A DNA stretch of 52,598 nt. Source: Candidatus Hydrogenedentota bacterium. GTDB lineage: Bacteria; Hydrogenedentota; Hydrogenedentia; Hydrogenedentales; CAITNO01. The position numbers and the translations under genes are program-made. The notes beneath the pieces are model-generated. The model searched no databases. It was not told the origin of the DNA and saw nothing but the letters and a program-made list of their open reading frames with translations. Shown here one piece after another: positions 1 to 52,598 of the stretch. The stretch lies in contig JAKOTZ010000256.1 of NCBI GenBank assembly GCA_029776995.1, forward strand, positions 1-52,598, in the 5' to 3' direction. How positions within the stretch are numbered: position 1 is the stretch's first letter; each line of letters begins with the position of its first letter.

Positions 1-822
1 GTTTGGAATAACTTCTGTGATTGAACTTTCCTTTTTGAACATATCTTTGCGATTCCACCAAACTACCAGACATGCAACTATGATTAACAGGTACGTATCG
101 TAGGGCTGTGCATCCGGAAAAATCGGGTTCATCAACTGAAAGTGGAAAAACGCCGACAGTAGAATGCTGCCATGCGAACGATTAAACAGTGCAGTCACGA
201 TAATGCTAATTGCCAAGCACCCGGCAAAGAACGCCGAGAATGACCACTCGCTTTGCTGGGTTCCGCTTAAAAGGAACGCAGGGAAATGCCACAGCCCCCA
301 TATGACACCGAGCAACAATCCGGCCCAGAATGGAGCAAATTTTCTTTGTAAAAGAGGAAGTGCAAAACCTCGCCAGCCGAACTCTTCCATCGGGCCTTTG
401 GTGGCTGTCAAAAACAACCCAACAAATAGTGATTGAAGGGACGCAAATGGAAAGGGTTCAGAAAAAAGGTTGCCCCTGATTGCAGAACCGCCAATGAAAA
501 TTAACGGAATCCCCATAAACAGAAAGGCATACCAGCCTACACTGCAACGCCAGAGCAAAGCCCTTCCGAGAAAACTCCGTAGGCCTGTGAGACCACGGCT
601 ACCGGCAACAAGAGTAAACGCTGCGATTGCAGGCGCATACACCGCCATGAAAAAGAGTGGATGATTGCCGGTGAGTTGGCCAAAAAGCACTTCCATACGT
701 TCCGGCAGAAAGATATACAACCCCAAAATACCCCACGCCAAGCCGAACGAAATCAACAGAAATGGTATGAATAAACAGAACGGTATCCTGTATGCTTTGT
801 TCTCTGTGGTGTTTTGGGACAT
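1..822 (-). CDS. CPBP-family intramembrane glutamic protease, 3' end outside window
   Basis: The minus strand is open from an ATG at 822 to position 1, 274 codons with no stop, so the C-terminus lies outside the window. The protein is very hydrophobic and has the CPBP (CAAX protease and bacteriocin-processing enzyme) motifs: EExxxR as E146-E147-FGW-R151, a second motif with H179 in a GLWHFPAF context, and a third with H227 in FFHF. Members are polytopic membrane proteases, some of them bacteriocin self-immunity proteins; the substrate here cannot be predicted. TAGGGGAAAAC precedes the ATG and acts as ribosome site, with a strong promoter further upstream. Base composition is clearly more AT-rich than the rest of the window, which suggests later acquisition. 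Family length is usually 200-300 residues, so nearly all of it is present. Confidence 0.88.
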   Translation of the reverse strand, partial: MSQNTTENKAYRIPFCLFIPFLLISFGLAWGILGLYIFLPERMEVLFGQLTGNHPLFFMAVYAPAIAAFTLVAGSRGLTGLRSFLGRALLWRCSVGWYAFLFMGIPLIFIGGSAIRGNLFSEPFPFASLQSLFVGLFLTATKGPMEEFGWRGFALPLLQRKFAPFWAGLLLGVIWGLWHFPAFLLSGTQQSEWSFSAFFAGCLAISIIVTALFNRSHGSILLSAFFHFQLMNPIFPDAQPYDTYLLIIVACLVVWWNRKDMFKKESSITEVIPN

Positions 823-846
823 GTTTTCCCCTACGGCTAACGGGGT

Positions 847-875
847 AATATAACATGAATTTTTTGTGATGTCAA
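847..875 (-). promoter_or_regulatory. Sigma70-type promoter of the CPBP protease gene
   Basis: On the minus strand a perfect TTGACA (870-875) is followed by exactly 17 bases and then TATATT (847-852). The start codon at 822 lies about 25 bases downstream of the -10 box, leaving room for the purine-rich ribosome site. It matches the consensus better than nearly all other promoters in the window. Confidence 0.8.
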
Positions 876-916
876 CTGTAAGAAGGTATTTTGGCGGGAA
901 AAATACGACTTTTACA

Positions 917-941
917 ATCATTTAAAAAAGTTTTAAATGAT
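917..941. repeat. Perfect AT-rich inverted repeat at the end of folD
   Basis: Two perfect 11-base arms (917-927 and 931-941) are separated by three bases. The right arm reaches into the folD stop codon (941-943). It could be an atypical terminator for the minus-strand folD operon, but the stem is nearly all A and T and no clean U-tract follows, so a protein-binding or cruciform site is equally possible. Confidence 0.55.
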
Positions 942-1843
942 CAGGCGTGGGATTGTTTTTCCGCGGCGCGCAGGGTATTTTTCATGAGCATGGCGATGGT
1001 CATGGGCCCGACGCCGCCGGGCACCGGGGTGATGGCAGCGACTTTGGGGAGGACGGCCTGGAAATCGACGTCGCCGACCAGCCGGTAACCTTTTGGGTGG
1101 CCGGGATCGGGTACCCGGTTAATGCCGACGTCAACCACGACGGCGCCGTCACGGACCATATCCGGGGTAATGAAGTTAGGGACGCCGATGGCGGCGATCA
1201 GGATATCGGCCTGCCGGGCGATCTCGGGGAGGTTACGGGTTCGGGAATGGCAAATGGTGACGGTGGCGTCGGCACAGGGGGATTTCTGAACGAGGAGGGC
1301 GGCGAGGGGTTTTCCGACAATATTGGAACGCCCGACGATGACGACATGCTTTCCGCGGGGGCTGAATCCGCTACGAATGAGCAATTCCTGGCATCCCGCG
1401 GGGGTGCAGGGCACGAAGCAGTCTTCGCCATTCAGGAGTTTTCCGGTATTGACGGGGTGGAATCCGTCGACGTCTTTGTCTGGACTGATGGCGTTCAGGA
1501 TCCGCTGCTCGCTGATGTGGGGCGGGAGCGGCATCTGGACGAGGATGCCGTGCACGTGGGGATCCGCATTGAGCTGTCCGATGAGTTCCAGCAGCTGTTC
1601 CTCGGTGGTGTCCGCCGGCAGGTCATGGGCGAAAGACCGGATGCCGAGTTTTTCACAGGTCTGCCGTTTGGATCGGACGTAAACTTTGCTGGCCGGATTT
1701 TCGCCGACCAACACGACCGCCAGGCCGGGAATGATGCCCCGGTCGGCGAGTTTTTTTACGGAGGTTTCACATTCTTCGAGGATCTGGGCGGAGATTTTTT
1801 TTCCGTCCATCAGTACCGTTTTTTCCGAGTTGGGCAGTTCCAT
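941..1843 (-). CDS. folD: Bifunctional methylenetetrahydrofolate dehydrogenase/cyclohydrolase FolD
   Basis: FolD interconverts 5,10-methylene-THF, 5,10-methenyl-THF and 10-formyl-THF in the cytoplasm, supplying one-carbon units for purines and initiator tRNA. The 300-residue protein has the expected family length. Visible signatures are the catalytic YxxxK (Y55, K59), the KDVDGFHP loop with D126, the nucleotide-binding GRSNIVGKP around 171-179 and the C-terminal PVPGGVGPMT. The ATG at 1843 is preferred because GGAG lies eight bases upstream; an in-frame TTG at 1849 is only two bases from that GGAG. The gene follows the FtsA-like gene by 38 bases on the same strand and is probably cotranscribed with it. 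Identification is secure. Confidence 0.97.
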   Translation of the reverse strand: MELPNSEKTVLMDGKKISAQILEECETSVKKLADRGIIPGLAVVLVGENPASKVYVRSKRQTCEKLGIRSFAHDLPADTTEEQLLELIGQLNADPHVHGILVQMPLPPHISEQRILNAISPDKDVDGFHPVNTGKLLNGEDCFVPCTPAGCQELLIRSGFSPRGKHVVIVGRSNIVGKPLAALLVQKSPCADATVTICHSRTRNLPEIARQADILIAAIGVPNFITPDMVRDGAVVVDVGINRVPDPGHPKGYRLVGDVDFQAVLPKVAAITPVPGGVGPMTIAMLMKNTLRAAEKQSHA

Positions 1844-1881
1844 ACGCAATACTCCATGAAGTCGGCGCAGCGCCGCGGGTA

Positions 1882-3189
1882 TCAGGTGAAGTGGCTGATC
1901 CAGCGGGCAAGTTTAGCGATCAGGGATTCCGGCTGTCCGTGTTCGCCAACCGCCAGCAGTCCATCCGCCCGGTCTTTTTCATAATGGGCGGCATGCACGA
2001 GGATGCCGGCGAGCGGGGTGTAGGCGGTGGTCTGCAGGGAAGGGAGCCAGCCCTGGATTTCGAGGGGGCGTCCCAGCCGGACGGCTATTTTATACTTTGC
2101 CGAGACGAAGTCGGCGATTTTGGGTATCAGGGCGCCGCCGCCGGTGAGTACGATCCCCCGGTTGAGGGCATAACGCTGGAGTTTTTCCTGGAAGAGCGGC
2201 GCGAGAATGTGGTTGAAGATTTCATCGACCCTGGCGGCGATGACTTCGGAAATGGTGGCGCGGTCAATTTCCCGGTTGGCGGTGCGAAGCTTAACGGCGG
2301 GACTCAGGGCAGCCTGCTGCCTGGCGAAGGGCAGGTCATCCACGAAGGCGATGCCGTCATCGGCGGGGTTATTGGTGAGCCCGTCGAGGGCATGAGCCAC
2401 GCCGTACTCAAAGAGGAGAGTCCTGGCTTCCGGCTCATGGCATTCCGTGACCGCCATCAGGTCCGCGACAATGGCGTCGACGCCGAGGTCGATATCGGAG
2501 GCGCCCCTGAGAGAAGAGCCCTGGTATAAAGCGAGTCCGGTGTGTTTCATGCCGAGATCGATGACCGCCACGCCCATGGCCCGGTCTTCGTCGGTGACAC
2601 AGCCGAGGGCGGCGGCGATCGGTGAAAAGACCAGATCCTCGAGCTGGAACCCGTCGGATTCGACAATGGCGCGCATATTGTCCACGGCCATTAAAGGGAT
2701 CTGGGCGAAGTGGAGCCGGGTACGGAGGATGCTTCCCCGGAGCCCCAGGGGATTCAGCACCCGCTGGTCGTCAATCCACCACTCCTCGGCCGTGAGGGAC
2801 CGGAGGCAGCACATGGCGGGCTCGATACACTGCTGCCTGGCAGATTCTCTGGCTTCCTGCAGCAGATCGGATGTAACCACGCCGCCGCGGATCTGGACCC
2901 GGCCTTCTTTGATTAAAGAGAGCTTTTCCACGAATGCCGCCGAGGCAAAGACGCTGACAGGTTTGCGTCCGGTCCGTCCCAGGGCGGATATGACGGCCTG
3001 ATTGAAGACATTCTGCGCGTTTCGCCGGTTCTGGATGATGCCGTTTTCCATGGCGCCGCCGGTGGGGGTTTCCCCCATCGAGAAGACCTGGATGTGCCCG
3101 CCGGAAGAAATGGCGGCGACAGCCACCCGGACGACAGCAGATCCGAAATCAACGGCCAGGATATGTTTTTCACGGGTTCTGGCAGACAT
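1882..3189 (-). CDS. ftsA: FtsA-like cell-division ATPase of the actin superfamily
   Basis: FtsA tethers FtsZ filaments to the membrane. The 435-residue product has the actin-fold nucleotide loops: VDFGS at 13-17, VIDLGMKHTG at 209-218 and LTGGG at 348-352. A segment around 80-165 containing NPLGLRG (146-152) resembles the FtsA-specific 1C subdomain, which separates it from MreB, DnaK and PilM. The last residues (about 423-435, LIAKLARWISHFT) can form the amphipathic membrane-targeting helix typical of FtsA. AAAGGA lies upstream of the ATG. The gene sits between a large coiled-coil gene and folD, not in the usual ftsQ-ftsA-ftsZ order, and no ftsZ is in the window. It is divergent, so a paralogous FtsA-like role remains possible. 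Confidence 0.8.
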   Translation of the reverse strand: MSARTREKHILAVDFGSAVVRVAVAAISSGGHIQVFSMGETPTGGAMENGIIQNRRNAQNVFNQAVISALGRTGRKPVSVFASAAFVEKLSLIKEGRVQIRGGVVTSDLLQEARESARQQCIEPAMCCLRSLTAEEWWIDDQRVLNPLGLRGSILRTRLHFAQIPLMAVDNMRAIVESDGFQLEDLVFSPIAAALGCVTDEDRAMGVAVIDLGMKHTGLALYQGSSLRGASDIDLGVDAIVADLMAVTECHEPEARTLLFEYGVAHALDGLTNNPADDGIAFVDDLPFARQQAALSPAVKLRTANREIDRATISEVIAARVDEIFNHILAPLFQEKLQRYALNRGIVLTGGGALIPKIADFVSAKYKIAVRLGRPLEIQGWLPSLQTTAYTPLAGILVHAAHYEKDRADGLLAVGEHGQPESLIAKLARWISHFT

Positions 3190-3216
3190 GCCGGGCTATT
3201 CCTTTAAACAAGAGCG

Positions 3217-5508
3217 TCAACACAGCAGGGGCTGGTCCGCATCCCCTGCTTCGGGGGATGGGGGATCCGCGACAGGTTCCGGGGCGCGCGCGCCCGAAGT
3301 GATGGGCGCTTCGATTTCCTGAACGTGTTTTTCCCGCCGATCCCTTTCCTGCTGCCACGCGGCCAGCTGCGCTTCGAGTTTTTCACGTTCAGCGCGAAGA
3401 TGTTCGAGCCGCTCGCGGGCGTCATTCAGGAAGTCCTTTGCCGCTTCCGCCTCAGCCTCCAGGGCGCTCAGTTCCGCGTCGAGCAGGCTTTCTCTGGCGA
3501 GGACGGTTTCACGTTCCAGTTCCCTGTCCCTGAGTTTTTCCAGTTCGGCGGTACGCAGTTCCTGAAGGCGCCGAATCTGCTCTTCGAGTTCACTGATACG
3601 GTTTTGCCTGGCCTGTATGTCGCCGTCAATTTCGATGAGCCGCTGGCGGTTCTGCGCCTGATCCTCCTGGCGTTCGGCAATCTGGGTTTCAACCCGCTGC
3701 AACCTGTTCTGCGCGTCTATTTCGCGCTGACAGCCCTCGTCGATGCGGGCACGGTTGGTTTCGAGGTCCTGAGCCGTGGCGCTGATGGAGGCTTCCGCGT
3801 GCTCGACTTCGCGGCGCGCCAGGGCGGCCGCCAGTTTTATGGCGAGTACTCTGGCCTCCGGGATATTTCCGGCAAGGATAGCTTCCTGCACGGCCCTGTT
3901 CAGGGCATCGACAGGGTCTTCGGGCGCCCGCGTTTCGGGTTCAGCCTCTGTGGCCGCCGGGAGTTCCGCAACGGCCTGCTCATCCGGGGCTTCCTCCGCG
4001 GCGTCACCGGTGGCCTCCGGCGGTGTATCGGTTTCCGGAAGATCGGGGGTTGAACGGTCCGCTCCAGTCTCCACGTCCTCAGGAACGGGGGGAGCAACAG
4101 TCGCGGTGTCGCCCGTTTCGGCAGCGGACTCACGCGGGGGCGCCGGCTCGGTATCCGGAAGGTTGTCCGGGAGCGTATCGGGCTGGGCGTCTGCGGCGCC
4201 GGACTGGGTTTCGGGAGACTCTGCCTCCTGTTCATCCGCCCGGGAAACCGGGAAAGCGATCAGGTTGGCGTTTTCATCGGGGGCAGATTCCCCGTCCTGA
4301 ACCGTCTCTTCAAGAGGCGCGTCATGCTGTTCGCATGAGACGGGCGGGGTCTCGGGTTCCCCGGCAGGCGGGGCGTCCTCCGACATCGGCATGCTGACGG
4401 GCTCTTCCACCGTTGCTGTGTCAGCAACCGGTTCAGCCGGTTGCGCGTCTTCCCGGACCGGGGGGAGGTCCGGAGCCGTTGCGCTTTCAGCCTCTCCGGA
4501 AGATGGCTCAGAATCTGGGGGCGCGCTAATTTCGGAGATGACCGACCGCCATCCGTCGGAAGAGAGTGTGGATTCGTCCGGAGGAGGCGGAGGAAGGTCG
4601 CGGGGAATGTCCGCGTCCGGCGTGTCGGGCAGGTTATCCATTTGTTCGATGGTGTGGTCAATCTGCCTGAAGAAGGGATCCTCCGGGCGGGATGACGCCG
4701 GCTCGGCCTGGGGCGCGGCACTGTCGAGGTTATTGCTGCCGGTAGCGTCCGGCGCGGTATCAGCAGCGTCCGGGGGAAACGCGACGGCAGGCTCGGCGGG
4801 GACGCTTTCAGATCCCTCTGTGGCGACGGAGGCGGAAGCATCCTCCTCGTTTTCGTCATCTTCTATCAGAGGGATGCCTTCTTCACGCATGCGCCGAACC
4901 TGGGCCTCGTAGAGTTCCTCCCAGCGGCGCTGAACTGCTTCGGATACGGTTCCGACGACTACGTCACCGGCGATCATGGACAGCTGGTCATAGGCCTCAA
5001 AGAGGAAGGGGAGGCAGTGGGCGGGCTTTCCAACCGCCTGATAACTGGCCAGGATACGCCCGACATCAATGAGGGGAGTACAGATCATCTGCAGGTCGTT
5101 GTTCAGGGCGATATCGAGCGCTTCGGCCAGGTCCGTCATGGCCTGTTCATCCCATCCCGCTGCGTCAGCGCCGGTCTGGGCGCGGCTGAGCTGGCGGGAG
5201 AAGTGGCCCAGTTTTACCCACAGCCTCTGGATGGGATCCATGGAAAAATTTCCCAGGGAAGCGGAGTAATCCTCCTCCCGATTCAGGGAAGCGGTCCGGT
5301 CCGGGAGCATATCCCCATCCAGGAGCGCGTCCCGCTCCTCGGAGATAATCCCCTCGTTCCGGGGCGTACTTTCCGAGGAGTTATGCTCCTGCTGTTTGCC
5401 GAATAAGCGCCTTCCCAGGGCCGCCAGGGTGCTTTTACGCTTGCTGAACCGCACGACACGCGCCTCCTTCTCAGGGCGCCGAAAAAAGGAAAATCCTCTG
5501 CGCCCCAT
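3217..5508 (-). CDS. Large acidic, Pro/Glu-rich coiled-coil protein, function unknown
   Basis: I recognise no catalytic family. Up to 763 residues: a short basic N-terminus, a possibly helical segment to about residue 210 with a run of acidic residues near its end, a long Pro/Glu/Asp/Ala-rich disordered stretch (about 215-540), then a coiled coil (about 560-735) rich in Glu, Arg, Gln and Leu heptads. No signal peptide or membrane segment is visible. The ATG at 5508 has no ribosome site, whereas a GTG at 5454 has AGGAGG (5463-5468) eight bases upstream, so translation probably starts there, giving 745 residues. A TACAAT lies just before the ATG, consistent with a short leader to the GTG. The gene ends 27 bases before the FtsA-like gene, suggesting an operon and a scaffold role in division; that role is inference. 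Confidence 0.7.
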   Translation of the reverse strand: MGRRGFSFFRRPEKEARVVRFSKRKSTLAALGRRLFGKQQEHNSSESTPRNEGIISEERDALLDGDMLPDRTASLNREEDYSASLGNFSMDPIQRLWVKLGHFSRQLSRAQTGADAAGWDEQAMTDLAEALDIALNNDLQMICTPLIDVGRILASYQAVGKPAHCLPFLFEAYDQLSMIAGDVVVGTVSEAVQRRWEELYEAQVRRMREEGIPLIEDDENEEDASASVATEGSESVPAEPAVAFPPDAADTAPDATGSNNLDSAAPQAEPASSRPEDPFFRQIDHTIEQMDNLPDTPDADIPRDLPPPPPDESTLSSDGWRSVISEISAPPDSEPSSGEAESATAPDLPPVREDAQPAEPVADTATVEEPVSMPMSEDAPPAGEPETPPVSCEQHDAPLEETVQDGESAPDENANLIAFPVSRADEQEAESPETQSGAADAQPDTLPDNLPDTEPAPPRESAAETGDTATVAPPVPEDVETGADRSTPDLPETDTPPEATGDAAEEAPDEQAVAELPAATEAEPETRAPEDPVDALNRAVQEAILAGNIPEARVLAIKLAAALARREVEHAEASISATAQDLETNRARIDEGCQREIDAQNRLQRVETQIAERQEDQAQNRQRLIEIDGDIQARQNRISELEEQIRRLQELRTAELEKLRDRELERETVLARESLLDAELSALEAEAEAAKDFLNDARERLEHLRAEREKLEAQLAAWQQERDRREKHVQEIEAPITSGARAPEPVADPPSPEAGDADQPLLC

Positions 5509-5539
5509 ACTATTGTAGTGTAACAGAATCGGGGGAAGG

Positions 5540-5545
5540 TAGAAT
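5540..5545 (+). promoter_or_regulatory. Putative -10 box (TAGAAT) of xerD
   Basis: TAGAAT in a GGTAGAATAATC context lies 35 bases before the xerD start and matches the -10 consensus at five of six positions. No good -35 is seen. The divergent coiled-coil gene starts on the other side of this roughly 70-base gap. Confidence 0.4.
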
Positions 5546-5580
5546 AATCGGGGTAAACCGCAAATTTACGCAGGACGGCC

Positions 5581-6561
5581 ATGGTTAATCCGGAAGAAGC
5601 AAAACAGGGGGCGGCTCCGGGTGAAACGGATGGGGAACCATCCCTTCCCCGGGAAGCTGAAAAAGATCCGCTGCCCGAATCCCTGCGCGGTTATCGCGAC
5701 CGGTTTCTGGAATCGCTCATATTTGAAGACGGGTTGAGCGAATTGACGGTTACCGCCTACGCGGGCGATTTGACGCAGTATATCCAGTTTCTGGCGGGTG
5801 AGGGGATTACGGAATGGGGTGAGGTTGCTCCGGAAGACGTAGCTGATTTTCTCAGCTATCTGGAATCGGCCGGAGTGAGCCCCCGCACGGCGGCGCGCCG
5901 CCTGAGCGCGGTGCGCAGGCTGCACCGGTTCCTGAAAGAGGAACGGGTGACCGAAGAAGACCCGTCGGCCCAGTTCACCACGCCGAAGGTGGGCCGCCGC
6001 CTGCCGCGCTGGCTGACCCGGGAAGAGGTGGAAGCGCTGCTGCAGGCGCCTGAGGGAAACAGTCCGGAAGGGGTGCGGGACGCGGCTATACTGGAGCTGT
6101 TTTATTCGTGCGGACTGCGCGTGTCGGAAGTGGCCGCGCTGCCGCTGTCAGAAGTGCTGCCGGAAGAGGGCCGGCTTCGGGTGCGCGGCAAGGGAAGCAA
6201 GACGCGGATTGTTCCGATGGGCCGGGCGGCCTGCGTTAAGGTGCTGGCCTGGCTGGCGCTCCGTCCGATCTGGAAACCGCGCGCACCGTATTTGTTTATC
6301 GGCCGGGACGGAAACGGCCTGACCCGCGCGCAGCTCTGGCATCTGGTGCGTCGGTACGCGCTGTCGGCGGGGATTGTCCGGCCGGTGACGCCGCATATGC
6401 TGCGCCACAGTTTCGCGACGCATCTGCTCGAAGGAGGGGCAGACCTGCGCGTGGTGCAGGAGCTGCTGGGCCACGCGGACATATCCGCCACCCAGATTTA
6501 CACGCACGTTACCACGGAACGCCTTGCCGAGGCGCACCGGAAATACCACCCGCGCGCCTGA
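5581..6561 (+). CDS. xerD: Tyrosine recombinase of the XerC/XerD family
   Basis: Xer recombinases resolve chromosome dimers at dif before division. The 326-residue protein has the SAM-like N-terminal DNA-binding domain (about 38-125) and the catalytic domain with all expected residues: R180 in CGLRVSE, K204 in RGKGSK, H272 and R275 in HMLRHSF, H298 in LLGHADIS and the nucleophile Y307 in IYTHV. The end, HRKYHPRA, is typical of XerD. About 30 acidic, probably disordered residues precede the usual start, making it slightly longer than the common 295-300. AGGA lies a few bases before the ATG. It stands alone between two coiled-coil genes with no integrase-type partners, so a housekeeping role is more likely than a mobile element. 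Confidence 0.93.
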
Positions 6562-6576
6562 CCGTCGGCTGTCGCG

Positions 6577-9500
6577 TCAATTTGTGGTGATCGCGCAGTT
6601 CGGCAGGAGCTTGCGGAGCTGAGCAACTTCGTCCGCAGAGAGGGTGCACCCGCCAAGGTGGAGCCGGTTGAGGGTAAGCAGTTTCTGGAAGACGGGGAAA
6701 CTTTTTGCCGTGACGCCCGGAGCGCCGATAATTTCGACGCGGCGGAGCTGTGTAAGTTCCGCGATCGCGGCCACGCCCTCGTCGGTGATGCGGGTGCGTT
6801 CAACGCGCAGTTCCTGCAGCCCTTTAATGGCGTTTATCTTGCTGAACCCTTCGTCCGTGACCGATGTCCGCTGGATGTCCAGCGCGATCAGCCCGCGCAG
6901 GTGGGCGACGGCATCCATGACTTCGTTTCGGATAGTTCCGCCTTTCAGCACGAGGGTGTGGATGGCGGTAGGTTCCAGCTGACGGAGGAATTCAGCGTCA
7001 GAGATTTCCTGAGAGATCTCGAGGCGGACCTCCATGGCCGCGGGAATGCGGACCTCGCCTTTAGCTACAGCAAGACGCTGCCATTCGGCGCCGGCCATCT
7101 GCCAGGGACGAACGTCAACATAGCCGACCGAGTTTTCGGGGAAAGTGAAAGTGCGTTCGGCGGGCGGATTGAGGTCGCGCACGATCATGTCCGCCGAGCG
7201 GCAGTTGACAAAGGTGGAAGAGGAGATGGACTGCCGGATCTGGTTCAGGTCCTCTTCGCTGAGTTCCTGGTCGATATAGAGTACGGAAAGTTTTTCCAAG
7301 TGTTTTATGGCCGCCAGATTCTGCTCGTTGATAGTGATGGAAGGCAGCCAGAGGGAGTAGATGGCATCCGGGGCCAGCTGGTTCAGGAAGGTGAGGTCAT
7401 TGGTCATTTCCTTTCGGACAACCAGATGAAACCTTGCGGACAGGGGCGCCTCCACCAGCCCTCTGGCTTCGGCGAAAATCGGCCAGTCGGTATCCGACGT
7501 GTGTGGCGTGTTGTGATCATAGAGGGATCCGACAGACCAGTCGGTCGGGAAAGACAGGGTTTTTACCTCGGGCGGCTTGTTTTCGGGTTCCTGCTGCGGG
7601 GCAGCTCCTGTTTCCGAGGTGGCCGTTGTTCTGGCGCCCTGGAGGATAAAGGCCGCAATGCCGGCGACGGCGATGAGGGCGAGCAGGACACCGGCGATCA
7701 CAAAGGGAGTCGAACTCCTCTTTCTGGGGGCCGCCACGGAGACGGACTGGTTCGCGAAGATGAACCCGACATCGCGGGGTTTCGGGTAATCGTCTTCGGG
7801 CAGTGTGTCGTCATCATCAGCGGCTGCCGCTGAGTCCGCCTGGGGCTGCAGGACAACCTGGGCACCAGTCTGCGCGGATGGTTTTGGGATACCGCGATGG
7901 GGCGGCGCGCCCGGGCGCCCGCCGCCGGAAGGCTGGCCCAGGATGGATTCGAGGACGGTTCTTCCGCTGCCGGAAGCCTGTTTCAACGCGGCATCCATGG
8001 CCGGCATGCGCCCGCCGGAAGAAGACGAATGGGAAAGCGCTTTTTCCAGGACCTCGCGGCCGGAGGATGGCGTTTTCATGGCCGCGTCCATCTGCTGTTT
8101 TGCCGGCTGCCGCGCCGGAGCCTGGGCCTGCGGGGCCTGCGTCTGGGGCGCCTGCGCCTGGGGTGTTTGCGGGGCGGCAGCAGCGGGAGTCCTGGGCTGA
8201 GAGGAGCGCTGCTGGAGGGCGCGGGTAAAGGCTTCGAGCGCGTTTCTGGCGGAGGGCTGCGACATGGCCGCATCCAGTTCCTGACGCGGTCCCAGGGCCG
8301 GGATGTCCCCCGGCGAGGAGGGCGCCTCAATACCGATTCTTACGGTGGGTACGGCTTTACCCGGTATGGAGTCATCAAAGGCACCGGCCTGGGTGGCCTG
8401 GCGCTGGAGTTCTTTCTGCTTTTCAAACTGGGCGCGCTGGGTTTCTTTGAGCTGTTCCAGGGCGTCTTTCAGGGCTTTGAGCTGGTCAGCGGTTGCCTCG
8501 CCATCTTCGGAGATTCCGGCCTTAGAGGCGACCTGCTGCGCCTCCTGCTCAAGGACCCGCTGGGATGCGGCGGACTCGAGTTCGCGGTTGCGCAGGGCCG
8601 CCAGTTCCGCCTCCAGTTCGCGGATGATGCGGCGGCTTTCTTCCTGTTCCCTGGCTGCCCTCGCGGCGGCTTCTTCGCGTTCCTGTAGGGCGCGCCGAAG
8701 GTTTTCGACTTCTTTTCGGGACTCCTCGATGGCGCGGTTTTTTTCTTCCTCGCTCTGGCGGAGGGACTGCAATTCCTGGAGGAGCGAACTTTCGGCATCC
8801 TGGGCGACGACCGCCTGGCTTTTCAGGTTTCGAAGTTCCTGCTGGAGGGCTTCCATTTCGCGGACGCGCTCGGCATTTTCCGCTTCGGCGTTTCTGGCGT
8901 CCCGTTCCTGTTCGGCGAGGCGCCGTTTCAATTCTTCGAGTTCGGCCTGGGCCGCAGCCAGGGCTTCCGATTTTGCGGCCTCGTTCTGGCGCAGCATCTC
9001 GACTTCCTGCGCCAGTTCCTGTTCTGAAGAAGACGCGAGGTGGGCCTGTTCGCGCAGGGCATTCAGTTCGGCGCGCAGCCGTTCAAACTCTTCGTCGTGT
9101 TCCCTGCTGGCGCGGGCGGCGTCCGCCATGGCGCGCTCCTGGTCGCTCAACTGGGCGCGCAGGCGTTCCATTTCCTCGCGGGCGTTTTCGAGGACCCGCG
9201 TTTTTTCGGATTCGCTCATGCGCAGGAAATCCAGTTCCTGAACCAGCTGCTGTTCGGACCTGGCAAAGTGATCCGCCTGGGAGCGCAGTTCTTCGAGTTC
9301 CTGCTGGAGCTGCTGGGCAACCTCGGAGGTGGTGGCGCTTCGGGAAGATTCTTCGCGGAGGCGCGCTTCTTTTTCGGCCAGTTCAAGGGCGAGGCGTTCC
9401 ATTTCAGCGCGGGTGTTTTCAAGGGCCTGGGATTTGGACCGTTCGTTTTCGCGCAAAGCGGCCAGTTCCTGCGCCAGGGCCTGTTCGGAGGCGGCAGCTT

Positions 9501-10620
9501 CTTCGGCTTCTTTCCTGATGCGGTCGAATTCTTCCTGCAGCTCGGCCATGGCCCGTTCGCTCTCGCGGGCTCTTGCTTCGGCCGCGGCCACGGCGGCTTC
9601 GCGTTCCGCCAGGGCGTTTTGGAGCCTGGCCAATTCCTCTCGGGCGTTTTCGAGGGCCTCCGATTTTTCGCGTTCGTTCTGGCGCAGGAGGTTCAGTTCC
9701 TCTTCGAGGGCCTCGCGCATCTCGGTGGCCTTCTGGGATTCGCCGCGCAACGCGTCCAGCTCGGAACGCATGCGGGCGAGTTCCTGTTCCCGTTCGGCTA
9801 CCCGCTCCTGGGCTTCACGGATGGCGGCTTCCCGCTCTTCGAGCTGGCGCTGAAGGGCCTCGAGCGCTTCCCTCGCCTGCTGGAGTTCGAGGTTTTTCTG
9901 GTCGCCCTGTAGCCGCAGGCGCTCCAGTTCCGCGCTCAGTTCCTGCTGGGAAGCCATGGCGGAAGCGGAACGTTCCTCCAGAGACGCGACCTCGCTTTCG
10001 AGGGATTCAAGCCGTTTTTCCCGTTCCGTGAGTTCGATTTCGGCGGCGGCGATTTCGGATTCCCGTTCGACGAGGGTGTGTTTGAGCTGGTCCAGTTCAC
10101 GGTGGGCCCGTTCGAGTTCGGCTTCGCGTTCCAGCTGCTGCTGGCGCATGCGGTTGAGCTCTTCGAGGAGTTCCTGCTGGTTCTGCGCGTCGGATTCCCG
10201 CTGGTGGAGGACCTGATTGAGTCGTTCCTGCAGCTGGGCAATGGTATTCTGGAGCGATTCTTTTTCAACTGAATCGACGCGGCGTTTCTCGAGCATGGCC
10301 CTGAGCTGGCCGACTTCCTGGTTATAGGCGAGAACCTGGTCGGCGATGTAAGAGGCCTGGTCTATATCCAGCATGTCGTCCAGCAGGCTTTCAGTCTGTC
10401 GGATCAGATCCAGGCGGTTTACCAGTTTGTCGCACTCATGCAGGGCTTCGTCTGTTCTCCCCAGACCCGCGAGGATTCTGACCCGATATTCGGAAAGTAC
10501 GGGGCTGTTGGGGATAAGCCGGCTGATGCCCTCCAGCAGCCCCAGCGCCTCACCGTGACGCTCTTTGGCGATGAGATTTTCGACCTGTTCAAGCGTGGTG
10601 TCGATCTGTGACAGCAACAT
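6577..10620 (-). CDS. Giant membrane-anchored coiled-coil protein with C-terminal leucine-rich repeats
   Basis: This 1347-residue protein is not a family I recognise as a whole. Order: an N-terminal helical TPR-like part (about 1-110); a long coiled coil containing seven consecutive 77-residue repeats (154-692); a Gln/Ala/Pro-rich linker (about 765-960) with three copies of a short D-A-A motif; one membrane helix (about 972-992) after an RKRSS patch; and an extracytoplasmic part ending in LRRs of the ITDEGV type (about 1240-1320). The coil is thus predicted cytoplasmic and the LRRs periplasmic. The ATG at 10620 is chosen because GGGAG lies just upstream and a TATAAT (10652-10657) overlaps the longer reading that begins at 10668. 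It converges with xerD. An envelope or division scaffold is an inference. Confidence 0.8.
8545..10161 (-). repeat. Seven tandem 231-base units encoding 77-residue coiled-coil repeats
   Basis: The coding sequence divides without a gap into seven units of exactly 231 bases (77 codons). Each unit opens with E[LV]xxLRxxExEK-type residues (unit 1 has ELNRMR) and closes near SEQxLxQ. Read along the gene, units begin at 10161, 9930, 9699, 9468, 9237, 9006 and 8775. Seventy-seven is 11 heptads, so register is kept across unit borders. Units have diverged in sequence but not in length. Confidence 0.85.
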
Positions 10621-10651
10621 GGTTCGCTCCCGCGCTGTGTTAATACAGTCA

Positions 10652-10657
10652 ATTATA
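10652..10657 (-). promoter_or_regulatory. TATAAT -10 box of the giant coiled-coil gene
   Basis: A perfect TATAAT lies 32 bases upstream of the ATG at 10620. No clear -35 is seen at 16-18 bases. Its position inside the longer alternative reading frame supports the shorter start. Confidence 0.5.
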
Positions 10658-10741
10658 GGATAAACCATTCCGCGGGCAGATCAAAAATATCAAGGATGGC
10701 GCCAGCAGACACAAAAGCTTTATGCGATCATACAGATTAAC

Positions 10742-10801
10742 ACCGGTTGACTTGATTGTTATTACCGGCTTGACTTTTTTGAAAAAATCAGGAAATATAC
10801 T
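10742..10801 (+). promoter_or_regulatory. AT-rich divergent control region with a direct repeat
   Basis: The 10669-10908 gap separates the divergent coiled-coil and lipoprotein genes and is AT-rich, with no coding potential seen. It has a direct repeat, ACCGGTTGACTT (10742-10753) and ACCGGCTTGACTT (10764-10776), spaced by about two helical turns. The second copy contains TTGACT (10770-10775), followed after 20 bases by TATACT (10796-10801), a possible but stretched promoter for the lipoprotein gene. The repeat could be an operator. Confidence 0.35.
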
Positions 10802-10908
10802 TTTAGATCTCAAAATGATACACGTTAATTGCTGGCGGCATTCCTAAGAAGAAAGAAGAAGGTTATCACGCTAAAAGAGGCTGGGAACAAAGCGAGAGGT
10901 AAAGTCCG

Positions 10909-12111
10909 ATGAGTAGATTAATGGGAATTTTCCAGATTCAGCGCGCAAATCTACTGTTGGTTATGCTTTTTGTGGCAAGTCTTGCAGGGTGTCCGTATTG
11001 GTTTGATACTTCTCGGCCCGTGCCAGATGTATCAGGACAGGCGCTGTCGACAGCAACAGAAAGCATCAGCGCCGCCGGACTGGCTGTTGGCCAAGTAACG
11101 GAACAGTGCAGTGATACCGTTTCTGCCGGGAGTGTGGTCGGTCAGGATCCGGCAGGAGGCGCATCCGTGTCGCCGGGCACCGTGGTGCACCTGGTGGTGT
11201 CCTCCGGTCCGTGTCCGCCGGCGACAGTTACGGTTCCCGATGTGACGGGCCAGCCGCTATCCTCCGCGGAAGGGATTCTGACGGAATCCGGTCTTGTTTC
11301 GGGTCAGGTTACGGAAGAGTGCAGTGATACCGTTCCTGCCGGGAGTGTGGTCGGTCAGGATCCGGCAGGAGGCGCATCCGTGTCGCCGGGCACCGTGGTG
11401 CACCTGGTGGTGTCCTCCGGTCCGTGTCCAGTGATTTTTGCGGATCCCAATCTGGAGTCGGCGGTTCGGCAAACACTAGGTGTGGGCCCCGGACCCATTA
11501 CCAAAGCGGATATGCTCCGCTTGACTACGTTAAGCGCGAGCCAGCGCAACATTACGTCGCTGGCAGGTCTGGAGCATGCCACGAATCTGGAGGTGTTGTA
11601 TTTACAGGAAAACCAGTTGACGGACCTGGAGGCGCTGTCCGGGCTTACCAATCTGCGGACGCTGGTGCTGAACAACAACGCGCTTACCAGCGAAGCCCTG
11701 AGCGCGTTGTCTGGTCTGGCCAACCTGGAGTCGCTTACCCTGGAGTCCAATCTGATCACGGCCGTGGACTCGCTGTCCAGTTTGGCAAAACTTACGCTTC
11801 TGGACCTGAAAGGGAACCAGATAGAAGCCGTAAACGCACTGGCGGGTTTAAGCGAGCTGAAGACCCTGATACTTTGGAGCAATCGACTTACCGACGAAGA
11901 CCTGCAAGCGTTGTCAACGTTAACGGGACTGACTTATCTGGACCTAAGGGATAACCTGCTAACAAATGTGAGCGCGCTGCTAAGCCTAACGCAACTGCAG
12001 ACCCTTCACCTAACTGGAAACGAGCTGGACGCGACTTCCTGCGAGTCGGTGATTCCTCAGCTTACGGCGCGGGGCGTATCCGTCAGTTGTGAGGACTGTT
12101 GCTCGCCGTAA
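10909..12111 (+). CDS. Lipoprotein with two PASTA domains and leucine-rich repeats
   Basis: The 400-residue product has a signal peptide ending in the lipobox LAGC (C28), so it should be lipid-anchored in the envelope. Two PASTA units follow (about 37-103 and 108-174), each starting VPDV[ST]GQ and ending VSPGTVVHLVVSSGPCP, then an internalin-like LRR array (about 200-385) with repeats such as LTNLRTLVLNNNALT, and a Cys-rich end (CEDCC). PASTA domains usually bind peptidoglycan or muropeptides in Ser/Thr kinases and penicillin-binding proteins; here there is no kinase or transpeptidase domain. An envelope-binding or adhesive role is inferred. GAGAGG lies nine bases before the ATG. The two PASTA units share a nearly identical DNA stretch. 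Confidence 0.88.
   Translation: MSRLMGIFQIQRANLLLVMLFVASLAGCPYWFDTSRPVPDVSGQALSTATESISAAGLAVGQVTEQCSDTVSAGSVVGQDPAGGASVSPGTVVHLVVSSGPCPPATVTVPDVTGQPLSSAEGILTESGLVSGQVTEECSDTVPAGSVVGQDPAGGASVSPGTVVHLVVSSGPCPVIFADPNLESAVRQTLGVGPGPITKADMLRLTTLSASQRNITSLAGLEHATNLEVLYLQENQLTDLEALSGLTNLRTLVLNNNALTSEALSALSGLANLESLTLESNLITAVDSLSSLAKLTLLDLKGNQIEAVNALAGLSELKTLILWSNRLTDEDLQALSTLTGLTYLDLRDNLLTNVSALLSLTQLQTLHLTGNELDATSCESVIPQLTARGVSVSCEDCCSP
11106..11429 (+). repeat. Near-identical 111-base direct repeats in the PASTA region
   Basis: Positions 11106-11216 and 11319-11429 match over 111 bases with a single difference that I can see (T versus C in the ACCGTTxCTGCC context). The period is 213 bases, 71 codons, one PASTA unit plus linker. 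The other halves of the two units have diverged more, which points to a recent conversion or partial duplication. Confidence 0.9.
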
Positions 12112-12253
12112 CGGCCGCAGCAGGACCGCTAATCTTCCGGATCGCCATAATCAGCGGGGTATTTCGGTTTGCAGAGGCGCCGATGGTGATTTGCGCGCCG
12201 GTTGGGAGGAAGATTCCGCAACAAGGGGCGGTATCGGCCTGATGGCTTGCGGA

Positions 12254-12283
12254 TTGGCAATGGCGGGCGGTTTCCTCTACAAT
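12254..12283 (+). promoter_or_regulatory. Putative promoter of the peptide ABC transporter operon
   Basis: TTGGCA (12254-12259) and TACAAT (12278-12283), each five of six to consensus, are separated by 18 bases and end 41 bases before the first transporter ATG. Nothing else was found in the 12112-12324 gap. Confidence 0.5.
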
Positions 12284-12324
12284 TCGGGGGGAGCGTGGGC
12301 GCGGCAAACGGGAAAGAAACGCAT

Positions 12325-13320
12325 ATGCGCGCGTATGTAATCCGGAGAATGCTGCTGGCGGTGCCGACTTTTCTGGGGATCAGCCTGCTGACTTTTGTGC
12401 TGATCCAGCTGGCGCCGGGCAGCCCAATTGCGTTCAGGCTTCGGGCCGCGGACGGGGCGATGCGGAGCGACGCGGCGACCCAGGAAATCATCCGTCAGAC
12501 CCGCGAGCTGTACGGACTGGATAAGCCGATCGGCGTTCAGTATCTGCTGTGGCTGAAACGGATGGCCACGCTGGATTTTGGGAACAGCATGAAGGACCAG
12601 CGGCCCGTGATGGAGAAAATCGGCGAGGCGCTCCCGATCACGCTGCAGCTGAACCTGATTTCCATCCTGCTGGTATACCTGATTTCGATACCCCTGGGCG
12701 TGTATTCGGCAACCCACCGCCAGCATTTCTCAGATACGGTGATCACGCTGACCCTGTTTATGCTGTACAGCATGCCCGTATTCTGGGTGGCGATGCTGCT
12801 GATCCTCTTTCTGGGGGGCGGGGATTACCTGAACTGGTTTCCCATATACGGTCTGAATTCGCCCGGCGCGCAGGGACTGTCGCGGGGCGCGTGGATACTG
12901 GACCGGCTGTGGCACATGGCGCTGCCGCTGTTCTGCCTGACCTATGGGAGCCTGGCATTCCTGGCGCGTTACATGCGGGCAGGCATGCTGGACGCGCTGA
13001 ACCAGGATTTCGTGCGCACCGCGCGTGCGTACGGTTTTCCGGAACGGACGGTAATCTGGAAACATGCCGCGCGGAACGCGCTGATTCCGATCGTGACGCT
13101 TCTGGGAGGCCTGCTTCCGGCGCTGATCGGGGGCAGCGTGATTATTGAAACGATTTTTTCGATTCCGGGCATGGGGCGCCTGGCCTTTGAAGCGGTGCTG
13201 AGCCGGGATTATCCGCTGATCATGGGCGAAGTGACGATAGCTTCACTGCTGACCCTGGCCGGGCTGCTGATCAGTGACGTGCTGTACGTCGTGGTGGATC
13301 CGAGGATTTCGCTGAAATGA
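12325..13320 (+). CDS. yejB: Peptide ABC transporter permease, YejB/OppB-like
   Basis: This 331-residue inner-membrane permease starts with a hydrophobic helix (MRAYVIRRMLLAVPTFLGIS), has a periplasmic loop with DFGNSMKDQ, and several further membrane segments. The EAA coupling loop is clear (ARAYGFPERTVIWKHAARNA), which docks on the ATPase. It forms the pore with the next permease, with which it shares an ATGA stop/start overlap (13317-13320). The ATG at 12325 is used because alignment to the family starts there. Closest by look is YejB of the microcin C/peptide importer, but Dpp/Opp types cannot be excluded. No substrate-binding protein is encoded next to it. Confidence 0.9.
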   Translation: MRAYVIRRMLLAVPTFLGISLLTFVLIQLAPGSPIAFRLRAADGAMRSDAATQEIIRQTRELYGLDKPIGVQYLLWLKRMATLDFGNSMKDQRPVMEKIGEALPITLQLNLISILLVYLISIPLGVYSATHRQHFSDTVITLTLFMLYSMPVFWVAMLLILFLGGGDYLNWFPIYGLNSPGAQGLSRGAWILDRLWHMALPLFCLTYGSLAFLARYMRAGMLDALNQDFVRTARAYGFPERTVIWKHAARNALIPIVTLLGGLLPALIGGSVIIETIFSIPGMGRLAFEAVLSRDYPLIMGEVTIASLLTLAGLLISDVLYVVVDPRISLK

Positions 13321-14363
13321 CGGGACCGAGCCAGGAACAGCGCCATGCCGGACCGCGGGGCCAGGGATACTGGAGCCGTGTGTTCCGGGCGTTCCGGCGC
13401 AACCGGTCGGCTATGGCCGGACTCCTGATTATCCTGTCTGTCGGGCTTACCGGGATCCTGGCGCCATTCATCGCCGGAGATGTTCCGGTGTGGCTTCGGA
13501 AAGACGGCAAGATCTACTGGTTCCCCAACCTGATTACGTACCGGGGGCTGACGGAAGCGAACCTGTACGCGAATTTCGACCGGTGGGAACCCGGCCCCGG
13601 CGACCGCGCCGTATGGCCGCTGCTCCGGATTGGACCGCTGCGCCAGAACCTGCAGGAACGGCTGGAGGGCCCCTCATCGAAACACTGGTTCGGCACCGAT
13701 GACCGGGGGCGGGATGTGTTCAGCCGGGTGGTGTGGGGCGCGCGGATTTCGATGTCGGTTGGGTTCATTTCGGTGGGCATCGCGGTGTTTATTGGAACGG
13801 TGCTTGGCGCGCTGGCCGGGTACTACGGCCGCTGGGTGGACGCGGTGGTGCTGCGCCTGATCGAAATATGGATCTGCGTGCCGTCTTTTTTCCTGGTGAT
13901 AACGGTAATGGCGTTCCTGGAGCCGGGGATCGATAAGATCATGATCGTCATCGGCCTGACGGGCTGGCCGTCGGCGGCGCGGCTGGTCCGCGGGGAGATG
14001 CTGAAACAGCGGAGCATGGATTACGCGCTGGCGGCCCGGGCCAGCGGCCTGCCGGACTGGCGGATTATATTCCGGCACCTGCTGCCCAACACGGTGGGGC
14101 CGGTATTCGTCACGGCGACGTTCGGGGTGGCCGGCGCCATTCTGACGGAATCGGCGCTGAGTTTTCTGGGGTTTGGCGTTCCGCCGCCCACGGCCAGCTG
14201 GGGCGAAATCCTTAAACAGTCGCAGTATTACGTGGATTTCGCGTGGTGGCTGGTGCTGTTTCCCGGGCTGGCGGTGTTTATCACCGTGGTTGGGTTCAAC
14301 CTGGTGGGCGACGGCCTGCGGGACGCGATGGACCCCCGTCTGCAGGGGAGCGGATCGAGATGA
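13317..14363 (+). CDS. yejE: Peptide ABC transporter permease, YejE/OppC-like
   Basis: The 348-residue partner permease has an N-terminal cytoplasmic stretch, a first membrane helix (about 35-55), a long periplasmic segment with APFIAGDVPVWLRKDGKIYWF that resembles YejE more than DppC, then the FGTDDRGRDVFSR entry and further helices. The EAA loop reads ALAARASGLPDWRIIFRHLL. Translation is coupled to the upstream permease through ATGA. Together the two permeases would import oligopeptides or peptide-like compounds. After the stop, about 80 non-coding bases separate it from the ATPase genes. Confidence 0.9.
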   Translation: MTGPSQEQRHAGPRGQGYWSRVFRAFRRNRSAMAGLLIILSVGLTGILAPFIAGDVPVWLRKDGKIYWFPNLITYRGLTEANLYANFDRWEPGPGDRAVWPLLRIGPLRQNLQERLEGPSSKHWFGTDDRGRDVFSRVVWGARISMSVGFISVGIAVFIGTVLGALAGYYGRWVDAVVLRLIEIWICVPSFFLVITVMAFLEPGIDKIMIVIGLTGWPSAARLVRGEMLKQRSMDYALAARASGLPDWRIIFRHLLPNTVGPVFVTATFGVAGAILTESALSFLGFGVPPPTASWGEILKQSQYYVDFAWWLVLFPGLAVFITVVGFNLVGDGLRDAMDPRLQGSGSR

Positions 14364-14442
14364 AAGCTACAGCCGGAAAGACGCACCGCCCGGCCTGCCG
14401 TGAACGGCACGCAGGTTATTCCGGAATGGAGAGGGGAACCTG

Positions 14443-15435
14443 ATGCCGCTGCTTGAGGTGAACAATCTGTCGGTGGCGTTCTCGGGGGAATCGGGCGACG
14501 CGCCGGCCGTTCAGGAAGTGTCGTTCTGCCTGGAAAATGGGAAGACGCTGGCCCTGGTTGGAGAAAGCGGCTGCGGCAAAACCGTGACGGCGCTCGCCCT
14601 GATGGACCTGTTGCCGCCAAACGCCCGGAAAAACGGCGGATCGATTCGGTTTGAAGGCCGTGAGCTGACTGAAATGTCCGCCGTGGAACGTCGCGGCCTC
14701 TGCGGCAGTCGGATGGCCATGATTTTCCAGGAGCCGATGACCGCCATGAACCCGGTATATCCGGTGGGGGCGCAGATTGCCGCGGTGCTGCGGCTGCACC
14801 GGGGCATGGATAAGGATGCGGCGTGGGCTGAAGCGGTAGCGCTTATACGCCGGGTGGGGATTGCCGACGCGGAGCGGCGCGCCCGGCAGTATCCCCACGA
14901 GCTTTCCGGAGGAATGCTGCAGCGGATCATGATTGCCATGGCCATTTCGTGCCGACCGGCGCTGCTGATCGCGGATGAGCCGACGACGGCGCTGGACGTT
15001 ACGGTTCAGGCGCAGATTCTTGCGCTGCTGGGCACGATCCAGGAAGAGACCGGCATGTCGCTGCTGCTGATTACCCACGACCTTGGCGTGGTGGCCGAGA
15101 CGGCGGACGATGTATGCGTGATGTACGCGGGCAGGATTGTGGAGACGGGCCCTGTGGATGGGATAATCGCGAGCCCGCGGCATCCCTATACCCAGGGGCT
15201 GCTGGCGGCGCGGCGTGGAGGCGAGTCCCGGCGATTCGCGGGGATTCCCGGCAGTGTGCCGGAACCCGGAGCCGTGCCGCCCGGATGCCCGTTCCATCCC
15301 CGGTGCGCGCAGGCAAAGCCGGTATGCAGTCATGAACTCCCCGCCGCCTTGAAATTTACGGACGGGTCAGGGGTGTCGTGCTGGCTGTATGAGGCGTCCG
15401 AACCGGATGGGGATACGGAAGGAGCCGGCCCGTGA
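14443..15435 (+). CDS. oppD: Peptide ABC transporter ATP-binding subunit, OppD type
   Basis: The 330-residue cytoplasmic ATPase has Walker A GESGCGKT (40-47), the Q-loop FQEPMTAMNP, signature LSGGMLQR (154-161), Walker B LLIADEPTTALD (174-185) and the switch His in ITHD. The C-terminal oligopeptide/dipeptide extension carries GCPFHPRC with further cysteines downstream, typical of OppD/DppD and associated in some members with an iron-sulfur cluster. GGAGAGGGG precedes the ATG. YejF of E. coli is one fused ATPase; here the two halves are separate genes, a Dpp/Opp-like arrangement with Yej-like permeases. Confidence 0.94.
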   Translation: MPLLEVNNLSVAFSGESGDAPAVQEVSFCLENGKTLALVGESGCGKTVTALALMDLLPPNARKNGGSIRFEGRELTEMSAVERRGLCGSRMAMIFQEPMTAMNPVYPVGAQIAAVLRLHRGMDKDAAWAEAVALIRRVGIADAERRARQYPHELSGGMLQRIMIAMAISCRPALLIADEPTTALDVTVQAQILALLGTIQEETGMSLLLITHDLGVVAETADDVCVMYAGRIVETGPVDGIIASPRHPYTQGLLAARRGGESRRFAGIPGSVPEPGAVPPGCPFHPRCAQAKPVCSHELPAALKFTDGSGVSCWLYEASEPDGDTEGAGP

Positions 15436-16451
15436 ATCCATTGGCGGCAAACGGAGGAAATGTCCTGCTTGAGGTAACCGGGCTGGAGAAACAGTTTCCG
15501 GTGCGGGGAGGCGTGTTATCTCGGGCGAAGAACTGGGTGCGCGCGGTGAACGGGGTGAGTTTCGCGCTGGATCGCGGGCGAACCCTGTCGCTGGTGGGCG
15601 AAAGCGGGTGCGGCAAGACTACAACCGGGCGCCTGATTGCCCGACTGCTGACTCCCACCGCCGGATCAATTGTGTTTGACGGGCAGGAGATATCCCAGCT
15701 TTCCGAACGGGCGCTGCGCCCGACGCGCCGCCGTATCCAGATGGTGTTTCAGGATCCGTTCGGATCGCTGAATCCCCGCCTGACAGTGGGCGACATGCTG
15801 GAAGAGATTCTGAAGGTGCACTTTCCGGAGCTGCGCCGGAGGGAACGCCGTGAGCGCGCGCGGGAACTGGTTACGCGCGCGGGGCTGAGTCCTGACGCGG
15901 TATACCGGTATCCCCACGAGTTCAGCGGGGGTCAGCGCCAGCGGGTGGCGATCGCCCGCGCATTGGCGACGGAACCGGATCTGATCATCGCGGACGAGCC
16001 GGTATCCGCGCTGGACGTTTCAGTCCAGGCGCAGGTGCTGAACCTGCTGGTGGAACTCCAGGAAAATTCCGGGATTGCGCTGCTGCTGATCAGCCACGAC
16101 CTGCACGTGGTGCGTCAGATATCGCACGAAGTGGCCGTGATGTACCTTGGTCGAATCGTGGAACAGGCGCCCGCGAAGCTGTTGTTTGCGGCGCCGGTCC
16201 ACCCGTATACCCGCATGCTGCTGGCTTCCGCGCCGTCACTGGAGTCGGGGCGAAGACGGCAGCGGAGCCTGCCGGAGGGCGACCCGCCCAGTCCGGTTAA
16301 CCTCCCATCAGGGTGCCCGTTCCATCCGCGGTGCCCGGATGCCCGCCCGGAATGCGCGCGGGAAACGCCCGCGCTGAACACGGTCGCGCCGAACCACCGG
16401 GCAGCCTGCCTGGTGCACGCTCCCGCCGCGGGGGATTCCACCGCGGGCTGA
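15432..16451 (+). CDS. oppF: Peptide ABC transporter ATP-binding subunit, OppF type
   Basis: The second 339-residue ATPase has Walker A GESGCGKT (56-63), FQDPFGSLNPR, signature FSGGQRQR (164-171), Walker B LIIADEPVSALD, ISHD switch and the C-terminal GCPFHPRCPDARPEC extension. FQDPFGSLNPR and the long linker after Walker A are typical of OppF/DppF. The start is a GTG overlapping the OppD stop (GTGA, 15432-15435), so the pair is translationally coupled. It should heterodimerise with OppD on the two upstream permeases. Confidence 0.94.
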   Translation: MNPLAANGGNVLLEVTGLEKQFPVRGGVLSRAKNWVRAVNGVSFALDRGRTLSLVGESGCGKTTTGRLIARLLTPTAGSIVFDGQEISQLSERALRPTRRRIQMVFQDPFGSLNPRLTVGDMLEEILKVHFPELRRRERRERARELVTRAGLSPDAVYRYPHEFSGGQRQRVAIARALATEPDLIIADEPVSALDVSVQAQVLNLLVELQENSGIALLLISHDLHVVRQISHEVAVMYLGRIVEQAPAKLLFAAPVHPYTRMLLASAPSLESGRRRQRSLPEGDPPSPVNLPSGCPFHPRCPDARPECARETPALNTVAPNHRAACLVHAPAAGDSTAG

Positions 16452-16542
16452 ATCTGGCTTCGAAACAAACGGCCGGGAATAGAAACCGGGGGAAAAATCG
16501 TTTAGCCAGCGGGCGGGGCTGGCAAACGAAGGAAAAAATCGG

Positions 16543-17046
16543 ATGGAATCACTGTATGACCGCGAGGCGGTACAGCCGCTTTGGACATGCCTGCGGGATG
16601 TAGGCTTTGAGTGCCTCAGCGACCCGAGTGCGGTTGCCGCGGCGCTGAACCGCCGGGGATTGACGCTGCTTTTCATTAATTCAGTGTGCGGATGCGCGGC
16701 GCGGAGCGCGCGGCCGGGCGTGGGCCTCGCGCTGCAGCACGAACGCATACCGGATTACCTGGTAACCGTGTTTGCCGGAGTGGACCGGGAAGCGGTGGAA
16801 GAGGCGCGAGACCACATGCCCGGCGTTCCCCCGTCTTCACCCTGCGTGGCGCTGTTCCAGGACGGCCGTCTGCTGGAGGTGGTTCCCCGCAGTGAGATCG
16901 AAACGCTGACGCCGGTAGACCTGGCGAACCGGCTGATTGAGCTTTTTGAGCGTCATGGGGCGAAACGTCGGGGCCCTTCCGTACCGCCGGAAAAGTTTCA
17001 GGCCGTGGATTTCGCCAACGTCTGCAGCACCAGCCTGATCCGGTAG
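16543..17046 (+). CDS. Bacilliredoxin (BrxA/BrxB, YphP/YqiW family) with C-terminal extension
   Basis: Bacilliredoxins have a thioredoxin fold with a CGC active site and remove bacillithiol from S-thiolated proteins. Here the active site is C49-G50-C51 inside FINSVCGCAARSARPG, followed by the family's VTVFAGVDREA and PSSPCVALF segments and the PRSEIE strand. The protein is 167 residues; the usual length is about 140-150, and the extra C-terminal part (about 140-167) contains one more cysteine, C161. AAGGAA lies about eight bases before the ATG. It sits alone between the peptide transporter and trkH, converging with the latter. Whether this organism makes bacillithiol is not shown in the window. 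Confidence 0.9.
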   Translation: MESLYDREAVQPLWTCLRDVGFECLSDPSAVAAALNRRGLTLLFINSVCGCAARSARPGVGLALQHERIPDYLVTVFAGVDREAVEEARDHMPGVPPSSPCVALFQDGRLLEVVPRSEIETLTPVDLANRLIELFERHGAKRRGPSVPPEKFQAVDFANVCSTSLIR

Positions 17047-17068
17047 CCTGGGCGCCGGCTGCTCAGGC
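17046..17068. terminator. Possible bidirectional terminator between bacilliredoxin gene and trkH
   Basis: GCCTGGGC (17046-17053) pairs with GCTCAGGC (17061-17068), one G-U, with a seven-base loop. It covers the 16-base gap between two convergent stop codons. No T-tract follows on either side, so termination would be weak or factor-assisted. Confidence 0.35.
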
Positions 17069-18604
17069 GCGCCTCCAGAATGAGGGGAAAAGCAGGACGC
17101 AGACGCTGAAGAACTCGAGGCGTCCCATCAGCATGGTCAGGGACAGGAAAATTTTCCCCACGTCGGGGATGGCAGCGTAATTGGCCATGGGTCCTACGAG
17201 TTCAAGTCCCGGGCCGATGTTGTTGACGCAGGCGATGACGCTGGTGAGGGCGCTCTGGAAAGGCAGGCCAAGCCAGGACATGAAAAGGGTTCCGACGACC
17301 AGCACGCCGATATGCAAGGCGAAGAAAACAGGCACGATATGCAGCATTTCGGCGGGGAGCGGTTCGTCGTTGACCCGCACGACCCGAACAGTTTTTGGCC
17401 GGAACATGCGTTCGAGATAGAGCCACACCACCCGCGCCAGAATGAGAATCCGGATAACTTTTGTTCCGCCGCCGGTTGAGCCGGAACAGGCGCCGATCAG
17501 CATGAGGGTAACCAGCAGCGCGCGGGAAAAGTAGGGCCACTGATCAAAATCATCGGTACTGAACCCGGTGGTTGTGGTGATGGAAACCACCTGGAAAGCG
17601 GCTTTCCGGAGGGCGTCCGGCAAGGTATAAGGGCTCCAGGCGGGGGGCGTTGGGTCGGCGTCATTGGCGCCGGGCTCCGCAGCGGAAGCGGATTGGGCCG
17701 GTTGCGCGCCGCTGACCGGAGCCGCCTGAAGGCCCATGAGGTTCAGGGTGATTAATCCCGTGGCGACGGCCAGCATGAGGAGGTACGCCTTGACTTCGCT
17801 GTTTTTAAAGGGGGCGCGCCAGTCCCCGCGCGCCATGGCATAGTAGACGCCGAAATTGATGCCGGCGAGCGCCATAAAAACGGTGATGATGATTTCCACC
17901 GCGAGGCTGTTATAGTCTCCCACGCTCAGGTTTCTGGTGGAAAAGCCGCCGGTGGCGAGGGTCGCGAAGGTGTGGCAGACCGCATCGAACAGCGACATGC
18001 CGGCAACAAGCAGCAGCGCGGACTGGGCCAGCGTGAAGGCAATGTAAATTTTGAGCAGCGCGATGGCGGTGTCATGGATCCTGGGGCGCAGTCCGCCTTT
18101 GTCCAGTCCGGGCACTTCAGACCGGTAAAGCTGCTTTCCGCCGGACCCGAACCAGGGCAGGACCGCCAGGAGAATGACCACGATGCCCAGCCCCCCCAAC
18201 CAATGGGTCAACGCCCGCCAGAACAGCAGGGAACGCGGCAGGCTTTGCACGTCGCCAAAAACAGACGCCCCGGTGGTGGTGAATCCGGACATGGTCTCGA
18301 AATAGGCGGCCGCGGGGCCGGCCACTCCCCCGAACACAAAGGGCAGGGATCCGCAGAAAGCGGCAAGCAGCCACCCCAGGGAGACCAGCGCCAGGCCTTC
18401 CCGCTCAAAGATGTCAGCCATAAGCCCCCTGCCCAGGGCAAGCAGCAACAACCCCAATCCCAGGGTTACCGCGATAGATCCACCCCAGGTGAGAGGAATG
18501 TTTTCTTCCCGATACCACAGGGCTATCCCCAGCGCCAGGACCATGGGCACCACGAGCGCGACGGATAAAACCCCGAGCATTTTGAAGAGTACACGGTATT
18601 TCAT
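17063..18604 (-). CDS. trkH: Potassium uptake channel subunit TrkH
   Basis: TrkH is the potassium-conducting membrane subunit gated by TrkA. The 513-residue protein has the four pseudo-repeated membrane-pore-membrane units; selectivity-filter segments are visible as TTTGASVF, LATGGFSTRN, TTTGFSTDDF and NNIGPGLE. An unusual Ala/Pro/Glu-rich stretch of about 35 residues (QAAPVSGAQPAQSASAA onward) is inserted in a loop between predicted helices. AGG lies upstream of the ATG, and the gene starts 24 bases after the trkA stop on the same strand, so both form one operon. Confidence 0.95.
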   Translation of the reverse strand: MKYRVLFKMLGVLSVALVVPMVLALGIALWYREENIPLTWGGSIAVTLGLGLLLLALGRGLMADIFEREGLALVSLGWLLAAFCGSLPFVFGGVAGPAAAYFETMSGFTTTGASVFGDVQSLPRSLLFWRALTHWLGGLGIVVILLAVLPWFGSGGKQLYRSEVPGLDKGGLRPRIHDTAIALLKIYIAFTLAQSALLLVAGMSLFDAVCHTFATLATGGFSTRNLSVGDYNSLAVEIIITVFMALAGINFGVYYAMARGDWRAPFKNSEVKAYLLMLAVATGLITLNLMGLQAAPVSGAQPAQSASAAEPGANDADPTPPAWSPYTLPDALRKAAFQVVSITTTTGFSTDDFDQWPYFSRALLVTLMLIGACSGSTGGGTKVIRILILARVVWLYLERMFRPKTVRVVRVNDEPLPAEMLHIVPVFFALHIGVLVVGTLFMSWLGLPFQSALTSVIACVNNIGPGLELVGPMANYAAIPDVGKIFLSLTMLMGRLEFFSVCVLLFPSFWRRA

Positions 18605-18628
18605 GGTTGGTACCTGGCCGTATATTGG

Positions 18629-20005
18629 TTACCTGGGAAGAAACGTTACGGCTGGCCTGTAAGCGGCGCTGGTAAGCTGCGCCTTGACCGCTTCAGCCGT
18701 CTGGGTTGGAATGATGAGCATCAGCCGGTCATCCGCCTGGATGTGATCGGTTCCCCTGGGGATAAAGAACCGGTCACCGCGGAGTATACAGGCGATCAGG
18801 GAATTTTCAGGGAGTTTATCGGTGGCCTGGGCGATCTGATATCCGTCCAGAGAGGTGCCTGCTTTAATGGTGATTTCGACCATTTCAAGCTGCCCCTCTC
18901 CCAGGAGCGCGCCGCCGGGAAGATCCTTCTGATAAATCAGATGGAGGATGCTTTTCGCGAAAGAGGATCGGGGCGTAACCGCCAGGTCAATGTCCAGTTT
19001 ACGGGCCAGGTTGGCGAAATCGGGATGATGAATCACCGCGACCGCCTGCTTTACACCGCATTCCCGGGCGAGGACGCAGGACACGATATTGCGTTCGTCG
19101 TCCCGGGTAGTGGCGATAAAGACGTCATAGCTTTCCAGGTGTTCCTGCCGCAGCGCGGCGCGGCTGGCGCCATCCCTGTTAACCACCTTAACCGAATAAA
19201 ACTCCTGGGCAATTTCCTCACACCGGTTGGGATCTTTTTCCAGGACTTTAACTTCCATTTTTCGTTTATCGAGCGCTTTGGCCACCAGAACTCCGATGAG
19301 ATCGCCGCCGAAAACGGCGATTTTCCGGTTGGGCCTGGGATTGACGAAGAGAGGCATAAGCTGGTCCAACCGGTCGGGGGGTCCGATCAGAACCAGTCGA
19401 GAACCGCCGAGGATGCGCGTGTTTCCCCGCACCACCGTCGGGTTGCCGTCGTGGAACATGGCGCCGATCAGCACGCCGGAGCCCGGAGGGAGCAGCTCGC
19501 TGACCATTCTGCCGTGGGCGGGGGAATCCTGAGGGAGCTCAATGCTCCGTACCTGGATCTGCTGTTTGGCGAAATTCTCCATGCTGATGACGCTGGGGTG
19601 TTCGACATACAGAATGATGTCGTGGGCTGCCAGGGCATCGGGGTTGAGCAGATAATCGATGTTCAGCATGTTTTCGTAGAGGAGGCTGCTCTCCAGGAAC
19701 AGGGCGCTGTTGATGCGGGCCACGCATTTTTGGGCGCCCAGGGCCTTGGCGATGGACGCGGCGATAACGTTAGTCCGTTCATCACCGGTGCATCCGATGA
19801 AGAGGTCCGCGCTTCCGACGTCCAGCGACTGCAGGAGCAACGCCGAGGCGGCATCACCGACAACAGTTCTGGCATCCAGCAGGCTGTCGATTTCTTCCCG
19901 CCGCTGGGAGTCTTCGTCCATCACAGTCAGATTATGCCCATATTCACACAGCAGGCGGGCCAGGTGCAGACCAACCCTTCCGCCGCCCGCAATTACAATG
20001 TTCAT
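18629..20005 (-). CDS. trkA: Trk potassium transporter regulatory subunit TrkA
   Basis: The 458-residue cytoplasmic regulator has two RCK halves, each a Rossmann nucleotide-binding domain followed by a TrkA-C domain. The first begins NIVIAGGGRVG (2-12) with the acidic ribose-binding residue in VMDEDSQR; the second begins with IAVFGGDLIG near 230 and VLEKDPNRCEE. Ligand binding (NADH or ATP/ADP in known TrkA) gates TrkH. AGGAG sits eight bases before the ATG. It is first in the trkA-trkH operon and has its own extended -10 promoter. Confidence 0.96.
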   Translation of the reverse strand: MNIVIAGGGRVGLHLARLLCEYGHNLTVMDEDSQRREEIDSLLDARTVVGDAASALLLQSLDVGSADLFIGCTGDERTNVIAASIAKALGAQKCVARINSALFLESSLLYENMLNIDYLLNPDALAAHDIILYVEHPSVISMENFAKQQIQVRSIELPQDSPAHGRMVSELLPPGSGVLIGAMFHDGNPTVVRGNTRILGGSRLVLIGPPDRLDQLMPLFVNPRPNRKIAVFGGDLIGVLVAKALDKRKMEVKVLEKDPNRCEEIAQEFYSVKVVNRDGASRAALRQEHLESYDVFIATTRDDERNIVSCVLARECGVKQAVAVIHHPDFANLARKLDIDLAVTPRSSFAKSILHLIYQKDLPGGALLGEGQLEMVEITIKAGTSLDGYQIAQATDKLPENSLIACILRGDRFFIPRGTDHIQADDRLMLIIPTQTAEAVKAQLTSAAYRPAVTFLPR

Positions 20006-20140
20006 GTGAAAAACTCCTGTCCGACAGTATTTTTCCTGAACCCGCCCCTGGGACGTGACAGAACGCCTCCACGCAATTTCGAAAACAACCCTACACTAAC
20101 TCCGGCCCTCTTCAGCCAGACTAACAGTATCTGAAACGGC

Positions 20141-20149
20141 ATTATACCA
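20141..20149 (-). promoter_or_regulatory. Extended -10 promoter (TGGTATAAT) of trkA-trkH
   Basis: TATAAT (20141-20146) is preceded by TGG, giving a consensus extended -10 element that can work without a -35 box; none is evident. It leaves a leader of roughly 130 bases before trkA. The rest of the 20006-20287 gap shows no gene. Confidence 0.55.
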
Positions 20150-20287
20150 GAAAACGACGGTACGCGGCGGTTTCGGACGCCCGGCGTGGCGAAAACAGAA
20201 ACAATTCGGCCGGTCTCCGCAAAGCGGTCAGGCAAAAAGCGCTCATGAAACCACACCCGCCTGTTGATGAGGCCGGGATGCGGCTGA

Positions 20288-21511
20288 TCAGCCGGCCAAA
20301 TGTTCCTTCAGCAGACGAACCATTTCCCGCAGACGGTGCTGATAGGTATGCTGTTTCAGGACACGCTGACGCGCCCGAAGCGCCACGGAGCGCCTCGCGC
20401 CGGGATTCGCCAGGTAATCGCGGAGAAGTTCCCTGCACTCATCCAGCGTCTGCCAGTAAATTGCTTCGGCGCCAGGCTCAAACAGGTCGAAGAGATCCGG
20501 CTGCGCGTCGGTCAGCAGAAAACCGCCCGCGGCAGGGCACTCAAACACCCGCTGGTTAACGGCTCGTGGCATCTGGATGCTGGTGGCGTTTAAGTTAACC
20601 GGGCAGTCCCTGTAAAAATGCGGCAGGTCGACTTCATAATTCACGTAGGGGCCGCATTGTTCTTCGGGAAGATACCGAGTCCAGTCCGGGTCCCCCCGCA
20701 CGTGCAGCCCCTCAGGGGCGAGCGCGCGCGCCAGATCTATTCTCAGGCGCCGGGTGCCTTCCACGAAAGCGGCCATTTCAACTGCCCGCCGCAGCTCGGG
20801 ATCTCCCGCGAACATATCGCCGCCGCAGTCCAGCAGAGCTTGGGCGCCCTCCGCGAACCGCTGCCGGGTAACCCTGCCTGCGTCGAAGGCTTTTTCCAGG
20901 TTTTCCGCCGCGTCCGGGCTCATATGGCGAAGGCGTTGCAGCATTTCTTCGCTTTGCGCGGTCATCGAATTAGCGACCAGCGCGGGGGGCAGGGTCCAGG
21001 ATTCGGCGGGTTCGGCGTTGAACAGGGAGGTGTCGGCCGCCAGGGGCAGCCAGGCGGCCATGCCGAATCCGCGTTCGCGGAGGTAGGGGAGGTACGACGC
21101 GTCCCAGGAAAAGGCGACGGCCTCGGGAAAGGCCATCATGTCCGAGTCCATCAGGATGGTTCTGGGATCGTCCACGAACCAGGCCGCAATCAGCACCCGA
21201 AGGTCGCGGAATAAAGCGGCCAGCACGCCGCGGGTGTCCATGCCGCTCAGGTTGGCGGTCAGCACGAAATCGGGCTTGAACTCGATGAGGGTTAAAATCA
21301 GCCGTTCCAGCCCCTCCCGGGAGAAGTGCCCAACCATCGGCACAGGTACCGTTTCGCATTCCCAGCCCATGGACCGGGCAGCCCGGACGCACGCGACGTC
21401 AATCCAGTATTCTCCCCGAAGGATTAATATCCGCGGAACAGGACCGGCAAATTTCGGCCCCGACATTCTGTCCCGGATGGCCGGACCAATCTGAAAACGC
21501 AGGATGTCCAC
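20288..21511 (-). CDS. CgeB-like glycosyltransferase (group 1 type)
   Basis: The 407-residue protein resembles the spore-maturation-protein CgeB group: an N-terminal Rossmann-like half (ILILRGEYWIDVACVRAARSM; KPDFVLTANLSG; AAWFVDDPRT) and a C-terminal glycosyltransferase group 1 half with LNATSIQMPRAVNQRVFECPAAGGFLLTD, which matches the donor-binding region of this group. The acceptor and donor sugar are unknown. The longest start is a GTG at 21511 without a clear ribosome site; an ATG at 21466 is the main alternative. It lies 30 bases after the second mini-protein gene on the same strand and may be cotranscribed with it, making a peptide, surface glycan or glycolipid substrate possible. Confidence 0.78.
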   Translation of the reverse strand: MDILRFQIGPAIRDRMSGPKFAGPVPRILILRGEYWIDVACVRAARSMGWECETVPVPMVGHFSREGLERLILTLIEFKPDFVLTANLSGMDTRGVLAALFRDLRVLIAAWFVDDPRTILMDSDMMAFPEAVAFSWDASYLPYLRERGFGMAAWLPLAADTSLFNAEPAESWTLPPALVANSMTAQSEEMLQRLRHMSPDAAENLEKAFDAGRVTRQRFAEGAQALLDCGGDMFAGDPELRRAVEMAAFVEGTRRLRIDLARALAPEGLHVRGDPDWTRYLPEEQCGPYVNYEVDLPHFYRDCPVNLNATSIQMPRAVNQRVFECPAAGGFLLTDAQPDLFDLFEPGAEAIYWQTLDECRELLRDYLANPGARRSVALRARQRVLKQHTYQHRLREMVRLLKEHLAG

Positions 21512-21541
21512 CGGAGGGGAAAAGCCGCGCGCCGCAGGGAA

Positions 21542-21682
21542 TCAGAGTTTTCCGACGACAGGCGCCAGCGCCAGAAGAATTCCCCCGAGCGCGCTCATGA
21601 CGGTTCCCACGATGGTGACAACAGTCGCCGCCCCAACCTGAGCCTGCTGGGGAGCGGAAATAACGTGGAGATGTTTTTTCAT
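21542..21682 (-). CDS. Mini-protein B, 46 aa, paralogue of the adjacent mini-protein A
   Basis: This short frame encodes a polar start (MKKHLHVISAP), a QQAQ segment and a hydrophobic Gly/Ala/Val/Leu/Thr-rich stretch (about 19-42), ending APVVGKL. Aligned with the frame 15 bases upstream, 24 of 43 positions are identical, including KHL, ISAP, AQ, TIVGTV and APxxGK. Conservation of protein sequence in two neighbouring frames with differing codons is good evidence that both are real. No Shine-Dalgarno is obvious, so translation may be coupled to mini-protein A. No family is recognised. It could be a membrane peptide, a bacteriocin-like or modified-peptide precursor, or a small envelope protein. 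Confidence 0.7.
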   Translation of the reverse strand: MKKHLHVISAPQQAQVGAATVVTIVGTVMSALGGILLALAPVVGKL

Positions 21683-21697
21683 TAAAAAAGTTACCGG

Positions 21698-21832
21698 TTA
21701 TTTACCGATGAGCGGCGCAACGCTCAACAGGAGGGCGCCGATGGAGCTCAGCACCGTACCCACAATGGTCATGATGGTGGAAACACTGGTCTGGGCTTCC
21801 GCCGGAGCGCTGATTTTCCGCAGGTGTTTCAT
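21698..21832 (-). CDS. Mini-protein A, 44 aa, single hydrophobic segment, family unknown
   Basis: The ATG at 21832 has GGAG eight bases upstream, an ideal spacing, and lies about 50 bases after an extended -10 box. The product starts MKHLRKISAPAEAQ, continues with a Thr/Ser-containing hydrophobic segment (about 18-42, with TIVGTVLSSIGALLL) and ends APLIGK. It has no cysteines and no classical double-glycine leader, although ISAPxxAQ could be read as a leader boundary. Its paralogue follows directly. Upstream on the same strand is a sulfotransferase, downstream a glycosyltransferase. The peptide could span the membrane once; function is unknown. Confidence 0.75.
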   Translation of the reverse strand: MKHLRKISAPAEAQTSVSTIMTIVGTVLSSIGALLLSVAPLIGK

Positions 21833-21885
21833 CGCCTGATCTCCCATGGTTGATTCATGCCGCATTTTGATGCAGACCAGCCAGA

Positions 21886-21894
21886 AGTATAGCA
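21886..21894 (-). promoter_or_regulatory. Extended -10 promoter (TGCTATACT) of the mini-protein genes
   Basis: TATACT (21886-21891) is preceded by TGC, an extended -10 form. The predicted transcript start is about 45-50 bases before mini-protein A, and GGAG falls inside that leader. It indicates that the two mini-proteins, perhaps with the glycosyltransferase, are transcribed apart from the sulfotransferase. Confidence 0.5.
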
Positions 21895-21903
21895 AAACGC
21901 GCC

Positions 21904-21924
21904 GGGAAATTACAGAGATTTCCC
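21904..21924 (-). terminator. Stem-loop between the sulfotransferase and mini-protein genes
   Basis: GGGAAAT (21904-21910) and ATTTCCC (21918-21924) form a perfect seven-base stem with a seven-base loop. On the minus strand it lies after the sulfotransferase stop and before the mini-protein promoter. The following sequence has only a late TTTT, so it is a weak terminator or a regulatory hairpin. Confidence 0.4.
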
Positions 21925-21974
21925 ACCCTTTGAATTACGGGCGGGGTTCAGTTCTGTTACACCCTGCGGAAGAA

Positions 21975-23045
21975 TTACTGTTCCCGGAGCAAGACATCGA
22001 GGAACAGCCTGCACCGCTGCAGGAAACGTCGGAGGGCGGGGACCCTTCGTACAAGGGCGCGCCCGCGGACGATAATTTTCCGCTCGATACGGTAACGCGT
22101 GAGGGAAGCCCAGGGCGGCTTAACTTTCATGGCCCCGGCTTTTTCCAGAGGCGCCCAGAGGGTCTCCCGGGGATAACCGACAGTATTGAGGTCTTCATCG
22201 CTGACCTTCGCGAGCGCCCGCCGCATTAACTCAATCCGGTCCGGATGGTCCAGGAGGGCGGCGACCCACTTTGAGACCGAAGCGGTGGTGGGCCGCTGAT
22301 GGCGGTTTACCCCGGTCGGGTCTCCCAGTCCCTGCTGATGAAGGGTATCTTTCTCCGCGCGTCCGTACTCTATGGCCTCCTGCTCAAAGGGCAGATCCAG
22401 GTAGGCGCAGATCCGCTGGAATTCCGGTTCCGGCTGCCGCACGAGGTCCTCATAGCGGACATGAATCCGGGATGGGGTATCCTGCCGCAGAAAATCGGCG
22501 ATGGCGGGGACATACCGTTCAATGATGGGGTTGTGCCGATGCGCCTCCTGCCAGTCGTCGTCAAAGAAAGATTCCGCGAAGGACGCGAATACCGCGATGG
22601 GATGACGGGTGAGCACGACATACCGGGCGTCGGGATAGATTCGGGCCAGAAAAGGGAGGACCAGGGCGTAAGCGGGGGTTTTATCGAGGCAGTACCGCTT
22701 TCCCGGCCCATGGGCCTGGAGGTATCGCCCGTACAGGATGTCACAGTAAGCCCTGCAGGCGTCCCAGTAATCCGCCTCGCCCCTGGGCAGCCTGGAGACG
22801 AACAGTTTCTGCGCTTCCGCCGCCAGGATGGCGTCATAGGGCGCCTTGTCCACCTTGTCCCATACGCCGAGATGGGCCAGCGGGGTGATCAGGTGGGGTT
22901 CCGGTCCGCCCAGGATTTGGGAATGGCTGGAAAGCATCCGTTCCAGCATGGTGGTGCCGGACCGGGGCGCGCCGATAACAAAGATCATCTCGGGACGGAA
23001 GATGCCGTTGTCCCGAGTAGGTACCTGAGGGGCGTCGCTGGTCAC
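21975..23045 (-). CDS. PAPS-dependent sulfotransferase
   Basis: The 356-residue protein has the 5'-phosphosulfate-binding loop GAPRSGTTMLERML (25-38) and the 3'-phosphate region VVLTRHPIAVFASF (143-156), with HVRYEDLVRQPEP further on. It therefore transfers sulfate from PAPS to an acceptor. The family includes bacterial relatives of tyrosylprotein sulfotransferases as well as carbohydrate enzymes; the acceptor cannot be read from sequence. The C-terminus (about 310-356) is strongly basic. The start is a GTG with GGAG seven bases upstream. It diverges from wecB and precedes the mini-protein genes, so surface polysaccharide, lipid or peptide substrates are all plausible. Confidence 0.88.
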   Translation of the reverse strand: MTSDAPQVPTRDNGIFRPEMIFVIGAPRSGTTMLERMLSSHSQILGGPEPHLITPLAHLGVWDKVDKAPYDAILAAEAQKLFVSRLPRGEADYWDACRAYCDILYGRYLQAHGPGKRYCLDKTPAYALVLPFLARIYPDARYVVLTRHPIAVFASFAESFFDDDWQEAHRHNPIIERYVPAIADFLRQDTPSRIHVRYEDLVRQPEPEFQRICAYLDLPFEQEAIEYGRAEKDTLHQQGLGDPTGVNRHQRPTTASVSKWVAALLDHPDRIELMRRALAKVSDEDLNTVGYPRETLWAPLEKAGAMKVKPPWASLTRYRIERKIIVRGRALVRRVPALRRFLQRCRLFLDVLLREQ

Positions 23046-23149
23046 GTTTTATCTCCAGAAGGGCCTGTACGGCAAAGGTTCTGCGCGTATATCCTGTCAC
23101 GGGGCGAGGGATTTCCGCAAACCGCTTTCCGCCGGACCGCGGGGGGCGG

Positions 23150-23155
23150 TATAAT
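23150..23155 (+). promoter_or_regulatory. TATAAT -10 box of wecB-wecC
   Basis: A perfect TATAAT in a GGCGGTATAATCCCC context lies 38 bases before the wecB start. The -35 region is GC-rich and poor. Confidence 0.5.
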
Positions 23156-23193
23156 CCCCGGAACCATGAGCAAGGCGTAGTGCAGGAGACTCC

Positions 23194-24393
23194 ATGCGCG
23201 TACTGGCGTTGATAGGAACCCGGCCGGAGGCGATCAAAATGGCTCCCGTGGTGCGGGCGCTGCAGGCCCGCCCCGACCGTTTTTCGCGGGTATCCGTGTG
23301 CCTCAGCGGCCAGCACCGGGAATTGACCGATGAGGTGGTGAGGCGGTTTTCCCTGCCGGTGGACTATGACCTGAACCTGATGCGGCCGGGCCAGACGCCG
23401 GAGGATGTGCTGGCCGCCGGGTTGCGCGGGATAGGGGAAGTACTTCGCACGGAACAACCGGATTACGCGCTTTTTCACGGCGATACCGTGACGGCGCTGG
23501 TCGCGGCGCTGGCCGCCTTTTACGCGAGGATTCCCTCAGCCCACGTGGAAGCGGGCCTGCGGACGGGAACGCTGACGCGTCCCTTTCCGGAAGAAATGCA
23601 CCGGACCGTGGCGGACCGGATATGTTCGTTCTGTTACGCGCCGACGCCGCAGGCGCGGAGCCATCTGGAACGGGAGGGCATTCCGTCCGACAGGATCCTC
23701 GTGACCGGGAATACGGTGGTGGATGCCATCCGGCTGGCGATACGGATTGCCTCGGAGGAGCCATGGCCGGAGGAACTGGCGGCAGCCGGGATAGAAGACC
23801 GCAAAGTGGTCGTGCTGACGGCCCACCGGCGGGAACATTTCGGAGCGCCGCTTCGCCGGATTCTCGGGGCGGCAGACCGCCTGGCCCGCGCGCACCGGGA
23901 CTGCTGTTTTCTGTTTCCGGCGCACCCGAACCCGGAAGTTCGGCGGGCCGTATCGGACGCGCTTGGGGCGGACAGTCCGGTCCATGTGATTCCGCCGCTG
24001 GAATACGGGGTTTTCGCCAGGCTGCTCCAGCGCGCGGCGCTGATCCTGACGGATTCCGGCGGGATTCAGGAGGAGGCGTCGGTGCTGGGCGTGCCGTTTG
24101 TGGTGCTGCGGGAAGCGACGGAACGGCCTGAAGCGCTGTCGGATGGTTTGGGCTGTCTGGCGGGTACGGATCCGGATCGAATTATTGAGGCGGCGGAACG
24201 GCTGCTTGGGGCACCCCGGCAGCCGAATAAAATGGGAAATACGCCACTGGGAGACGGCCGCGCGGCAGAACGGATCGCGGCGCATCTGGCGGGGGAGGAA
24301 GTCGCGCCGTGGACGCCGCCATCCGCCGGAGAGACCGGCGCCGGGGAGAACCATCAAGGGATATATCAGGCCGGAGACAGGAATAACGGATGA
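23194..24393 (+). CDS. wecB: UDP-N-acetylglucosamine 2-epimerase (non-hydrolysing)
   Basis: WecB converts UDP-GlcNAc to UDP-ManNAc for surface polysaccharides. The 399-residue product begins with the family's LIGTRPEAIKMAPVV and has the catalytic-site segments HGDT (D97), HVEAGLRTG (E119), RPFPEEMHR (E133/E134) and LTAHRREHFG (H211), plus LTDSGGIQEEA for the UDP pocket. The last 30 or so residues are a polar extension beyond the usual length of about 375. AGGAG lies just before the ATG. The stop overlaps the next start (ATGA), so WecB and WecC are coupled and probably act in sequence. Confidence 0.95.
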   Translation: MRVLALIGTRPEAIKMAPVVRALQARPDRFSRVSVCLSGQHRELTDEVVRRFSLPVDYDLNLMRPGQTPEDVLAAGLRGIGEVLRTEQPDYALFHGDTVTALVAALAAFYARIPSAHVEAGLRTGTLTRPFPEEMHRTVADRICSFCYAPTPQARSHLEREGIPSDRILVTGNTVVDAIRLAIRIASEEPWPEELAAAGIEDRKVVVLTAHRREHFGAPLRRILGAADRLARAHRDCCFLFPAHPNPEVRRAVSDALGADSPVHVIPPLEYGVFARLLQRAALILTDSGGIQEEASVLGVPFVVLREATERPEALSDGLGCLAGTDPDRIIEAAERLLGAPRQPNKMGNTPLGDGRAAERIAAHLAGEEVAPWTPPSAGETGAGENHQGIYQAGDRNNG

Positions 24394-25664
24394 GTACGGA
24401 TATCTGCGTGCTGGGAATGGGGTATATCGGCCTGCCGACGGCGGCGATGTTCGCCGCGAACGGGTTCCGGGTGCACGGCGTGGATGTAAACCCGGAGGTG
24501 GTGGCCACGGTAGGCCGGGGAGACATACATATCGAAGAGCCCGGCCTGAAGACGCTGGTGCGTGGCGCGGTAACGTCGGGCATGCTGACCATTTCCGACC
24601 AGCCGGTTCAAGCGGAATTGTTCATCATCGCCGTGCCTACGCCCCTGACAGCGGATAAGCGGGCGGACATGGAAGCAGTGGACGCGGCGACGCGGTCCCT
24701 GCTGCCCTGGCTGAAGCGGGGGAATACGGTGGTGCTGGAGTCGACTTCTCCGCCGGGAACCTGCCGGAAGCGGATTCAGCCGGCGCTGGAAGCGGCGGGG
24801 TGGGTTCCCGGTGAAACCATTTACCTGGCGTACTGTCCGGAACGGGTACTTCCCGGCCGGATCCTTTCGGAGCTGATTACCAATGACCGGGTGGTCGGCG
24901 GGGTGACGCCGGAGTGTGCCCGTTCCGCCGCGCGGTGGTACGGCAAACTGGTGGAGGGCGAGATTTTTCTGACCGACGCGACCACCGCGGAACTGGTAAA
25001 GCTGGCCGAGAATACCTACCGTGACGTGAACATAGCGCTGGCGAACGAACTGGCGGCGGTTTGTGAGCGTTGCGGGGCGAATTTCTGGGAAGTGCAGCGG
25101 CTGGCCAACCGCCATCCCCGGGTGAATATCCACCGGGCGGGCCCCGGAGTAGGTGGGCACTGCATATCGGTGGACCCGTGGTTTCTGGTGGAGATGTTTC
25201 CGGACCATACGCCGCTGATCCGCGCCGCCCGAAATGTAAACGACGGCGCGCCCGCGCGGGTAGTGTCCGCGGTTCCGGCAGACGTGGAGACGGTCACGCT
25301 GCTCGGGCTGGCCTTCAAAGGCAACGTGGACGACTGCCGGGAAAGCCCCGCGCTGACCATAGCGTCGCTGCTTGAAGCATCCGGCAGACAGGTCCGGATT
25401 TTCGATCCGCTGGTAAAAAGGCCGCCTGTCCCCACGGCCGGCACGCTGGAAGCCGCCGTTCAGGGCAGCGACCTGCTGCTGCTGACAACGCCCCATGACC
25501 TGTTCGCGGAGATTGATCCGGGCAGCGTGGCGCTGTTGGCGCGCCGCAGGCTGCTGATGGATACCCACGGTTTTCTGGACGCTGAACGGTGGCGCGCCGC
25601 GGGATTTGAGGTCCGCCAGCTTGGCACCGGATCATTCTTCGAGGCGGGACCGGCGCCCGGATGA
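24390..25664 (+). CDS. wecC: UDP-N-acetyl-D-mannosamine dehydrogenase
   Basis: WecC oxidises UDP-ManNAc twice with NAD+ to UDP-ManNAcA. The 424-residue protein has the NAD-binding start CVLGMGYIGLPTA (6-18) with the acidic VDVNPE, the CPERVLPG loop, the catalytic K204 and N208 in ELVKLAENTYRD, and the nucleophile C258 in GVGGHCISVDPW. GGHCISVDPWF separates this enzyme from UDP-glucose dehydrogenases. The C-terminal UDP-binding domain contains LGLAFKGNVDDCRESPA. It forms a two-gene unit with wecB; the product would feed an enterobacterial-common-antigen-like or capsular glycan whose polymerising enzymes are not in view. Confidence 0.95.
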   Translation: MSTDICVLGMGYIGLPTAAMFAANGFRVHGVDVNPEVVATVGRGDIHIEEPGLKTLVRGAVTSGMLTISDQPVQAELFIIAVPTPLTADKRADMEAVDAATRSLLPWLKRGNTVVLESTSPPGTCRKRIQPALEAAGWVPGETIYLAYCPERVLPGRILSELITNDRVVGGVTPECARSAARWYGKLVEGEIFLTDATTAELVKLAENTYRDVNIALANELAAVCERCGANFWEVQRLANRHPRVNIHRAGPGVGGHCISVDPWFLVEMFPDHTPLIRAARNVNDGAPARVVSAVPADVETVTLLGLAFKGNVDDCRESPALTIASLLEASGRQVRIFDPLVKRPPVPTAGTLEAAVQGSDLLLLTTPHDLFAEIDPGSVALLARRRLLMDTHGFLDAERWRAAGFEVRQLGTGSFFEAGPAPG

Positions 25665-25679
25665 CCTGAACACCTGTGT

Positions 25680-25708
25680 TTGACCGACTGAATCCGCCGG
25701 CATAAAAT
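25680..25708 (+). promoter_or_regulatory. Sigma70-type promoter of the aldo-keto reductase operon
   Basis: TTGACC (25680-25685) and TAAAAT (25703-25708), each five of six to consensus, are spaced by exactly 17 bases. The start codon lies 37 bases downstream. Confidence 0.65.
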
Positions 25709-25744
25709 GAAGTGATTTTCGAGAATTGTAGAGGAGGCATCTCT

Positions 25745-26734
25745 ATGCGTTACGCGCGTTTCGGCAAAACAGGGCTGCAGGTTTCGGAAATCTGCCTGGG
25801 AACCATGACCTTCGGCAATGAAGCCGATGAGGCCATGTCGTTCCGGCTGATGGACGCGGCATGGGATCGGGGCATCAATTTTTTTGACACGGCGCACAAT
25901 TACAACAAAGGGGTGACGGAGGAAATTGTGGGGCGCTGGCTGGCGGCCCACCCCGACCGCCGGGACCAGATCATTCTGGCCTCCAAAATCTTTTTTCCGT
26001 TTGGCGGTGGGCTGAACGATGAGGGACTTTCCCGGCGCAACCTGGTCGCTTCGGTGGAGCGGTCGCTGCGCCGGCTGCAGACTTCATGGCTTGATATCCT
26101 CTACCTGCACCACTGGGACGAACACGCCTGGATTGAAGATACGCTTCGGGCGGCAGACACGCTGGTGGCGCAGGGCAAGGTCCGCTACCTGGGAGTATCC
26201 AATTTCGCGGCCTGGCAGGTCATGAAGGCCATATCGGTAACGGAACTGCGGAACTTTGCGCCCATTGTGTGCATGCAGCCGATGTACAGCCTGGTGAAAC
26301 GCCAGGTCGAGGTGGAACTGCTGCCCCTGGCCGCGTATGAGGGGCTGGCCGTGGTTCCGTACAACGCGCTGGGCGCGGGGCTGCTCACGGGGAAATACCT
26401 GCGTGGGGAATCCGGACGGCTGCATGAGACGGAAATGTACCGGAAACGCTATGAAGATCCGCGTTATGAAGAGGTGACCCGCCGCTTCGTGGCCTACGCT
26501 GCCGAAAAAGGCATATCCCCCGCGCCGCTGGCCGTGGCGTGGGTAATGAGCCGGCCCGAAGTGACTTCAACGCTGATCGGCGCGCGGAACCTGGAACAGT
26601 TTGAAGAGACCCTGCAGTGCGTCAACATCCGGCTTTCGCCTGAGGAGCGCGCGGCCATCACCGCGCTTTCGATCGATCCGCCCAGCGCGACAGACCGGGA
26701 GCCCATGGAAGCCATGCGCGCGCGGGGTTGGTAA
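25745..26734 (+). CDS. Aldo-keto reductase
   Basis: The 329-residue (alpha/beta)8 oxidoreductase uses NADPH to reduce aldehydes or sugars. The tetrad is visible: D48 in FFDTA, Y53, K81 in LASK and the His of LYLHHWD (122/123). VRYLGVSNFAAWQ, MQPMYSLVKR and TSTLIGARN match the cofactor-site strands of YajO/Tas-like members. The ATG at 25745 is chosen for GAGGAGG seven bases upstream; the in-frame GTG at 25712 has none. It is first in a probable operon with the Tat-leader Gfo/Idh/MocA protein (56-base gap) and the HEAT protein (13-base gap), suggesting carbohydrate-related redox chemistry. The substrate is unknown. Confidence 0.93.
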   Translation: MRYARFGKTGLQVSEICLGTMTFGNEADEAMSFRLMDAAWDRGINFFDTAHNYNKGVTEEIVGRWLAAHPDRRDQIILASKIFFPFGGGLNDEGLSRRNLVASVERSLRRLQTSWLDILYLHHWDEHAWIEDTLRAADTLVAQGKVRYLGVSNFAAWQVMKAISVTELRNFAPIVCMQPMYSLVKRQVEVELLPLAAYEGLAVVPYNALGAGLLTGKYLRGESGRLHETEMYRKRYEDPRYEEVTRRFVAYAAEKGISPAPLAVAWVMSRPEVTSTLIGARNLEQFEETLQCVNIRLSPEERAAITALSIDPPSATDREPMEAMRARGW

Positions 26735-26790
26735 CAGTAAGCAGACGGGAGACAAACCGGTTTCCCGCATACAACCGGAAAGGGAGGATT

Positions 26791-28071
26791 ATGTCTAACG
26801 GACGGATTGGAGAACGGCTCCGCAGCCGCCGGGAATTTCTTCGGACGGTTGCTGCCGCGTCGGCGTTTACGATTGTGCCGAGGCACGCGTTGGGCGGCCC
26901 CGGTTACACGGCGCCCAGCGAAGAAATCACCCGGGCGGTGGTCGGCGTGGGCGGCATGGGCCGGGGACACCTGGGTTACGCCGGGGCGCGGACCGTCGCG
27001 GTCTGCGACGTGGACGCGCAACACCTGCAGCAGGCGCTGGACAGCCTGCCCGCGGGAACCCGGGGCTGCCGCGATTTCCGTGAGGTGCTGGCCATGCCGG
27101 ATGTGGACGTCGTGCATATCGCCACGCCGCCGCACTGGCACGGCCTGATCGCGATCGCGGCGGCTGAGGCGGGCAAGGATATCTGGTGCGAAAAGCCCAT
27201 GACCCGAACGATCGGCGAAGGGATCCGCCTGATGGAGGCGGTCCGTCGGCACGGGAGGATATTCCGCCTGAACACCTGGTTCCGGTTTAAGGACAATTTT
27301 TACGGGTACGGCAGCACGGTGGAACCGATCAAGCAGATTGTGGACAGCGGGGTTCTTGGCTGGCCGCTTCGGGTGGTTGTCGGCCAGGGCACCGGATTTG
27401 ATTTCAAATTCTACTGGTCCGGCCGCACCGACCTGACGGAACAGCCCGTGCCGCCCGAGCTGGATTACGATTTCTGGCTGGGTCCCGCGCCGTATAAGCC
27501 GTACCATCCCCACCGGGTGCACCAGACCTTCCGGGGGTACTGGGATTACGACGGCGGCGGGCTGGGAGACATGGGACAGCATTACCTGGATCCCGTGCAG
27601 TATCTGCTGAACAAGGACGCGACCAGCCCGGTCGAGGTGGAGGTAGACGCGCCGCGTCAGCACCCGGACGCGGCGGGAACCTGGCGAAAGATCATCCTGC
27701 GCTACGCGGACGGCTGCGAGATCTGGCTGGACGGAGAAGGCTTCTCCAACGGGATGCCCTACATCAAGGGGCCTGAGGGGGAACTGTACCGAAACCTGGA
27801 GCTGTACGTGAAAGGGAAACGGGTCCACCTCCGCGGCCTGCCGAAGCCGGCGCCTCAGGAAACCGATTTTTACCAGTGCGTGAGGACCCGCCGCCCGTTC
27901 GCCCTGAACGAACGCAACGGATTCCGTTCCTGCACGCTGGTGAACCTGGGCATTACCGCCGTGCGCCTGGGCAGATCTCTTCGGTTCGATCCGGAAACCC
28001 TGACCTTCCCGGGTGACGAGGAAGCGAACCGGATGATCTGGCAGCCCATGCGCTCGCCGTGGCGCGTCTGA
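26791..28071 (+). CDS. Gfo/Idh/MocA-family oxidoreductase with Tat leader
   Basis: The 426-residue protein starts with a twin-arginine leader, SRREFLRTVAAASAF (12-26), then an NAD(P)-binding domain (VVGVGGMGRGH, AVCDVD) and the family's conserved WCEKPMTR lysine segment. The C-terminal domain has the YDFWLGPAPYKPYHPHRVH segment seen in the large secreted group found in PVC and related bacteria. Members bind cofactor tightly, fold before export and act on sugars or sugar acids in the periplasm. The ATG at 26791 follows GGGAGG closely; an upstream in-frame TTG at 26728 would spoil the Tat leader position. Substrate unknown. Confidence 0.92.
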   Translation: MSNGRIGERLRSRREFLRTVAAASAFTIVPRHALGGPGYTAPSEEITRAVVGVGGMGRGHLGYAGARTVAVCDVDAQHLQQALDSLPAGTRGCRDFREVLAMPDVDVVHIATPPHWHGLIAIAAAEAGKDIWCEKPMTRTIGEGIRLMEAVRRHGRIFRLNTWFRFKDNFYGYGSTVEPIKQIVDSGVLGWPLRVVVGQGTGFDFKFYWSGRTDLTEQPVPPELDYDFWLGPAPYKPYHPHRVHQTFRGYWDYDGGGLGDMGQHYLDPVQYLLNKDATSPVEVEVDAPRQHPDAAGTWRKIILRYADGCEIWLDGEGFSNGMPYIKGPEGELYRNLELYVKGKRVHLRGLPKPAPQETDFYQCVRTRRPFALNERNGFRSCTLVNLGITAVRLGRSLRFDPETLTFPGDEEANRMIWQPMRSPWRV

Positions 28072-28084
28072 GGGGGGGTCAACC

Positions 28085-30361
28085 ATGAGGAAATCAGCCA
28101 TGAAAAAAGGTTTGTTTATATTGGGTTTGTGCTGCAGCCTGGCGGTGCTGCTGCTGACGGCGGGGTCGGCTGTTTTCGCGGAAGAATCTCCCGACAGCGC
28201 CTTCCTGGGGCAGCTGGGGGACGAAATGGCCGGGGCCATGAAACAGTCCCCGACAGAGGCTTATGTCGGTGAACTACTGGAGAAGATTCGCCGGCTTGGT
28301 CCGCAGCTGGAGCCTGACGGCAGCGGATCGAAGGAAGACGCCGCGCGGCGCCTGGAGCTGTCCGCCATTACCGATTATTTTGGCCGGCCGGATATGCCGG
28401 CGCCGTGGCGGGAACAGGCGGCATCCACTTACGGAGAGGTCCTCGCGCAGGGCAATCTTTCTCCGTCGGCCCGGGCGTTCCTGTGCGAACAGATCCGGCG
28501 GATCGGCACCGCGCGGGAAACAGCGGTTCTGGCCGGGCTGCTGGAGGATCCTCAGACCGCGGAAGCCGCCTGTATGGCGCTGGAGAGCATTGGCGGGCCT
28601 GAAGCCTGCCAGGTTTTGCTGGACGCACTCAACAAGGCGGAAGGCGCGCCCGCACATCCGGAAGGTTCCTCGCCCTCTGCTGTAAAATCAATCCGCGCCC
28701 GGCTCATCCTGTCCCTGGGCGCCGCGGGATGCGCGGACTCGGTTGCACTGCTGAAAGGGTACGGGAACGATCCTGAGTTGCGCGCGCCGGCGCGGGGCGC
28801 GTTGTGCGCGATTGGCGACCCGGATGCCGCGGCGTGGTGTCTCAGCGATCTGGAGGCTGCCGGAGACGACGCGGCCCGGGCGGCTGTCACCGCGGACCTG
28901 ACCCGCCTGGCGGAACGCCTGCGGATTTCACAGCCGGATCAGGCCGCAGAATTGGCACGCAAGATGCAATCCAGTTCATATGGTCCCTGCCGGGTGGCGG
29001 GAGCGCTGCTGGAAGCCGGACTGATTGAATCCGGAGAAAAACGGTCGGCCTGGCTCGCCCGAAGGATTCAGCAGCCAGACGCGGCCGATGATCCGGCAAT
29101 GTGGGGCGTCCTGCTGGCGGCGGCCGGGGATATTCCAGGCGACGGCGCGGCCAAAGCGTGGGCAGACCTGCTGAAACGCAAGAACACCCCTGCCGGCCTG
29201 CGCAGGGCGGTCGCGGCCATGCTGGCCAGGCGTGGCGATGAAACCAGCGTGAAAGCGGTCGCGCGGGCCGCGGCAGACAAAGACCCGGAGGTGCGGGCGG
29301 CCGCAATGGAATGCATGAACGGGAAGGCGGCGGTCCGCGCGGGAAAAAGCCTGCTGAAACACGCGCTCCAAAGCGAAGAGAGCCGGGAACGCCGGGCGGC
29401 ATGGGACGCGCTGCTCCGGACCGGCGATCCGGAAATACACGCCATGGCCGCCCGTTCCCTGGCCCGGTCCAATGACCGGCAGCGGGCCGAACTGCTGGGC
29501 TTCCTCGGCAATGCCGGGGCCGCGGCCCAGGCAGGGGCCGTGATGGAGTACATCTCCGCGCCGGATGAGACGATGGCGCTTGCCGCGCTCAAGGCGGTTG
29601 CCCAGCTGGGAGATAATGGGCAGTGGGATGGTGTCCTGGGGACGCTGCTTCAGGACGCGAGGGAACCCATACGTCGCGCCGCCGTGGATACGCTTTCCGC
29701 GATCTGGAACGTACTGGATGACACGCGGCGCCGGGCGCGGTCCCGCGACCTGGCCAGGCGGTTCGGTGAAGCGGATGAAACGGGCGCGCTGGCGCTGGCT
29801 CCCCTGCTGGGCCGGCTGGACAGCGCCGAGACCCGGACCTGCCTGCTGGAACAGGGGGTATCACGCCAGGACGCGCCGGTATCCCTCCGCGTGGCCGCGG
29901 CGGAGTCGCTGGGACGCAACGCGCCGGAATGCGCGGCCGCGCTGGCGGAACGGATCGGGGCGCTGCCGGTGGAGGGAGGCGTCCGCGGCGCGGCGCTGGA
30001 CGCGCTGGTATCCATGCTCCGGGCGGATTTTGGGCGCGCGCAGGGCGCCAAAACCCTGGGTTTGCTGGCCGGGGCGGCTGGCGCGGTGGACGAGGAGCAC
30101 CGTGCGGCGCTTGTAAAAGCAGCAGGCGGAGCAGGCATGGCCGGGCTGGAAGCGCTGGAACCCCTGCTCGATAATCCGGAGTGGGCGGGCGCTGCCGCGC
30201 AGGTTATAGCGGACATGGTGCGCGGCGACAATCGCCGTCCGGGGATCCGCGAGGCGAAAGCACTGGAAATCGCCCGCAAGGCGCTTCCCCTGCTGGATGC
30301 GGGGGCTCAGGCGGCCCTGCAGGAGGCGCTGAATTCCCCGGGCGCAGGCGCGGCGCCGTAA
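28085..30361 (+). CDS. Exported HEAT-repeat protein
   Basis: The 758-residue protein has an N-terminal signal peptide (about 1-32, with LGLCCSLAVLLLTAGSAVFA) and then a solenoid of HEAT-like helical pairs to the end, for example ARLILSLGAAGCADSVALL, LRVAAAESLGRNAPECAAAL and IRRAAVDTLSAIWNVL. HEAT solenoids bind proteins and are not enzymes by themselves. It could be periplasmic or surface-associated; the signal peptide lacks a convincing lipobox. A run of G precedes the ATG at 28085, and an in-frame ATG at 28100 is an alternative. It starts 13 bases after the Gfo/Idh/MocA gene and is probably part of its operon. Confidence 0.85.
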   Translation: MRKSAMKKGLFILGLCCSLAVLLLTAGSAVFAEESPDSAFLGQLGDEMAGAMKQSPTEAYVGELLEKIRRLGPQLEPDGSGSKEDAARRLELSAITDYFGRPDMPAPWREQAASTYGEVLAQGNLSPSARAFLCEQIRRIGTARETAVLAGLLEDPQTAEAACMALESIGGPEACQVLLDALNKAEGAPAHPEGSSPSAVKSIRARLILSLGAAGCADSVALLKGYGNDPELRAPARGALCAIGDPDAAAWCLSDLEAAGDDAARAAVTADLTRLAERLRISQPDQAAELARKMQSSSYGPCRVAGALLEAGLIESGEKRSAWLARRIQQPDAADDPAMWGVLLAAAGDIPGDGAAKAWADLLKRKNTPAGLRRAVAAMLARRGDETSVKAVARAAADKDPEVRAAAMECMNGKAAVRAGKSLLKHALQSEESRERRAAWDALLRTGDPEIHAMAARSLARSNDRQRAELLGFLGNAGAAAQAGAVMEYISAPDETMALAALKAVAQLGDNGQWDGVLGTLLQDAREPIRRAAVDTLSAIWNVLDDTRRRARSRDLARRFGEADETGALALAPLLGRLDSAETRTCLLEQGVSRQDAPVSLRVAAAESLGRNAPECAAALAERIGALPVEGGVRGAALDALVSMLRADFGRAQGAKTLGLLAGAAGAVDEEHRAALVKAAGGAGMAGLEALEPLLDNPEWAGAAAQVIADMVRGDNRRPGIREAKALEIARKALPLLDAGAQAALQEALNSPGAGAAP

Positions 30362-30399
30362 TATCCGCTGTCCGGAAATGAACGGCAGTGGAGAATGGT

Positions 30400-30405
30400 T
30401 ATAAT
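30400..30405 (+). promoter_or_regulatory. TATAAT -10 box of the malate dehydrogenase gene
   Basis: A perfect TATAAT in GGTTATAATAGTCC lies 55 bases before the mdh start, with no recognisable -35. Confidence 0.45.
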
Positions 30406-30459
30406 AGTCCGTAACCCCTGCCGGCCGCCGGGCGGCCGCAACGGAGGAAGGAGACCACC

Positions 30460-31413
30460 GTGAGTGTCGGAAAACGGTTCAAGATCGCGTCGATAGGAGC
30501 GGGCAACGTGGGGGCGTCGGTCGCCCAGTACTGCCTGGAAATGGAACTTGGCGATGTCGTGCTGACGGATATCGTTGAAGGACTCCCCCAGGGCAAAGCC
30601 CTGGACCTGACCGAGGCGGGCCCGATACGGGGGTATTCCTGCGTATGCACGGGAACGAATGACTATAAAGATATCGCCGGAGCTGACGTGGTGGTCGTAA
30701 CAGCCGGCCTTCCCCGAAAGCCGGGTATGAGCCGCCTGGACCTGCTGGAGAAAAACGGCCAGATCATCAGCGGGATCTGCGAAAACATCCGGCAGTACGC
30801 TCCGGATTCCGTGGTTATTATTGTAACGAACCCGCTGGATGTCATGGTGTATCTGGCGTACCGAAAACTGGGATTTCCGGCCAACCGTGTGATGGGCATG
30901 GCGGGATGCCTTGACAGCGCCCGCATGCGGGCATTTGTGGCGATGGAACTTGGGGTCAGCATGAAGAACGTCGATACGATGGTGCTGGGTTCCCATGGAG
31001 ATGACATGGTGCCCCTGCCCCACTACACGACCGTTTCCGGCATACCGATTACCCGCCTGCTGCCGCCGGACCGGATCGACGCGATCGTAGAGCGCACTCG
31101 TAAGGGAGGCGGTGAGATTGTTGCCCTGCTCAAGACCGGCAGCGCCTATTACGCGCCCGCGGCCAGCGCGGCCCGCATGGTGCAGGCGATCCTGCGGGAT
31201 GAACGGCAGCTGCTGCCCTGCGCGGCTTACCTGAACGGCCAGTATGGCCTGTCGGATATTTTCATGGGCGTGCCCTGCATTCTGGGCCGGAACGGGATCG
31301 AGCAGGTGCTCGAACTTGAGATTTCGGAGACCGACCGGGCATCGCTACACCGTTCGGCGGAGGAAGTCAGAAAAGGCATAGCCGGACTGCAGGAACTGGG
31401 CATCCTTTCCTGA
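30460..31413 (+). CDS. mdh: Malate dehydrogenase (lactate dehydrogenase-like type)
   Basis: The enzyme interconverts malate and oxaloacetate with NAD+ in the citrate cycle. The 317-residue protein has the cofactor loop GAGNVG (13-18), VLTD with the acidic ribose contact, VVTAGLPRKPGMSR with substrate-binding R86 and R92 (the RKPGM loop of malate rather than lactate specificity), TNPLDVM, R155 and the catalytic H179 in GSHGDDMVPL. The start is GTG at 30460 with AAGGAG seven bases upstream. It stands as a single gene with its own -10 box. Confidence 0.95.
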   Translation: MSVGKRFKIASIGAGNVGASVAQYCLEMELGDVVLTDIVEGLPQGKALDLTEAGPIRGYSCVCTGTNDYKDIAGADVVVVTAGLPRKPGMSRLDLLEKNGQIISGICENIRQYAPDSVVIIVTNPLDVMVYLAYRKLGFPANRVMGMAGCLDSARMRAFVAMELGVSMKNVDTMVLGSHGDDMVPLPHYTTVSGIPITRLLPPDRIDAIVERTRKGGGEIVALLKTGSAYYAPAASAARMVQAILRDERQLLPCAAYLNGQYGLSDIFMGVPCILGRNGIEQVLELEISETDRASLHRSAEEVRKGIAGLQELGILS

Positions 31414-31429
31414 GCGACATGTCATTCGG

Positions 31430-31457
31430 GGACCGGGACAGGCTGTTTCCCAGGTCC
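31430..31457 (+). terminator. Weak stem-loop after malate dehydrogenase
   Basis: GGACCGGGA (31430-31438) pairs with TCCCAGGTCC (31448-31457) with one bulged A. It lies 17 bases after the mdh stop. There is no T-tract, so it may be only a weak terminator. Confidence 0.3.
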
Positions 31458-31510
31458 GGGACGGGAGGACATATCAGACGAATCGCCGGGAAGAAATAAA
31501 GCAGGCCCTG

Positions 31511-32443
31511 ATGGTGGTGGGCAGCGTGCTCGCGCTGTTCATGCTCATCACGGGGATAGCGCTTTTTTTCAACCGGGGAAGCGGCAGTCCCCTGGCATCG
31601 CCGCCGTCCAAGCGGTTTACCGCGAAGTCCGGCACGACCCGCGACCGCGCCGTCGCGCTGGTGAGTAAAAAACAGACCGCGCGGATCCAGGCGGATGACT
31701 CGGCAAGTAAAGACCAGGGCAAACGGGAAGAAAAACAGCGGCGCATCCGGGCGCGTATGCTCTCCGAGGAAGAGGAAACCCGCCCCATGACGGAAACCCA
31801 GCGCCGCATACGCGAAGCGCTGAATACCCTGGATCCCGAGGAGGGGCTTCAAAAGCTGCAGGCGCTGCTGGAAGAGACGCGGGATGACCGGGAACGCAGC
31901 GAAATCTGCGCGGCCATGGCGGAACTGCACCTTCAGCGGGATAAGCCGGACATAACGGCCGCGGAAAAAATGCTCGATGCCGCGCTGTCCGCCGCGCCGG
32001 ACGCGGAAACCCGTTCCAGGATTCTGCTGCGCCAGGCGGAACTGTGCGCGGCGCGGGGCGCGCCGGATCTGGCATTGGCCAAGATCCAGATGGAGCTGCG
32101 CCTGATGGGGGGCGCCGAAAGCAACCCCGCGGCGTTTCCCCTGCTGACCGCGCAGGGGTTTCTGCTGGAATCCATGGGAAAAGCTGACGAGGCGGAGACG
32201 GTCTACCGGGATGTGATCAGCCAGGCCGGAAAGGCGGACGCCGACGCCTCCCGGGAGAATGTGCGGGAAGCAGGCATGCGGCTGACCCGGCTGCTTCGGG
32301 AACGCCAGCGGGACGCGGAAGCGGACGAAGTAGCCCGGCAGGTGGCTTCCGTAATGGGAGGCGGGGTGGCAGACCTGATCCCGGCGTCCGGGTCATCGCC
32401 ATCGTCTGAGGCCGGCGCGTCGGACAAAAACGCTACGCCCTGA
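31511..32443 (+). CDS. Membrane-anchored TPR-like protein
   Basis: The 310-residue product opens with one membrane helix (about 2-20), followed by a charged linker (about 45-95) and helical tetratricopeptide-like repeats (about 100-285), such as AEKMLDAALSAAPDAETRSRILLRQAELCA and KADEAETVYRDVISQAGKADA in two separate places. It probably acts as an anchored adaptor facing the periplasm. The start is unsure: no Shine-Dalgarno precedes the ATG at 31511, and the upstream frame stays open through a plausible cytoplasmic tail (RTYQTNRREEIKQAL), with GGGAGG at 31463-31468 but no standard start codon behind it. It converges with the FAD oxidoreductase gene. Confidence 0.75.
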   Translation: MVVGSVLALFMLITGIALFFNRGSGSPLASPPSKRFTAKSGTTRDRAVALVSKKQTARIQADDSASKDQGKREEKQRRIRARMLSEEEETRPMTETQRRIREALNTLDPEEGLQKLQALLEETRDDRERSEICAAMAELHLQRDKPDITAAEKMLDAALSAAPDAETRSRILLRQAELCAARGAPDLALAKIQMELRLMGGAESNPAAFPLLTAQGFLLESMGKADEAETVYRDVISQAGKADADASRENVREAGMRLTRLLRERQRDAEADEVARQVASVMGGGVADLIPASGSSPSSEAGASDKNATP

Positions 32444-32455
32444 CGGGATTGTATT

Positions 32456-34108
32456 TCAGGGAGTCCACTCCAGAATCTGCCCGTCTTCGAGCAACCGGTT
32501 CCGGAGGGTTTCGTAGCTGATATCCTGAACAACCGGCTGGTCCCCGGACCGCGCGGCGATGGCGGCCGCCGTTGCCGCGGACTGGCCCAGGACCATGAAT
32601 ACCGGCTCCATGCGGATTGAACCGTAGGCGATATGGGTTGCCGAAAGGCACACAGGTACCAGTAGGTTGACGCATTCTTCCCGCCGGGGCCGGATGGACC
32701 GCCAGGAAATCGGATAGGGCGGAAAGCCGCCGACCTGCACGTCCCCTTCGTTCCGCGCGTGCCCATGCTCGTCCACGTATCGGCGGACGTGATGGGAGTC
32801 TATGGTGTAGGCCGCCAGCCCCACCGGATCGTCTACCCGTTCTTTTCCCTGGCAATGGTGCTGGGTCATGACGACATCAGAGACCATGCGCCGGGCCTCG
32901 CGGACATACAGCTGATGGGGCCAACCGCCGTTATCCGTGAATTCGTCCCGACAGAGCCCCCACGGTTTGACCGTTTTTCGGATCTTTCCCGGCACCCGGG
33001 GGTGGTTGGCCAACGTCCAGATCAATCCGTGGATATAATCCAGGTGGCGGCGATAGATCTGTTCACGCTCCGCGTAATCGGCCTCAGCCCAGTTCCAGCT
33101 CCCGCCGATGAGGTCTGTTGAGACGCCCAGGTTATTGTTGATGTCCGTTTTGCGGTTTGGCATGGGCACGAGGTTCCAGGGCACCTTTTTTTCTCCCGCT
33201 TCGAAATTCCGAAACAGAAGCTCGTAGTCCCGTTCATTGTAATGTTTGGGTTTCTCGATGGGCAGCCGGTTCTGCGGGGCGTCAGTAAAACAGAGGCGGA
33301 GGTTGTAGGCCTGCACCCGGTGGTCTCCCGCGCCCTCTTCGCCGGGGCCGGCATTTTCGATTCCCGGGAGCAGGCCGCTCGAGGGATCGCCGGGTACGAC
33401 CCACGGATCAACTCCCGGCATCAACTGATGATGGACAGCGAGTGAAGGGCGATTGCCGTTCAGGTTTTCGCCATACTCGGTTTCGGATTCCCGTCCGATC
33501 CGGCAGGTGACGCCTGCGGCGGCCATCAGGTCGCCTTCATAAGTGGCGTCGATAAAAATTTTCGCGGCGAAGCATCGTCCGCTTTCCATGACGATTTCCC
33601 GGATCCGCGCGTTTTCCTTTATTACGCCGTCCGGCCTGCGCAGCCGCTCTCCGAGGATGGTTTCGACACCCGCCTCCTGAAGCATTTCCCGGAAGATGCG
33701 CTCGGCCACGTGAGGCTCGAAAGTCCACATGGCGTCGTCGCCGGGGGTGTGCCGGGGGTTATTGTAGGAGTCAGGAGTCTGGTGGATCCACGCGTCCGGC
33801 CGGTCATAGAACTGTTTAACCCGCCGGTAGAATTCCCGGGCGAGGCCGCCGATAGCCTGTTTGTTGCCGATATCCGTGGCGCCCAGCCCGCCGCTGGACA
33901 ACCCGCCAATGTGACGGGAGGGCTCTATGAGGACTACGCGCAGCCCCATCCGGGAAGCCTGGGTGGATGCGGTAACGCCGGCGGCCGTTCCGCCATACAC
34001 GACCAGGTCGCATTCCGCGGCGGCCGCCACCGGTTCCCCCCGCGCGGTCAGCGCCAATACCGCAACCCATACACCCACCAGGACGCGTTTAAGACTCGGA
34101 TGGTTCAT
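32456..34108 (-). CDS. Secreted FAD-dependent oxidoreductase
   Basis: The 550-residue protein has a signal peptide (about 1-30), then the FAD-binding Rossmann motif DLVVYGGTAAGVTAS (34-48) and RHIGGLSSGG, both typical of the FAD_oxidored group that is abundant in planctomycetes, verrucomicrobia and related bacteria. FIDATYEGDL and the C-terminal VFMVLGQSAATAAAIAA complete the cofactor site. Substrates are mostly unknown and thought to be carbohydrates or sugar acids. A purine-rich AGGAAAGGG precedes the ATG. It starts 34 bases after the MFS transporter gene on the same strand, so the pair is likely an operon importing and oxidising a compound. Confidence 0.9.
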   Translation of the reverse strand: MNHPSLKRVLVGVWVAVLALTARGEPVAAAAECDLVVYGGTAAGVTASTQASRMGLRVVLIEPSRHIGGLSSGGLGATDIGNKQAIGGLAREFYRRVKQFYDRPDAWIHQTPDSYNNPRHTPGDDAMWTFEPHVAERIFREMLQEAGVETILGERLRRPDGVIKENARIREIVMESGRCFAAKIFIDATYEGDLMAAAGVTCRIGRESETEYGENLNGNRPSLAVHHQLMPGVDPWVVPGDPSSGLLPGIENAGPGEEGAGDHRVQAYNLRLCFTDAPQNRLPIEKPKHYNERDYELLFRNFEAGEKKVPWNLVPMPNRKTDINNNLGVSTDLIGGSWNWAEADYAEREQIYRRHLDYIHGLIWTLANHPRVPGKIRKTVKPWGLCRDEFTDNGGWPHQLYVREARRMVSDVVMTQHHCQGKERVDDPVGLAAYTIDSHHVRRYVDEHGHARNEGDVQVGGFPPYPISWRSIRPRREECVNLLVPVCLSATHIAYGSIRMEPVFMVLGQSAATAAAIAARSGDQPVVQDISYETLRNRLLEDGQILEWTP

Positions 34109-34142
34109 AAGACAGGCCCTTTCCTGGCGTTTTATTACCGAT

Positions 34143-35462
34143 TTATTCCGGCAGCGGTTTTCCTCGGGTTTCCGGAGCCAGCGGCAGCAGCAGCAGGCCC
34201 AGCACGAAGATCAGGCTGAGCGACAGCGCGGCCCGCTGCAGCCCCATCATGGCGCTGAGCTGCCCAAACAAAGCCGGCGACGGAGCGGAGAGATACCGGG
34301 CGGCGTTGTAGCAGAATCCCGCGCCGGTGGCCCGAAGTCGGGTAGGGAACAGCTCGGGGAAATAAACGGCGCAGCCGCTGAGCAGGTACAGCAGCATGAA
34401 ACCCATGGCGGCAAAAAAGATCAGGGCGGTTGTGGGCGAAGTGGTAAAGGTGAAAGTGACAGGAATAACGACCAGGCACCCGCCAAAGGCCACGGCAAAA
34501 GCGGCCCGGCGTCCAAACCGTTCCGCCAGGGGGGCGAAGCACAGGGCCCCCAGGAAAGCGCCAAGGTTCTGAGCGATTCCCGCCAGCCCTACCCAGCGTT
34601 CCACGGTTCCTTTGGCCAGTTCCGGGCTGTTTTTCGCCAGGATGGAGCGCAGGAGTTCGGGGGTCCACGTGCTGATGCCCCAGAAACCGATGACCCCGAT
34701 GGCCGCTATCGACAGGCCGATCAAGGTATTGCGCCGGATTTCTTTTTCTTTGAAGAGCGCGGAGATGCCCTGTCCGGAATGTTTTCCCGCCCGCACCCGC
34801 TCTCGCGCGGTTTTCCGGGCAGCGAGCCAAAGCTCCGGTTCCCGGATGAACAGGAAAATCACGACAACCAGCAGCATGGGCAGCGCACCCACGGCCAGGG
34901 TCCAGCGCCAGGCGGTTTCGGGCGGAGCCATGGCGTAAACGGCCATGTGAATCAGACCGGCTGTTACATTGCCGAGGGCGGAGCTCGCCTGCACGATGCC
35001 CAGCGCTGCCGAACGGGCATGGGCGGGAAGGGTTTCAGCCACCAGCGCCGCGCCGGCCGCAAACTCACCCCCCACGCCCAGTCCGGTGAGAAAACGCAGA
35101 ATAAGGAAATCCTGCCAGGTTCTAGACAGCGCGCTGAGCCCGGTGAAGCCCGCGTACATGATGATGGTGAGGATCATGGTTCGGGTTCGGCCCAGCATGT
35201 CTCCGATCATGCCGAACAGGATGCCGCCGGTGGCCCACCCCAGGATCAGGGCCGTCTGGGCGAGGCCGACATACCGGCTCACGTCGGCATCCGCGATTTC
35301 GGGGGGCAGCAGTCCGCGTAGGGCATGCTGTTTTACGAAGACGTAAAGCCACTGGTCCATGGTGTCGAAAGACCAGCCCAGACAGGCTACCGCCAGCACA
35401 AGCCAATGGTAGCCGGTCAGCCCCCGGTAAAACGGGATCCTGGGTTGCGTTGATGCCTGCAT
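34143..35462 (-). CDS. MFS transporter
   Basis: The 439-residue protein has the 12-helix layout of major facilitator transporters, with the loop-2/3 signature GMIGDMLGRTRTM and its second-half counterpart LAERFGRRAAF, and RFLTGLGVGGEFAAGAAL, typical of the sugar/organic-acid (NanT/PcaK-like) branch. The ATG at 35462 is used because AAGGAG lies about seven bases upstream; the in-frame codon at 35534 has no such site. It lies ahead of the secreted FAD oxidoreductase, hinting that it moves the substrate or product of that enzyme. The transported compound cannot be named. Confidence 0.9.
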   Translation of the reverse strand: MQASTQPRIPFYRGLTGYHWLVLAVACLGWSFDTMDQWLYVFVKQHALRGLLPPEIADADVSRYVGLAQTALILGWATGGILFGMIGDMLGRTRTMILTIIMYAGFTGLSALSRTWQDFLILRFLTGLGVGGEFAAGAALVAETLPAHARSAALGIVQASSALGNVTAGLIHMAVYAMAPPETAWRWTLAVGALPMLLVVVIFLFIREPELWLAARKTARERVRAGKHSGQGISALFKEKEIRRNTLIGLSIAAIGVIGFWGISTWTPELLRSILAKNSPELAKGTVERWVGLAGIAQNLGAFLGALCFAPLAERFGRRAAFAVAFGGCLVVIPVTFTFTTSPTTALIFFAAMGFMLLYLLSGCAVYFPELFPTRLRATGAGFCYNAARYLSAPSPALFGQLSAMMGLQRAALSLSLIFVLGLLLLPLAPETRGKPLPE

Positions 35463-35543
35463 ACGAAGCTCCTTGTGTGACGGTATGGCAGAACAGCTAC
35501 CGGCATTTTCCGTGAAAACAGGAAAGAAAAACAAACCGCCGGC

Positions 35544-36689
35544 TCAGGTCGGGGAGCGCCGCGTAAGCATGACCGCCACGGCGAAGAAGATCAGCGTGGG
35601 CGTCCACGCGGCGGCAAAAGGCGGTATTTTCCCGATATACCCCAGTCCCATGAAGGCGTAAAAACAGGCGAGGTAGGCCAGGCCGATGGCTCCGCCCGCG
35701 CCGAGTCCCGCCAGCAGACCGCCCCGGCGCAAGCGGACCGCGAAAGGCAGCGCCAGCCACATCATGACGGGGCACAGGGCCGGCTGCGCGAATTTCATCT
35801 GGAGCGCCATCCGTTCGGACCGGGTGGAAATCCCCTGCGATTCCGCGGCGCGGATGTTTTCGCGCAGCTGCTTGACGGTGCGGGTGATGGGTGGAGCGTC
35901 CAGGGCAAACAGCACATCCGGAGGAGTGGAGAAAGGGGCTGTTTCCTGTGTAATCCGGCGGGTAACGGCGCGCCAGTTTTCGCGGATCAGGTAGCGGCTG
36001 GCCACCCCGTCTTCCAGCACCCAGCGGCGTTCGCGGTCATCCCAGTAAATCCGCCTGGCGCGGATTTCCTCCAGGGCGTCCGATCCCATGCGGTGCAGGA
36101 AGACATCGCGTCCGGACAATGCCCGCCGGTTGAAAGTCAGCACGTGCAGCGACCATCCCTCCAGGTCAATCCGGCTGAACCCTTTTCCCACGCCGCCGCT
36201 CATTTTGGAGAAGTAGCGCTGACTGATGTCCTCGAAGACGCGCGCGGCCTTGACGCCCAGGGTTTCCTGAAAGGCAAAGATGGCGACCGTGAACAGCAGC
36301 GCGCCCGCAAGCGGGGCGCGCGCGGCCCGCAACAGGCTGACGCCGCCGCTGTGCAGCGCCGTGAATTCATTGTCCTGGGCCGCGCGTCCCAGGACGAACA
36401 GCCCGGCCAGGAGCACGGAAATGGCAGCGGCGTGATACTCAAACAGGATGGTGGGGGTCAGGGTGATGTAATAACTGAATACGGCCCAGAGGGGAATGCT
36501 GTATTTGGAGATGTTGTCCTGCCTGGCCAGCAGGAGGTCGATGATGGCGGTCAGGAGCACAAGGGAGACCAGAATGCGCGCCATGGCTCCGATGACCCGA
36601 TACAGGTAATGCCGGTCCAGCCGGGTCAACCATTTAGGCCGTCCCGTCCGGGGTGTTGGAGATGTATTTCCAGGCATGCCGGTTGCCAT
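35544..36689 (-). CDS. lptG: LPS export permease LptG
   Basis: LptF and LptG form the transmembrane part of the LptB2FG extractor that moves lipopolysaccharide to the periplasmic bridge. The 381-residue protein has three N-terminal helices, a periplasmic beta-jellyroll domain (about 150-270) and three C-terminal helices with MKFAQPALCPVMMWLALPFAVRLRRG. The LptF/LptG family segment QDNEFTALHSGGVSLLRA is clear. It starts seven bases after the lptF stop; an ATG at 36677 is an alternative. Order in the pair supports LptG for this one and LptF for the first, but assignment within the family by eye is tentative. Confidence 0.87.
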   Translation of the reverse strand: MATGMPGNTSPTPRTGRPKWLTRLDRHYLYRVIGAMARILVSLVLLTAIIDLLLARQDNISKYSIPLWAVFSYYITLTPTILFEYHAAAISVLLAGLFVLGRAAQDNEFTALHSGGVSLLRAARAPLAGALLFTVAIFAFQETLGVKAARVFEDISQRYFSKMSGGVGKGFSRIDLEGWSLHVLTFNRRALSGRDVFLHRMGSDALEEIRARRIYWDDRERRWVLEDGVASRYLIRENWRAVTRRITQETAPFSTPPDVLFALDAPPITRTVKQLRENIRAAESQGISTRSERMALQMKFAQPALCPVMMWLALPFAVRLRRGGLLAGLGAGGAIGLAYLACFYAFMGLGYIGKIPPFAAAWTPTLIFFAVAVMLTRRSPT

Positions 36690-36696
36690 GTGTTTC

Positions 36697-37806
36697 TTAT
36701 ACCCGATCCACCCTGGCAATCATCCACGCGCCCCAGATAAACAGCAAAAGGTTCGGTATCTGGCCGATCAGAACAATCGGCAGGGTTGGCAGCAGCAGGG
36801 GCGGCTCGGCCACTTTGCGGAGGATGAAATATCCGCCGACGATAAGCAGGCCGGCGGCATACGCGTAGGACCGCCCGGAGCGCGACGTGCGGGCGCCGAC
36901 CGGCGCGCCAACCACGCATACGGCCAGGCACATAAGAGGGAAAGCGAACCGGTCTTTGAGTTCGATCTGCACCTCGCGCCACCTGGCGGCCACCGGCAGG
37001 GATCCGGTTTCGCGGAACAGCGTTCCCAGCTTTTTTTCTTCTTCAAGCAGCGTCCGCAGGTTCATGGCATTCACGGAGTCTTTGATCTCGGCGGTTTTGG
37101 GCGCGGGGACCCGCTGGCGCAGGATGTCGAAGGTGACATGCCGCGCGGGGTCGGCGGGGATGAGATGCCCATTTCGCATTTCCAGCACGGAGCCTTCCGC
37201 GTCGCGGACCAGGCGGGCCGACTCGGCGTGGAACACGTTTGCGCCGCCATTTTGATCCTGCTGCACCACGGTGATCTGCCGGAGGGTGCCGTCCGGATCG
37301 CGCCGGCCGATGTAAACCCGCCAGTCGCCATATTCCTGCATGGTCCCGGTGGGCAGCATGTCCAGCGTAAACCGCAGCGGCATCTCAAGGGCCACCATTC
37401 TGGCCATTCGGCTGTAGGCCGCGGGCGCGGTCACGTCGATCACCACCCACTCTAGCGCGCTGAGCGCGGCGCCGCAGGCGAGCACGGGCAGGATGATCCG
37501 TTTAAGGGGAATTCCCGCGGCTTTGATGGCAATCAGTTCGCTGTCCCGGGCCATCCGGGAAAAAGCCATCATCACGCCGAACAGGAACGTGACTGGCACC
37601 ACGTACCCCGCCAGCGCCGGCAGGGCGAACAGCGCTACGCGGCTGACGTCAATGAGCTGAATCTGTTCGGGCGGAAACAAGTCCAGAACGTTTTTCAGCT
37701 GCGCGCGTACTGTGCTGCCCACAATGAAAAAACCCACCACCGCCGCGGATACCGCCGAAGGGACAATCACGCCGCGCAGGATGTATTTCGACAGGATAGA
37801 GACCAT
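36697..37806 (-). CDS. lptF: LPS export permease LptF
   Basis: The 369-residue permease shows the same layout as its downstream partner: N-terminal helices with LAGYVVPVTFLFGVMMAFSRM, the family hallmark ARDSELIAIKAAGIPLKRI (about 86-104), a periplasmic domain with the QDQNGGANVFHAESARLV strands, and C-terminal helices starting DRFAFPLMCLAVCVVGAPVG. Two LptF/G genes in tandem imply an asymmetric LPS-type outer membrane. A TATAAT lies about 45 bases upstream. lptB and the other lpt genes are not in the window. Confidence 0.88.
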   Translation of the reverse strand: MVSILSKYILRGVIVPSAVSAAVVGFFIVGSTVRAQLKNVLDLFPPEQIQLIDVSRVALFALPALAGYVVPVTFLFGVMMAFSRMARDSELIAIKAAGIPLKRIILPVLACGAALSALEWVVIDVTAPAAYSRMARMVALEMPLRFTLDMLPTGTMQEYGDWRVYIGRRDPDGTLRQITVVQQDQNGGANVFHAESARLVRDAEGSVLEMRNGHLIPADPARHVTFDILRQRVPAPKTAEIKDSVNAMNLRTLLEEEKKLGTLFRETGSLPVAARWREVQIELKDRFAFPLMCLAVCVVGAPVGARTSRSGRSYAYAAGLLIVGGYFILRKVAEPPLLLPTLPIVLIGQIPNLLLFIWGAWMIARVDRV

Positions 37807-37851
37807 GGCCTGAATGGACGCGCTTTCCTCTGTTGACCGAGTACGGAAAAC

Positions 37852-37879
37852 ATTATACCTGTCCCGGCTGTCGGGCAGG
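37852..37879 (-). promoter_or_regulatory. lptF-lptG -10 box next to an imperfect hairpin
   Basis: TATAAT (37852-37857, minus strand) lies 45 bases before lptF. Directly upstream, 37858-37879 can fold as CCTGCCCG with CGGGACAGG (one bulged A), covering the place of a -35 box. The hairpin follows the mfd stop and may end mfd transcription. Confidence 0.45.
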
Positions 37880-37887
37880 CGCGGGAA

Positions 37888-40800
37888 TTACCAGCTTTCT
37901 TCGTCTTCATCGAGGGGTCCCGCGGTGCGGATAATCGCGGCGACCGCCTGTTCAGCCAGATCCAATATAGGGATGCCTCGGGGAGGCTCAATGGAAACTG
38001 TTGCCTGCCCATCCTGCATGGAGAAGGATATGGCGTCTTTCCACAGCCGGGTCAGCGCCGTCTGGACACGGGTGTTCATCAGATCGGGAGAAGTGAACCG
38101 GAGCGTCAGACTGTTGCCGGATCTGGCGATGGCCGCTATGCCGCATTCCATCGCCCGGGCGCGCAGCTCGACCACGCGAAGCAGGCGGTCGGTTTCGGGA
38201 GGGATCGGCCCGAAGCGGTCCCGCAGTTCCGCGCGGAATTCTTTGGCGTCCTCGACGGTGGCGATTTCGGCGGCTCGGCGGTAGAGGGCGATTTTTTGCT
38301 GGGCCACGGGGATGTAATGCTCGGGGATATAGGCGTCCACTCCGATGTCGACACGCGTCAGCGGTACCCGCCGCAGGGGACGTCCGGTATGCTCGGCGAC
38401 CACTTCGGCGATAATCTGCCGGTACGTCTCGTAGCCCACCGAGGCGATATGGCCGCTCTGTTCCGCGCCGAGGAGGTCGCCCGCGCCCCGAATTTCCAGG
38501 TCCCGCATGGCGATGTGAAAACCGGCGCCCAGGGAAGAGAATTCCTGCAGCGCCTGCAGTCGTTTTCGGGCGTCTTCGGTCATGAGTTCGGAGCGGGGCA
38601 CCAGGAGGTAGGCGTAAGCGCGGTGCTTGTAGCGCCCCACGCGGCCCCGGATCTGGTAGAGCTGGCTGAGCCCGAACTGGTCGGCCCGGTCAACGATGAT
38701 GGTGTTCGCGTTGGGGATGTCGATGCCCGATCCGATGATCGTGGTGCATACGAGGACGTCGATTTCGCGGTTGATGAAGGCGGCCATGACAGATTCCAGT
38801 TCATGCCGCTCCATCTGGCCGTGACCGACGCCGACCCGGGCGCGGGGCACCAGTTTTCGGATAAATTCCGCCACCCGGTAAATGTTCTGTACCCGGTTGT
38901 GCAGGAAGAACACCTGGCCCTGCCTGGCCAGTTCGCGTTCGAGCGCTTCCCGTATGACTTCCTGGTCCCACGGCCCGACCCAGGTGTGGATGGGCAGCCG
39001 GTCATTGGGAGCCGTGTTGATTACGCTCATGTCCCGCACGCCGATCAGCGACATGTGCAGGGTTCTGGGAATGGGCGTGGCGGACATGGTCAGCACATCC
39101 ACGTTGACGCGCCAGGCTTTCAGGCGCTCTTTCTGCGCGACGCCGAAACGCTGCTCTTCGTCGATGATAAGCAGGCCGAGGTCCCGGAACTGAACCTGTT
39201 TGGACAGCAGCATGTGGGTTCCGATGACGATGTCAACCAGCCCGTCTTTCAGTTTCTGTAATACTTCTTTGCGTTCGGCCGGGGAACGAAAGCGGTTCAG
39301 CAGGGCGATGGAAACCGGGAAATCGCCCATACGTTCGCGGAAGGTGTTGTAATGCTGCTGGGCCAGCACGGTGGTCGGGCAAAGCACGGCCACCTGTTTC
39401 CGGTCCATGACCGCCTTGAAGGCGGCGCGAAGGGCCACTTCCGTCTTGCCGAAACCGACGTCGCCGCACAGCAGCCGGTCCATCGGCCGGGGGGATTCCA
39501 TGTCCCGTTTAACCTCCTGGATGGCCCGCAGCTGGTCCGGGGTTTCCTCATATTCGAAGGCGTCTTCGAAAGCGGTCTGCCAGGGCGTATCCGGCGAAAA
39601 GGCGTGTCCACGGGCGCTTTCCCGGGCCGCATAGAGCCGGATCAGCTGTTCGGTCAGCTGCCGGACCGCGGAACGGACTTTTTCCTTGCGGTGCGCCCAC
39701 GCGGCTCCGCCCAGTCGGTCCATCTTCGGCAGGACGCCCTCCGTGGCCCTGTATTTCTGCACCTGGTCTATGGCGGTTACCGGCACGTAAACCTTGCCGC
39801 CCCCGGCATACTGGATGGCCAGAAAATCACCCGGCTGATTGGGAAAGCGCTGCAGCCCGAGGTAACGGCCGATGCCGTGGCTCTCATGCACCACGTAGTC
39901 ACCCGGTTTGAGGTCGCTGAAGTGTGCGATGGACGCGCCCGCTTCAAACCTGCGGCGTCGGCGGCGGACGTAATGCCGCCCGAACAGTTCCTTTTCACTG
40001 AGGGCGGCCAGTTTTTCATCCGGCAGGTCAAAGCCGGCGCTCAGCCGTCCGACTTCAACCCTGAAATCAAAATTCGCGTCCCGCCCCGGACGGAACCCCT
40101 GTTCTTCGGCCAGTTCCAGAAACCGGCGCCGCTCCCCGGGATTCACGCAGAACAGGCGCACCCTGTAGCCGTCACGTTCCCATTGGCGGAGTCGTTCCCA
40201 GAACTGGTCCAGGCGTCCCGCGAAACCGGTCAGCGCCAGCGCGGATACGCGAATCTGCGCCTGAGCATCGGGAAACTCAAAAGCGGACTGGCACAGCTTC
40301 AGGATCGGGCGCTTTTTCAGGGAATGGAGAAACGTTTCCCAGGGTATGAAGAAATCCCTGTTTCCGGGGTCTTCTTCCAGTTCCCGGCACGCGCGCTCCA
40401 GCGCGTCGGGCTCTTCCAGCGCGACAAGCGCATTTTCCGGAAACCAGGCAGTCAGCGGGGCCCGACCTCCGTCCGATGCGGCTGGGTTCTGCAGCAGCTC
40501 CTTTTCGGAGCGGGGAAGAATATCAACGGCCTGCACCTCCCGAATGCTCCGCTGGGTTTCCGGGTCAAAAATGCGGATCGATTCAATGGCGTCATCGAAG
40601 AACTCGATGCGGAAGGGCAGCTCTTCTGAAATGGGGAAGATGTCCAGAATGCCGCCGCGCACGCTGAACTGTCCCCGCCCTTCGATCATCACTTCCCGCT
40701 GGTACCCGAGCCCGATGAGCTTTTCAGGGATCTCATGCAGCGGGATATCCTGGCCCTTTTCCAGGCGCAGGATCAGGCGCCGTAATGCCTGTGGCGCCGG

Positions 40801-41181
40801 GGTAACCTGCGCCGCGGCCCGAATGGGACAGACCACTGCACGGGGGCGCGGTTCCTCATCGAGCAGGCGCCTGAGCGAATGGAACCGTTCCGCGATGATG
40901 TCATCCGACGGCGCCATGCGGTCATGGGGCAGCACCTCCCACGCGGGGATCAAAACCACCTGGTCCTCCCCGAAACAGGTAACCAGATCTTCGTAAGCGG
41001 CCTCCGCTTCGAGCCGTCCGGCTGTCACGTAACACAAAGGGACCTGCCGAAGTGAGGCGACCTGGGCGGCAGTCAGCCCGCGCGCGGCGCCCCACAGTCC
41101 TGCCGCGGCGGCTGACGCGCCAGCTTTCAGCGCGCTGGCCAGCCGGCGGGCAATATCGGATTCGGGGAAGGGAGAATCCAT
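37888..41181 (-). CDS. mfd: Transcription-repair coupling factor Mfd
   Basis: Mfd removes RNA polymerase stalled at DNA damage and recruits UvrA. The 1097-residue protein is nearly full family length (about 1150). Order: UvrB-like N-terminal region with RGQFSVRGGILDIFP; the polymerase-interacting CarD-like domain near 427 (LKPGDYVVHESHGIGRYLG); the RecG-like motor with Walker A GDVGFGKTE (about 575), the DEEQ box LLIIDEEQRFG (about 674), SATPIPRTL and the VCTTIIGSGIDIPNANT region; and the C-terminal TRCF domain. Its ATG overlaps the purA stop by one base (TAATG), so the two are translationally coupled. Confidence 0.97.
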   Translation of the reverse strand: MDSPFPESDIARRLASALKAGASAAAAGLWGAARGLTAAQVASLRQVPLCYVTAGRLEAEAAYEDLVTCFGEDQVVLIPAWEVLPHDRMAPSDDIIAERFHSLRRLLDEEPRPRAVVCPIRAAAQVTPAPQALRRLILRLEKGQDIPLHEIPEKLIGLGYQREVMIEGRGQFSVRGGILDIFPISEELPFRIEFFDDAIESIRIFDPETQRSIREVQAVDILPRSEKELLQNPAASDGGRAPLTAWFPENALVALEEPDALERACRELEEDPGNRDFFIPWETFLHSLKKRPILKLCQSAFEFPDAQAQIRVSALALTGFAGRLDQFWERLRQWERDGYRVRLFCVNPGERRRFLELAEEQGFRPGRDANFDFRVEVGRLSAGFDLPDEKLAALSEKELFGRHYVRRRRRRFEAGASIAHFSDLKPGDYVVHESHGIGRYLGLQRFPNQPGDFLAIQYAGGGKVYVPVTAIDQVQKYRATEGVLPKMDRLGGAAWAHRKEKVRSAVRQLTEQLIRLYAARESARGHAFSPDTPWQTAFEDAFEYEETPDQLRAIQEVKRDMESPRPMDRLLCGDVGFGKTEVALRAAFKAVMDRKQVAVLCPTTVLAQQHYNTFRERMGDFPVSIALLNRFRSPAERKEVLQKLKDGLVDIVIGTHMLLSKQVQFRDLGLLIIDEEQRFGVAQKERLKAWRVNVDVLTMSATPIPRTLHMSLIGVRDMSVINTAPNDRLPIHTWVGPWDQEVIREALERELARQGQVFFLHNRVQNIYRVAEFIRKLVPRARVGVGHGQMERHELESVMAAFINREIDVLVCTTIIGSGIDIPNANTIIVDRADQFGLSQLYQIRGRVGRYKHRAYAYLLVPRSELMTEDARKRLQALQEFSSLGAGFHIAMRDLEIRGAGDLLGAEQSGHIASVGYETYRQIIAEVVAEHTGRPLRRVPLTRVDIGVDAYIPEHYIPVAQQKIALYRRAAEIATVEDAKEFRAELRDRFGPIPPETDRLLRVVELRARAMECGIAAIARSGNSLTLRFTSPDLMNTRVQTALTRLWKDAISFSMQDGQATVSIEPPRGIPILDLAEQAVAAIIRTAGPLDEDEESW

Positions 41182-42452
41182 TATCCGCGGATGATCAGAG
41201 CGGGGCGCTCAGGACCGACCGAGATGTACCGGATGGGACAGCCGATAAGCGTTTCGATGGTTTCCACGTAAGTCCGGGCCTGAGGGGGAAGATCTGCAAA
41301 TTTCCGGATTCCGGAGATGTCCTCCGACCAGCCCGGGAGTTCCTGATAGACCGGTTCCGCCTCCTCCAGCACAGCATTGAGAGGGAAACGGTCCAGCAGC
41401 TGTCCCCGCCATTTGTAGTGGGTGCAGATTTTGAGCGTCGGGCGGCCGGTCAGGCTGTCCAGTTTCGTCAGGGCGACTTCAGTAGCGCCCTGGGCCCGTA
41501 CTCCCCATCTGGTGGCCACGGCGTCAAAATGGCCGATAGTCCTGGGGCGTCCGGTGGCCGCGCCGTATTCTTTCGCCGTTTCCCGCAGGGCATTGGCGTC
41601 GTCCGGTTCCATGAGGGTAACAAAGGGACCTTCTCCGACGCAGGTGGCAAAAGCTTTGACCACCGCGACCACGCGGTCCACGGGAAATCCAAAGAGTCCG
41701 CCGCCTACCGGAGCGTAAGCGGCCAGGGTACAGGATGAAGTGGTGAAAGGATAAATGCCGAAATTAAGATCCCGCAGGGTGCCCAGCTGGGCCTCGAAGA
41801 GAATCCGTTTTCCTTCGCGCGCGGCGGTTTCCAGCACTTCGCTGGTGTCACAGATAAGATCCCGGATTTTTTCACCCCATTCCATGGCCCAGGCGACCAT
41901 TTCTTCCGCGGTAAAGGGAGCGGACTTTCCGTACATCCGCTCCGCGGCCAGCAGTTTCCACTCAGCGACCTGCCGAACCCGGCGTTCCAGCCGATCCGGG
42001 TACAGCAATTCACCGATCTGGATTGCTTTTTTAATAGTGCGGTCGCCGTAGGCCGGGGCAATGCCGCGGCGGGTGGAGCCATAGGCGTTTTTCCCGAGGC
42101 GTTCCTCTTCCCATGCGTCTTCCATCCGGTGGAAGGGGAAACAGATGGTTGCTCGGTCGGATACCAGCAGGCGCGGATGGATGCCCCTCGCGGAGATTTC
42201 TCCAATTTCCCGGGCCAGCGCTTCGATGTCGATTACCATGCCGGGACCCAGGACATTGATAACCCCCGGGTTGAACACGCCGGAAGGCAGGAGATGCAGC
42301 TTGAATTCGCCGAATTCGTTGACGACGGTATGCCCGGCGTTGTTTCCCCCCTGGTAGCGGACCACAAAATCGGCCTGCTGGGCGAAGTAGTCGACCATGC
42401 GCCCTTTGCCTTCATCCCCCCAGTTCGCGCCAACGATGATTTCAATCGACAT
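41181..42452 (-). CDS. purA: Adenylosuccinate synthetase, divergent type
   Basis: PurA joins IMP and aspartate, using GTP, in the first step to AMP. The 423-residue product keeps the P-loop WGDEGKG with D13 and K16, H41 in GNNAGHTV, RRGIAPAYGDR and the GTP-site LTKLDSL. The segment usually written GAQGTLLDxDxGTYPFVTSSN reads FEAQLGTLRDLNFGIYPFT (219-237), so the glutamine that contacts IMP in E. coli PurA is replaced by Leu and a Gln stands one position earlier. This marks a different PurA subgroup rather than loss of function. The ATG at 42452 follows GGAG by ten bases; a TTG at 42458 is the alternative. It lies behind the rpsD terminator and is coupled to mfd. Confidence 0.93.
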   Translation of the reverse strand: MSIEIIVGANWGDEGKGRMVDYFAQQADFVVRYQGGNNAGHTVVNEFGEFKLHLLPSGVFNPGVINVLGPGMVIDIEALAREIGEISARGIHPRLLVSDRATICFPFHRMEDAWEEERLGKNAYGSTRRGIAPAYGDRTIKKAIQIGELLYPDRLERRVRQVAEWKLLAAERMYGKSAPFTAEEMVAWAMEWGEKIRDLICDTSEVLETAAREGKRILFEAQLGTLRDLNFGIYPFTTSSCTLAAYAPVGGGLFGFPVDRVVAVVKAFATCVGEGPFVTLMEPDDANALRETAKEYGAATGRPRTIGHFDAVATRWGVRAQGATEVALTKLDSLTGRPTLKICTHYKWRGQLLDRFPLNAVLEEAEPVYQELPGWSEDISGIRKFADLPPQARTYVETIETLIGCPIRYISVGPERPALIIRG

Positions 42453-42496
42453 ACCCAAAATTCTCCATGTTCGGGGACATTACGCCGCGAAACATT

Positions 42497-42527
42497 AAAA
42501 AAGCGGACCGCCGAACGGACGGTCCGC
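42497..42527 (-). terminator. Intrinsic terminator after rpsD
   Basis: On the minus strand a perfect eight-base stem (GCGGACCG, 42520-42527, with CGGTCCGC, 42503-42510) and a nine-base loop are followed by six T (42502-42497). It is the clearest Rho-independent terminator in the window. It lies between rpsD and purA, so purA-mfd depends on readthrough or on an unseen promoter. Confidence 0.9.
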
Positions 42528-42557
42528 CGTGACTGGCTGACGGTGTCCCGCCGTGAC

Positions 42558-43169
42558 TCAGCGGGAGTAGAAACCGATGATGCTGTTGGTGTCGGCTTTG
42601 AATGGGATGGTTTCCTCAGCGGGCAGGGCAACCATGCGCCCTTCGAAAGATCCGGCGGCGCGTTCCAGGTACTCAGGAATTTCCCGAGGCGGGAACTCCG
42701 CGCCCTGGGCCACCATCGGAATCCGGCGGCTTTTTTCGCGGATGGACACTACCATGCCGGGCTTAACGACAAAGGACGGAATATTCACCTTTTTGCCGTC
42801 GACCAGGACGTGGCAGTGGGTAACGAGCTGACGGGCCGCGAAAATTGTCGGCGCGAAACCCAGCCGCCAGACCACGCAGTCCAGCCGCGACTCCAGCAGC
42901 ATGAGCAGGTTGGTGCCCGTGTTTCCCGGCAGGCGCCGCGCTTCGGCGAAGATCCTGCGCAGCTGCCGTTCCATCAGGGCCCCGTAATGCATGCGGAGGC
43001 GCTGTTTTTCCTGCATCTGCAGGCCGTACACGGAAAGCTTGCGCCGCAGGTCCCGGCCGTGCTGTCCCGGAGGGAAAGGACGGCGGATTGCGGGGCTGTT
43101 AGGGCGCCCCCATATGCATTTTCCGATTCGACGACTTAATTTGTGTTTTGGTCCTGTGTAACGAGCCAT
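42558..43169 (-). CDS. rpsD: 30S ribosomal protein S4
   Basis: S4 is a primary 16S rRNA-binding protein that nucleates the small-subunit body. The 203-residue protein has the N-terminal region with RRPFPPGQHG, EKQRLRMHYGALMERQLRRIF, and the S4 RNA-binding domain with ESRLDCVVWRLGFAPTIFAARQLVTHCHVLVDGKKVNIPS. The ATG at 43169 is fixed by the conserved MARYTGPKHKLSRRIGK start; the frame stays open further upstream but is leader. The gene stands alone, away from the rpsM-rpsK-rpoA group, with its own promoter and terminator, as in Firmicutes, which suggests self-control through the leader. Confidence 0.97.
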   Translation of the reverse strand: MARYTGPKHKLSRRIGKCIWGRPNSPAIRRPFPPGQHGRDLRRKLSVYGLQMQEKQRLRMHYGALMERQLRRIFAEARRLPGNTGTNLLMLLESRLDCVVWRLGFAPTIFAARQLVTHCHVLVDGKKVNIPSFVVKPGMVVSIREKSRRIPMVAQGAEFPPREIPEYLERAAGSFEGRMVALPAEETIPFKADTNSIIGFYSR

Positions 43170-43322
43170 GTCTGATACCTGTCGGTTACCCTGGCGGACC
43201 ACGGAATGCACCCGGAACATTCGAACCGTGTAATAACGGTCACGCCAGTATCTACAACAGTAAACTCCGCGCCGTATGTCTACGCCGGCATACGACACCC
43301 CTCCATCGCTTTATCGGAAGGG
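43170..43322 (-). promoter_or_regulatory. Structured rpsD leader, possible S4 autoregulatory RNA
   Basis: About 150 untranslated bases separate the predicted transcript start from the rpsD ATG. Two perfect small hairpins are visible: CGTATG (43273-43278) with CATACG (43289-43294), and ACCGT (43225-43229) with ACGGT (43236-43240). Solitary rpsD genes are commonly repressed by S4 binding to such leaders; here that is inference. Confidence 0.45.
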
Positions 43323-43328
43323 AAACAT

Positions 43329-43358
43329 ATTATATTCGCCGGGATTCAACCATGTCAA
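43329..43358 (-). promoter_or_regulatory. Consensus promoter of rpsD (TTGACA-18-TATAAT)
   Basis: On the minus strand both hexamers are perfect: TTGACA (43353-43358) and TATAAT (43329-43334), spaced by 18 bases. This is the only promoter in the window with both boxes perfect, as suits a ribosomal protein gene. Confidence 0.85.
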
Positions 43359-43450
43359 ACGAAACGAATAAGGTTTTTAGCCATGGAAGTAAAAAGGCAG
43401 TCATGGCAGACTGAGTATAGTAAAAGGGGCGGGGGAGGGCTTCGCCAGAC

Positions 43451-43480
43451 TTGACAAAATCGATCGAGTCGGATTATGTT
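43451..43480 (+). promoter_or_regulatory. Putative promoter of the GH39-like lipoprotein gene
   Basis: TTGACA (43451-43456) is followed after 18 bases by TATGTT (43475-43480), four of six. It would give a leader of about 200 bases. The region 43359-43685 is AT-rich; I see no convincing gene in it. Confidence 0.45.
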
Positions 43481-43685
43481 GCTTTACAGATGAGAAATGT
43501 GCCTGTAAATGGGATTTTCCGCGGTGTTTTTGACATTGAACCTGTGAGATACCTGAAAGAGAGACTGTTACGGACTCAATATTACGGAAAGCGACAGGGA
43601 AACAGGCATCCGTTCCTAAGGTTGGGAATAAAAAGGGCATATATGCGGCCTTAGGGCGGCAAGGCGGGAAATGGAGGGCATGCAG

Positions 43686-45044
43686 ATGAGGAACGTTTTT
43701 ATTGTTGCGTTTGCATCTTTAGCGGTTTTTCTGGGCGCGTGCCGACCGGTATCACCGGACGTTATTGTTAGTATTTCAGATCCGGACGGTAAACAAATCC
43801 ATCCGCTGCTGGGCGTGAATATAGGTCCTGTGGCAGCCGGTGCAGACCCCGGTAACGCAGACCTGACGGACGCATACCGTCAAATCGGAGTTACTCTGAT
43901 CCGCACGCACGATTACTATGGTGCCCTGGACATGTCGGTGATGTATCCCGACCGCACGCGCGACCCGGCTGACCCTGCATCCTATGATTTCCGTTCCAGC
44001 GACTCGATATGGCGGGCTATTGTCGACGGCGGTTTTGAGCCGTATCTGCGCCTGGGAGACTCCTACAACGATGCCACGCCGCCGGCCAACGCGCAGGAAC
44101 GGGCTAATTGGGTCCGGGCCGCCGTGGAGGTGGTTCGCCACTACCGGCAGGGCCAATGGAACGGTTTCAGTACGCCTTTCCGCTACGTGGAAATCTGGAA
44201 CGAGCCGGATAACCGGCAGTTCTGGCCGCTGCCGCATACGCCGCTGGAGTATTATCAGCTGTACGTGGAGACCGCACAGGCCCTGAGGGATACTTTTCCC
44301 GACCTGCTTATTGGAGGGCCGGGCATAACGCCGGCAGGTGCGCTATCGGTTGAGGGAAACCAGTGGATACACGATTTTCTGGCCTATGTAAAAGCACATA
44401 ACGCGCCCTTGGATTTTTTGTCCTGGCACCTCTATTCCAATGATCCACAGGAATGGGTCAGCTCGGCCAGATTTTACCGTCAGGAATTGGACAGCATCGG
44501 GTTCCTGGAAACGCAGATGCATGTCACGGAATGGAACACGGATATTCGTATGGTCGGAGACCAGAGCGCCGAAGCTTTTGCCCTGCGGACGGGCGGAAAA
44601 GGGGCAGCCATCCTGACGGCGGCATGGATTGCCATGCAGCAGGAAGGCGTCACGGAGTCGACCTTCTACCGCGGTCCGGATCCGGACATGGATGCGCCTA
44701 CTTTTTACGGCATGTTTTACGCGGATGGCCAACCCAAACGGGTGGCGCTGGCATTTTCGCTGTGGGCTGAAATGGTAGCGCATCCGCAACGGCTGTCGGT
44801 ATCCGACTCACCGGAAGGAACACTCTGGCTGTTGGCGGGGCGGGACCAGGTGGGAGAAACGGCTGTATTGATTGCCAACCCCAATGACACCGCGGTGAAA
44901 TATACGATCACAGGCGCGGAAGTGAAGCAGCTGACGCTGCTGCAGGTGAACGATGCCAGCGAAGAAATCCAAACACCTGAAATGACTGGAAAGGTGATAG
45001 AGATTGCTGGCCATACCGTCCAGCTGATAATTATTGCCGGGTAA
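43686..45044 (+). CDS. GH39-like glycoside hydrolase lipoprotein
   Basis: The 452-residue product carries a signal peptide ending in lipobox LGAC (C19), so it is envelope-anchored. The catalytic (beta/alpha)8 domain shows the clan-A acid/base motif VEIWNEPDNRQFW with E173 and a likely nucleophile E282 in HVTEWNTD, as in beta-xylosidases and related GH39 enzymes, plus SWHLYSNDP before it. A short beta domain ends the protein. The ATG at 43686 is preferred: GGAGG lies eight bases upstream, whereas the in-frame ATGs at 43671 and 43680 lack proper spacing. It precedes a sulfatase, so a sulfated or uronic polysaccharide could be the target. Confidence 0.8.
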   Translation: MRNVFIVAFASLAVFLGACRPVSPDVIVSISDPDGKQIHPLLGVNIGPVAAGADPGNADLTDAYRQIGVTLIRTHDYYGALDMSVMYPDRTRDPADPASYDFRSSDSIWRAIVDGGFEPYLRLGDSYNDATPPANAQERANWVRAAVEVVRHYRQGQWNGFSTPFRYVEIWNEPDNRQFWPLPHTPLEYYQLYVETAQALRDTFPDLLIGGPGITPAGALSVEGNQWIHDFLAYVKAHNAPLDFLSWHLYSNDPQEWVSSARFYRQELDSIGFLETQMHVTEWNTDIRMVGDQSAEAFALRTGGKGAAILTAAWIAMQQEGVTESTFYRGPDPDMDAPTFYGMFYADGQPKRVALAFSLWAEMVAHPQRLSVSDSPEGTLWLLAGRDQVGETAVLIANPNDTAVKYTITGAEVKQLTLLQVNDASEEIQTPEMTGKVIEIAGHTVQLIIIAG

Positions 45045-45065
45045 CAATGTTCAGTGCGCCGAAGC

Positions 45066-45095
45066 GGAGATGTTCAAATCTCCCGATATATTTTT
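45066..45095 (+). terminator. Likely intrinsic terminator after the GH39-like gene
   Basis: GGAGAT (45066-45071) and ATCTCC (45078-45083) form a perfect six-base stem with a six-base loop, followed after seven bases by five T (45091-45095). The offset T-tract lowers certainty. The rest of the 45045-45237 gap is AT-rich with no gene seen. Confidence 0.55.
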
Positions 45096-45237
45096 CCAGA
45101 ATCTTTCCGACCAGAGTGAAGAGGACGCGTAAAATATCAGTGTTAATAGATTTAATCTCCGACCGAATTTAATGCAATAGTGACAGTGCGCAACAGGGAT
45201 GTAGCAATTCCTTTTGTCCGAACATAATGGGCACATA

Positions 45238-46719
45238 ATGATGAACAGGCGCCAATTTCTGAAGATAGCCGCCGGGGCGGCGATGGGGTGCTGGCTGGGT
45301 TCTTCCCGGGCGGCTGCGACACAGTCCGCCCGCCCCAATTTCGTGTTTATCCTTGTGGATGACCTGGGTTGGCGCGACCTTGGGTGTTTCGGTAGCAGTT
45401 TTTATGACACGCCGCATATTGACCAGTTGGCCAAAGAGGGTATGCGTTTCACGGACGCCTATGCCGCCTGCCCGGTCTGCAGCCCTACCCGCGCCAGCAT
45501 CCAAACCGGGAAGTATCCGGTCCGCATGGGAACCACAGACTGGTTCGGCGCGCCCCAGCCTGAAACAGCCCATCTCCATCCCACCGGAACAAAACCGCTG
45601 CTCCCCGCCCCCTACAACGACAGGCTCCCCCTGGAAGAAATTACGATCGCGGAAGCCCTGAAGGCCGGCGGATACGCTACATTTTTTGCCGGGAAATGGC
45701 ATCTGGGCGGTGAAGGATATTACCCGGAGACACAGGGATTTGATATCAACATCGGCGGATATGAGAAAGGCAGCCCGGTTTCCTATTTCAGCCCGTACGG
45801 AAATCCGAAATTATCCGATGGCCCTCCCGGCGAGCACCTGCCGGCTCGGCTCGCGCGGGAATCCGTCCATTTTCTGGAGACGAGACCATCAGACCGCCCG
45901 TTTCTGCTTTTCCTGTCCTTCTATTCCGTGCATACGCCGCTCCAGGGAAGAAAAGACCTTGTGGCGAAATATAAGGACCGCGCGCGGCAGTTGGGAGCGC
46001 AAGAGCCGCTGTATATCGAAGAACACGGCCATAAGGTACGGCAGACGCAGAACCACCCGGTGTACGGCGCCATGGTGGAAGCCATGGATGAGGCTGTGGG
46101 AGATGTTCTGGACGCGCTGGAGCGGCTGGGACTGGCCGACAGTACCGCGGTTTTTCTGACCTCGGACAACGGCGGGCTTTCTACCATTGGAGAAGGGGCC
46201 CCCACCAGTAACGTTCCGCTTCGCGCCGGAAAAGGGTGGCTTTATGAAGGGGGGATACGCGTTCCCCTGATCGCGAAATGGCCGGGTGTGACCGCGCCCG
46301 GAAGCGCCTGCTCCGTCCCGGTGATCAGTCCGGATTTTTATCCGACCCTGCTTGAGATGGCCGGGCTTCATCCGGCCTCGGGCCAGATTTTGGACGGAAC
46401 AAGCCTTGTTCCGCTGCTGCGCGGGGAATCGTCCGCGCCTCCCCGGCCGCTGTACTGGCACTATCCGCATTATGGGAATCAGGGCGCTTTTCCGGGCGGG
46501 GCGGTCCGGCTTGGGGATTACAAGCTGATTGAATTTTTCGAGGATGGCCATCAGGAGCTGTACAACCTGCGTGATGACCTTGGCGAGACCCGGGACCTGC
46601 GCGCCGAGGAACCGGACCGGGCCGCTGAACTGGTCCATCTTCTGCACGCGTGGCAAAAGGAAACAGGCGCTCGTTTCCCATCCCCAAATCCAAACGCGGG
46701 AAAAGGGAAGATCATATGA
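45238..46719 (+). CDS. Exported type I sulfatase
   Basis: The 493-residue enzyme hydrolyses sulfate esters after conversion of a Cys to formylglycine. That site is C81 in the CxPxR motif CSPTRASIQTG, with the metal-binding LVDDLGWRDLG near the start, FAGKWHLGG, TSDNGG and GKGWLYEGGIRVPLI further on. The leader NRRQFLKIAAGAAMGC is twin-arginine-like, indicating export. The ATG at 45238 or 45241 starts the leader; the in-frame TTG at 45214 is less likely. No Shine-Dalgarno is obvious. A formylglycine-generating enzyme or radical-SAM maturase is required but is not in the window. The GH39-like neighbour suggests joint use of a sulfated glycan. Confidence 0.93.
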   Translation: MMNRRQFLKIAAGAAMGCWLGSSRAAATQSARPNFVFILVDDLGWRDLGCFGSSFYDTPHIDQLAKEGMRFTDAYAACPVCSPTRASIQTGKYPVRMGTTDWFGAPQPETAHLHPTGTKPLLPAPYNDRLPLEEITIAEALKAGGYATFFAGKWHLGGEGYYPETQGFDINIGGYEKGSPVSYFSPYGNPKLSDGPPGEHLPARLARESVHFLETRPSDRPFLLFLSFYSVHTPLQGRKDLVAKYKDRARQLGAQEPLYIEEHGHKVRQTQNHPVYGAMVEAMDEAVGDVLDALERLGLADSTAVFLTSDNGGLSTIGEGAPTSNVPLRAGKGWLYEGGIRVPLIAKWPGVTAPGSACSVPVISPDFYPTLLEMAGLHPASGQILDGTSLVPLLRGESSAPPRPLYWHYPHYGNQGAFPGGAVRLGDYKLIEFFEDGHQELYNLRDDLGETRDLRAEEPDRAAELVHLLHAWQKETGARFPSPNPNAGKGKII

Positions 46720-46727
46720 TGTGTGTC

Positions 46728-46767
46728 GGTAGCGCCATTGTTTTCGCGGGTTAGCCCGCGGCCTACC
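46728..46767. repeat. REP-like nested inverted repeat
   Basis: CGCGGG (46745-46750) and CCCGCG (46755-46760) form a perfect hairpin with a TTAG loop; GGTAG (46728-46732) and CTACC (46763-46767) can pair outside it. The form recalls intergenic palindromic elements (REP type) found in many copies in genomes. It directly follows the sulfatase stop and may also end transcription. Confidence 0.5.
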
Positions 46768-46796
46768 ACCGGGCGCGGAATTTCCGGATTGGCGGG

Positions 46797-46826
46797 TTGC
46801 GGGAGGGGAGCAGTTTTTGATAAAAT
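46797..46826 (+). promoter_or_regulatory. Putative promoter of the ffh operon
   Basis: TTGCGG (46797-46802) and TAAAAT (46821-46826) are spaced by 18 bases, with a leader of about 140 bases to ffh. The -10 is five of six, the -35 poor. Confidence 0.4.
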
Positions 46827-46971
46827 AAGCATTCCCAACTGTGTAAGAAAGCTTCGTTTTGGGAACGGGGCTGGCATGTTCGTATGCCCGCGCGGGGCAG
46901 GTCTCGATTTTCCCTGGGGTACCATGGGAGCGCATCCTGCGTCGGCGGGCCTCTGGAACGCGGATAGAACG

Positions 46972-48318
46972 ATGTTTGAGAGTCTGACACAGAGGCTTGA
47001 AGCGGCGTTTAAGCGCCTGCGGGGCCAGGGTCGCCTGACTGAGGCGAACATGAAAGAGGCCCTGCAGGAAATCCGTCAGGCGCTGCTTGAGGCGGACGTC
47101 CACTACAAAGTCGTCAAAAAGTTTATCGCGGACGTGCAGGAAGCCGCGCTGGGCCGGAAAGTGCTGGAAAGCATCCACCCGAGCCAGATGGTGGTTAAGA
47201 TCGTCCACGATGAACTGGTGCGGCTGATGGGTGAGCGCAATGAGCCCCTGCGCCTGGCCGAAAAGGGGCTTTCGGTAATCATGATGGTGGGGTTGCAGGG
47301 GCAGGGCAAAACGACCACGGCCGGCAAACTGGCCGGCCTGCTCAAACGGCGCGGCCGAAATCCCATGCTGGTGGCCGCAGACGTTTACCGTCCGGCGGCT
47401 GTGGAACAGCTGGAAACCGTCGCCCGCCAGGTCGGCGTTGAATGCTTTACGGCGCCGCCGGGGACGGATCCCGTGGCCATCTGCCAGATGGCCCGCGCGG
47501 AGGCGCCGATGCGCGGCGCGGACACGCTCATCCTGGATACGGCGGGACGGCTGCACGTCGACGAGCAGATGATGGATGAAGTGCGCCGGATCGCTGACGT
47601 CATGAAGCCCCATGAAATCCTGTTTGTGGCCAGCGCCATGACCGGTCAGGACGCGGTGCGGTCGGCGAAACAGTTCCATGACACGCTTCCGCTGACCGGG
47701 GTGGTGCTGACCCAGATGGACGGCGACGCGCGGGGCGGCGCGGCGATCAGCCTGATAGACGTAACCGACTGCCCGATCAAATTTATAGGCACCGGCGAGA
47801 AGCTGGACGCGATCGAGCCGTTTCATCCGGACCGGATGGCAACGCAGATCCTGGGGATGGGCGACGTGGTCTCGCTTGTTGAGCGGGCCCAGGAAATGGT
47901 GGACCGGAAACAGGCGAAAGACTTTCAGCGCAAGGCACGAAAGGGCGACTGGAACCTGGAAGATTTCCTGGCCCAGATGCAGCAGGTCAAGCGCCTGGGT
48001 TCGTTCGGTGACCTGATCCGGAAGATTCCCGGGATATCCAAAGTCATGCCGGAAGGGCTGGATGACGCGGAGCAGGAACTCAAGCGCACCGAAGCAATCA
48101 TCCTTTCGATGACCCTCAAGGAACGCCGGAATCCGGCCATCATCAACGGCAGCCGGCGCCGGCGCATCGCGGAAGGCAGCGGGACCTCGGTGCAGGAAGT
48201 CAATATGCTGCTCAAAGAGTTTGAGCGGATGAAGAAAATGGTGAAACAGGTGATGAAAAGCGGGTCGAAACAGCGGGGCATGCGCGGCATGCCCCCGGGC
48301 GGCCCATTTCCATACTGA
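46972..48318 (+). CDS. ffh: Signal recognition particle protein Ffh
   Basis: Ffh binds signal sequences with the SRP RNA and delivers ribosomes to FtsY. The 448-residue protein has the N domain (1-90), the G domain with P-loop GLQGQGKTTTAGKL (107-120), ADVYRPAAVEQL and DTAGR, and the Met-rich M domain ending in MRGMPPGGPF. Two departures from the usual text are visible: the G4 guanine-specificity motif TKxD reads TQMD (247-250), and the DAMTGQDAV segment reads SAMTGQDAV. The ATG at 46972 is set by the conserved MFESLTQRLEAAFKRL start. It heads the operon with rpsP, khpA, trmD and rplS. Confidence 0.96.
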   Translation: MFESLTQRLEAAFKRLRGQGRLTEANMKEALQEIRQALLEADVHYKVVKKFIADVQEAALGRKVLESIHPSQMVVKIVHDELVRLMGERNEPLRLAEKGLSVIMMVGLQGQGKTTTAGKLAGLLKRRGRNPMLVAADVYRPAAVEQLETVARQVGVECFTAPPGTDPVAICQMARAEAPMRGADTLILDTAGRLHVDEQMMDEVRRIADVMKPHEILFVASAMTGQDAVRSAKQFHDTLPLTGVVLTQMDGDARGGAAISLIDVTDCPIKFIGTGEKLDAIEPFHPDRMATQILGMGDVVSLVERAQEMVDRKQAKDFQRKARKGDWNLEDFLAQMQQVKRLGSFGDLIRKIPGISKVMPEGLDDAEQELKRTEAIILSMTLKERRNPAIINGSRRRRIAEGSGTSVQEVNMLLKEFERMKKMVKQVMKSGSKQRGMRGMPPGGPFPY

Positions 48319-48332
48319 CAGAGAGGTTCGAT

Positions 48333-48791
48333 ATGGCAACTGTGATCCGTCTCAAGCGTGGCGGCCGGAAAAAGAAGCCGTACTACCGGATTGTGGTACA
48401 GGACTCCCGGTCGCGGGTGAAAGGCAAGGAAATCGAAGTGCTGGGGGTATATCATCCCTGCGCGCGGCCTGAACCGTTCAGCCGCGTGAACGCGCACCGC
48501 GCGCTGCACTGGCTGCGGACCGGGGCGCAGCCCAGTGATACGGTCCGCTCTGTATTCAGCAAACTCGGGCTGATGGCCCACCTGCACCACGGCACCACGC
48601 CGGAAGAGGCTATGGTGGAATTTTCCCACGGGCCCGAAGCGGTGAAGGGATACACGCCGCCGGCTCCTCCCAAGCCTGCCCCCGCGCCGGTTCAGGAAGA
48701 AGCGGCGGAGACGGAAGCCGCGCCGGAAGAGGCAGCCTCGGGAGAAACAGCTCCTTCTGAGGCGGATAACGTTCAGGAAAGCGAATCCTGA
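48333..48791 (+). CDS. rpsP: 30S ribosomal protein S16 with long C-terminal tail
   Basis: S16 is a small-subunit assembly protein. Residues 1 to about 85 match the family (MATVIRLKRGGRKKKPYYRI, DSRSRVKGKEIEVLGVYHP). The protein has 152 residues, versus about 80-90 in most bacteria; the extra part, from about residue 108, is a Pro/Ala/Glu-rich acidic tail and probably disordered. AGAGAGG lies six bases before the ATG. The stop overlaps the next start (TGATG), coupling it to khpA. Confidence 0.97.
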   Translation: MATVIRLKRGGRKKKPYYRIVVQDSRSRVKGKEIEVLGVYHPCARPEPFSRVNAHRALHWLRTGAQPSDTVRSVFSKLGLMAHLHHGTTPEEAMVEFSHGPEAVKGYTPPAPPKPAPAPVQEEAAETEAAPEEAASGETAPSEADNVQESES

Positions 48792-49039
48792 TGGAGAAGG
48801 CGGTCGCGCTGGTGGAGTACGTGGCGCGTGAGCTGGCCACGAAGCGGGAATCCGTCGCGCTCGAGGTGCAGCAGGACGATGAAGGCGCTAAGATCCAGCT
48901 CCGGGTGCATCCCGAAGACCTGGGCCGCTTCATCGGACGCAACGGGCGGACGATTAACGCGCTTCGGACGCTGGCAGCCGCGGCAGCCGGCAGGAACGGA
49001 ATGAAAGCGACGGTGGAGGTGGAATCCGCAGGCCAGTAA
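48791..49039 (+). CDS. khpA: KH-domain RNA-binding protein KhpA
   Basis: The 82-residue protein is a single KH domain with the GxxG-type loop GRFIGRNGRTINALRTLA. KhpA proteins bind RNA, often with KhpB, and influence cell division and envelope genes in Gram-positive bacteria. Its place between rpsP and trmD is widely conserved. The ATG shares its first base with the rpsP stop. No rimM lies between it and trmD, where many bacteria carry one. Confidence 0.94.
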   Translation: MEKAVALVEYVARELATKRESVALEVQQDDEGAKIQLRVHPEDLGRFIGRNGRTINALRTLAAAAAGRNGMKATVEVESAGQ

Positions 49040-49060
49040 CGGCCGGCAGGGAATGTCGCC

Positions 49061-49831
49061 ATGCGGATCGACGTGCTGACGCTGTTTCCGGAACTGGTGA
49101 CACCTGCCCTGAACGCCAGCCTGCTGGGCAAAGCGCTTGCCGAAGGGTTGCTGGAGGTGGCGGTGACCAATATCCGGGATTTCGCCACGGACCGTCACCG
49201 CACGGTGGATGACGAGCCTTATGGCGGCGGCGCCGGAATGGTAATGAAGTGTGAGCCGCTGTTCGCGGCAGTGGAAAGTTTAAGACCGGTCAATTCCCTG
49301 GAACGGGTGATCCTGATGTCGCCCCGCGGAATGCCGCTCACCCAGGACAAAGTTAAGGAACTGGCCTCGTATCCGGACATGGTGATCCTGTGCGGCCGGT
49401 ATGAGGGCGTGGATGAGCGGGTTGCTGCGGCGCTGGCAACCGAGGAAATCTCGATCGGGGATTACGTGCTGAGCGGCGGCGAGCTGCCCGCGCTGGTGCT
49501 GATTGAGGCGGTGAGCCGGATGGTTCCCGGCGTGGTTGGCAACTGGGAATCCGTGGAGACCGATTCGTTTTATGATGGACTTCTGGGTCCGCCCCAGTAC
49601 ACCCGCCCGGCGGTTTTCCGCGGCATGGCGGTGCCGGAAGTCCTGCTGAGCGGCAACCACGCGGCGATCCGCCGGTGGCGCCGCAAGGAGGCGCTCCGGA
49701 TGACCCTCAGGCGCCGTCCGGACCTGCTGGCAGCGCGGTCTGAACGCGATGAACTCAGCAAAGAAGATAAGCAACTGATCAGCGAGATCCTCCGTGAAGA
49801 TGGCGGGGATCTGAATAAGGAGAACAGGTGA
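49061..49831 (+). CDS. trmD: tRNA (guanine-37 N1)-methyltransferase TrmD
   Basis: TrmD methylates G37 next to the anticodon with S-adenosylmethionine, preventing frameshifts. The 256-residue SPOUT enzyme has the expected length, the start [25 protein letters not shown], and the trefoil-knot segments [27 protein letters not shown] and [15 protein letters not shown] precedes the ATG. The stop overlaps the rplS start region (GTGATG). Confidence 0.97.
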
Positions 49832-50190
49832 TGGATATCGTCAGAGAATACGCGTCCCGGTACATGAAGCCGGCCGACCAGATTCCGAAATTTAATGTGG
49901 GCGACACGGTCCGGGTGCATTTCCGTATCGTGGAAGGGGAAAAGGAACGGGTACAGGTGTATGAAGGCGTGGTGATTGCCCGGCAGGGCAAGGAAAGCCC
50001 AACCGCCACGTTCACGGTACGCCGGGTGGCCTACGGGGAAGGCGTTGAACGCGTGTTCCCCCTGCATTCGCCCCGGGTGGAAAAAGTGGAAGTGGTCCGG
50101 GAAGGACGGGTGCGCCGCGCGAAGCTGTACTATCTGCGCGAGCGGGTAGGCAAGGCGGCCAAGGTTAAAGCCAAACAGCGCAACGCCTGA
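49831..50190 (+). CDS. rplS: 50S ribosomal protein L19
   Basis: L19 lies at the subunit interface and contacts 16S rRNA. The 119-residue protein has the family's [52 protein letters not shown] and [12 protein letters not shown] in order. The ATG at 49831 overlaps the trmD stop by one base and has AAGGAG eight bases upstream; the GTG at 49828 is a less likely start. It ends the ffh operon, with a terminator behind it. Confidence 0.97.
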
Positions 50191-50230
50191 TTCGGCAGCT
50201 CTCCCTAAGCGCCTACAGGTTGGATCACAG

Positions 50231-50260
50231 CCGGACGCGGCTTCGGGCCGTGTCCGGTTT
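50231..50260 (+). terminator. Intrinsic terminator of the ffh-rplS operon
   Basis: CCGGACGCGGC (50231-50241) pairs over 11 bases, one of them G-U, with GCCGTGTCCGG (50247-50257), with a TTCGG loop and TTT directly after. The strong stem and UUCG-type loop support termination, although the T-run is short. Confidence 0.75.
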
Positions 50261-50335
50261 ATGCCATCAGCGGGGCGTATGATAGGGTAATGCCCGGAGC
50301 CGAACCGGATAGTTCAACCGAATGGAGCCAGCATC

Positions 50336-51154
50336 ATGAACCCCAGCAAATTTCTGGATCGGGCAGTCAAACATCTTCCCCGAAACTGTGAAGTGATAAT
50401 GCGGATTGAGGAAGAGCACCGTGTTGTGTTCAGCCGGAACGACCGTACGTATTTTATGCGGGCAGGCGAGTATTCCGGCACGCTGGAATTTTCCCAAATC
50501 TCTGGCATTGTGGAAGGGGATGACGCTCTGTGGTATCTCTTGCACGCCAACCTGTTGAACGTATCCATCGGAGACGTGAGACACATGTTGCGGCCGGTCT
50601 GGGACGAAGAGGGGCGAGACGCGCTGTTATGGGAGTGCAGTATCGTTCTGTACGTGGAGAACGGCCAGAAAATCCGCCGGCTTATTTCTGACGTGCTGGA
50701 CCACCTGGACGCGTACGTGGATGCCAATAAAAGGTACATGGAATACCTGTCAAGCCTCTTTGATGCCCTCGAGGAAAAGGATCGCAAGAGATTTTTAGAC
50801 CGCGCGCTCCTGTTTGACCTGTTGCAGTGGCACCGGGAGTTGGATGAAAAAATGGAAAAAGAAGCTGACGATTCGGAGGATGACGAAGACTGGGAGGAAG
50901 AGGAGGATTGGGAGGAAGAAGACTGGGACGAAGAAGATGATGAGGACGGATACGAAGACGACGATGATGATGACGGGGAATACGATGATTACGATGACGA
51001 GGATGATGAGTACGACGACGATGAAGAATATGACGGGTTAGACGGCGAAGAAGACGATGATGCCGAGTGGGAAGATGAGGATGAAGAAGGGTATGACGAT
51101 GAGGATGAGGATGAGGATGACGATGACAATAGACGTCCGGGAAAGCGCCCGTGA
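50336..51154 (+). CDS. Protein of unknown function with an 88-residue Asp/Glu-rich tail
   Basis: The first 170 or so residues of this 272-residue protein look like a folded alpha/beta domain (MNPSKFLDRAVKHLPRNCEV; EGDDALWYLLHANLL; LISDVLDHLDAYVDANKRY) which I cannot assign. From about 177 to 264 the chain is almost only Asp, Glu, Tyr, Trp and Gly with no Lys or Arg, followed by NRRPGKRP. Aromatic residues are spaced regularly among the acids. Such tails can mimic nucleic acid, bind basic proteins or metal ions, or act as entropic bristles. GGAG lies eight bases before the ATG, and TATGAT (50278-50283) is a possible -10 box. No signal peptide is seen. Confidence 0.82.
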   Translation: MNPSKFLDRAVKHLPRNCEVIMRIEEEHRVVFSRNDRTYFMRAGEYSGTLEFSQISGIVEGDDALWYLLHANLLNVSIGDVRHMLRPVWDEEGRDALLWECSIVLYVENGQKIRRLISDVLDHLDAYVDANKRYMEYLSSLFDALEEKDRKRFLDRALLFDLLQWHRELDEKMEKEADDSEDDEDWEEEEDWEEEDWDEEDDEDGYEDDDDDDGEYDDYDDEDDEYDDDEEYDGLDGEEDDDAEWEDEDEEGYDDEDEDEDDDDNRRPGKRP

Positions 51155-51178
51155 CTATCGCTGAACGCGACTGAGTTT

Positions 51179-52108
51179 ATGTTACTGCTGCACGAAACTT
51201 CCGTTTCCGCGCACTGGCGGGTTCCGGGGAAAATCAACCTCTATCTTGAGGTGCTGAACCGCCGTGCGGATGGTTACCATGACATAGAGACCATTTTTCA
51301 GTCCGTAACGCTGTGGGACGATGTGGTGGTGGATATCTCTTCCCCCGGGAGTGAGATAACATTGCACTGTTCTGATCCGCGCCTGGAAAGCCCGGATAAT
51401 CTCGCGGTCCGCGCGGCCCGCCTGCTTCGGCGGGAAAGCGGCATCCAGTCCGGCGCGCGGATATGGATCAACAAGCGGATTCCCGTGGGAGGAGGCATGG
51501 CAGGCGGATCGGCGGACGCGGCGGCGGTGCTGGTGGCGCTGAACCGCCTTTGGGGGCTGGGATATCCCGCGGGCACGCTGGAAAAACTGGCGCTGGAACT
51601 GGGCTCGGATGTGCCTTTCTGCCTGTCCGGGGGTACGGCGGCGGCATCGGGGCGGGGGGAGCGTTTGTGTCCGTTGCCGGAAATTCCATCCGCGCCCCAT
51701 GTGGTTCTGGTGTTTCCTGGGTTTATCTCGGAAACGAAGAAAGTGTATCAGCATCCCGCGCTGCGTCCTTGCGGAGAGCGGCCAGGCGATGACGGCTGGA
51801 CGCCCACCTTTGCCGGTGTCCTGGAGAGGCTCAGGCGGGGGCGCGTGTCTGAAGTGGTATTTAACCGACTGGAAACCCCGGTTTTTGAGTTGTATCCGGC
51901 GCTGCGCGGGGTCAGGGATTTCCTGAGGGACGCTGGATGCATGGCGGCCGCGGTAAGCGGAAGCGGTTCCACGGTGTTCGGCCTGTGCGGTGCGTATGAA
52001 ACGGCCCTGGCGATCCGCGATCAGGCGCACGAGCGGATGCGGATGGACGCCGAGGCCGTTTCGATGTGGCATCCTGTTCAGCATTCGACGCTCGGAGGGG
52101 CAGTATAA
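51179..52108 (+). CDS. ispE: 4-diphosphocytidyl-2-C-methyl-D-erythritol kinase IspE
   Basis: IspE is the GHMP-family kinase of the MEP pathway to isoprenoids. The 309-residue protein has PGKINLYLEVLNRRADGYHDIET (K18 and N20 in the substrate site; segment split here only by numbering), the ATP loop PVGGGMAGGSADAAA (about 100-114), GSDVPFCLSGG with the catalytic Asp and the C-terminal AVSGSGSTVFGL. No clear ribosome site precedes the ATG at 51179. The stop overlaps the next ATG by one base (TAATG), coupling it to the methyltransferase gene. Confidence 0.95.
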   Translation: MLLLHETSVSAHWRVPGKINLYLEVLNRRADGYHDIETIFQSVTLWDDVVVDISSPGSEITLHCSDPRLESPDNLAVRAARLLRRESGIQSGARIWINKRIPVGGGMAGGSADAAAVLVALNRLWGLGYPAGTLEKLALELGSDVPFCLSGGTAAASGRGERLCPLPEIPSAPHVVLVFPGFISETKKVYQHPALRPCGERPGDDGWTPTFAGVLERLRRGRVSEVVFNRLETPVFELYPALRGVRDFLRDAGCMAAAVSGSGSTVFGLCGAYETALAIRDQAHERMRMDAEAVSMWHPVQHSTLGGAV

Positions 52109-52598
52109 TGCTCCGGTGGCCGCGTATTATTGGCGGGAAGCTGCGCCATATATGGCGGCGCTGGAGAAGCCGCGGCTGGCGGCAGGCCTGGGTTTGCGCG
52201 GGCGTGTATGCCATAAATGGCTGGATTCGCCTGCGGAACCGGCGGGGCGGTACGGTCCGGCGCGAATGCCCCTGCTGCGGGTGGCAGGGTTGGGCATTCC
52301 GGAGCATTGACTGCGGAGATTTCCGGGTTCCGGAGGCGGAGTGTCCGCAATGTTTCGGCCAGGAACGCCACCGGCTGATGGCGATTTTTCTGGCAAGAGA
52401 GGGGATTCACCTTCCGGAAAACGCCCGCGCGCTGCATTTTGCTCCTGAGCCGCAGCTGACGAGATGGATCCGTGAACAGCGGCCGGTTGTTATTTCAGTA
52501 AATGCCGATATAGACCGGGGCCGGATAATCGGTGAGGCGCGTCCGTGCGTGCAGCTGGACATGCAGCGGATGCCCTTTGCCGACAGCGTATTTGATCT
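52108..52598 (+). CDS. Zinc-ribbon class I methyltransferase, 3' end outside window
   Basis: The frame starts at an ATG sharing its first base with the ispE stop and is open for 163 codons to the window edge. A basic, Trp/Arg-rich N-terminus is followed by a four-cysteine zinc ribbon (C54, C57 and C79, C82, with C56 in addition) and QERHRL, then LHFAPEPQL (109-117) and the post-I region VQLDMQRMPFADSVFD (148-163), which matches Methyltransf_11-type SAM-dependent enzymes of the group that carries this ribbon. The catalytic C-terminal half is not seen. The substrate is unknown; close relatives often lie in surface-glycan or lipid clusters. Confidence 0.8.
   Translation, partial: MLRWPRIIGGKLRHIWRRWRSRGWRQAWVCAGVYAINGWIRLRNRRGGTVRRECPCCGWQGWAFRSIDCGDFRVPEAECPQCFGQERHRLMAIFLAREGIHLPENARALHFAPEPQLTRWIREQRPVVISVNADIDRGRIIGEARPCVQLDMQRMPFADSVFD

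Follow-up and report, generated by a model that had tools for sequence, protein, structure and literature searches.

Tandem small-peptide genes in Candidatus Hydrogenedentota and their proposed relation to a RiPP-like gene block

Two tandem small genes, ORF-A and ORF-B, in the window (the whole stretch of 52,598 nucleotides that was analysed) are real, selected protein-coding genes and not chance frames. Judged by profile comparison, they belong to a family of small peptides, named here the MKH peptides, which is shared with a peptide array on another contig of the same genome, C79. The MKH arrays and the six-gene block that follows them are read here as a putative new RiPP-like system for leader-guided acylation, cleavage, and export. 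In this reading, the two genes in the window would encode substrates, or paralogues, of that system without being linked to it. We infer both the RiPP logic of the MKH system and the function of the pair. The interest of the finding extends past the coordinates of the pair, which are unlinked members, to the family and its block within one phylum. The features discussed are listed in the table.

Coordinates of the tandem pair, its control signals and neighbours, and the array with its gene block
Feature	Coordinates	Strand	Details
ORF-A	21698..21832	-	44 aa, ATG start; MKHLRKISAPAEAQTSVSTIMTIVGTVLSSIGALLLSVAPLIGK
ORF-B	21542..21682	-	46 aa, ATG start; MKKHLHVISAPQQAQVGAATVVTIVGTVMSALGGILLALAPVVGKL
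Shine-Dalgarno region of ORF-A	21837..21847	-	around GGGAG; conserved in sister species
Extended -10 promoter-like element	21886..21894	-	TGCTATACT; 53 nt upstream of ORF-A
Sulfotransferase	21975..23045	-	Sulfotransfer_3, PF13469; upstream neighbour of ORF-A
CgeB-like glycosyltransferase	20288..21511	-	PF13524 Glyco_trans_1_2, PF12996 DUF3880; downstream neighbour of ORF-B
Array and complete six-gene block	L068:2366-9470 (G000:C79)	-	window's genome, contig other than that of the pair

The tandem pair and its neighbours

The stop of ORF-A and the start of ORF-B are separated by 15 nt, and the two products align without gaps at 24 of 43 identical positions, with 25 invariant columns. The tandem paralogy and shared motifs proposed in the first-pass annotation were thereby recovered from the ORFs and the ungapped alignment. 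ORF-A has a leader-like N-terminus (MKHLRKIS.P..AQ), a hydrophobic helix, and a terminal Lys, and ORF-B is its paralogue with one additional Lys after the Met. Neither product contains Cys, hydropathy over 19 residues is >2, and the fold of ORF-B was predicted by AlphaFold2 as a single long helix (residues 6-45). A search of Pfam and NCBIfam with the mini-proteins returned nothing above the cut-off, in agreement with the earlier view that they belong to no described family; DUF92 and SecE, for which the matches in these databases were sub-threshold only, were rejected.

The Shine-Dalgarno sequence claimed for ORF-A was found, and that of ORF-B is weak. The extended -10 element that had been claimed is also present, but no full promoter was called there by a simple sigma-70 scan; in the sister species TATACT likewise occurs upstream of ORF-A, at 39 nt. 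A terminator-like hairpin with a T run was observed between the two genes (21693-21709, minus strand), and the T run is missing from the sister species.

The sister genome, which is of the same genus, keeps the tandem pair, with 95% identity for ORF-A and 65-67% for ORF-B, the orthologue of which starts with TTG. Comparison of ORF-A with its orthologue gave 14 synonymous and 2 nonsynonymous differences (dN 0.021, dS 0.58, dN/dS ~0.04), and the corresponding values for ORF-B were dN 0.22, dS 2.2, and dN/dS ~0.1; these ratios are not near one and bear out the proposal that both are selected proteins. A search of 100 relatives gave matches in 25 genomes, among them all but one of the 17 genomes in the same family (16/17), and a 28-member profile gave strong matches in several families of the window's order. 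The conservation expected of homologues was also seen in relatives, at the start, in the P..A(Q) region, and at the Lys of the C-terminus. Matches on two other contigs in the first search (G000:C156 and G001:C109, E ~0.03) were hydrophobic stretches inside other frames and were rejected.

The identity and strand of the two flanking genes were as first annotated. Both genes adjoin the pair in the sister species too, and the linkage is confined to the genus; neither lies near any other homologue among the fetched homologue neighbourhoods. Because linkage stops at the genus, the flanking genes are judged functionally unlinked to the pair, and they were rejected as its partners. It is consequently very improbable that these two enzymes make an exported peptide that is sulfated or glycosylated, even with the shared strand, the close spacing, and the arrangement kept in the sister species in its favour. 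The more general suggestion that the peptide is modified or exported is plausible, but its tie to sulfation or glycosylation is unsupported, the neighbours being genus-limited.

The MKH peptides and their companion gene block

Weaker matches led to contig C79, where five MKH ORFs follow one another (L068 8276-9470, minus strand). Family members are mostly 40-70 aa long and carry the N-terminal motif M-K-H-h-x-x-h-S/T...P..A, with starts that are sometimes M-R-H or M-K-K-H. The array peptides were selected by an M[K/R]H start, and conservation of His3 is therefore not independent evidence; the other positions played no part in selection. At position 4, 100/100 MKH peptides have a hydrophobic residue or Thr/Ala/Cys, position 7 is I/L/V/M in 96/100, position 8 is S/T in 98/100, and a Lys occurs after residue 28 in 98/100. 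Three or more core types occur in the arrays. On C79, one core is a helix that terminates in K-E, another is of a two-Cys type (LCTN...LQARFCFVLAFLTEVFVPL...K), and a third is short (RADAFTNFMNAIWRAWMDFRYEKKNE); among the array peptides listed, most have no Cys, and the two-Cys type has two or three. Small precursors with a conserved leader motif (M-K/R-H-h-x-x-h-S/T) and differing cores, as is typical of RiPPs, are thus found in the arrays. Copy number varies, with one or two genes at each locus of unlinked (orphan) peptides and two to five per array in most clusters.

An array-only profile (A5), which excluded the window's pair, recovered ORF-A (E = 3.8e-9) and ORF-B (E = 6.9e-6) in a whole-genome search, and profile-profile comparison of orphan and array peptides gave a probability of 98% (E = 6.6e-14, first 37 columns), scores that are inflated by hydrophobic helical segments. 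As far as tested, the family appears restricted to Candidatus Hydrogenedentota, an uncultivated phylum known chiefly from metagenomes, and no Pfam or NCBIfam name was returned for the MKH peptides tested.

The arrays precede a block of constant order and strand (GNATa-GNATb-CPBP-ATPase-permease-MAT), encoding two GNAT acetyltransferases, a CPBP/Rce1-type intramembrane protease (PF02517), an ABC ATPase with a DrrA-like best NCBIfam match, an ABC permease, and the protein called here MAT. CPBP and GNAT domains were identified by Pfam, and the motifs EExxxR, FxxxH, and HxxxN are visible in the CPBP proteins. An automatic count found this order unbroken in 32 of 43 fetched loci; among the other 11, L136 holds all six genes and was missed because one GNAT match falls inside MAT, and ten are mostly contig-end fragments or have a gene that went undetected. 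In the 2.5 kb that precede the first GNAT gene of 31 clusters, M[K/R]H starts were found in 51 of 81 small ORFs with a Shine-Dalgarno sequence, compared with 0/259 at other positions in these loci (p = 9e-40). The GNAT genes adjoin those of array peptides in which Lys is positionally conserved, and the presence of three GNAT domains per block suggests acylation of the peptide.

MAT is a CteB-like protein of 600-680 aa with RRE and SPASM domains and a C-terminal GNAT fusion, and no Pfam match was obtained for it as the central enzyme. A MAT profile gave a single match to CteB (5WGG/5WHY) over residues 4-434 (E = 1.3e-40), and because the match covers this range the RRE region is shared with CteB. 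Foldseek with the AlphaFold2 model of MAT (mean pLDDT 82.7) placed CteB first (E = 3.8e-18), followed by GNATs, and the C-terminus matches RimL/SpeG-type GNATs both by profile and by fold. On profile and model, MAT would therefore be a modifying protein, adjacent to the arrays, with the leader-binding RRE domain seen in RiPP systems. The SPASM cysteines C392, C395, C401, and C424 (A6 numbering) are invariant. The radical-SAM motif CX3CX2C was found in 0/48 aligned MAT rows (27 + 21, partly from the same genomes), and MAT was rejected as an active radical-SAM enzyme on this ground. A CxCxxC motif was noted in the RRE-like hairpin (A6 columns C23, C25, and C28); it is invariant in A6 and missing in A3 from L132 alone.

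Proposed processing and competing explanations

The explanation favoured on balance is that the pair, although encoded apart from the main cluster, belongs to a leader-bearing family handled by the RRE/GNAT, CPBP, and ABC-2 machinery; its likely modifying partners are the GNATs and MAT on contig C79. We infer leader recognition by MAT, acylation and its site, the cleavage site, export, the biological role, and use in trans by the pair as follows. The N-terminal 12-16 residues would constitute a leader bound by the RRE of the CteB-like scaffold MAT, for which binding of the CteA leader to the RRE of CteB is a precedent (PMC8326336). The GNAT domain of MAT and the two stand-alone GNATs would acylate the peptide, possibly at the Lys after the hydrophobic helix that is present in nearly all members, as RiPP GNATs are known to act on Lys (PMC13060382). 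The CPBP/Rce1-type membrane protease may cleave close to the conserved P..A(Q) and so take off the leader, SagE having been proposed to remove the leader in streptolysin S (PMC4513790), and the ABC-2 exporter would release the hydrophobic helical core, which could act at the membranes of the producer or of rivals. ORF-A and ORF-B would use the C79 machinery in trans, which is the least certain step. The broader proposal of a system near-universal in the phylum, in which a radical-SAM/SPASM maturase has given up its radical chemistry to become an RRE-bearing scaffold on which GNATs acylate helical membrane-active peptides, and which serves clustered and dispersed precursors including the pair, is offered tentatively and is somewhat doubtful as a whole.

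Several findings count against the favoured explanation. The pair lies on contig C66 and the block on C79, so ORF-A and ORF-B lack the clustered modifying genes typical of RiPPs; orphan loci in other genomes adjoin housekeeping genes (Maf, aconitase family, Mbh, thiolase); and the orphan helices are themselves conserved (IVGT/S..G..L), in contrast to hypervariable RiPP cores. The missing linkage and the helix conserved in the orphan subgroup, together with the single long predicted helix, its 19-residue hydropathy, and the occurrence of orphan genes with Shine-Dalgarno sequences of their own in neighbourhoods that are stable and varied, would fit the main alternative, in which ORF-A and ORF-B, though derived from MKH peptides, are now independent single-helix membrane mini-proteins of regulatory or structural function, neither processed nor modified. 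We consider this rather unlikely, as the pair shares its N-terminal motif and its C-terminal Lys with the array peptides, features for which a free membrane protein has no obvious need.

Phenol-soluble modulins and leaderless bacteriocins are short hydrophobic helical peptides encoded in tandem with an ABC exporter, and the MKH arrays likewise combine such peptides with an ABC exporter. Tandem hydrophobic helical peptides of 40-70 aa beside a two-gene ABC exporter could accordingly be leaderless secreted amphipathic peptides (phenol-soluble modulin or aureocin type) exported whole by ABC-2, with the GNATs and MAT serving in self-protection or other functions. The MKH peptides differ, however, in that their N-terminal motif is conserved and that RRE, protease, and GNAT genes are dedicated to them; the motif, the RRE, and the membrane protease therefore point to leader-guided processing and make leaderless export improbable.

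Comparison with known systems and distribution

Among the closest known systems is the SCIFF ranthipeptide system, of which CteA is the peptide and CteB the thioether maturase, and in which the maturase carries CX3CX2C and the precursor has six Cys in ~45 residues. MAT shares the RRE, barrel, and SPASM architecture of CteB, and small leader-bearing peptides occur in both systems, but neither diagnostic feature is present here: MAT is without CX3CX2C in every aligned row and has an added C-terminal GNAT, ORF-A and ORF-B are without Cys, and MKH peptides are not of the six-Cys type. The MKH block also has extra GNATs, a CPBP protease, and an ABC-2 exporter. SCIFFs are widespread in Clostridia (PMC8326336), and the MKH system is likewise widespread in one bacterial group.

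The streptolysin S-like cluster, with the SagA precursor, the SagE protease, and the SagGHI exporter (PMC4513790), is similar in combining a precursor, modifying proteins, a suspected CAAX/CPBP-type leader protease, and an ABC exporter. It differs in that the azole-forming SagBCD proteins are absent among the six conserved MKH genes, which have other domains, the MKH modification would be acylation, and there are several different precursors per cluster. In the GNAT-acylated RiPPs, which include the selidamides and nostolysamides (PMC13060382) and goadsporin (PMC5303826), GNATs act on ribosomal peptides including Lys side chains, and the GNATs of the MKH block may by analogy do the same. In contrast to these RiPPs, the six conserved genes include no lanthipeptide synthetase, the leaders are in our opinion unlike NHLP or Nif11 leaders, and a GNAT is fused to a degenerate radical-SAM/SPASM scaffold. 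If the interpretation is true, an RRE/SPASM protein without the radical-SAM motif and fused to a GNAT represents an unusual reuse of a maturase scaffold. No description of the MKH system was found in a literature search that had most subscription papers outside its scope and several narrow or ill-matched queries, and the peptide family and gene block are apparently undescribed so far.

MAT was found in 62/68 genomes of the window's order and in 0/32 genomes outside it, so that the named peptide family has a companion block whose MAT occurs in about nine in ten sampled genomes of the order; conservation this close to universal points to a core role in physiology or signalling. A scan of a genome collection using two exact peptide patterns returned 51 MAT loci, nearly all titled Candidatus Hydrogenedentota or Hydrogenedentes and two titled uncultured bacteria only; absence of MAT elsewhere is only as strong as these two patterns and the 32 out-of-order genomes. 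One locus titled Nitrospiraceae (L139, JAACEL010000057.1) carries the block and is probably mis-assigned, being apparently contig G057:C638 from a genome of the window's order. The plasmid collection gave one partial SPASM match only. An MKH match at E <= 1e-3 was obtained in 1/6 genomes of the order without MAT and in 45/62 with MAT (Fisher p = 0.012), counts that were read by hand from search results for genomes that are not independent and in several cases incomplete. Because MAT is near universal in the order and the genomes are incomplete and related, this test is weak, and the co-occurrence is supporting, not decisive.

For dispersed members such as the pair in the window, the question arises whether a single machine processes them in trans. 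In family f7, orphan MKH peptides occupy stable unlinked positions beside a thiolase gene (L048, L051, L052, and L058), with antiporter-like (Mbh-type) genes also adjacent in three of the four loci. A further unlinked MKH-type ORF with a GGGAG Shine-Dalgarno sequence was located in the window's genome at L244:4025-4153 on the minus strand (G000:C102; MKHMRGVSKGPSKGQISNFQVLMDFLVKLTDQIIEYVFIKTS).
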